From a virus, in the IMG/VR virus record IMGVR_UViG_3300010370_000149, positions 1 through 30,988 of that record: a stretch of 30,988 nucleotides of DNA. One strand, 5' to 3'. This document shows, one piece after another, positions 1 to 30,988 of this stretch; the first letter of the stretch is position 1, and the number at the start of each line of letters is the position of its first letter. A program made the position numbers and the translations under genes. The notes below the pieces were generated by a model. The model had not been told where the DNA came from, did not search any database, and was given only the letters and a program-made list of their open reading frames with translations.

Positions 1-13
1 ATGAGGCCGACAC
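1..13. repeat. Terminal direct repeat, left copy
   Basis: The sequence ATGAGGCCGACAC opens the window and recurs exactly as its last 13 bases. A 13-base end-to-end match is not expected by chance. It fits a circular assembly with residual overlap, or a linear genome whose cohesive overhang is written at both ends. The position between an HNH nuclease gene and the terminase operon is where cos sites usually sit. Which explanation is right cannot be told from the sequence alone. Confidence 0.8.
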
Positions 14-43
14 CGCTTGGTTTGGCTGTAACTATACGAGTTC

Positions 44-934
44 TCATAGGGGGGTGATGCCAGCTAAACGTTTGATGCTCAACTGTTTTGGTGAATAAGG
101 CAGCCTTAAATTCATCTGTGTTGTGACTATCTTGTCTGATTTGCTTAGATTCTCGTGCGCCCACAGAGGTTGCAAGTTCGTATAATGGAAGCACTGAAAG
201 ATTTGATCTGGGTTTGTAAAGTCGAAAGCCGCACATGGAATGATGTGATCAATATGCCACCCATTGCCATGATTCTCCCATGTCATGCCAGGCTTGAATT
301 TGGATTCAAGGTGGCTCCTCAGTTGTTCCATACTACATCCAATCAACTGAGTAGTGCGATTAGCTTTTCTCTTAACAGCGCCAACATTTGATCTTTTGAT
401 TGCATGGTAAATTCTAGTCCTACAAACCTTTTTCAATCTCCATGGATGCTCTTTTGGTAATGTTCTATGTAGTTCCTTTTGTCTCTCGCACGTCATTTTC
501 CTTCGTCGTTCGATCGCGTAAACACTCCACCAATCTGGAAACTTTGGATTGTATTCACTCATCCATGCTTCTTTCCATGCCGCTTCATTTCTTTTCAATA
601 TTGCCGCTGATACTTGCCATGATCCTCCTTCTGGTTGATACCTCTGAATCTTCAAGGCTCTCATACCTTTTGCGATATTCCCTTTCTCTTTGCCTACAAA
701 TTGTGCTGATTTGTAGATTCCAAATCCCAGTGCCGCATGGCATTTGCAACAGTTGAAGTAAGAATGACGGCCGTGTAACTTTTGATCTCTCTTGCTTTGG
801 TAATCGCATTTCTTTGAGCAAAATCTCCCAATCGCCCCACTTTTAGGCTTGAAATCAATACCACATTGTTCGCACTTGCAAATAAGCCCATGAGTCTTTG
901 ATGCAAGCAATCTTTCTGTTTTTTCGCTTCTCAT
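44..934 (-). CDS. HNH endonuclease with cysteine-rich N-terminus
   Basis: 296 residues. The C-terminal part carries an HNH nuclease core: WHIDHIIP (His227, His230), then YTNLQPLW with Asn253 and AHENLSKSDK around residues 259-268, the usual order for a metal-dependent DNA-nicking or cutting domain. The N-terminus has cysteine pairs (residues 19-24, 39-43, 62-65) that could bind zinc. The start overlaps the stop of the upstream gene as ATGA. It is the last gene of the leftward early unit and abuts the genome end. HNH proteins beside cos and terminase often help packaging in HK97-like phages; a homing or moron nuclease is the alternative. It is visibly more AT-rich than the genes around it. Confidence 0.85.
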   Translation of the reverse strand: MRSEKTERLLASKTHGLICKCEQCGIDFKPKSGAIGRFCSKKCDYQSKRDQKLHGRHSYFNCCKCHAALGFGIYKSAQFVGKEKGNIAKGMRALKIQRYQPEGGSWQVSAAILKRNEAAWKEAWMSEYNPKFPDWWSVYAIERRRKMTCERQKELHRTLPKEHPWRLKKVCRTRIYHAIKRSNVGAVKRKANRTTQLIGCSMEQLRSHLESKFKPGMTWENHGNGWHIDHIIPCAAFDFTNPDQIFQCFHYTNLQPLWAHENLSKSDKIVTTQMNLRLPYSPKQLSIKRLAGITPL

Positions 935-1356
935 TGCTTTTTGTCATCAACGGTTTTCGCCTTCCTACTCCATGCTTTTCGTGCCCGTTTGCGGTACGCT
1001 TCTCTTGCCTTGTCGGATTTGTCCGATCGTGTAAACCCGATGATGTCACGCAGCTGGCAGCTGATCGATGATAGCGCGGCCCTTGTCGTGATCACGCCAG
1101 CATTCGTAAGATCACGGCTGATCCGATCCAGCGTGAGTCTTCCGATGTCCGGCGAAACGATGGACGCGATCACCGCCAATCTTCTAAGCGCTGTTCGCCA
1201 TGAGATCGTGCCTGTCTCAGATGGAACGCAAATAAGCTGGATCATGGCCAGCACCGTCATCGCGTCTAGGTTGTGAGTCGGAACGTTTATTTCCGGCTCA
1301 TCTTGGACGTGCTGCGACTCATACCACTGCTGCAATGCTTGGCGATCGGTATTCAT
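931..1356 (-). CDS. Conserved-context phage protein, unknown function
   Basis: 141 residues, no family recognised. A mostly helical central part (about 30-105) is followed by a strongly basic tail rich in Lys and Arg (residues 112-141), suggesting nucleic-acid contact. It lies between a winged-helix-like small protein and the HNH nuclease, with an ATGA overlap into the nuclease gene, so the two are probably co-translated. A DNA-binding or replication-accessory role is inference only. Confidence 0.6.
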   Translation of the reverse strand: MNTDRQALQQWYESQHVQDEPEINVPTHNLDAMTVLAMIQLICVPSETGTISWRTALRRLAVIASIVSPDIGRLTLDRISRDLTNAGVITTRAALSSISCQLRDIIGFTRSDKSDKAREAYRKRARKAWSRKAKTVDDKKQ

Positions 1357-1383
1357 TACCGAAGAATTGCGGCAGTAAATTGA

Positions 1384-1590
1384 TCATGGCAAGGATTTTT
1401 TTTGCGCTGGCCGTAATCGCCATACTTCGATGCCGCAGTCGATGTAGAAGCTGAATACCAGTCCTTCATCTTCCATGCGTTTCAGAACCATTTCGCATTG
1501 TTGCTTTGTTTTACCGAATCGCAAAGCTAATGCGTCGGCCGATGATTGCCCGGCTTTAAGGTCGCGGTGGATCTTGTCTTGGAGTGTCAT
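1384..1590 (-). CDS. Small winged-helix-like DNA-binding protein
   Basis: 68 residues. The order helix - ADALALRFGKTKQQCEMVLKRM (a helix-turn-helix-like pair, residues 18-38) - beta hairpin (EGLVFSFY...IEVWRL) resembles a minimal winged helix. It starts inside the 3' end of the preceding gene (35-base overlap). The family could not be named; a local transcription regulator is likely. Confidence 0.6.
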   Translation of the reverse strand: MTLQDKIHRDLKAGQSSADALALRFGKTKQQCEMVLKRMEDEGLVFSFYIDCGIEVWRLRPAQKKSLP

Positions 1591-1747
1591 GATTTAGAAT
1601 TGCGTTGAGTGCTTCACGGAACGCTTCAAAACGTCCCTTGTAAAAGTTCGCGCGGTATTTGTTGGCTTCGGATGGATCGACGACGGCGCGCTTGTATCGT
1701 GCGTATGCGTCTTCCATCATAGATTGGATTTGTTCTGTGGGTGTCAT
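1556..1747 (-). CDS. Small helical phage protein, unknown function
   Basis: 63 residues, predicted mainly helical up to about residue 52, ending in a proline-rich tail. Its ATG overlaps the TGA of a tiny upstream reading frame (ATGA), and its 3' end overlaps the next gene. No family recognised. Similar small proteins with a YKGRFEAFREAL-like helix occur in phage early regions, but no role is known to me. Confidence 0.6.
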   Translation of the reverse strand: MTPTEQIQSMMEDAYARYKRAVVDPSEANKYRANFYKGRFEAFREALNAILNHDTPRQDPPRP

Positions 1748-1806
1748 GCTGTGACGGGTGTGACGGGTGATTTGGTAGTTGTTCTGAGTTTTTTTTGCGC
1801 TTTCAT
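1744..1806 (-). CDS. Possible 20-residue basic micropeptide
   Basis: An ATG preceded by GAGAGAG opens a 20-residue frame (MKAQKKLRTTTKSPVTPVTA) whose TGA overlaps the next start as ATGA, the coupling style used all over this genome. It sits in the loop and 3' arm of a long-range stem (1752-1864). It may be a true micropeptide or simply a translational-coupling leader. It is too short to judge by composition. Confidence 0.3.
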   Translation of the reverse strand: MKAQKKLRTTTKSPVTPVTA

Positions 1807-1864
1807 CTCTCTCTTATGTACTTTTTTATTTGTACAAGTGTCTAAACACCCATCATACCCGTCA
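1752..1864 (-). promoter_or_regulatory. Long-range RNA stem between primase stop codon and next gene
   Basis: On the leftward transcript, bases 1864-1847 (beginning with the primase stop TGA, pattern TGACGGGT-A-TGATGGGTG) can pair with 1769-1752 (CACCCGTCA repeated in tandem). 17 of 18 positions pair, counting one G-U. The 77-base loop is AT-rich and holds the micropeptide start and its ribosome-binding-like GAGAG. This could control translation of the downstream genes or mark a replication structure; no match to a known riboswitch was recognised. Confidence 0.55.
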
Positions 1865-4012
1865 TAAATGCAAATCATTTGCATTAAGCTCGCCCTTGAT
1901 GAGCCACCCGCGTTTCGATGCGGTTCTCTCTTTTTCGATCCTGTGTGGATGTTTGACAGAAAGCCGGTGAAGATATTTCGCGCAGGCTTGGGAATACGTA
2001 AAGATCTTCGCGGCCCGTGACGGTTGAGCTTCGCGGATTCGGTTTTCCAGTTCATCTGCTGAAATCCAGATCGAACCCAGCGCGATCTGATTGGACATGG
2101 TGGCGTCGATAAGTGAAAGAAGCTCGGCCTCGGGTGAAAGTCCGTCGAGCAGTTCGGCGAGTTCCGGGTGGTGATACGTAGCGACCTCGTAGCGCGTCTC
2201 TTGGTATTCTTCGGGCAGTTGATACACATTCAGTAGGAAATGCATAAATGCGGGCAATTCTGCGCGAATGGCGGCCTGAAATCGCTCCTTCTCGGCTTGG
2301 GTGTTGACCGGCATTGGAAGCGTGAAGTTCGACGCGCGAAGAATGATGATTTTATCCGATACATCGGCATTCAGTGGTGGCAATACGAGCAGGTTCTCCG
2401 GTTGATCGTTGCAAGTGATTGAAATGCGCCACCATGGACGCAGTGCGACACCGTCGCGTCCTTTTCCGTGAATGTCACCGACGCCAGTTCCGACCGTGGC
2501 GCCTTTGAGTTTCGCGGCGAATGCTAGGCGATCTGCAATCTTGGTAGATGATACTTTGTCGTCCAGCGTGATATGTTCGGCTCGGTAAAGGTCGGCGTTG
2601 AAATCGTTGTTTCGTAGGAAATACTTTTCGCCGTCCACCGCGCGCCCTGCAAGGCATGGTGTGATGAGTTGATGCTGAATGAGCGACTTTCCGCAGTTCC
2701 GCGGCCCTGCAATCGTGATTGCTTGCTGCTGCTGGTAGCGTCCGGCTCGTAATGCTCGGGCCGATGATTGCATCCACCCCAGCAGCGTGTTGAGTTGGCT
2801 CGCTCCGACTTCTGGCGTTTCGTTATCGACGAGCAGGCCTTTCAAGATCGCGGGTATGACTTCAAGTTTTCCCATGATCGGTTCGATGAGTCGCATCGGC
2901 TCGGTGACAAGGTGGCGAATTCCGTTTTCCTCGTAGAAGCCCGGATTCCGACCGCATAACGGCCCATAGCGCACGATGTCATTGTGCGATTGTGCATGAA
3001 CGATGAGAGCATCGGCTTCTGACATTGGCGCGCCGTTTTTGGCAGTCGTCACGCCGCGACTGGTAAGGATCCGCTTGTAGCTCGCTGTTGATAGTGAAAG
3101 CCACCGACCGGATTCATTCAGAACGAGAAACTTCTCGCTTGGTTCGTGGTAGTAATCGATGGCGGGCGCAGGTGCTGGGTTTTCTGGTTTCACGAAAACA
3201 TCCGGAATAGATGCTGTGTCGATGATTTTTCTGATCGTTTCCGCGTCCGTGTCTGCTGCGTCCCATCCAGCGGGTGATCCGTCTGGGATTTTGACGGTTG
3301 AGATTGACGCGGCGATTTTCTTGAGCGTTTCGTTTATTGCGTTCGCTGCTCGCTCCCCTGGTTGATCGTTGTCGGGCCAGATGATAACACGTTTACCTTT
3401 AAGGATAGACCAATCGGCTTTTGAGTATGCGCTGGATCCACCTTGCCAAGTAGTCGCCTCGAAGCCGGCTTTTTTGACTGCATCGGCCGTTTTTTCACCT
3501 TCGACCACGACTACGGTGTCACCCGTGAATGGTTGGCCGTAAAGCGCACTCGGTGATGCGGGCGCTTTCCATTGCCAAGATTCGCGGCCTTGATCGTCTC
3601 GGCACCATGTCAGCGGAAGAATTTCCTTCTTGGTCGGTGAAACGTCGAATCGTGCGACCATGAAGGCAATTTGTCCCGATGCTGTGCGATAGGTCCACGA
3701 TGCCGACGCGCGGCCATGTTTCCAGTGCGCGGTGTCAGGTGGTGGCGCTGATGCTGGCGCATGTGGCAGTGGCGAGTAATTGCGCTTTCCGGTCTGCGGC
3801 CGTTCGTCTGGTAGTCCGACAAGTTCGAAAATGCGCTTCCGGTGTTGGTCGCCGTCTGCAGCTGGATAAAGAACGCATCCGAATTTGCCGTCTGCGTTGA
3901 TGAAAAGGTGGTCGGCTGACGTGTCGCCGCCTGTTTCAGCGCATGCTGGGCATTGCGCAATGGTTTTCCCGCCTTTGATGCGCGGGCGGTGAAGTTTGGA
4001 TAGGTCGAGCAT
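1862..4012 (-). CDS. Primase-helicase (zinc, TOPRIM and P-loop ATPase domains)
   Basis: 716 residues; the main replication protein. Domains in order: a zinc-binding start (CPAC at 21-24, later Cys46) like primase zinc fingers; a TOPRIM domain with VVVVEGEKTADA (167-177) and WPDNDQPGE (212-220), supplying the metal-binding Glu and Asp residues of primer synthesis; a linker; and a C-terminal helicase-type ATPase with Walker A GPRNCGKS (436-443) and downstream DDK and ITCNDQPEN motifs typical of phage/virus D5/SF3-like helicases. It probably makes primers and unwinds the phage origin. It follows the 109-residue orphan gene by 5 bases and is followed by a structured spacer. Length and order suit bifunctional phage primase-helicases. 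Confidence 0.88.
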   Translation of the reverse strand: MLDLSKLHRPRIKGGKTIAQCPACAETGGDTSADHLFINADGKFGCVLYPAADGDQHRKRIFELVGLPDERPQTGKRNYSPLPHAPASAPPPDTAHWKHGRASASWTYRTASGQIAFMVARFDVSPTKKEILPLTWCRDDQGRESWQWKAPASPSALYGQPFTGDTVVVVEGEKTADAVKKAGFEATTWQGGSSAYSKADWSILKGKRVIIWPDNDQPGERAANAINETLKKIAASISTVKIPDGSPAGWDAADTDAETIRKIIDTASIPDVFVKPENPAPAPAIDYYHEPSEKFLVLNESGRWLSLSTASYKRILTSRGVTTAKNGAPMSEADALIVHAQSHNDIVRYGPLCGRNPGFYEENGIRHLVTEPMRLIEPIMGKLEVIPAILKGLLVDNETPEVGASQLNTLLGWMQSSARALRAGRYQQQQAITIAGPRNCGKSLIQHQLITPCLAGRAVDGEKYFLRNNDFNADLYRAEHITLDDKVSSTKIADRLAFAAKLKGATVGTGVGDIHGKGRDGVALRPWWRISITCNDQPENLLVLPPLNADVSDKIIILRASNFTLPMPVNTQAEKERFQAAIRAELPAFMHFLLNVYQLPEEYQETRYEVATYHHPELAELLDGLSPEAELLSLIDATMSNQIALGSIWISADELENRIREAQPSRAAKIFTYSQACAKYLHRLSVKHPHRIEKERTASKRGWLIKGELNANDLHL
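1867..1885. repeat. Perfect 19-bp palindrome at primase 3' end
   Basis: AATGCAAATCATTTGCATT: two 9-base arms around a single central base. It is inside the last codons of the primase gene (encoding NANDLHL) and three bases from the long-range stem 1752-1864. A perfect dyad of this length in a coding region suggests a protein-binding site or an origin element, but could be a by-product of codon choice. Confidence 0.6.
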
Positions 4013-4017
4013 GGTTT

Positions 4018-4347
4018 TTATTCGTTGTCTGGTTGTGTATCATATAACCAATCCAATTTAAGCATGTCTTCAGTAACGTCTTTCTCGATTATGCTCAATC
4101 CTTCTTTTGGCAGCCATGGATCAACTCCTTCATCTTCATATGCCTCGATAACGGTCACATATTGTATCATTGCGATTTTTCGCAGCAATATCCTTATGTG
4201 ATAATATGTGTGATACAATTCGATGCTAGAATCCTTTACTTTTGTCAATTCATCGAGTTTAGCAATCACCTGTTGTTTAGTTTGCTCATTGATCTCAACG
4301 CGAGTCATCCAAGCAATCATTTTTTGTGCGGTATTATCTTCTTCCAT
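4018..4347 (-). CDS. Orphan 109-residue acidic protein behind a structured RNA
   Basis: No family recognised. The N-terminal 60 residues look helical; the C-terminus is acidic. The gene is clearly more AT-rich than its helicase, nuclease and primase neighbours and has no overlap upstream, unlike most genes here. It is preceded by the 4382-4498 RNA element and contains an internal 9-bp inverted repeat (4161-4169 with 4211-4219). Composition, separation and its own leader suggest a later-acquired gene (moron) or a gene with its own control. The arrangement of structured RNA then small protein recalls type III toxin-antitoxin loci, but the protein shows no ToxN-like feature that I can see. Confidence 0.65.
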   Translation of the reverse strand: MEEDNTAQKMIAWMTRVEINEQTKQQVIAKLDELTKVKDSSIELYHTYYHIRILLRKIAMIQYVTVIEAYEDEGVDPWLPKEGLSIIEKDVTEDMLKLDWLYDTQPDNE

Positions 4348-4381
4348 ATTTTCTCTGTTTTTTGGTTCCTATTCAACAAAA

Positions 4382-4498
4382 AGCCCACTTCTCACGCCAT
4401 CTCGAAAGATTGGAACCCGCACGCAGAGACGTGGCGAGATGACGTGAAAAGTAGGCTGTCTGTAAACTTTCATTTGCTCTGCGTTTATCCGGGTTCCA
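4382..4498 (-). ncRNA. Pseudoknot-capable structured RNA / leader
   Basis: Two sets of long complementary arms interleave. Set A: 4382-4404 with 4435-4457, 23 positions; the three exceptions to Watson-Crick pairing are C/A on the plus strand but G-U in leftward RNA, so the leftward transcript pairs 23 of 23. Set B: 4411-4419 with 4490-4498 (9 bp) and 4422-4428 with 4477-4483 (7 bp), where one arm is the loop of stem A. The last stem is followed by five T residues, so it may also terminate transcription. It could be a trans-acting RNA, an attenuator with alternative folds, or a protein-bound leader of the 109-residue gene. Confidence 0.65.
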
Positions 4499-4514
4499 GT
4501 CGGATGCGCGAAAT

Positions 4515-4865
4515 TTATCCCCCGCCCGTAAATTCGTCAAGCAAATTTATTGCGTCGCTAACTGATCGCACTACACCCGCGATTCCCCCGGCATTTTTCA
4601 CGAATTCGATGAAGCGTTTTTGATCTGGTGATACGCGTCCGGATTCGGTTTTGACTTCCATCGCGACGAATACGGCGATCTGTTTGCCGACGTCATCTGG
4701 CGTGATTGTTCGCGTGTGGAATCCGATCAAATCAGATGATCCGACGCACAGGCCGTATTGAACGCGGTTGGTTTTATCAAAACCAACGTTGTTCCGGAAT
4801 AATCGCGCGGATCCAGTGCTGATGGCCGCGTGAATTTCGCGTTGAAGTTTTGTTTCGCGGTTCAT
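4515..4865 (-). CDS. VRR-NUC-type nuclease (junction resolvase-like)
   Basis: 116 residues from the ATG at 4865, chosen because it overlaps the helicase stop as ATGA; an upstream in-frame ATG at 4904 lies inside the helicase gene. Visible PD-(D/E)XK features: VGSSDLIGF (the Asp of the catalytic core), AVFVAMEVKTESGRVSPDQ (the E-x-K pair) and QKRFIEFVKNAGGIAGVVRS, the characteristic VRR-NUC ending. The family acts as nucleases on branched or flapped DNA and commonly neighbours phage helicases. Downstream lies the structured RNA 4382-4498. Confidence 0.85.
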   Translation of the reverse strand: MNRETKLQREIHAAISTGSARLFRNNVGFDKTNRVQYGLCVGSSDLIGFHTRTITPDDVGKQIAVFVAMEVKTESGRVSPDQKRFIEFVKNAGGIAGVVRSVSDAINLLDEFTGGG

Positions 4866-6226
4866 CTCAAATATCCCATTTTCTTCTTCATAAAATAAGC
4901 CCAACCCGGCTTGTAACCTTTCGCGGCTCTGATCTTGTCAATATCTGCAGCGCTTCGAACGTCGTGCAATGCTAACTCAAGCGGGGCGGCTTTGATAGCT
5001 TCGATTTCGATCAATTCACCTTCGATCTGTTTCAATTCGCGGATTCGTTTTTCGTCAACGTGTCCGCATTCCGGGCATGTCGTCATTTCCCGCGGGTGCA
5101 TTGCGTAACACCGCTTACATTGAACATGCGTTGCGGGTTCGTTCTTTTGGCCCTTCTTTTTTTTCTCGATGCCGTCAAGCGACCATTCGCGGGTGTCCTC
5201 GGCGAGTCCGTGGGTGAGCAGGTTCCCAACGTGGTCAAGGATCACGGCTTTCTTGTCAGTGGCGGGCCGTAATACCCGCCCGATCTGTTGAAGGTGCAAT
5301 CCCAGCGAAGTCGTCGGCCGTAGCAGGATCGCGGCCTCGGCGCTAGGTAAATCGAAACCTTCCTCGATGACGCTGACCGATGTCAGAATTTTGATCCGTC
5401 CTTCCGTCAAATCATCGATGACTTGCTTGCGTTCCTGGTTGGTTTGTCCACCGTGAATGATGCCGGCAGGAATGCCTGAATTCTGGAATTGCTGCCTGGT
5501 GTTCTCGGCATGCTTAAGATTCACGCAGAACACCACCGCGCGCGAACCGTTGCAAATCCGCGCGTAATGTTCCACCGCGTCACCCAGAACGGCGCGCGTA
5601 TCCATGCGCTCGGCCAGTTGATCGGCAGCGTAATCGCCCATCCGTTTTTTCACGCCGTCAATATTTGCGCGCATTGGTAATGAGAAATACCGCGGCCTGA
5701 CTAGGTGGCCGTTTTTCATGAGCCATTCGACCGACGGCCCCATGATGATTTTTCCGAAATAATCACTCAGGCCCTTACCGTCAAGTCGGGCCGGTGTCGC
5801 GCTGAATCCGATCTGCACCGACCTCGGGAATGCGCGCATGATCGATGCGTAAGTGTTGCTAACTGCATGGTGGCATTCGTCCACGATGATCAGTTGCGGC
5901 TCTTTGATTTTGTCAATGCGTCGGCTGATCGTCTGAACCATGCCGATCTGAACAAGCGCCATCGGATTCGGTGTGACGCCGGGCATGATGATACCATGCC
6001 CGACGTCGAAGCGTTTCAGCGTCGCCGATGTCTGGGTAACAAGTTCGCGACGATGAACCAGGATAAGAACGCGATTGCCAGCGGATGAACTACGGTGTGC
6101 GATGTAGCAGAAGGTCGCGGTCTTCCCGGATCCAGTAGGTGAACAAACAAGCGGGTTTCTGATGCCGCTTTTGATGCACCCGTGGATCTCGTCAAAGAGT
6201 GTCTGTTGGTAGTCGCGGAGGATCAT
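4862..6226 (-). CDS. SF2 DEAD/DEAH-type helicase with C-terminal zinc ribbon
   Basis: 454 residues. Motif I SPTGSGKT (29-36), motif II DECHH (116-120), motif III SATPAR (142-147), motif V region VIEEGFDLPSAEAAI (287-300) and motif VI QQIGRVLRP (313-321) are all present, so this is a complete superfamily 2 ATPase. A zinc ribbon (Cys370, Cys373, Cys384, Cys387) follows. Comparable phage helicases act in replication or recombination with a VRR-NUC nuclease, as here. The start overlaps the methyltransferase stop (ATGA). Confidence 0.9.
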   Translation of the reverse strand: MILRDYQQTLFDEIHGCIKSGIRNPLVCSPTGSGKTATFCYIAHRSSSAGNRVLILVHRRELVTQTSATLKRFDVGHGIIMPGVTPNPMALVQIGMVQTISRRIDKIKEPQLIIVDECHHAVSNTYASIMRAFPRSVQIGFSATPARLDGKGLSDYFGKIIMGPSVEWLMKNGHLVRPRYFSLPMRANIDGVKKRMGDYAADQLAERMDTRAVLGDAVEHYARICNGSRAVVFCVNLKHAENTRQQFQNSGIPAGIIHGGQTNQERKQVIDDLTEGRIKILTSVSVIEEGFDLPSAEAAILLRPTTSLGLHLQQIGRVLRPATDKKAVILDHVGNLLTHGLAEDTREWSLDGIEKKKKGQKNEPATHVQCKRCYAMHPREMTTCPECGHVDEKRIRELKQIEGELIEIEAIKAAPLELALHDVRSAADIDKIRAAKGYKPGWAYFMKKKMGYLR

Positions 6227-7581
6227 AACGTTTCAACGTATTTGATGCGCTCACCAATCCACCGCATGACCGGCACCGCCATCGAGTTACCGAGCGCCTT
6301 ATAGCGTGGGCCGTCTGGGCATTCTGAGGCGGTTTTATTGCGCCACGGGATCGCGGTGTGACCGTCTGGGAATCCTTGCAGGCGTTCGCACTCGGTGGGA
6401 GTGAGGCGTCGGACGGCGTAGGGTGTGGCGACGGCGTGGCTATGTGAACGCTGGAGCGTAAATGATGGATCACTATCATCTCCAATTCCTATGCCCTCGC
6501 GCGTTGAATTGCTTGTTTCCGCGCCACGAAGGCCAAGCTGTGTATTGATCGGAAACGCCACCGCAACTCCTCCCTGATTCTTCGCTGGATCTGGTCGCGA
6601 CGTATCAAGGCAATTTGACAATTGCACTTCACGGCATCCACTGTGAGGATTGCTAGACTTCATGGAATTACCAGAGAGTACATCGAAGGCAAACGCAACG
6701 GCTGGAGCTGCCACGGTGTTGAGCGTGTATGAAAGCTCCTCTTGATGCCCTTGACCATTGCCTCCGTTATGGTCTTGTCTGCCGATGATGTTTTCAGCGA
6801 TGCAATGGGTCACCAAATCAGTCGCATCTTTGTAATCTTGCTGCTTCATACATGATGCGGTTTCGTCCTCGATGTATTCGCCAAATGCTGCCATTCTTGC
6901 TGGTATAGCCAACGTCTCACTGCCTCCTCCTAAATCTCCTCCGTTTGATCGCAATGTTTCACATCCTTCGCTGTAGCCTCCAAAGCTGCCTTTAGTATAA
7001 GCGGCAACTCCTTGCCCCTTTTCTCTGCTCGGCGCAGGATGCCAGAGCAAGCTCTCGCGCTCAAATAGAACCGCGGCGGCACGTCCCCATCCTCCAAGAC
7101 TTGCGACAACAAACACGCGACGCCGTCTTTGGGCCACTCCGAAGTATTGAGCGTCGAGAACCCTGTAGGCCCACCCATACCCGAGTTCTGCCAGTCCACT
7201 GAGGAATGATCCGAAAGCGCCTGTTCGGTCGGATAGAACGCCGGGGACGTTTTCCCAGACCACCCATGCGGGGCGATGTTGTGCAACGATGGCAAGGAAG
7301 GTGAGAGTGAGGTTTCCCCTAGGGTCTTCAAGGCCTTTTCGAAGGCCAGCAACTGAGAAGGCTTGGCAGGGTGTCCCGCCGACGATGAGGTCAGGTCGAA
7401 GTGTAGTTGGCCAGTCATTGTGTTTTGTCATGTCGCCCAAGTTTGGAACATCTGGCCAGTGGTGAGCAAGCACGGCAGATGGGAATGGTTCAATTTCAGA
7501 GAACGCGATAGGTTGCCATCCAAGCGAATCCCACGCGGTTGATGCGGCTTCGATGCCGCTACAAATCGAAATGTATTTCAT
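6223..7581 (-). CDS. DNA (cytosine-5) methyltransferase
   Basis: 452 residues. Motif I SICSGIEAAS (5-14) binds S-adenosylmethionine; motif IV GGTPCQAFS has the catalytic Cys72; motif VI ENV (110-112), motif VIII QRRRR (151-155), motif IX LTPTECERLQGFPD and motif X ALGNSMAVPV near the C-terminus complete the set. The long segment between VIII and IX (about 165-400) is the target-recognition domain; its target cannot be read from sequence. No restriction nuclease is paired with it, so it is a solitary enzyme that probably protects phage DNA from host restriction. Confidence 0.93.
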   Translation of the reverse strand: MKYISICSGIEAASTAWDSLGWQPIAFSEIEPFPSAVLAHHWPDVPNLGDMTKHNDWPTTLRPDLIVGGTPCQAFSVAGLRKGLEDPRGNLTLTFLAIVAQHRPAWVVWENVPGVLSDRTGAFGSFLSGLAELGYGWAYRVLDAQYFGVAQRRRRVFVVASLGGWGRAAAVLFERESLLWHPAPSREKGQGVAAYTKGSFGGYSEGCETLRSNGGDLGGGSETLAIPARMAAFGEYIEDETASCMKQQDYKDATDLVTHCIAENIIGRQDHNGGNGQGHQEELSYTLNTVAAPAVAFAFDVLSGNSMKSSNPHSGCREVQLSNCLDTSRPDPAKNQGGVAVAFPINTQLGLRGAETSNSTREGIGIGDDSDPSFTLQRSHSHAVATPYAVRRLTPTECERLQGFPDGHTAIPWRNKTASECPDGPRYKALGNSMAVPVMRWIGERIKYVETL

Positions 7582-7583
7582 AA

Positions 7584-7790
7584 TTATTTTTCATCTTTCT
7601 TTGATTTCTTCCAATATGCTTTGCGCTTGTGATATTCAGGATCCCGCTTTTCTAAAAACCGATCCAGCGCCCTGTTGAATCCGTCTAGGTCGAAATGCTG
7701 AAATTCTAGCGCCGTCCCTCGATCGTTTTTCCCGCATCGGCCATATTTTTGATGGCCATACATTCTATTGTCGGTTCTGGGATCGCTCAT
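7584..7790 (-). CDS. Small charged protein, unknown function
   Basis: 68 residues from the ATG at 7790, favoured because AAGGA lies just upstream; an in-frame ATG at 7817 lies deeper in the preceding gene. The product starts MSDPRTDNRMYG and ends in a very Lys-rich tail. No family recognised. It directly precedes the cytosine methyltransferase gene. Confidence 0.5.
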   Translation of the reverse strand: MSDPRTDNRMYGHQKYGRCGKNDRGTALEFQHFDLDGFNRALDRFLEKRDPEYHKRKAYWKKSKKDEK

Positions 7791-7974
7791 ATTCCTTTTC
7801 AGCGTGTTTGTATTCAATCCCAGCTGCGAATGCCGCGAAGACGCTGGCGCATCCTGTGATGATCGCTAGATCACCCATGGCGTGGCAGGCTAGAACTAGC
7901 GTTGCAATCGCGCACCACGTTGACGTAACGAATGCGCAGATTGCCCGGATCATGATTGCTGTTGGTCTGGTCAT
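7765..7974 (-). CDS. Small membrane protein
   Basis: 69 residues with two hydrophobic stretches (about 9-30 and 34-51) and a charged C-terminus, so probably a two-segment inner-membrane protein. It overlaps the upstream gene by ATGA. Its position in the early unit argues against being the lysis holin. No family recognised. Confidence 0.55.
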   Translation of the reverse strand: MTRPTAIMIRAICAFVTSTWCAIATLVLACHAMGDLAIITGCASVFAAFAAGIEYKHAEKEYERSQNRQ

Positions 7975-8219
7975 GGTGTGTATAGGGTGTCTCCATCTGC
8001 GAGGACGGAATAGTTTTTGGCTCCCGTGCTGTCTGGCTGTTTGGGCAAATTAATCGCAACGACTCTTGCGCAATAATCTGTCGTATTGGCGATGATCACT
8101 GCCTCTATGTTTGCCTTCTCTGGCTGACTGGATCTCCATGGAGTGCGATTTTTGTTCATCCACAGAGTCCAAGTGTGTGAACCTGTGGGGCGAATAAATA
8201 TCATGTATATTGTCGTCAT
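7971..8219 (-). CDS. Small phage protein, unknown function
   Basis: 82 residues, beta-rich, no catalytic motif. ATGA-type overlaps link it to the genes on both sides, so it is co-translated in the early unit. Not recognised. Confidence 0.55.
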   Translation of the reverse strand: MTTIYMIFIRPTGSHTWTLWMNKNRTPWRSSQPEKANIEAVIIANTTDYCARVVAINLPKQPDSTGAKNYSVLADGDTLYTP

Positions 8220-8494
8220 GCTTCTTCAATGAGTTTGATGATTCTTCCACCGTTTCGTGCAACGTCGGCTTTAGCTTCTTCTTCGTGATGGAACAGAAAC
8301 AATTCGCCTTCGTCGATCACGCCGAATGCGGTGACTGGTTCGGTTGGCTTGATGCGGTATTCGATTTCCGCAAAGTTGAAATCAATTCCTGATAAAGTCC
8401 GATCCCGCCATTGAGCGGTTGGTGTCAGTCGATACTGGATCGTCTGGCCGTCTCTGTGCGCTTCGATCAGCGCGATCATTTCTTGGTGTGTCAT
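8216..8494 (-). CDS. Small early phage protein of a common unnamed type
   Basis: 92 residues. The pattern (helix)-EAHRDGQTIQYR-x-W-x-D-(turn)-EIEYRIKP is one seen in many phages of Gram-negative bacteria, where it sits among small early genes and has no assigned role. Its C-terminus (HHEEEAKADVARNGGRIIKL) forms a strand-helix-strand. Coupled by ATGA overlaps. Confidence 0.6.
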   Translation of the reverse strand: MTHQEMIALIEAHRDGQTIQYRLTPTAQWRDRTLSGIDFNFAEIEYRIKPTEPVTAFGVIDEGELFLFHHEEEAKADVARNGGRIIKLIEEA

Positions 8495-8748
8495 GGTTGT
8501 TTGTTGGTTAGATCTTTGATCGCTTGGAGAATCGCAAACCCGTGCGCTGACTTATGCTCTTGAGGTGTTACGCCCAACAGTTCGCCAGCGTATTCAATAA
8601 GACTGAATGCGCCATCTCGCTGTTTCGTGACCTCGGCTAGCTCGCGTTCTAGTTGGCGAGCGTGATCCCATCCAGTGGCTCCCCATTCATCATCTGCCAT
8701 GTGAGCGCATGATAATTGACTTAGATCCGTTCTCAATGTGTCACTCAC
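8491..8748 (-). CDS. Small coiled-coil phage protein, GTG start
   Basis: 85 residues starting at a GTG (MSDTLRTDLS) that overlaps the TGA of the upstream gene as GTGA. The alternative ATG at 8787 would reach far into the upstream gene. A helical stretch (HARQLERELAEVTKQRDGAFSLIEYAGELL) is likely a short coiled coil. No function recognised; similar small proteins sit in phage recombination modules. Confidence 0.55.
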   Translation of the reverse strand: MSDTLRTDLSQLSCAHMADDEWGATGWDHARQLERELAEVTKQRDGAFSLIEYAGELLGVTPQEHKSAHGFAILQAIKDLTNKQP

Positions 8749-9320
8749 GCCGCACCCCCTTCCGCATTGGCAGCGATGGCCTTCCATTTCTCGTCCAACA
8801 CCTGTTTAAATTCCGCGCGCTTTGCCTTTGGAACGGATTCAAACCACGTTTTCAGCGCATCGATGCCTTGATGTGCTGCTTGTTCGCCTTCTGTCAGATA
8901 GTCGCGAATCTTTGGCAGTTCCGCGGCCATCGTAAGCGGCTGAACGTTGTGCGCTTCTTTCTTCCCCTTGGTGGCTGTGAGCGCCAGTTTCAGCGGTTTC
9001 TCAAGATCGGTCATGTGACTGATCTTAATTCCGCCGACTTCCTGCCCGCCGAATCGAACGCTGGGATCCCGGTAAAGCGTCATCGAACGCCCGACGTATG
9101 CGGAAGAATCGACGCCCCACGCCGCGGCTATGACACGACGCATTGACTTCGACGGCTTGTATGGCCGCCCATCACCGCCGACCCAGTGGATCGATACCGG
9201 CTGATCTGCGGTTGGATTAACGCTGACGGATTCGACCGTGATGGTTGTTGGCCCGACGATTAAATCGTCGGAATTCAGTTGGTCGGATTTCGGTTGTATG
9301 GTTTTCGATATGTCGCTCAT
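8745..9320 (-). CDS. Phage protein that accompanies YqaJ-type exonuclease
   Basis: 191 residues. The core (PVSIHWVGGDGRPYKPSKSM, then AAWGVDSSAYVGRSMTLYRD, then KISHMTDL and LALTATKG) matches a family common next to exonuclease genes in phages and generally left unnamed. Position directly after the nuclease, where RecT or Redbeta would sit, suggests a single-strand annealing or DNA-end-processing partner; this is inferred from context, not from a recognised annealase motif. It overlaps the exonuclease gene by ATGA. Confidence 0.65.
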   Translation of the reverse strand: MSDISKTIQPKSDQLNSDDLIVGPTTITVESVSVNPTADQPVSIHWVGGDGRPYKPSKSMRRVIAAAWGVDSSAYVGRSMTLYRDPSVRFGGQEVGGIKISHMTDLEKPLKLALTATKGKKEAHNVQPLTMAAELPKIRDYLTEGEQAAHQGIDALKTWFESVPKAKRAEFKQVLDEKWKAIAANAEGGAA

Positions 9321-9991
9321 ATGATTTCTAGTTCGGTGTTTGTTCTTTCGGTTGGATGATATTTCTCTGCTTCGACGTTGTATGTGTCTATGATCGCTTC
9401 GACCGCTTCGTCGAATTCGATCGCGGCCTCAGTGATTGCTGCATGGTATTCAAGATCAGGATAGACGCGCGAAACGAACATTGGCAATCCTGCGCTGTAA
9501 CTGATGAAGTCCAGCCACGCGCGCCCGGTGACCATAAGGCCCGTCTGGATCTGGGCCATGTATTCAGCCGGCACCTGCCCCGACATGATCGTCTCCACCT
9601 GGTAGCGTTGCCGACGTGATTTGATTTCGATCAGTCCGTCATCACCGACCAATCCGTCCGGTGAATATCCAAACATGACACCGCCGATTAAGCGCGTGAT
9701 AAATCCGCATTCGGTGACCGGTGAATATTTCTCACTGTAAAGATCACGCGCCAGAATCTCGTCGTTGTGGCCGCGTATCATGTCGTCAGTGATGAAACGC
9801 GGCTCGGTGTGTCCTGAGATTCGCTGCGCCGCGATTTCCCAGACGTGCGCGCGTGATTTGTCGTTGTTAGCTGGCTTCCGTGTTGGCGTCATGATCAGCT
9901 TGATTTCTGACGCGGTTAAGATGCCGTTGCGGATTGCGAGCCATGCATCAGTGCCTTGCTCGATGTCGTTGTGGTAGGTTGGTGTGTTCAT
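9317..9991 (-). CDS. Lambda-exonuclease/YqaJ-type recombination nuclease
   Basis: 224 residues from the ATG at 9991, which overlaps the stop of the small membrane-protein gene. Motifs: WLAIRNGILTASEI (17-30) at the start of the family fold, RGHNDEILARDLY (73-85), FGYSPDGLV with Asp112, LIEIKS with Glu122 and Lys124 (the D-E-K catalytic set), and AEYMAQIQTGLMVTG (142-156). The family degrades one strand from double-stranded DNA ends to feed strand annealing. First main product of the promoter at 10174-10202. Confidence 0.9.
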   Translation of the reverse strand: MNTPTYHNDIEQGTDAWLAIRNGILTASEIKLIMTPTRKPANNDKSRAHVWEIAAQRISGHTEPRFITDDMIRGHNDEILARDLYSEKYSPVTECGFITRLIGGVMFGYSPDGLVGDDGLIEIKSRRQRYQVETIMSGQVPAEYMAQIQTGLMVTGRAWLDFISYSAGLPMFVSRVYPDLEYHAAITEAAIEFDEAVEAIIDTYNVEAEKYHPTERTNTELEII

Positions 9992-10152
9992 CGTGTGAGA
10001 AAGAAAAGTGTTACGCATCCAGCGGCGAATAGCAGCGTACCGATGGTGTCTTTAATGAGAACAAGCGTGTGTTGGCTCATGCGGTATGGAACGCGCTGGC
10101 GTTTGCCGCCAAACGGTTTCAATCGGTCGTGTGATGTCATTGTATCGTTCAT
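9988..10152 (-). CDS. Small single-pass membrane protein
   Basis: A 54-residue frame (starts MNDTMTSHDRLKPFGG) with a basic N-terminal half and one hydrophobic segment (about 36-51). It ends in ATGA overlap with the exonuclease gene and begins shortly after a promoter, so it is the first gene of that transcript. Its N-terminus would be cytoplasmic by the positive-inside rule. Function unknown. Confidence 0.5.
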   Translation of the reverse strand: MNDTMTSHDRLKPFGGKRQRVPYRMSQHTLVLIKDTIGTLLFAAGCVTLFFLTR

Positions 10153-10173
10153 GGTGTGTTGTGTTGCGCGGGT

Positions 10174-10202
10174 ATGTTACGCAGATTATTTGCACCGCGC
10201 AA
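10174..10202 (-). promoter_or_regulatory. Early leftward promoter PL2 (exonuclease operon)
   Basis: On the minus strand TTGCGC (10202-10197) and TAACAT (10179-10174) are separated by 17 bases, a good sigma70 spacing. The -35 box lies inside the palindrome 10190-10202. An inverted copy of its outer half (GTTGCGCGG at 10163-10171 against CCGCGCAAC at 10195-10203) covers the expected start site, so a repressor could bind on both sides of the -10 box. It would start the exonuclease unit. Confidence 0.6.
10190..10202. promoter_or_regulatory. Operator-like palindrome O3
   Basis: TTGCACCGCGCAA (plus strand), reading TTGCGCGGTGCAA on the minus strand: arms TTGC/GCAA around five bases. It shares the pattern TTGCGYGRYGCAAATAA with the site at 11677-11689 and most of it with 11599-11611. 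All three overlap the -35 box of a promoter. The likely ligand is the small helix-turn-helix protein encoded at 11712. Confidence 0.55.
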
Positions 10203-10221
10203 CAATTATTTTCATTTTTTT

Positions 10222-10509
10222 TTACCGATCGATTTTTTCCACGATTTCGGCGTGATATTCCTTGGATCCAGGATGCAATGCCGGTTCGCCGTTTGAAAAA
10301 AACAAATAATCGAACCCGTCGATTTCGCAGACGAACAGTCCGCGTCGAATGTCGATACAGTGCGCCATCTTTCGATCTGCCGTCCAATACAGGCCGTTCA
10401 CGCGCAAAGCTAACGGCTCAGGCTTCGTCATCAACTGGGTGATGATCGATTGCAATGCATCGATGACAGCTCCGGCATGTTCATCGGGTATGGTGATTTC
10501 TAGTTTCAT
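10222..10509 (-). CDS. Small phage protein, unknown function
   Basis: 95 residues; an N-terminal helix region (EHAGAVIDALQSIITQL) followed by a beta-rich half. No family recognised. It overlaps the upstream gene by ATGA and is followed by the PL2 promoter region, so it ends the SSB-containing unit unless transcription reads through. Confidence 0.55.
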   Translation of the reverse strand: MKLEITIPDEHAGAVIDALQSIITQLMTKPEPLALRVNGLYWTADRKMAHCIDIRRGLFVCEIDGFDYLFFSNGEPALHPGSKEYHAEIVEKIDR

Positions 10510-10727
10510 CTCAGCGCGTCCCGTTTTGCTTGTTCGTAGCTATCATGTTCCCGATCCAAGCATGCCCGACATTTGCCTTCCCAGTCGCTTTTGCGGTAGG
10601 CCTGCATCATGTCATTGATCCACGCGGCCCAGTCGCTGCCTTGTGTCAAACAGTGAAGCTCACGGGTGCCTTCGCACCCGTGATTCTCACAGCAGACAGT
10701 GAACGTAATCTCTGATATTTCGATCAT
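10506..10727 (-). CDS. Small cysteine-rich protein, possible zinc binder
   Basis: 73 residues. Cysteines at CCENHGCEG (12-18), Cys26 and the pair CRAC further on could hold zinc. It starts immediately at the end of ssb and overlaps the next gene. A small nucleic-acid-binding accessory protein is plausible; family not recognised. Confidence 0.5.
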   Translation of the reverse strand: MIEISEITFTVCCENHGCEGTRELHCLTQGSDWAAWINDMMQAYRKSDWEGKCRACLDREHDSYEQAKRDALR

Positions 10728-11116
10728 TAGAATGGGATTTCGTCTGGTTCTTCGGTCGTTGTGGATGGCGCCGCGGTGTTGCCCTTGCCATCGTTGATGA
10801 ACTGCATGGCTTCGCCTACGACTTTGAGTTTCGTGCGTTTCGCGCCTGTGGTTTTGTCATCCCATGTTTCCAGTTGCAATCTGCCGTCGATGAAAACGCT
10901 GCGGCCCTTGCTGAGATATTTCTCGGCAAGTTCTGCGGTTTTGCCCCATAGCGTAACGTCGATAAAATCGACTTCTTCTTTCACGTTGCCGCTTGGATCG
11001 CGCCACTTGCGATTGACGGCAATGCTGATTTCCGCGACTGCGGTGCCTGCGTTCGTTCGCTTAACCTCTGGATCGCGCGTAAGGCGTCCACCGACTTGTG
11101 TTTTGTTGTAGTTCAT
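10727..11116 (-). CDS. ssb: Single-stranded DNA-binding protein
   Basis: 129 residues. The OB-fold signature is complete: GGRLTRDPEVKRTNAGTAVA near the N-terminus, VDFIDVTLWGKTAELAEKYL (about 49-68) and SVFIDGRLQLETWDDK. The C-terminus ends EEPDEIPF, the acidic tip with final Pro-Phe that recruits replication and repair partners in bacterial SSBs. It coats ssDNA during phage replication and recombination, fitting the adjacent exonuclease. It overlaps the upstream small gene by ATGA. Confidence 0.95.
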   Translation of the reverse strand: MNYNKTQVGGRLTRDPEVKRTNAGTAVAEISIAVNRKWRDPSGNVKEEVDFIDVTLWGKTAELAEKYLSKGRSVFIDGRLQLETWDDKTTGAKRTKLKVVGEAMQFINDGKGNTAAPSTTTEEPDEIPF

Positions 11117-11328
11117 TGGATGAAATGTAAGGGAAGTTTGTTTGTGTGCTTGCGTGCCATCGATAGCAATTTAATCGCTGCTGATCGTCGTGATTCGTAA
11201 CTGTATGTTTTATCAAGAAACGTTCTCATTTCTGCAGTTTCAGACAAGTGCGTAAAACATTTATCGCAAAGCATTGTTTCACATGGTTTTTTATATCCGC
11301 AAACGCATTCTTTATTTTCAAAGCTCAT
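11113..11328 (-). CDS. Small zinc-ribbon-like protein
   Basis: 71 residues. Cys8, Cys10, Cys16 and a CDKC pair around residues 21-24 form a likely zinc site. The C-terminal part is helical and basic. It is coupled to ssb by an ATGA overlap. No function recognised. Confidence 0.55.
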   Translation of the reverse strand: MSFENKECVCGYKKPCETMLCDKCFTHLSETAEMRTFLDKTYSYESRRSAAIKLLSMARKHTNKLPLHFIQ

Positions 11329-11386
11329 ATTCTAGGTATTTGGTTGTTGATTTGTTGTGCGTTACTGTCGCACCCCAGATTGGTGA

Positions 11387-11539
11387 TTATTTATGACGAC
11401 GTTTGATTTCAACTCGTGCGCCGGGAAAGCACTCTTGAAACATCTTTGCGGTGATGAGAGCTTGTTCAAAGGTGCGGTCATCGCTAGTGCGTGTGAATGC
11501 TGCTCGGTTGGTTGGGCTGATGATGAATGTAAATTTCAT
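11387..11539 (-). CDS. Short early protein, first gene of the leftward early transcript
   Basis: 50 residues from the ATG at 11539 (MKFTFIIS...). An in-frame extension to 11611 would run through the promoter, so the shorter form is preferred. Beta strand - helix - strand layout, ending in KRRHK. No ribosome-binding site is obvious upstream of this ATG. Function unknown; as the first product after PL1 it could be an early take-over or regulatory peptide. Confidence 0.45.
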   Translation of the reverse strand: MKFTFIISPTNRAAFTRTSDDRTFEQALITAKMFQECFPGARVEIKRRHK

Positions 11540-11582
11540 ATTCGTAATTATTTGATTTTGGTTAGTGCCTCGCGGCGCAGTC

Positions 11583-11611
11583 AGAATAGAATATTTTTTT
11601 GCTTCGCGCAA
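11583..11611 (-). promoter_or_regulatory. Early leftward promoter PL1
   Basis: Minus strand: TTGCGC (11611-11606), 17 bases containing an A7 run, then TATTCT (11588-11583). Spacing and boxes suit sigma70. The -35 box lies in the palindrome 11599-11611. It faces away from the rightward promoter about 90 bases off, giving a divergent pair that would launch the early genes (50-residue protein, ssb and beyond). Confidence 0.65.
11599..11611. promoter_or_regulatory. Operator-like palindrome O1
   Basis: TTGCTTCGCGCAA on the plus strand, TTGCGCGAAGCAA on the minus strand: arms TTGC and GCAA around five bases, covering the -35 box of PL1. Same layout as the sites at 11677-11689 and 10190-10202. Confidence 0.55.
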
Positions 11612-11676
11612 TAACTTTTTTCATAATTCTGCGTTTTTGTTGATTTTTCAAGGCTTCCAGCGTCATGATTTTTGGC

Positions 11677-11689
11677 TTGCGTGGCGCAA
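11677..11689. promoter_or_regulatory. Operator-like palindrome O2
   Basis: TTGCGTGGCGCAA: perfect arms TTGCG/CGCAA around TGG. It overlaps the -35 box of the rightward promoter, so a protein bound here would block the regulator's own gene (autorepression). Confidence 0.6.
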
Positions 11690-11704
11690 ATAAGGCTTTA
11701 TAAT
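11677..11704 (+). promoter_or_regulatory. Rightward promoter PR of the regulator gene, leaderless
   Basis: TTGCGT (11677-11682), a 16-base spacer and a perfect TATAAT (11699-11704). Transcription should begin about 11710-11713, which is the A of the ATG at 11712. The mRNA would therefore have little or no leader, as for lambda cI made from PRM. An ATG overlapping the TATAAT (11703) cannot be used from this promoter. Confidence 0.65.
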
Positions 11705-11711
11705 GCACCCG

Positions 11712-11885
11712 ATGACCGAAACAACCACACGAAAACGACTGATTAAACACTGCGAAACGCGCGGCAATGCTCAGGCTCTGGCGGCGAAAATGCACGTGAA
11801 TCCCGCCACGATTTGCAGATGGCGCAAAGGGAAAAAAATACCAGCCGCGATGATTGCCTGGCTGAATCAGAATCTTGAGAAATGA
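11712..11885 (+). CDS. Small helix-turn-helix regulator (Cro/YdaS-like)
   Basis: 57 residues, starting at the ATG that coincides with the predicted transcription start. The middle (GNAQALAAKMHVNPATICRWRKGKKIP, described here as residues about 18-44) has the helix-turn-helix pattern of Cro and YdaS-type proteins: small residues at the turn, then a polar recognition helix. One of only two rightward genes and divergent from the early operon, as in phage switch regions. It is probably the protein that binds the TTGCG...GCAA palindromes, including those on its own promoter. No larger cI-like repressor with a dimer domain was seen. Confidence 0.75.
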   Translation: MTETTTRKRLIKHCETRGNAQALAAKMHVNPATICRWRKGKKIPAAMIAWLNQNLEK

Positions 11886-12085
11886 ATAAACAAGAATTTA
11901 TCGACGCCGTGCTGGAGAAATACCCAGATTGGGAAAATCACGAGCATGTCGTGAAGTTGAAGGCTCGTGGATTGATTAGACTTCTTGATCAAGCGTTTGA
12001 TGAGGGTTTTAGACATGCTGAAAACTTGCGATCTGAAAACATCACAAGCGGATTTGAATCGATGTTTCCTTGGTTGAGAAAATAA
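11882..12085 (+). CDS. Small acidic/helical protein co-transcribed with the regulator
   Basis: 67 residues; starts in an ATGA overlap with the regulator gene, so the two are translated together. It looks helical throughout, with no recognised motif. It could modify the regulator, but that rests only on position. Confidence 0.55.
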   Translation: MNKQEFIDAVLEKYPDWENHEHVVKLKARGLIRLLDQAFDEGFRHAENLRSENITSGFESMFPWLRK

Positions 12086-12304
12086 AATACCCGCCAAAGT
12101 GCGCATTGTTAAGAGGCGTGGCGGGTCTGCTAAAATTGCCCCTCAACTAGGCGGGCAAGCTAGGTCGTCACCATCATTGCTTGCCTCCAGGCATGGAGCC
12201 TGTTAACCTAGTATCAGGGCTGACGCAATGCGCCGGTGGAGAAATACTGAGCAGTCTGGCCGCTGTTCTAACTCGCGCCAATAATGCGCGGATCACTGAT
12301 AATG
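12086..12304. other. Structured intergenic region between converging units
   Basis: No convincing gene in about 220 bases. Complementary arms are dense: 12101-12108 with 12226-12233 (8 bp, enclosing about 117 bases), 12154-12160 with 12179-12185 (7 bp), 12160-12165 with 12206-12211 (6 bp, competing with the previous one), 12188-12192 with 12198-12202 (5-bp hairpin), plus the terminator-like stem 12089-12126. A small RNA or a two-sided transcription stop is possible. A TTG-initiated 60-codon frame on the plus strand (12181-12363) overlaps the 3' end of a leftward gene and is not believed. Confidence 0.45.
12089..12126 (-). terminator. Likely terminator of the leftward late/lysis transcript
   Basis: In leftward RNA ACCCGCC (12126-12120) pairs with GGCGGGT (12095-12089) and is followed by ATTTTATTTT. 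The 24-base loop is longer than in a typical intrinsic terminator, so the call is moderate. The site would stop late transcription before it runs antisense through the regulator genes. There is no U-run in the rightward direction. Confidence 0.45.
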
Positions 12305-12577
12305 TCAAGGCAACGAATAAGCGTTGCACTCCTTGCCATTCACCAAGATTTTCCGCTGCTTAATTTTTCCTGATTTGCACAGCTTCTGCAAGATTGATCG
12401 ATGCGCGTTCATCGTGCGATTGTCACCCATTGCTGCGCGTCGCTCAGCGTATTGCTCAAGCGTGAACTCATCTGAGCGAATAGCCTTCACCGGCATTTCA
12501 GCCAATACTGCGTCGAGTGCGCTCAGAGTATTCCTTGTGGACTGATCCAGTCCCCGTGTTCCTTTGTTACTTGCCAT
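12305..12577 (-). CDS. Winged-helix-like DNA-binding protein
   Basis: 90 residues from the ATG at 12577 (MASNKGTRG), chosen for the purine-rich GGTGGGAGG stretch before it; the frame is open further upstream inside the phosphoesterase gene. The sequence DEFTLEQYAERRA followed by HRSILQKLCKSGKIKQRKILVNGKECNAY has the helix-turn-helix plus hairpin layout of small phage winged-helix proteins. It overlaps the phosphoesterase gene by about 55 bases. As the last gene of the leftward late unit it may act on late or early promoters. Confidence 0.55.
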   Translation of the reverse strand: MASNKGTRGLDQSTRNTLSALDAVLAEMPVKAIRSDEFTLEQYAERRAAMGDNRTMNAHRSILQKLCKSGKIKQRKILVNGKECNAYSLP

Positions 12578-13257
12578 GCCTCCCACCTTCCATTTTTTGT
12601 GTTGATAATGCCATACAAAAAACCATTTCGATGACCGAGTTTCGCCGGTTGTCGATCGGAATAAGTCAGCTTCGACAAATCGGCCATGCATCCGACGGAA
12701 AACGTTTTCCCACCGTCGATATGGCGCGCGGTGTATTCGTCTTTGGTGTGACAGTGGCCGTGAAGACATTCGCCCCAGTTCTCATGATGCGCTTTGGCTG
12801 GGTATGTCGTCGATCTGAAACCGTGAATCAGTTTCGGGCCACCTTCTGGCATGCGTAAATATTGCGACACCTTGTATTCGCAGAAGGTAATCTTCCGGCG
12901 CTTGAATTGTTGTTCTGCCTGTTGCACCAGTTCTTCGCACCGTTCGCGAAGGATCCCGTCGCCGCGATGCGTGGCATGCTGGTAAATCCTGTCATCATGG
13001 TTTCCCAGCGTCAAATAATTCGGTTTGAACTCGTCGAGAAATTCAATCCCCGCCATGAAGTCGTCAGAAATCCCGTCGGCCTTTTCTTCCTGACTGGCGC
13101 CACGTCGAAGCGGTGAGAAATCCCACAGGTCGCCCAAATGGATCCGGTAGTGCGGCTGCCAAGATTCCGCGAATGAAAGCAGAACGCGCATTGCATCATT
13201 GCAGACCAATGATCCGTGGTTATCGGTGGCCACCAAGAATTTTTTGTATCGGCTCAT
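12523..13257 (-). CDS. Calcineurin-like metallophosphoesterase
   Basis: 244 residues from the ATG at 13257, which overlaps the previous stop (ATGA); an ATG eight codons earlier is less likely. All family motifs are present: ATDNHG (10-15), HLGDLWD (40-46), GNHDDR (85-90) and the late LHGHCHT (164-170), which bind two metal ions and hydrolyse phosphoesters. Substrate unknown: such phage enzymes act on DNA 3' ends, RNA or nucleotides. Its place in the late unit after lysis is unusual for a replication enzyme. Confidence 0.88.
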   Translation of the reverse strand: MSRYKKFLVATDNHGSLVCNDAMRVLLSFAESWQPHYRIHLGDLWDFSPLRRGASQEEKADGISDDFMAGIEFLDEFKPNYLTLGNHDDRIYQHATHRGDGILRERCEELVQQAEQQFKRRKITFCEYKVSQYLRMPEGGPKLIHGFRSTTYPAKAHHENWGECLHGHCHTKDEYTARHIDGGKTFSVGCMADLSKLTYSDRQPAKLGHRNGFLYGIINTKNGRWEAWQVTKEHGDWISPQGIL

Positions 13258-13547
13258 CGTGTTTTCGTGAGTTTGTCCCATGCTGGGAAGAAGATCGAAT
13301 CAAGACAGCGAACGATCACTTCTTCGTCGTATTCGACGGCGAATGACACGCCACCGACCGCGAGCGCCGCGTGGATCATCTCATGACGTAGGGTTTCAAT
13401 CGTCATCGGTAGGTTGTTCTTCATTGCTTGGTTGAGTAGAATCAAGCGTTGATCGAAGTCCATTTTCCCGTAATCGTCATCATCGAACTTGACGAACCGC
13501 ACCTTGAACGCGATCCCTCCGATGCTGATTTTTCTTGGTATCGTCAT
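13254..13547 (-). CDS. Small HExxH metalloprotease-like protein
   Basis: 97 residues. RHEMIHA (54-60) is a HExxH zinc motif; a later Glu-rich helix (EYDEEVIVRCLDSIF) may give the third ligand, as in small SprT/ImmA-like zinc peptidases. ATGA overlaps join it to the endolysin and phosphoesterase genes. Its target is unknown; a host-directed protease or a structural zinc protein are both possible. Confidence 0.65.
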   Translation of the reverse strand: MTIPRKISIGGIAFKVRFVKFDDDDYGKMDFDQRLILLNQAMKNNLPMTIETLRHEMIHAALAVGGVSFAVEYDEEVIVRCLDSIFFPAWDKLTKTR

Positions 13548-14017
13548 ACGATTTTCTGGACGTCATATCCCACCGATTCCATTTTCGCGCGCAATTCGGC
13601 AAGCGTCATGCCAAAACGATTCTGGAAATGCGGGCCTTCAGGGAATGATTTCCAATTGCCCGCCCATTCGATTCCCCTGGTAGCTGCCAGTGCGCCGAGT
13701 TCACGGTAGATTCGATCGGCGCGCTTTGGATCCGCGCTGTCGAGATATTTCCCACCGGAGAACAATCCAAGATCAATCGCCAGTCCGTAATTGTGCCATG
13801 ATGACCCCGGGCGCGCCTTCGTGACTATCGGCCCGGGCTTCGTCCGTCCTTGAGCGTATAAGGCCGCCTGTTGCGCCCATGAGCGCAATCCTGATATGAC
13901 TTCTATGCTGATCCCGTGATGCTCGCAAATCGGCTCACAGGCGATCAGAAACTTTTCGACTTGCGCCCGAAATTTCCGATTCAGTCCAGCCAGATTTTCG
14001 AGCGTGCGTTTTGTCAT
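13544..14017 (-). CDS. Endolysin, M15-type peptidoglycan endopeptidase
   Basis: 157 residues. The zinc ligands of the M15/VanY-CwlK family are visible: SSWHNYGLAID with His75 and Asp82, and GPHFQ with His130; SGLRSWAQQAALYAQGR (42-58) is the usual preceding block. These enzymes cut peptide bonds in the cell-wall stem peptide. No signal peptide is seen, so it needs a holin to leave the cytoplasm. It follows the two small membrane-protein genes with an ATGA overlap. Confidence 0.9.
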   Translation of the reverse strand: MTKRTLENLAGLNRKFRAQVEKFLIACEPICEHHGISIEVISGLRSWAQQAALYAQGRTKPGPIVTKARPGSSWHNYGLAIDLGLFSGGKYLDSADPKRADRIYRELGALAATRGIEWAGNWKSFPEGPHFQNRFGMTLAELRAKMESVGYDVQKIV

Positions 14018-14178
14018 AATTTCTTGATCTGATGATACAGACCGATCAGACCTACGATCAGACCGACCACTAGGCCGCTGATTCGCAGCCAGTATTCAAT
14101 CTGTTCTTGGAATGACGTAACAACGGCCAGCAATGGCGTTACGGTTCCGACAATTCCGCTGAGATAGTCGCGATTCAT
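14014..14178 (-). CDS. Holin candidate, small membrane protein
   Basis: 54 residues (starts MNRDYLSGIVGTV). Two hydrophobic stretches: about 8-21 (weak) and 33-48 (strong, SGLVVGLIVGLIGLY), ending in a basic tail. ATGA overlaps couple it to the preceding small gene and to the endolysin. Location right before the endolysin is the main reason to call it a holin; no family was recognised. Confidence 0.6.
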   Translation of the reverse strand: MNRDYLSGIVGTVTPLLAVVTSFQEQIEYWLRISGLVVGLIVGLIGLYHQIKKL

Positions 14179-14330
14179 TTCTTAGCGTCTGCAGCTTTGA
14201 TAAGTCCGATGCCAGCGGTAACGGCCGCGAATGCTGCCGCGAAGTCTGGTGGTGATCCTTTAAGGATTTGAATGCCTACGTTGGAAACGGTGGCGACGAT
14301 GGTAAGAATTCCGAGTGCTGTTGTTCTCAT
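14175..14330 (-). CDS. Small hydrophobic lysis-cassette protein
   Basis: 51 residues (starts MRTTALGILTIV). Residues 5-23 are hydrophobic and 31-46 are rich in Ala and Gly, a layout common in small phage proteins placed just before the holin and endolysin. It may be a second holin, antiholin or pinholin. The ATG overlaps the stop of the preceding gene. Confidence 0.55.
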   Translation of the reverse strand: MRTTALGILTIVATVSNVGIQILKGSPPDFAAAFAAVTAGIGLIKAADAKK

Positions 14331-14635
14331 GGTTGGTTGAAGGTAAAGGTTCCGTTGTCGAAAGCGTAGCCGTCTGGCATGACGACGATTACACGCAGGG
14401 ATTCACCCGATGCGGCGAGTTGTTCATTAAGCGCCGTCCCCAGTGCGGTGTTGGCGTGAAAGCGTTCCAGTGCCAGGGGAATGTTTGCGTTCAACGCGTC
14501 GAGAATGACCGCCGTGTCACGATCCCAGAATTTACGATAGCATTCGTTTAGCGTCACGGCGAGATGCTTCACCGCGTCAAGTGCGATCAGCGTAAGGTTG
14601 TTGGCGAATTGCGCCGGTGTAATCGGTTCGATCAT
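14327..14635 (-). CDS. Post-fibre protein of unknown function
   Basis: 102 residues from the ATG at 14635, just after the fibre gene's stop; a longer frame begins inside the fibre gene. Mostly helical (AQFANNLTLIALDAVKHLA...), ending in a beta stretch. It lies between fibre and lysis genes, where chaperones for fibre assembly or lysis helpers often occur. Not recognised. Confidence 0.5.
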   Translation of the reverse strand: MIEPITPAQFANNLTLIALDAVKHLAVTLNECYRKFWDRDTAVILDALNANIPLALERFHANTALGTALNEQLAASGESLRVIVVMPDGYAFDNGTFTFNQP

Positions 14636-14640
14636 AAATT

Positions 14641-16389
14641 TTAGCGTTGGATTGCGTAACGAATCGCCACCCAATCGACGTAAGCGATCCGTGCGGCATT
14701 GGTTTTGGTTGTCACGAAATAGACGGGTTGAGATGATACGTTGGCAAGCGTGATTGATGAATGCGTCACCGTGGTATCAGCCAGCGTTGTCCACGTCGAA
14801 CTGTTCCATGGTGCCGATGCAAAATACACTTCGGTTTGCGTTGCTGATATGCACCGAACAAATAACCTGTATCGTGTGCCGCTGATGAAATCACCTGCTG
14901 CCAATGTTAGCCCGGTAGCTACTGAAACGCTATTGACACCTGCGCCGCCGATGTTCGTTGCTTCAAGTTGCACAACGCCAGTGCCGAACAATACCGCGCA
15001 GTCGAATGTTTGACCCGATCCCTGCAATCGTGCGCGGAATTCTGATGATGTCGCGTTGTTCACCGCAAAGCAAACTTGATGCGAAAGCTCAAATCGGCTT
15101 GTTGTCTGGCCGTTAGCGCCGCCAGAAGGTGCAAGCGTAATGATTGCCGTGTTGTCGGTTGTTGCGCCTGTTGTGAGTGACAATGCGCCCCAATAACGCG
15201 CTGCGTTGGTGGATGAAGGTGCGTAATATGCGACCGTGCCACCTGCGGAAATGAAGCCATGCGTTCCAGTCGTTACTGGGAAATCTTCGAAGATCTCAGC
15301 GAATGGAATCGTGCCGTTTTTATAGACAAATTGACTGCTCAAGCTGTTGAGAAATCCGATCCGCGCATCCGACGCGAAGGTGTAACTCGTCGCGGTGAAG
15401 TTGGGCGTTCCTGTCAGCGTTGGCGAAGTCAGCGTTGGCGAAGATGCGAAAACAAGCGATCCGCTTCCGGTTTCATCCGTCACCGCTGCGGCCAAGTTCG
15501 CGCTGGAAGGGGTGGCAAGGAATGTTGCGACGTTGGTGCCGAGAGTTGGGATGTTTGAAGTCAATGCAATGACCCCATCTGCGCTTGGCAAGTTATATCG
15601 CCAATCACCTGCTGTCAAAGGTGGTTCGATTGTTGCGTTGTTTGTTTGCGTTTCGTCTGATAGAGCAATCAATCCAATCAAGCTGATATCATACGCTGAC
15701 AATCCACCGCCAGGAGTGAATCTCACCAATTTATTCGCATCACTGGATCCATTTCCACCATATGACGCTAGACCGTTGACTTTGACAATCACCGCGCCAT
15801 TGTTCGTGTTCGATCGTTCGACAATCGCTACGGGTTGAGAATTCGCTGCTGGTGGTGTGCTAGTCCATCCACCGCCCGATGCCACGTAAAGCACCGAATT
15901 GACCGCGTATGCGTTGGTATCAATATCTGAGATCGTGCCAGTGATTACCATGTGACCATTAGCGTTATTTGATACCGCTGCGTCCATCACGCCGACGGCA
16001 GGCATTTTTGCAGCATTGGATGCGTCTGCTTTGCTTACGATGGCAATCAATGATGCACCTGTTCCGTGACTGCCTGAGATATACACCGGATCGCCCTTGG
16101 CTAGGTTCTCCCCAGCGCGAACGTGAGCATAGACAGACCCAGCGATGTTGCCGTGAATGTGCGATGCGTTGAGTGTTCCTGTAACCGTTGCCGTTGCGGT
16201 TGTTACGTTTGATAGCGACAGATTCGCCGTTCCGTCGCTAGTAGTCGCGCTCGTCACGCTGTTCGGGCCTGCTGGCCCTGCTGGGCCAGTTTCAGCGAAT
16301 ACCGCTATGTCAACCTGCCCTTCTTCCGTCACGTTCACCGTTACGGATTCTTCAACTGTGGTCACGTCAAGTTCTACGAGTTCGCCCAT
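14641..16389 (-). CDS. Tail fibre / receptor-binding protein with collagen-like linker
   Basis: 582 residues. The N-terminal 33 residues are short beta strands, then GPAGPAGP (35-42), a collagen-like triplet run typical of phage fibre trimer linkers. The middle is Ser/Thr/Gly/Ala-rich with repeats such as SSPTLTSPTLTGT, and the C-terminal 200 residues look like a jelly-roll-type beta domain (FELSHQVCFAV, EFRARLQG, RYRLFVRC). This composition and the place just before lysis genes indicate the host-contact fibre. It overlaps the upstream gene by one base at the ATG. Confidence 0.75.
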   Translation of the reverse strand: MGELVELDVTTVEESVTVNVTEEGQVDIAVFAETGPAGPAGPNSVTSATTSDGTANLSLSNVTTATATVTGTLNASHIHGNIAGSVYAHVRAGENLAKGDPVYISGSHGTGASLIAIVSKADASNAAKMPAVGVMDAAVSNNANGHMVITGTISDIDTNAYAVNSVLYVASGGGWTSTPPAANSQPVAIVERSNTNNGAVIVKVNGLASYGGNGSSDANKLVRFTPGGGLSAYDISLIGLIALSDETQTNNATIEPPLTAGDWRYNLPSADGVIALTSNIPTLGTNVATFLATPSSANLAAAVTDETGSGSLVFASSPTLTSPTLTGTPNFTATSYTFASDARIGFLNSLSSQFVYKNGTIPFAEIFEDFPVTTGTHGFISAGGTVAYYAPSSTNAARYWGALSLTTGATTDNTAIITLAPSGGANGQTTSRFELSHQVCFAVNNATSSEFRARLQGSGQTFDCAVLFGTGVVQLEATNIGGAGVNSVSVATGLTLAAGDFISGTRYRLFVRCISATQTEVYFASAPWNSSTWTTLADTTVTHSSITLANVSSQPVYFVTTKTNAARIAYVDWVAIRYAIQR

Positions 16390-16739
16390 TATCGTGTCTC
16401 AGGTTGTAAAATTGTAATATTGCCGCGAAGATAGTTTCTGATTCGTCCGGCGCTGTCGGTGAATTTGAACGAGCAAACGTAATAGCCTGGATCAAGATTC
16501 AATGAAGCGATTCGGTTCACGGTGAATGCCCATGTTGTCGCATTCGTGATCGTGATTCCGTTCCCGTTGGATAGCGTCAACGATGTGACGCAGCTGTTCG
16601 CGTTATTCGGTCGGAAATCAACTTCGACGCTGACCAATGTGGCAAGCGATGTTGGTGTCCTGGTAACCGTAAACGGTGTCGCATCCAACGTGTCACCGCT
16701 AAATGTATCAGGGAATGAATATGTCGCAAAGGTGGCCAT
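16389..16739 (-). CDS. Baseplate/tail-tip accessory protein with Ig-like fold
   Basis: 116 residues, almost entirely beta: TFSGDTLDATPFTVTRTPTS, then LVSVEVDFRPNN, GITITNATTWAFTVNRI and GYYVCSFKFTDSAGR. The final block resembles the N-terminal domain of phage upper-baseplate proteins that attach receptor binders. Placed directly before the fibre gene and sharing its start/stop base, it probably docks the fibre. Confidence 0.55.
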   Translation of the reverse strand: MATFATYSFPDTFSGDTLDATPFTVTRTPTSLATLVSVEVDFRPNNANSCVTSLTLSNGNGITITNATTWAFTVNRIASLNLDPGYYVCSFKFTDSAGRIRNYLRGNITILQPETR

Positions 16740-17101
16740 TATAGTTCGATCGCGATGATTTGAACAAGGCAGGAAGCAGTATCGGCTTTAGCGTAAACCG
16801 TGCCGCTAGAAGGTTCGAACGCGCAGCAATCATTCGGGCGCAGCTTGATCTTAAACACCGTCAACCCAGAATCACCGCCAATTTCGACGAAGTTCGTCTG
16901 GTCGAGATTCTTCACGACCAACTGCCGAGGTGCGCCAGTGATGTCGCCAAGATTCAGCGTTTCGGCCGTCGTGCCGATGTTCTGCGTCAGCTGCGACATG
17001 TCATTCCCGGTCATGGTAAACCGTTCGCGACTGGAAATACTAACGTCGGCGCCGCCTTTCGATGCGCTGATTTGAATGTTCTGCGTGATCTCGTTGGCCA
17101 T
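16739..17101 (-). CDS. Small tail protein, unknown
   Basis: 120 residues starting MANEITQNIQISASKGG. Beta-rich, with a pattern (LGDITGAPRQLVVKNLDQTNFVEIG...CCAFEPSSGTVYAKAD) seen in small tail-region proteins of other siphophages. Its ATG is preceded by TTTTGACACGC at a 10-base distance, one of the five motif sites. Exact role unknown. Confidence 0.6.
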   Translation of the reverse strand: MANEITQNIQISASKGGADVSISSRERFTMTGNDMSQLTQNIGTTAETLNLGDITGAPRQLVVKNLDQTNFVEIGGDSGLTVFKIKLRPNDCCAFEPSSGTVYAKADTASCLVQIIAIEL

Positions 17102-17111
17102 GTCCTAGTGA

Positions 17112-17122
17112 GCGTGTCAAAA
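17112..17122 (-). promoter_or_regulatory. TTTTGACACGC pre-start motif, copy 1
   Basis: The motif follows directly on the TAA of the upstream tail gene and ends 10 bases before the ATG at 17101. Four genes share exactly this 11-mer and spacing. See the separate finding. Confidence 0.7.
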
Positions 17123-17857
17123 TTAAGGTGGATCCGGTTCGTTGTAGTATGCGCCGTTGTCAGAACCAAGTGTTATGCTGTTTCCTGCATCACTGCTGAC
17201 GATGTTGAAACCAACGGGCCACGTCACGATGCCAGTGATGATGTCGGATTTGCGGAATTGCTGAACTGTTGCCCCGCCGTTTGCATCGAAAGCGACCTTG
17301 CCGAGATAGACGTGATTGAAGTTCGCGTTATAAGTTGGCGTTTCTGTTTTTTCAACGAATGTGCTAGAAACAAGGATTTCGCAGCCGGTATGAGTTCCCG
17401 ACCACTGGATCTCAGAATAAGGTTCGGTTGCGTAATCAGGGTTTGCAGTTGCATCTGCGAATGATCGCGCGGTTTTTAGCCATATCCCGTATTCCGTGCT
17501 GGTTGCCGCCACAAAATAACCCGGTGGATCAGTATTGAACGGATCATTTAGCAATGGCGCTGTTCCGCTGAAATATACGTCCGCTTCGTTATAAATCGGT
17601 TCTGGATCGATATCCCAGAGCATATACGTCACCACCCCATGCGAAACGTAAATCCGCGGTTCTTCTTCTTCGATCGTCGCTATGATCTTGAACGGATGAA
17701 CGTATTGCATCTGCCGCCCAAACGTCGCCACCGGTGTTCGATCGCGTAACCGTTGCACCGCTGTCCTGATACCGTTCGCCCATCGTGCCGTGATCGGATC
17801 GCCGACCTTCACGATGTCAGGCAGTTGAATTGGAGTGTCGCCGTTTCTAATCTTCAT
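17123..17857 (-). CDS. Tail-tip protein, unknown family
   Basis: 244 residues from the ATG at 17857; a GTG at 17878 would add seven residues and reach further into the previous gene. After KVGDPITARWANGIRTAVQRLRDRTP, which resembles a helical adaptor seen in tail-tip proteins, the rest is beta-rich. It ends immediately at the motif 17112-17122. Assigned to the tail from position between tape measure and fibre. Confidence 0.55.
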   Translation of the reverse strand: MKIRNGDTPIQLPDIVKVGDPITARWANGIRTAVQRLRDRTPVATFGRQMQYVHPFKIIATIEEEEPRIYVSHGVVTYMLWDIDPEPIYNEADVYFSGTAPLLNDPFNTDPPGYFVAATSTEYGIWLKTARSFADATANPDYATEPYSEIQWSGTHTGCEILVSSTFVEKTETPTYNANFNHVYLGKVAFDANGGATVQQFRKSDIITGIVTWPVGFNIVSSDAGNSITLGSDNGAYYNEPDPP

Positions 17858-18650
17858 AAAGAAATTGATTCCATCCACCTCGTTCGCTTTGTGTCCATTC
17901 TAGGTTCGTCCGGTAAAGCTCACCCTGTTGACTTGAACTGACCGTCGTTAATAGCCAATCCCTAGTTGCTGGCGTTGGCGGGTTTCCTCTGGGTGTTGCT
18001 ATTTTACCGAGATTTGTCAATTGCTCAGTCGCTAGTTGATCGATGCCTTCGGTTGATTCTTGCCATGTGATGCTTGTCTTTAAGTAGGTGGTGATTCCCC
18101 TCGCGATCAATGTGGCGAATTCGATAGCGTCCGCGCCGAGAGTGTATGGAAGCGGTGTCAGAACAGCATTTTCGCCGACGCTGCAAATTTGACCAGTTGA
18201 AACATTGAAAACGACTTCACCACTCAATAATAATTCAAGCGCCAATCGTTCCTCTAAATCAAGTGATACATACTTTGGATGATCAGATAATGGCGCATCA
18301 GTCAGTTGTGCATTGAGCGTATAAGTCGGTTCAGCGCCAGTGCCTAGTCCATCTTCTTCGTATTGATTCACCCCGCTTCCCGTGGCCGTGACTTGCAAGA
18401 AAATCAAGTCGCCTTCGGAGCGTGAAAATTCGACTTCGGTGATACGTAGGAACGTAGAAAATGGATATGGAATATCAGGATCCAGATCAGCCAGCAGCGT
18501 TCCTTTGACGAATTCTGATTGAAGATCATCAAAGTCAGCCGCCCGAATCGCGAACTCATGACTAGCCACCCATCCACCTTGTTCCGACTGCTTCGCTGAA
18601 AAGCCTGGTTGAGGTGATATTTCGCCGATTCCGAAAATTGTTGCTGCCAT
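17847..18650 (-). CDS. Distal tail / tip protein candidate
   Basis: 267 residues, beta-rich, with one base between the tape-measure stop and its ATG. Order after the tape measure is where siphophages place distal tail protein or tail hub genes. No sequence family was recognised, so the function is inferred from position only. Confidence 0.5.
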   Translation of the reverse strand: MAATIFGIGEISPQPGFSAKQSEQGGWVASHEFAIRAADFDDLQSEFVKGTLLADLDPDIPYPFSTFLRITEVEFSRSEGDLIFLQVTATGSGVNQYEEDGLGTGAEPTYTLNAQLTDAPLSDHPKYVSLDLEERLALELLLSGEVVFNVSTGQICSVGENAVLTPLPYTLGADAIEFATLIARGITTYLKTSITWQESTEGIDQLATEQLTNLGKIATPRGNPPTPATRDWLLTTVSSSQQGELYRTNLEWTQSERGGWNQFLYED

Positions 18651-18651
18651 A

Positions 18652-19911
18652 TTAGTTTGAGAATGTTGAAAGAAGTGGTTTCTTGGTGAATGCGCGAATA
18701 ACGCCTTCCGTTACTGCCGTACTCATGTTTTCTTGATTGAAAGGGTTTGGTGGCGCGTAGCTCATTGGTTGTGTTCCAGTGATCCCCGCCATGGTCGCTG
18801 CTGTATATTGACCAAGTCCAGCGCCAAGATTTTGAGCAATTCGTGATGAACGCACATCTGATTCAGCGTTTTTCATTGCTTGAAGTTCCGGGCTTTCTTT
18901 TATGTTTTCCACAGCATTTCTCATGTATGACTCAATGCTGTAACTCTTGCCAGTAAAGGGCAACAATTCGTCAACCCCTTTGAAAAACGTTGCTTTCATC
19001 CCTTCAGCTATCACCCTGCCAATAAATGCACCGATTTTCACCAATCGCTCAGTATCACCTTCAACGGCCTTTGCCATTGCATCACCAACGACCAGTCCAG
19101 CAGATTCAAATGTTTTCCCTAGTTGTGGCAAGAAATCATTCGCCGCAGTCAATGCGACTTTCAATCCATCGTTGAAACCAGTCCCGAACTTCACCATCAA
19201 GGTGTCAACATTGTCCTTCAGATTCGATTTTAGACCTTCTGTCGTGGTGGATAGTCGCGCCATTGCCCCATCAGTTGATTGGAAAACGCCTTTCAATAGC
19301 GTCAACGCTTGCGACTGATCAAGAATCGGCTTCTTGCCTTTCTTCTGAGCTTCAGCGAGTTCTTCGAATTGACGCTTTACCGTGCCAGTCATCAATCCAA
19401 GTTCTTGCAATCGGTTGACAGACTCACCGGCGCTGGTTCCGCTTGTGATCGCGTTGAACAATCGACCGATGTGCAATCCTACTTCCTGCAATGGTTGACC
19501 CGTGATCGCAGCAGCATCACCGACCATTCGAAGTCCTTCACCCGTGGCGAGTAAATTCCCGCCCATTGTCTGTAATAGCTTGCTAGTCGCTGACAGTTCC
19601 GCGATTTCAAACGGCGTCGATGCCGCAAATTTCGCGATTTCTTCCATGCGTTTTTTTGCCGCGCCTGATGATCCCAACAGCGTTTCGAATTGCATGGTAA
19701 GCGATTCGATACCGGCCGCCTTCTCGGATGCCGACTGCATGAAATCAACGGCCTTTCCGACGGCCACGAATCCGGCAGCGAGTCCAGCGACCGCCGCACC
19801 AATACCGGCGCTTCCTAGTGCTGATGGCAGCTTGCTCACACTCGCCTTCACCCCCCGCATCGTTTTGTCGAACTGCGACGCGTCACCTTTGATTTTTACT
19901 GTCAGACTCAT
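18652..19911 (-). CDS. Tail tape measure protein (short)
   Basis: 419 residues. N-terminal KGDASQFDKTMRGVKASVSKL and a Gly/Ala-rich hydrophobic stretch (about 31-53), then long helices (AAKKRMEEIAKFAASTPFEIAEL, QLEEVGLHIGRLF-like block) as in tape measure N-domains. It sets tail length and guides DNA entry. Taking the usual rule of about 0.15 nm per residue, the tail would be roughly 60 nm, short for a siphophage. It follows the chaperone frameshift product with a TAATG overlap. Confidence 0.85.
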   Translation of the reverse strand: MSLTVKIKGDASQFDKTMRGVKASVSKLPSALGSAGIGAAVAGLAAGFVAVGKAVDFMQSASEKAAGIESLTMQFETLLGSSGAAKKRMEEIAKFAASTPFEIAELSATSKLLQTMGGNLLATGEGLRMVGDAAAITGQPLQEVGLHIGRLFNAITSGTSAGESVNRLQELGLMTGTVKRQFEELAEAQKKGKKPILDQSQALTLLKGVFQSTDGAMARLSTTTEGLKSNLKDNVDTLMVKFGTGFNDGLKVALTAANDFLPQLGKTFESAGLVVGDAMAKAVEGDTERLVKIGAFIGRVIAEGMKATFFKGVDELLPFTGKSYSIESYMRNAVENIKESPELQAMKNAESDVRSSRIAQNLGAGLGQYTAATMAGITGTQPMSYAPPNPFNQENMSTAVTEGVIRAFTKKPLLSTFSN

Positions 19912-20482
19912 TAAAATTCGATCCCTTCTAACTCTGGGTTCGTGTCAATTTCCATTCGCGCGATGCGTTCCGAAAGCGGTTCGTGTGCGGTTGTTGTGAT
20001 CTTCCGGCGATATGTCTTGATGCCTTTCCGGTAAAGTATCGCATGAAACAATTTCGCCGCTTCGTCCATTTGTAGCTCATATTTTACGTAGTTCACCGAC
20101 CACCCGTATTCACTGCAAAAAACATCGATGGCCCCATACGATTCATCCGGTGCGTCGTGGTTTACGGCTTTCCCTCTGGCGTATCGACTTGCGCCGCCTC
20201 AGTTAGTCCCAATGTGTCATTGATGTAGTCGCTGATTGATTGCGCTTCGTCATTCGTCAGCATCGAACCCATTTCGAGCGCCTTCATGTGCAACGCGTCG
20301 AAATCGTTGTGGTAGATGACTTCTTCGGCGATCGATTCCGACAGTGCGAGTGCCGCGAATGCGAAGACTGCCGATACACCGGCTTCACGTTGCTTGCCCT
20401 TGTCCGATTGTACGTAAGCGCGTACGGTTGCCCACCGGAAATCCGTGAGCGGTTTCAATGTTTTACCTGCGATGATTTTCAT
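19911..20482 (-). CDS. Tail assembly chaperone G-T fusion by -1 frameshift
   Basis: Ribosomes slipping back one base at GGGAAAG (20174-20168) would read past the 106-residue protein's stop and continue in the downstream frame to 19911, adding 85 residues starting AVNHDAPDESYGAIDVFC. That frame has no good ATG of its own; its nearest start is a GTG at 20096. The tail portion (CSEYGWSVNYVKYELQMDEA) resembles the T part of siphophage chaperones. In lambda the G and G-T products in a fixed ratio coat the tape measure before tube assembly. Confidence 0.85.
20162..20482 (-). CDS. Tail assembly chaperone G-type protein
   Basis: 106 residues; helical, made by normal termination at the TAA (20164-20162). 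The slippery site lies four codons before the end. Its position between the tube-region genes and the tape measure is the conserved place of G/T genes. Start overlaps the previous stop as ATGA. Confidence 0.8.
   Translation of the reverse strand: MKIIAGKTLKPLTDFRWATVRAYVQSDKGKQREAGVSAVFAFAALALSESIAEEVIYHNDFDALHMKALEMGSMLTNDEAQSISDYINDTLGLTEAAQVDTPEGKP
20168..20174 (-). promoter_or_regulatory. Programmed -1 frameshift site GGGAAAG
   Basis: In the zero frame the codons are GAG-GGA-AAG, so the heptamer fits X XXY YYZ (G GGA AAG), identical to the lambda G-T site. After slippage the next codons are GCC GTA AAC and the frame stays open for 85 residues. Confidence 0.88.
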
Positions 20483-21159
20483 TTTCTGAATAGTAGTTTT
20501 TCGAGAGTTTCTTGCGTTTTCGCGTCGGCACCTTTACCGACGAAGGCCGTCCGGGTTCCGTGTTGCACCGCGATGTATTGCGGCGCCGTGCATTCCGTGA
20601 GAAGGATTTTCCAGTTGAGTAGCGCACATTTCACATACGAAATCATCGCGCCTGGTAGTTTGACGTGCAGATCCCGATCCGACCACAGCGCCATGTCCGA
20701 CGCCGCGGCACGATCGAAATGCCAGAATAAACACCCGTTGCCCCGGGTGTAACCGCGGCATGGATGGCCCAGTGCAATCAGTGTTGCCGCCATTGCCGTC
20801 GATGCGTTGCTGATTGTATCACGCGGCATGATCAAATCGAAATGCCGCGATGATCCCTTGGCCGTGTCTGCGAGCTTCGACAGCGCGTCGAATGCGATCT
20901 TGATGCGCGTGATTTCGTGGTTGGGATTCTTGTCGATCCACGCGTCGTTTTTCCATGCGTTCGTGACGTCGGCGATCGAATTCCCGTCTGGTGATTTGCC
21001 CTTGAAGTGCCATATAACCCTGGTTCCATTGATGCCTTCCCCAGCTGCGACCGTCCACGGGTTGTCGGCCATTAACGGAACATCCAACGCGATCGCTGCG
21101 GCTGCAATCTTCGCGTTGGATGTTTCCCCGTCTAGGGTTTCAAATCTTGGCTTGTTCAT
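20479..21159 (-). CDS. Tail-region protein with tandem internal repeat, unknown
   Basis: 226 residues. Two halves look related: residues 18-52 (IAAAAIALDVPL...VIWHF) and 122-148 (AMAATLIALGHPC...LFWHF), each followed by a charged strand-helix region. This suggests duplication of a domain of about 100 residues. It sits between the tube candidate and the chaperone, but lacks a known structural signature. Could be a tail chaperone, an accessory virion protein or a non-structural protein inserted in the tail module. Confidence 0.55.
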   Translation of the reverse strand: MNKPRFETLDGETSNAKIAAAAIALDVPLMADNPWTVAAGEGINGTRVIWHFKGKSPDGNSIADVTNAWKNDAWIDKNPNHEITRIKIAFDALSKLADTAKGSSRHFDLIMPRDTISNASTAMAATLIALGHPCRGYTRGNGCLFWHFDRAAASDMALWSDRDLHVKLPGAMISYVKCALLNWKILLTECTAPQYIAVQHGTRTAFVGKGADAKTQETLEKLLFRK

Positions 21160-21174
21160 ATTCTTTGGCTGGCG

Positions 21175-21549
21175 TTACGAAGTGATCAGCGGGTGATATG
21201 CGCCGCTCAGTTCGATCCGGCGGTATTCTTCGCTTGCTTGCGTAGTCGTGATCGATTTGGTGACGTATAGACCGCCGCTCATGGATCCAATCAAGTGATC
21301 GGTTGGCGTAGTGGCGAGCGCAATCTGTGCCGCGATCGTGCCGGAGAATGCGCTGGTTGCTGGGATGAAACCAGACAGCGAGAACGTCATGCGCTCATTG
21401 TAGAACGCGATACCGGTATCATCGCCGGAAATGTTCTTCACCGTTTTTTCGTCTTGCTCGTAGGTTTGCGATGACCCGTCGAGAAGAAATCCTGTCTGCT
21501 GGGTAGCGATGCCGAAAACGCCGTTCGTCGTGCCAAGTAAAGTTGCCAT
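21175..21549 (-). CDS. Major tail tube protein candidate
   Basis: 124 residues. Begins MATLLGTTNGVFGIATQQTG and is rich in small residues and beta strands, ending with strands flanking YRRIELSGAYHP. Position after the tail-terminator candidate and before the chaperone is that of the tube protein. It is shorter than lambda V. Its ATG is preceded by TTTTGACACGC at 10 bases, as might suit a highly expressed gene. Confidence 0.6.
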   Translation of the reverse strand: MATLLGTTNGVFGIATQQTGFLLDGSSQTYEQDEKTVKNISGDDTGIAFYNERMTFSLSGFIPATSAFSGTIAAQIALATTPTDHLIGSMSGGLYVTKSITTTQASEEYRRIELSGAYHPLITS

Positions 21550-21559
21550 GCTTTTACAA

Positions 21560-21570
21560 GCGTGTCAAAA
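21560..21570 (-). promoter_or_regulatory. TTTTGACACGC pre-start motif, copy 2
   Basis: One base separates the TGA of the upstream gene from the T-run leading into the motif, and exactly 10 bases separate the motif from the ATG at 21549. Confidence 0.7.
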
Positions 21571-21572
21571 AT

Positions 21573-21989
21573 TCAAGCGACAGTGCCGCGTTGGGCGTAG
21601 CATTCGCCTTCGAACGTGCATTGAAACGTCGCTTCATCCCATGAAGGAGCACCACCTGAGAACTGCAAGAAATCCACCACCACGCCGTCATCGATCGCCG
21701 CGTTAATTGCTGCTTTGATTGCACCGGGTTCGATGAGCAAATCATTTATTACCGAACTGTAATCTTCCATCGTTTCACGGTTTTCATCGCCTTGATGTTC
21801 CCGATAAGTCACTTCGATATTGATTGATTCGACCTTCGACAGCGCCAATGAAACCCGCTGCGATTGCGTGATTTTTACGGCCACGCATGGCAATTCTGAT
21901 TCGTCGGTTGATTCGCTATCGACCACCGGGATGTTCACTTGGCCCGACAGGTAATCGATCAGTGCGTTTTTGATAAAGTCGCTGGTCAT
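21573..21989 (-). CDS. Tail terminator/completion protein (U-like)
   Basis: 138 residues. The order helix (SDFIKNALIDYLSGQ), strands (ELPCVAVKITQSQR), strand (SINIEVTYREHQG) and helix (MEDYSSVINDLLIE) resembles the small alpha/beta tail terminators of siphophages. It comes after a gp10-like gene and before the tube candidate. Recognised by layout and context, not by a diagnostic motif. Confidence 0.6.
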   Translation of the reverse strand: MTSDFIKNALIDYLSGQVNIPVVDSESTDESELPCVAVKITQSQRVSLALSKVESINIEVTYREHQGDENRETMEDYSSVINDLLIEPGAIKAAINAAIDDGVVVDFLQFSGGAPSWDEATFQCTFEGECYAQRGTVA

Positions 21990-22678
21990 ATGCTTGAAAG
22001 TTTTTTCGTTTCGCGTTTGATGTGCGCGTTGATGCGCTTGTATCCATTCAGCAATCCTGATTTGAGCGCAGATTGAACGTGGCTATTCTTCATCGTGCGC
22101 CGGATGTAGCTGAGTTTGTTGGTTAGGTAGATTGTCAGGTTGATACCGCTACGGGCCAGTGTCGCCATACCGTGGCCCTTGTCAGCATGTCGCATGATGA
22201 CTTGCGTCACATTGATCTTTTTCAATGCCCTACGTGACCGGCTGGCCACCGTGACGAGCTTATTCCCTGCTTCGATCCATGCGCCTTTCGCCATGCCAGC
22301 ATTGTCGGCTTTCCGTTTCTGCAATGCCGCGCGTTGTTGCGGATCGAATGGAGCGCTCGGGTATCGACCCTTCGTCGTCAGTTCTTTGCTGACTTGGCCT
22401 TTCGAGTTTCGACGTGATTTGTGAGCATTAGCAATGCTGCCAGTTGCGCCTTGAACGTTCGCGTTTCTGATAGCCCGTTTGACCTGCGCTTCGATCGATG
22501 ACTGGAATTTATCAATCTTCTTGAATCCGAACGGCTGAACCTTCGATGCCAATGCGCGCGCCGATGCCACACCGATTTCCTTCACGCCTGTTTCGATCCC
22601 GTTGCCAGTCAGTTCCGCGTATTGGCGCAATTTCGCCAATGCTTCCCTGCTGCCTTCGATCTGGATCTTCACATTCAT
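21986..22678 (-). CDS. HK97 gp10-like / Z-like tail completion protein
   Basis: 230 residues. N-terminal NVKIQIEGSREALAKLRQYAEL and the helix-forming GVKEIGVASARALASKVQPFG match the start of minor tail proteins of the gp10/Z group; the rest is very basic (SRRNSKGQVSK, RSRRALKK). These proteins complete the tail end that meets the head. ATGA overlaps on both sides. Confidence 0.65.
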   Translation of the reverse strand: MNVKIQIEGSREALAKLRQYAELTGNGIETGVKEIGVASARALASKVQPFGFKKIDKFQSSIEAQVKRAIRNANVQGATGSIANAHKSRRNSKGQVSKELTTKGRYPSAPFDPQQRAALQKRKADNAGMAKGAWIEAGNKLVTVASRSRRALKKINVTQVIMRHADKGHGMATLARSGINLTIYLTNKLSYIRRTMKNSHVQSALKSGLLNGYKRINAHIKRETKKLSSI

Positions 22679-22992
22679 CGGCTTTCGTTCGGATCAATCA
22701 ATGAGAAATGCACCGCGACCGTGCCGACGTCCACCCCGTGAACTCGGAATGATACGTTGTCAATCGTGCATCGTTTGTTCAACAGTCCACGCGGATTCGT
22801 CACGTCACCTGGTTGAGCGGTAACCGTTGATTGCACGATTGGTTCCATGCCTCCAAGATCACCGTCGAGCGTTTTGTTTGCCAAGTTCGCGACCACGTTG
22901 AACGTCTGTCCGTCGCAAATCATAACGCTTGTTCCCATCGTCGAATCGCATTCGTCGTTGTGGGAAAGCATAAAATCATCAAGCAAGCTCAT
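22675..22992 (-). CDS. Head-tail connector candidate
   Basis: 105 residues: a short N-terminal helix, then a beta-rich body (VMICDGQTFNVVANL, CTIDNVSFRVHGVDVGTVAVHFSLID). Size and position between capsid and tail completion genes fit lambda FII-type joining proteins. Preceded by an intrinsic terminator and by the TTTTGACACGC motif 10 bases before its ATG, so it is expressed as the first gene of a separately controlled block. Confidence 0.6.
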   Translation of the reverse strand: MSLLDDFMLSHNDECDSTMGTSVMICDGQTFNVVANLANKTLDGDLGGMEPIVQSTVTAQPGDVTNPRGLLNKRCTIDNVSFRVHGVDVGTVAVHFSLIDPNESR

Positions 22993-23002
22993 GCCCTTGG
23001 AA

Positions 23003-23013
23003 GCGTGTCAAAA
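23003..23013 (-). promoter_or_regulatory. TTTTGACACGC pre-start motif, copy 3
   Basis: Located between the terminator hairpin (23016-23045) and the ATG at 22992, again with a 10-base gap. Here the upstream gene ends 58 bases away, so the motif is not merely tied to a stop codon. Confidence 0.7.
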
Positions 23014-23015
23014 GT

Positions 23016-23045
23016 AAAGCCTGATGGACGCATCCACCAGGCTTT
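23016..23045 (-). terminator. Intrinsic terminator downstream of the capsid genes
   Basis: Leftward RNA forms a 13-bp stem (AAAGCCTGGTGGA, loop TGCG, TCCATCAGGCTTT) with one G-U pair, followed by ACTTTT. The mismatch is C-A in the rightward sense, so the leftward transcript is the favoured one. It would let capsid mRNA accumulate above the tail genes. Confidence 0.75.
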
Positions 23046-23071
23046 TGTCATGAAACACACACCGAAGAAAA

Positions 23072-23284
23072 TTATTTGCGCTTTGCCTTTTTCGTCACTT
23101 TGACCGGCTCAGTCTCCAAGGAAACTTTAACAGGTCGCACGACATTTTCAACAAGCAAAGGTGGCAGTCGATAGATTCGACAAGGTTCACCTGTTTCGTT
23201 TGCAACAGCTTGAGCAGCGTTCACCGCTTCCCGGTAAAGGGAAGCGATGATTGCCGAATTCTTATTGCAAACGATGAAGTTCAT
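23072..23284 (-). CDS. Small basic-tailed head protein, unknown
   Basis: 70 residues, start overlapping the capsid stop (TAATG). An N-terminal alpha/beta part ends in KVTKKAKRK. Placed right after the capsid gene and before the terminator, it shares the capsid message. A decoration or DNA-contacting head protein is possible but unproven. Confidence 0.5.
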   Translation of the reverse strand: MNFIVCNKNSAIIASLYREAVNAAQAVANETGEPCRIYRLPPLLVENVVRPVKVSLETEPVKVTKKAKRK

Positions 23285-24147
23285 TACGGAGTAAGAACGG
23301 CCAGTTTCAATGCGGAACCGTCGCCTTTAGCAGCGCCGAACATCACATCGTAGGATGCCCAGAGTGCGCGGGTCGATGGGCTTGTCCACATATTCATCTG
23401 GACGGTCAGGCCAAGGTCAGGAATCACGATGTTTTCCTGAGAAATCATCGAGCTGTCAACTGGCGAGCTAACTGGCAGACCGGAAGCAACGGCGATGGCT
23501 TGGGGAGAGCAAGCGAAACCTTTGATCGTTGCACCAGCACCGTTCCAGCGGTTGTTGAAGGTGAACAGGTCGAAACCATACATGCCGACGTTCTTACCAC
23601 CGGAAGCGATTTGGAAGGCTTCAAGGTTGGAAGGAAGGAACTGAGCGTAGATGTCGCCATCCAAGATCACGTTGCGAACGTCGCCATCTTTCAAGGCGCC
23701 CCAGAGAGATCTGAGTTGAGCCACGCCGAAATCAGCAGCGGTGTTAACGTCAACAACAGCAGCGCCGAAGTTGGTGGTCGTTACCGGTGTGAAAGCCACG
23801 TCGATGATCTTGTTCGCCAATTGGTGAAGGTTGATCTTGGCGATGTTCTCGATACGGAAACCTTGGTTGATTTCGGTATTGGTCAACGCGAACGAGTTGG
23901 TGTATTGGTTCACCGTAACAGCCACATTGTCGAGCGTGCTGTCGCCGCTTTCGAAGTTGGTCGCGTTGGTTTGAGTTGTGCCGCCGGCGGTCGCGATCGG
24001 CACCTGAACAGTGCGGCGAGGTGCGATGGTGTCAGCGGAGAAGTCCTGCGAAAACGCGTTGAGCGGAGCCAAACGAGATTGCAGAACGGTGATAGCGGTG
24101 TCACGAAGGACATCGACGACAAGGGCGGAGTCAAATGTATTAGCCAT
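23284..24147 (-). CDS. Major capsid protein
   Basis: 287 residues. Starts MANTFDSALVVDVLRD, follows the protease/scaffold gene by 12 bases, and has features of HK97-fold coat proteins: an N-terminal helix, VQVPIATAGG, VAVTVNQYTNSFALTNTEINQG (the coat's early strand-helix block), LHQLANKIIDVAF (backbone helix), and a long beta C-terminal part ending SYDVMFGAAKGDGSALKLAVL. No large N-terminal scaffold domain is present; scaffold is supplied by the upstream gene. The assignment rests on order plus sequence style. Confidence 0.82.
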   Translation of the reverse strand: MANTFDSALVVDVLRDTAITVLQSRLAPLNAFSQDFSADTIAPRRTVQVPIATAGGTTQTNATNFESGDSTLDNVAVTVNQYTNSFALTNTEINQGFRIENIAKINLHQLANKIIDVAFTPVTTTNFGAAVVDVNTAADFGVAQLRSLWGALKDGDVRNVILDGDIYAQFLPSNLEAFQIASGGKNVGMYGFDLFTFNNRWNGAGATIKGFACSPQAIAVASGLPVSSPVDSSMISQENIVIPDLGLTVQMNMWTSPSTRALWASYDVMFGAAKGDGSALKLAVLTP

Positions 24148-24159
24148 GGTTGTAGATTA

Positions 24160-24594
24160 TTATTGGTTGATGAGTTTGTCCCAGTGTTTCGCGCGGAATT
24201 CGTTGCGCTCCTGGGGAGATTTTAAAGAATTGTATTGGTCGCGGATCGACGGTGTGGATTCAGCGCCGACGTCTTCCAACGCAGGAACACCGGCGGTGGC
24301 GAGAATTTCAGCAGCGCGGGATTCGACCGATGCTTTCACCGTTTCGAGTTCGCCTTTCAGCGTTTCAAGTTCGGCGGTAGCTTCGTTGAACGACGCTTCG
24401 AATTGTGCTTTCGATTCGGCTTCGGCTTTAGCTTCGGCCAGTTCGCTGAGTGCCACAGAAAGATCATTTTGAGCTTCGGCGAGCGATGCGGTGATTTTGG
24501 AAATCTGATTTTCTGCATCAGCCAGTGATGCTTCCAATCCGGAAACCTTTTCCACGAGTGCCGCGTCGGGTTTGAATTTGTCGAGAATACTCAT
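24160..24594 (-). CDS. Possible separately translated scaffold protein (internal start)
   Basis: Starting at Met304 of the protease gene (ATG at 24594), 144 residues: MSILDKFKPDAAL, then a long coiled coil (about protease residues 315-398) rich in Ala, Glu and Lys, then a short C-terminal end (RDQYNSLKSPQERNEFRAKHWDKL) like the capsid-binding ends of scaffolds. A near copy of the pre-start motif lies just upstream (24607-24617). In lambda the scaffold Nu3 is likewise made from an internal start in the protease gene C. Confidence 0.6.
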   Translation of the reverse strand: MSILDKFKPDAALVEKVSGLEASLADAENQISKITASLAEAQNDLSVALSELAEAKAEAESKAQFEASFNEATAELETLKGELETVKASVESRAAEILATAGVPALEDVGAESTPSIRDQYNSLKSPQERNEFRAKHWDKLINQ

Positions 24595-25503
24595 TGCACT
24601 AGTTTTCGTGTCAAAAATTTCATCTGCGAAACCCATTTCGACCGCGTCTTTTGCGCGAATCCACGTTTCGGCGAGCATCATTTTTCGGATGTCGTCTTTG
24701 TCTTTCTTCGTGCGTTCCGCGTAGATTGCCGCGATGTCGTCGCTGATTTCGTCCAGCATGTCGGCAGTCTTGCGAAGTTGCCCCGCGTTGCCATGTTGCC
24801 CGGCGCTTGCGTCGTGAATCATGATCCGGCCATTGCTGGCGATCTGGATCCGGTCGGCGGCCATGGCAATCACTGACGCCATCGATGCGGCCATCGTGTT
24901 AATCTTCGCCGTTACTTTGACACCACGGGCCGAAAGTTCGCGCATCGCGTTGTAGATCCGGTAGCCATCAAATACGCTGCCACCGGCTGAGTGGATTTCG
25001 ATTTCGAGCGTATCAACCGCGCCGTCCGCGGATGCGACCACGTCACCGAATGAATAGCAGGCTTCGACGGCTGCTTGTCCGTAAACCTTGTCGATCTGTT
25101 CGATAACTTCATCCACGCTAAGTTTGTGGACGCTGTCTGTGAGTTTGACCTTCGCGGCCTTGTTTTCGATCTCAATCATATTGTTTGCTTCGAGTTGTTT
25201 TTGTTTTGAGTTTGCCCACGATTGACCAGCGTCGCCGCCCCAGAGCGCCCATGCGATGCGTCCGGCTGATGGATAACCATCTTCACCTGGTCGGAATCCT
25301 TCGGCTTGTTTATCCACTTCGTGACGAGCGAAATATGAAACCATTCGCCCAATCGTTTCGGGTGATAGATTCGTTCGATTGCTGATGTCACGCGCGCGGG
25401 CCACGCCGACTTCGGTACCGCCACGATTGTACTCACGCCGCCATTCAAGGCCGCGCGTGGCTTCCTGTGCCATCTCGTCAGTTGGTTGTAGGTTGACTGC
25501 CAT
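24160..25503 (-). CDS. Prohead protease (ClpP/S14 type) with C-terminal scaffold
   Basis: 447 residues. Residues 10-100 form an extra domain (GLEWRREYNRGGTEVGVARA, RPGEDGYPSAGRIAWALWGGDAG pattern) often found in phage head-protease regions. The protease core spans about 125-300: HSAGGSVFDGYRIYNAM, then MAASMAS with catalytic Ser207, IMIHDASAG with His230, and a conserved Asp further on (ClpP-like triad). Residues 312-398 are coiled coil, followed by a scaffold-like end. It cleaves scaffold and itself during head maturation. It overlaps the portal gene by 26 bases. An ATG at residue 109 is an alternative start for the protease without the extra domain. Confidence 0.88.
   Translation of the reverse strand: MAVNLQPTDEMAQEATRGLEWRREYNRGGTEVGVARARDISNRTNLSPETIGRMVSYFARHEVDKQAEGFRPGEDGYPSAGRIAWALWGGDAGQSWANSKQKQLEANNMIEIENKAAKVKLTDSVHKLSVDEVIEQIDKVYGQAAVEACYSFGDVVASADGAVDTLEIEIHSAGGSVFDGYRIYNAMRELSARGVKVTAKINTMAASMASVIAMAADRIQIASNGRIMIHDASAGQHGNAGQLRKTADMLDEISDDIAAIYAERTKKDKDDIRKMMLAETWIRAKDAVEMGFADEIFDTKTSAMSILDKFKPDAALVEKVSGLEASLADAENQISKITASLAEAQNDLSVALSELAEAKAEAESKAQFEASFNEATAELETLKGELETVKASVESRAAEILATAGVPALEDVGAESTPSIRDQYNSLKSPQERNEFRAKHWDKLINQ
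24607..24617 (-). promoter_or_regulatory. Pre-start motif variant inside the protease gene, copy 5
   Basis: TTTTTGACACG in the leftward sense, within coding sequence and 12 bases (one more than elsewhere) before the internal ATG at 24594. The match despite coding constraints is the best hint that the ATG is used. Confidence 0.55.
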
Positions 25504-26944
25504 CGGTCGCCATTTCGTTCGGTGTTAACATCGCCATTTCGCGATCTTCGATATAGATGCCATCAGGAAGCGCCGCGTTTGCATTCGCGACCTTGACCTT
25601 CTGCATGACTAAATAGTTGATGCGTTCGTCAATGTGATCTTCCGGTGTCTTGCCGAGATAGCCCAGAACGTCGTTGGGATTCAGGAACCCAGCTTTCCAC
25701 ATTTCGATGAGTTCCTTCGATACGCGGCCGTCGTCGATCGTGATCTTTTTTGGATAGCTGAATTTCCAGCGATACCATTGGTCATTTGCTGGCAAGTCAC
25801 CGCGCTTGATGAACTTTGCGACCGCGTAACCGACCATGCGCTTTGCTGCGTATTCCAGCAGGTCTTGGCGATCTTCGACGGCCCGTTGCGCGCGTCCAAG
25901 GTCTGCCCGTTCCGCGGTTCCCTGTCCTGTGGCGTGCCAGATCATCGAGTATGGCCAGTTCATTCCGGCCAACGTCTTCCGATAAATGCGGTTCTGGAAC
26001 GATTCCCACATGTCCCCGGGGCGATCGTTCTTGATCGTTTCGAGCTTCCCGCCAGACTTGGCTGCAAAGTATCGGATCTGGCCGCCGCTGTAGGTTTCTT
26101 GAATCAGTCCCTTGTCACCGCATGATGCCGTCGATCCGTTGAGAACGTTCGCTGGATCGTCAGGATCCGGCAACCCGGTGTCGTTGTATTCGATGAGTCC
26201 GATCGATGACAACATCAACTGCGCGTGTCGTTCCCAGTCATGAGATTGCAGTGCGTCACGTAAATCATTCAGCGCGTGAGTTGCCGCCGGCAGTCCGCGA
26301 CCTTGTTCTTGGAATGACGGGTCGTAAAGGTGGATGCAATCGCGGGCTGATAGGTATTGGATGAGCTTCTGATCTTCATCCACGTAGCAGAACGCGACCG
26401 GCGCCCCTTTACTGTAAATCACACCATCCGTAAGCGTCAAACCACGGTATGATCCCGATGTAAGCTTGCCGTCGCGCAGTTCCTGCGGTGTCGCAATCCG
26501 GTGACTGGGAATGTGCTGGATCCGCGGGTAATCGTCATCCGTTTTCGTCAGCAGGATAAACGCTTCACCGTCGCGATCGATAGCGCATGAAATTTGATAA
26601 AGCGACGTTTTGAAATCGTGCATGCCGCCTTTGACATCACAGATTCCATACCATTCATCGTTGATTTTTTCTTCCGCGAGCTTCTGCCATTCTGGATCGC
26701 GTGATTGTGATTGCGCTTGCCATGAACGACCGACGGAATACATCGCCTTCTGTTGGATCGCGCCCAGTAGAACTCCTTCGTTCGTGTAAAGCCTACGCGA
26801 TGCCGATACGAGCGTCTTGCGATCCCACGAAGGAATCAGCGTGCCGATATCGCGCATCTGCACCGGCTCCCATGGTCGCGCTGTCGTGTTTCGTTGCGCT
26901 CCTTTTGCGAATTTATACGGTTCTCCGAATTGGTTTACGATCAT
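25478..26944 (-). CDS. Portal protein (lambda B family)
   Basis: 488 residues. N-terminal RDIGTLIPSWDRKTLVSASRRLYTNEGVLLGAI, central DRDGEAFILLTKTDDDYPRIQHIPSHRI and IHLYDPSFQEQGRGLP, plus the crown-region MNWPYSMIWHATGQGTAERADLGRAQRA, are typical of lambda B-type portals. It forms the 12-mer ring through which DNA enters and leaves the head, and docks the terminase. It starts three bases after the small joining-protein gene. Confidence 0.9.
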   Translation of the reverse strand: MIVNQFGEPYKFAKGAQRNTTARPWEPVQMRDIGTLIPSWDRKTLVSASRRLYTNEGVLLGAIQQKAMYSVGRSWQAQSQSRDPEWQKLAEEKINDEWYGICDVKGGMHDFKTSLYQISCAIDRDGEAFILLTKTDDDYPRIQHIPSHRIATPQELRDGKLTSGSYRGLTLTDGVIYSKGAPVAFCYVDEDQKLIQYLSARDCIHLYDPSFQEQGRGLPAATHALNDLRDALQSHDWERHAQLMLSSIGLIEYNDTGLPDPDDPANVLNGSTASCGDKGLIQETYSGGQIRYFAAKSGGKLETIKNDRPGDMWESFQNRIYRKTLAGMNWPYSMIWHATGQGTAERADLGRAQRAVEDRQDLLEYAAKRMVGYAVAKFIKRGDLPANDQWYRWKFSYPKKITIDDGRVSKELIEMWKAGFLNPNDVLGYLGKTPEDHIDERINYLVMQKVKVANANAALPDGIYIEDREMAMLTPNEMATDGSQPTTN

Positions 26945-26947
26945 GGC

Positions 26948-27229
26948 TTAGTAGAATCCTCCCACAGTTCTTGATGATGGCCGAATGCCGCGCTTGATGA
27001 AAGAAATCGCGGAATTGATGACGGTGAGCCTGGTAGTCTCTGGCAGTGATACCAGAACGGAATACGAAATGCCGTTTTTCTGAGAATTCGTCAGCGTATT
27101 GCCGCCACCCTTCGACAACATACCAGTGAGCGCCGCCGATCTGGCAGCGATGAGAGATTGTAAAATACTTGGATCGTCCTGCGCTGCGTCATAATACGCT
27201 TTGACCAGACTTGCCGCCGATGTGTCCAT
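26948..27229 (-). CDS. gpW-position head joining protein
   Basis: 93 residues, helix-rich at the start (DTSAASLVKAYYDAAQDD, SILQSLIAARSAALTGML), then ISYSVLVSLPETTRLTVINSAISFIKRGIRP. It holds the place of lambda W, between large terminase and portal, and has its size class. Preceded by the TTTTGACACGC motif 10 bases before the ATG. Confidence 0.6.
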   Translation of the reverse strand: MDTSAASLVKAYYDAAQDDPSILQSLIAARSAALTGMLSKGGGNTLTNSQKNGISYSVLVSLPETTRLTVINSAISFIKRGIRPSSRTVGGFY

Positions 27230-27239
27230 GACAATCCGC

Positions 27240-27250
27240 GCGTGTCAAAA
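27240..27250 (-). promoter_or_regulatory. TTTTGACACGC pre-start motif, copy 4
   Basis: Starts one T after the stop TGA of the large terminase; 10 bases to the ATG at 27229. Confidence 0.7.
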
Positions 27251-27251
27251 A

Positions 27252-28964
27252 TCAGGTTTCTGGTTCGGAATCGGTGGATCCAATCAGACCGAGTATTGAT
27301 GCAAGCACGAGTTGCATGGCTTCACAGTCTGTCGCATGGTTGTCGTTATGTCTTTTTTTCCATGTGGCAGTTTTACCTTCACCACGCCTGACTTCTGCGT
27401 CTATTTGACGTAGATATTCCCGACCTATGTCATCCGCTACTTCCCATCTTACTCCACGTCCAGTTCGTAATTGAAAAAGCATATCCTTCATGTGTAGATT
27501 CGACCAAAAACAGACCATGGTTTTAGACCCGTTTGCGGCTTGCACAGTTTGAAATCGTGAATACGGGCGTTGAATCATTTTCCCAGACTGTAATCGATGT
27601 GGGTAATTGTCCCGTTGGTCACCTCTTAAAGCTAACCATCCGTATTGCGCGCATCGTGTGAACACTTCATTTTTATTGTAACCACAGTCAATAACTGTCT
27701 TGCGGTTTTCTACTTTGTATCGAGCTTGTAATTCCTTCAATCGATCCCAAGTATCGATTTTCGCATAATATACCAATCGGCTTTCGCCAGTCTGACTCCA
27801 TGCGCGAATTGCAACGAAAAAACAATCCTGTTGAACGTCGATCGTCATAAACCGAACATGTTCATCTTCCCACGGTTCACCGCTGGCGTAGTCGTTCACA
27901 GAATACCCGCCACCCGTCAGTTCGGGCCGATCATCTTCCTTCTGATCGTTCCAGAAATCGGCGAGTCGTTTCTGGATGAACGATTTCAGCAGTTCGAGAT
28001 TGCCGCGTTTCACTTCTCGCATGGCAATGATCCTTTCGTAAACCAATCTTGACAGCGGGATCGTCCAGTTTTCCAACATGCAAAACCGATACCCATGCGA
28101 TCCATCCATCCCGGTCGTCGTTTGCTTGTAATATGCACCAGTAGAAAGCGATCGACGAAGCACCGGATCTTCGGTGATCACGAAATCACATTCTTCGTTT
28201 TCGCACACCATCCGCGCGGTTTTGCTCGCTGCGATCGCGTCATCGATTTCATCGAATCGCACATTCTGCCAGGCGAACGTTTGCTCATGGTCGCACTTAG
28301 GGCATTTGAAAAATCTTTCGTGCTGGTTCGTCTGCGTCCACTTTCCATGCCAGTCGTCACCGATCACACCACCCTGAGAAACCAGAATAAATTGCCGGTT
28401 CCAGCGATCGTGCAATCGTGCTTCAGCTTGCCTTACGATGCCAGGCTTCCATTCGTGGATCTCGTCACCGATCACCCGTCGCATTGATCGCGCCTGAGTT
28501 CCCGACATGTTCGCGCCCGTCGAAAACAAAGTCATGTGCGAAAATATCACCGCGTCCTTCCGTGCTTTGTGCCGGTGTTTCCCCGTCGGGATCAGGTATT
28601 TCGTTTCGGCGGTTTCCTTGAACGTATGCATCAGCCGCGTTTCAAACCATTCCGAGATCGTTTCGTTCGTCTGCCCGATGACCAACGTCGGCCCTGGGTC
28701 TTCGGCTACGATATACGCGAGCGCCGCTTCCATCATCGTCGTTTTTCCCGATCCAGTTGGTGCGAGCAAAATCATTTCAGTGCATTCTGGATCCGCGAGT
28801 CGATCCAGCGGTTCATTCATCCATGGCGTTGCGGTCTTGTCGTAAAGCGGCGATTTGCCTTCGTAGATCGCCACACGGTGATCAGCCCAGTCGGTTGGTG
28901 TTTGCTTTGTTCGTTCTCGCAGCCCAGCGAGAAACGTATCAATCATCTTTACTTTGCCACTCAT
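27252..28964 (-). CDS. terL: Terminase large subunit (GpA family)
   Basis: 570 residues. ATPase: Walker A APTGSGKT (69-76) and Walker B RRVIGDEIHEW (161-171). A zinc-like pair block (CPKCDHE and CENEECDF) is typical of GpA proteins. The C-terminal nuclease starts near MTIDVQQDCFFVAIRAW and contains VIDCGYNKNEVFTRC. It cuts concatemers at cos and pumps DNA into the head. The ATG at 28964 overlaps the small subunit by 26 bases; a second ATG at 28946 is an alternative start. Confidence 0.93.
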   Translation of the reverse strand: MSGKVKMIDTFLAGLRERTKQTPTDWADHRVAIYEGKSPLYDKTATPWMNEPLDRLADPECTEMILLAPTGSGKTTMMEAALAYIVAEDPGPTLVIGQTNETISEWFETRLMHTFKETAETKYLIPTGKHRHKARKDAVIFSHMTLFSTGANMSGTQARSMRRVIGDEIHEWKPGIVRQAEARLHDRWNRQFILVSQGGVIGDDWHGKWTQTNQHERFFKCPKCDHEQTFAWQNVRFDEIDDAIAASKTARMVCENEECDFVITEDPVLRRSLSTGAYYKQTTTGMDGSHGYRFCMLENWTIPLSRLVYERIIAMREVKRGNLELLKSFIQKRLADFWNDQKEDDRPELTGGGYSVNDYASGEPWEDEHVRFMTIDVQQDCFFVAIRAWSQTGESRLVYYAKIDTWDRLKELQARYKVENRKTVIDCGYNKNEVFTRCAQYGWLALRGDQRDNYPHRLQSGKMIQRPYSRFQTVQAANGSKTMVCFWSNLHMKDMLFQLRTGRGVRWEVADDIGREYLRQIDAEVRRGEGKTATWKKRHNDNHATDCEAMQLVLASILGLIGSTDSEPET

Positions 28965-29559
28965 TGCGTTTGGTTTCTAGCATTTCCCGTATCTGCGCCA
29001 TCATAGACGCACCGTATTCTTCGATCCGGTTTGCCATCTGTGCCGCCGTTAGTCCTTCCAATACTGGTGGCAGGTCGGCTTTTTGGCGAGAGATTGCCGT
29101 GCGTAGTGTTGCACTGATACTGGTCATAGCGTCATTCACATCAGCAAGACTGATCAGTTCGCCCTCTAGTTTCGACCGCTTCAACCGTGCAATCTCGATT
29201 TCCACCTCTAGCTTTTGACATAGCAGCGACTCTCGATCTGCTCGCGGTTTACCATCAAAAAACCCAGCATCTGGATTTGATGCAAAGAATTTTCGCCATG
29301 CTTCTAGATCTTCCCCGCCTGCATTTTTCGGTGGCACGTTTTCTTTACCCTCGCGCCGCCACTGAGCAATCGTTTTTCGGGTAATGTTGAATATCTCACA
29401 GATTTTCTTCTGTGGCACAAGCTGCGGATCCTCACTGGTCGCATCTTGCAGCTGCCGTTGCTCCGACGCCGTCAATACCTTCCCAGCCTTTACCTTTTTG
29501 AAGATATTGGCAATGTTCGCGCTTTGAATTTTTTGCGCTATTTCCGGTGTGATACTCAT
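28939..29559 (-). CDS. terS: Terminase small subunit (Nu1-like)
   Basis: 206 residues. A helix-turn-helix (PQKKICEIFNITRKTIAQWRREG, about residues 49-71) for binding the packaging site, then a coiled-coil helix (LLCQKLEVEIEIARLKRSKLEGELI) for assembly, then AMTSISATLRTAISRQKADLPPVLEGL as in Nu1-like subunits. It picks the phage DNA end and recruits the large subunit. ATGA overlap with the upstream Mom-like gene. Confidence 0.85.
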   Translation of the reverse strand: MSITPEIAQKIQSANIANIFKKVKAGKVLTASEQRQLQDATSEDPQLVPQKKICEIFNITRKTIAQWRREGKENVPPKNAGGEDLEAWRKFFASNPDAGFFDGKPRADRESLLCQKLEVEIEIARLKRSKLEGELISLADVNDAMTSISATLRTAISRQKADLPPVLEGLTAAQMANRIEEYGASMMAQIREMLETKRNEWQSKDD

Positions 29560-30332
29560 ATATCACCGGATTGGAGCGCGGAGGTCGGAGTTGCACCGCC
29601 CTCTCCTTGCTGGATGCAAGGCGCATCGACTGCGATGCTTTCCGCGCTTTTAGGTTTGCCGCGATACATGCTAGCACCGCGACGTTGAATCTCACTAAAC
29701 GGTAAAATTGGAACAGTCAACCGTTTTTTTGCTTCAGGGTTCAGGAAATAGATGTATCGGAGTTGAAAGCCTGGCACTCTCCTGCATCCAGTTCTTTTCT
29801 TAAAAACTGAAAATGGCTCGCCTAATTTGTAGCCTACTTTTTTGCGTAACTCTGCGCTGCTAGCTCTAAGTCCCACATCGGCAAAAATGGTGCCGTCAGG
29901 CATTATATGCATAGTGCTGTTTTCTTTCACCGCAGTCAAAACGAACCCACTCGCCCTGTAAATCGTGCCGTCTCCGCATTGCGTCCCGTCTGCAAAGGAA
30001 ATCACCCATTCAATGTTCGGGTAGTGTTTGCGTATCAATCGCATTGCCACCGCAATCGCTCGGCTTTCGCTGTTGCGTGGAAGCCAATCAGCAAACGCCA
30101 TGCGGTTTAGCTCAATGAAGCCGTTCCATTTAGTGCCTTCCACTAGCGGTTGTATTGATGACTTTTGCAATGATGGTCCAAACTGCATTGCTCCGCCGCA
30201 CTTGCCATTGAGAAAAACGCCTAAATGAAGAGTTGCATTTATTGCGGAAATGCCAGAGTAATGACAAGCCTTCACAATCCGCGCCGCATCTTGCGAGCTA
30301 ATCGGCTTCACGATAATATCCTTCGCGCTCAT
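29556..30332 (-). CDS. Mom-like DNA adenine-modification enzyme
   Basis: 258 residues. The block FIELNRMAFADWLPRNSESRAIAVAMRLIRKHYPNIEW (73-109) then SFADGTQCGDGTIYRASGF (112-130) is the hallmark of the Mom family, an acetyltransferase (GNAT)-like fold that in phage Mu changes adenine to an N6-carbamoylmethyl-type base and blocks many restriction enzymes. A low-complexity tail (about 228-258, containing QQGEGGATPTSAL) follows the core. It is coupled by ATGA overlaps to a ParB-like gene and to terS, so DNA would be modified as late packaging proteins are made. No Mu Com homologue was seen. Confidence 0.87.
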   Translation of the reverse strand: MSAKDIIVKPISSQDAARIVKACHYSGISAINATLHLGVFLNGKCGGAMQFGPSLQKSSIQPLVEGTKWNGFIELNRMAFADWLPRNSESRAIAVAMRLIRKHYPNIEWVISFADGTQCGDGTIYRASGFVLTAVKENSTMHIMPDGTIFADVGLRASSAELRKKVGYKLGEPFSVFKKRTGCRRVPGFQLRYIYFLNPEAKKRLTVPILPFSEIQRRGASMYRGKPKSAESIAVDAPCIQQGEGGATPTSALQSGDI

Positions 30333-30925
30333 GATCTGTTAAAGGTTTGGCAAATGAACGCCAATGCGTTGCCGTTGCTGTTTTCGTTAACGGCTGATTC
30401 GCCATGTCCCATTGATTTTGCTTTGTCCATCGCCGCCTTGATTTCCTCGGCTTGTTCATCGTGAACGGTGAACGTCATTTGCTGAAATGGTTGCTTGTCC
30501 TCGCTAGAAAGCTCTGGCATTCCGGCTTCCTCCACGTCAAACGAGCCTAGTTCATCATCACTGAATCCAAGCAATCCAAGGTCAAAATCCATCTCCCTCA
30601 AGTCCGCCAGCTCGAGTCCTAGCATTTCCTCGTCCCATCCGCTATTCAACGCCAGCTTGTTATCCGCGATAACGTACGCCTTGCGTTGCGTCTCAGTCAG
30701 ATGGGACAATCGTATGCAAGGCACCTCTTTGAGTCCTAGCTTCTGTGCTGCCATGACTCGACCGTGACCGGCAATGATTCCGTTTTGATCATCAATCAGC
30801 ACCGGGTTGGTAAATCCAAATTCACGTATTGACCCAGCGATCTGGGCCACCTGCGATTCACTGTGGGTTCTGCTGTTTCGCGCATAGGGAATCAGCTTTT
30901 CGGTTGTTATTTGTTCAATTTTCAT
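30329..30925 (-). CDS. ParB/Srx-fold nuclease-like protein
   Basis: 198 residues from the ATG at 30925; a TTG start at 30949 is possible. The ParB/sulfiredoxin core is clear: LIPYARNSRTHSESQVAQIAGSI (11-33), GFTNPVLID (37-45), GIIAGHGRVMAAQKLGL (49-65), VPCIRLSHLTETQRKAYVIADNKLAL. In many phages this core is fused to an adenine methyltransferase and placed upstream of terminase; here the methyltransferase is absent and a Mom-like gene follows. First gene of the leftward late unit, close to the genome end. Confidence 0.85.
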   Translation of the reverse strand: MKIEQITTEKLIPYARNSRTHSESQVAQIAGSIREFGFTNPVLIDDQNGIIAGHGRVMAAQKLGLKEVPCIRLSHLTETQRKAYVIADNKLALNSGWDEEMLGLELADLREMDFDLGLLGFSDDELGSFDVEEAGMPELSSEDKQPFQQMTFTVHDEQAEEIKAAMDKAKSMGHGESAVNENSNGNALAFICQTFNRS

Positions 30926-30975
30926 AGTCTTAATGTAACTTTGTTGCAAAAATCAATACATAAATACAGATTGTG
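30926..30975. other. Late-unit leader next to the genome end
   Basis: 50 bases without a gene, AT-rich. A late promoter is expected here but none is convincing: TTGCAA followed 17 bases later by TATGAA overlaps the ParB-like start codon and is probably accidental. Confidence 0.3.
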
Positions 30976-30988
30976 ATGAGGCCGACAC
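30976..30988. repeat. Terminal direct repeat, right copy
   Basis: Exact copy of bases 1-13. If the ends join, the HNH gene end and the ParB-like start are separated by about 90 bases holding one copy of this sequence, the likely packaging-cut or circularisation point. Confidence 0.8.

Follow-up and report, generated by a model that had tools for sequence, protein, structure and literature searches.

The locus analysed here raises the question of which function is served by the structured stretch between a nuclease gene and an orphan gene in the replication module of a phage. A preliminary description had placed an RNA pseudoknot at positions 4382–4498, built from a 23-bp stem interleaved with a second pairing of 9+7 bp. 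The window, i.e. the whole stretch of DNA that was analysed, is a virus record of 30,988 bases encoding a GpA-type terminase, a lambda-type portal, a ClpP-type protease, a tape-measure protein, Mom and SSB, together with a YqaJ exonuclease, a C5 methylase, a DEAD/ResIII helicase, a VRR-NUC nuclease and a Toprim/DUF5906 primase-helicase. Within the replication module the annotated genes are read leftward, and the element indeed has the VRR-NUC gene on one side and the AT-rich orphan gene on the other (Table 1). The orphan protein could be assigned to no Pfam or PHROG family, and no relative of it was found in IMG/VR or among phages; structure prediction yielded an all-helical model of low confidence, which matched nothing among solved structures at E ≤ 0.001.

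Because the best relative found for the primase (68–69% identity over the helicase half) sits in a metagenome-assembled genome titled Akkermansia muciniphila (L065), the host of the phage is probably a member of the Verrucomicrobiota. Relatives of the terminase were up to 100% identical, but their available contigs do not cover the primase or nuclease genes. One contig from another sample with an identical terminase (L050) starts at approximately the same base as the window end, which suggests a physical genome end at position 30988.

Table 1. Features of the element and its surroundings, with positions in the window.
Feature	Position	Strand	Basis
VRR-NUC nuclease gene, directly upstream of the hairpin element	4515..4904	-	domain match
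Sigma-70-like promoter match TTGACG-17-TAAATT, would start RNA just before A	4512..4540	-	promoter scan
A segment, 5′ half TGGAACCCG, pairs with loop 4411–4419	4490..4498	-	repeat search, duplex energy
A segment, 3′ half ACGCAGAG, pairs with loop 4421–4428	4477..4484	-	repeat search, duplex energy
34-codon ORF across the hairpin, MKVYRQPTFHVISPRLCVRVPIFRDGVRSGLFVE	4369..4473	-	ORF list, codon score
5′ arm of the 23-bp stem (leftward RNA)	4435..4457	-	repeat search, folding, shuffles
A-bar, loop segment CTCTGCGTGCGGGTTCCA, complementary to A and A′	4411..4428	-	repeat, motif and energy searches
3′ arm of the 23-bp stem, three G–U pairs with the 5′ arm	4382..4404	-	repeat search, folding, shuffles
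U5 run at the stem base, terminator-like tail	4378..4382	-	sequence
A′, third motif copy GGAACCAAAAAACAGAG	4353..4369	-	repeat, motif and energy searches
Orphan gene, presumed regulated	4018..4347	-	109 aa, AT-rich, coding-like codon use

In the leftward RNA, the centre of the element folds into a hairpin whose stem is the 23 bp originally described (4382–4404/4435–4457), or 28 bp when the outer helix is counted. Its extended arms (4376–4404/4435–4463) are 29 nt long, 83% complementary and separated by 30 nt. With a score of 60 this hairpin is by far the strongest of the window, the runner-up scoring 38, and after dinucleotide shuffling of the whole window (60 runs) the maximum averaged 33.6 (sd 3.1; highest 45). 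The complete 23-bp hairpin was computed at –42 kcal/mol, and the leftward strand folded with a z-score of –4.2 that was equalled in 0/200 shuffles, in support of a structured element on that strand. At the three mismatches of the stem (4386, 4391 and 4397) the left arm has a C where the other arm implies a T, resulting in C–A oppositions in rightward RNA and G–U pairs in leftward RNA. The preliminary description had read this asymmetry as a sign that structure is kept in the leftward transcript; the mismatches do become G–U pairs only there, but as an argument this is weak, with p-values of 0.125 (one direction) or 0.25 (either direction) if each transition mismatch is assumed to land on either strand at random.

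On the leftward strand, the base of the stem runs directly into the U5 that had been pointed out at 4382–4378. A GC-containing stem (base GCC/GGC) immediately followed by such a run is typical of intrinsic terminators, whereas the loop of 30 nt exceeds the 3–8 nt of such structures, and a terminator scan with a loop limit of 8 did not call the hairpin. The stem also exceeds the approximately 20 bp of double-stranded RNA that mark an RNase III site, and a stem of such length would be an expected substrate of that enzyme. Matches to sigma-70-like promoters were no more frequent here than at chance level.

The second pairing connects the loop of the hairpin with the A segment upstream, and the repeat search recovered the alternating order of the arms of the two pairings that had been described. 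The 9-bp part of this pairing is as first described (4411–4419/4490–4498), while its other part comprises 8 bp (4421–4428/4477–4484) rather than the 7 first counted. The loop:A duplex was computed at –28 to –31 kcal/mol (best with flanks –30.6), an energy matched by 3/2000 shuffles of the upstream stretch and by 1/2000 shuffles of the loop. In addition, the repeat search showed that the loop can also pair with 4352–4372, a possibility missed in the preliminary description. This third complementary site, A′, lies just ahead of the orphan gene, with 5 nt between its end and the ATG (4347), and its complementarity to A-bar consists of two blocks of 6. Pairing of the loop with the A′ region (4352–4370) was computed at –19.0 kcal/mol, which was matched in 17/2000 and 14/2000 shuffles.

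The helices thus interleave in the manner of an H-type pseudoknot, with linkers of 19, 6 and 6 nt and helices of 17 and 23 bp. Since the 6-nt linker at 4410–4405 would have to span the 17-bp helix, we consider it doubtful that both helices form in full at once. For an incomplete RNA consisting of A, the 5′ arm and A-bar alone, the lowest-energy structure pairs A with A-bar and leaves the 5′ arm in the loop between them (–29.6 kcal/mol).

The three sites share the motif GGAACC-N(2–14)-CAGAG, of which the 31-kb window contains three copies, all within 4353–4497, against 0.13 expected; this number was reached in 0/100 shuffles. A (4477–4497) and A′ (4353–4369) carry the motif on the leftward strand and A-bar (4412–4428) carries it on the opposite strand, as pairing needs. 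The half-site spacings of the copies are 6, 6 and 10. A′ and A-bar have the N6 spacing and CAGAGA in common, A and A-bar have longer flanks in common, and since the shared traits differ between the two pairs, A-bar fits A and A′ in different ways. When the motif could be chosen freely, a comparable inverted triple was found in 9/2655 other 160-nt stretches, around half of them palindromic; the pattern, which was recognised post hoc, is uncommon (~0.3%) and not unique.

Protein-coding function across the hairpin was assessed from codon use. The 34-codon ORF starts after the CAGAG of A and stops just before the GGAACC of A′, and its codon score of –0.07 falls under the 5th percentile (0.013) of the real genes of the window. 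Every frame across the hairpin region scored negative, whereas the orphan gene (0.137) and the nuclease gene (0.188) scored as coding-like, and the 34-aa product had no match among phages. Judged by codon use, neither this ORF nor a 55-aa ORF that also spans the hairpin was accepted as a gene; the 34-codon ORF is probably no protein gene, and the region is treated here as non-coding.

No family or relative of the element emerged from the collections searched. In agreement with the earlier remark that it resembles no known riboswitch or leader, a search of 4300–4560 against Rfam 15 returned nothing at the gathering score, and raising the limit to E = 10 added nothing beyond sub-threshold matches to microRNA hairpins and CRISPR repeats. 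A blastn search of the element against phages and plasmids revealed no true relative, and a DNA search of 388 Verrucomicrobiota genomes gave matches at chance level only. In IMG/VR, the loop pattern matched 31 times, never with the enclosing stem, and the A pattern 47 times, never with a second copy within 400 nt, while the full stem pattern had 0 matches in both genome_contigs (257 Gb of genomes) and IMG/VR. Two other element types were rejected: the GGTTCCARTC sequence resembles a T-loop, but ARAGORN found no tRNA and the scanned ORFs included no integrase, leaving no case for a tRNA or attachment site; nor was there a reverse transcriptase or transposase among them to accompany a retron or mobile-element RNA.

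The place of the element nevertheless has a counterpart. In two related IMG/VR phages (L014 and L015), VRR-NUC is likewise followed by an intergenic stretch, a small gene and a Toprim primase (with one extra gene before the primase in L015), and after VRR-NUC both carry a strongly conserved structured RNA of ~75 nt with two hairpins (L014:162–240 and L015:3131–3208). Within it, a 58-nt block is identical except for one gap, whereas the aligned flanking DNA is 77–85% identical. This new-looking structured RNA matched no Rfam family, and its covariance model found no match in the window and weak matches (22–23 bits) in 6/289 genomes. The window and these two phages therefore have the place of a structured element in common, but neither its sequence nor its structure. 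Because another conserved structured element resides there, a regulatory RNA following VRR-NUC is plausible.

The location of A′ at the start of the orphan gene shifts the likely function of the element from a free-standing RNA towards cis-acting control. The reading we favour, tentatively and at somewhat less than even confidence, is that of a cis-acting intergenic RNA in which a terminator- or RNase III-type hairpin holds either A or the orphan-gene start in its loop. The leftward replication transcript would then carry the long hairpin and U-run as a cis-acting element that ends or trims the helicase-nuclease message, acting as a partial terminator, an RNase III-type processing stem, or both. 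A, being made first during transcription, would pair with A-bar, for which A′ would be the competing alternative partner. In an intact transcript with A present, A-bar would be occupied and the orphan-gene start free; if A were cut off, or if the RNA started after A, A-bar could cover A′ and orphan-gene translation would decrease. This more specific proposal, a two-state switch controlling the orphan gene, where a stable hairpin stays folded while its loop exchanges the decoy A for A′, as set by processing or start of the transcript, we consider doubtful. Occlusion of the CAGAG site may in fact matter little, because most genes of the phage have no clear Shine-Dalgarno sequence.

A simpler possibility is that nothing more than a long terminator or RNase III hairpin separates the nuclease and orphan genes, with incidental complementarities in its loop. 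The near-uninterrupted stem with its outer helix, the U5 tail and the operon direction would all suit such a hairpin, and no pseudoknot is needed; yet the three motif copies would go unexplained, as would loop pairings that were each matched in at most 17/2000 shuffles, and we rate this explanation as rather unlikely. Somewhat less probable still is a free-standing small RNA of ~130 nt (~4505 to 4376) that would bind a protein or act in trans on phage or host messages via its 30-nt loop. Its compact pseudoknot-like shape fits, and its ends would be delimited by the promoter-like match at 4540–4512 and the U5 run, but promoter matches occur here at chance level, and the only other A-type motif copy in the window is A′, in cis. 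One variant, the antidote RNA of a type III toxin–antitoxin system offered in the preliminary description, proved unsupported. Type III RNAs (ToxI; abiF RNA, RF03085) are likewise structured, sometimes pseudoknotted and phage-related, but the element has no Rfam match, no direct repeats were found in 4340–4540, and its neighbours, VRR-NUC and the family-less orphan gene, include no toxin-like gene.

The inverted sites and the location within the replication module could also point to an element acting as DNA, with A, A-bar and A′ as protein-binding sites together with a cruciform, for example as a replication origin. The varying half-site spacing would be unusual for one protein, and an origin-like array is present elsewhere. 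The primase gene ends in TGACGGGTATGATGGGTG, followed by a 77-nt spacer (70% A+T) and CACCCGTCACACCCGTCA (1864–1752, leftward strand), so that in this array two tandem 9-bp iterons (TGACGGGTA and TGATGGGTG), which begin at the stop codon of the primase gene, face two inverted copies across the spacer. This arrangement, with iterons of different sequence, recurs at or near the 3′ end of the gene at 11/20 other Verrucomicrobiota primase-family loci (e.g. L070, L092, L100, L110 and L068), with 15–18 of 18 matches between the arms and spacers of 50–76 nt. For SaPIs, origins have been described in which the iterons follow immediately after the gene for the initiator helicase (PMC7581432). An arrangement of tandem iterons flanking an AT-rich stretch past an initiator gene is found at 1864–1752 and not at the hairpin, which makes 1752–1864 the probable replication origin and the element at 4382–4498 probably not one; a DNA-level role of any kind seems quite improbable. 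Hardly more credible is a relic of an inverted duplication or of a small inserted element, without present function. The site has no sequence relatives in any collection searched, and a perfect inverted duplication decayed by three transitions would look like this stem, but there is no evident target-site duplication, the genomes searched hold no other copy of the full stem, and the loop complementarities would again be left unexplained.

The cis-acting hairpin that we favour can be compared with known systems. The sib site of lambda and the R-sites of T7 are RNase III hairpins of phages, and the element resembles them in being a long hairpin between genes of a phage operon, by which the message could be cut or ended. 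Its loop, however, is much larger and complementary to sequences on both sides. Translational attenuators of the ermC type are leaders with competing segments, in which, as here, one segment is complementary both to an upstream segment and to the region where the regulated gene starts. In the present element, by contrast, the competing segment lies within a hairpin loop, the hairpin need not be undone, and the short ORF is not coding-like.

Elsewhere in the window, 7.6 kb from the hairpin, an abiF RNA (RF03085, 51.4 bits) was found at 12089–12125 on the leftward strand. RNAs of this type are known as antidotes to AbiF toxins (PMC12373285). The window and six related records yielded no Abi_2 gene. 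A related phage carries an abiF RNA after the same gene but on the opposite strand (L072:15219–15255), and one is also present in 14/289 Verrucomicrobiota genomes. This RNA might be a phage-borne antidote against host AbiF defence. Separately, TTTTGACACG occurs on the leftward strand at 27250, 24616, 23013, 21570 and 17122, at a fixed 21–22 nt ahead of a late-gene ATG, and TTTTGACA occurs 6 times in the window against 0.95 expected. The TTTTGACACG signal is kept in four relatives (L050, L052, L060 and L077), appears once in L065, and also marks an internal start within the protease gene (24160–25503), as expected for a nested scaffold gene. It is possibly a late promoter or translation signal.

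To our knowledge, RNA regulation by phages of Verrucomicrobiota has been little studied. If confirmed, the element would be a compact natural regulator of unusual layout, and would point to the stretch following VRR-NUC as a place where such phages keep structured RNAs.
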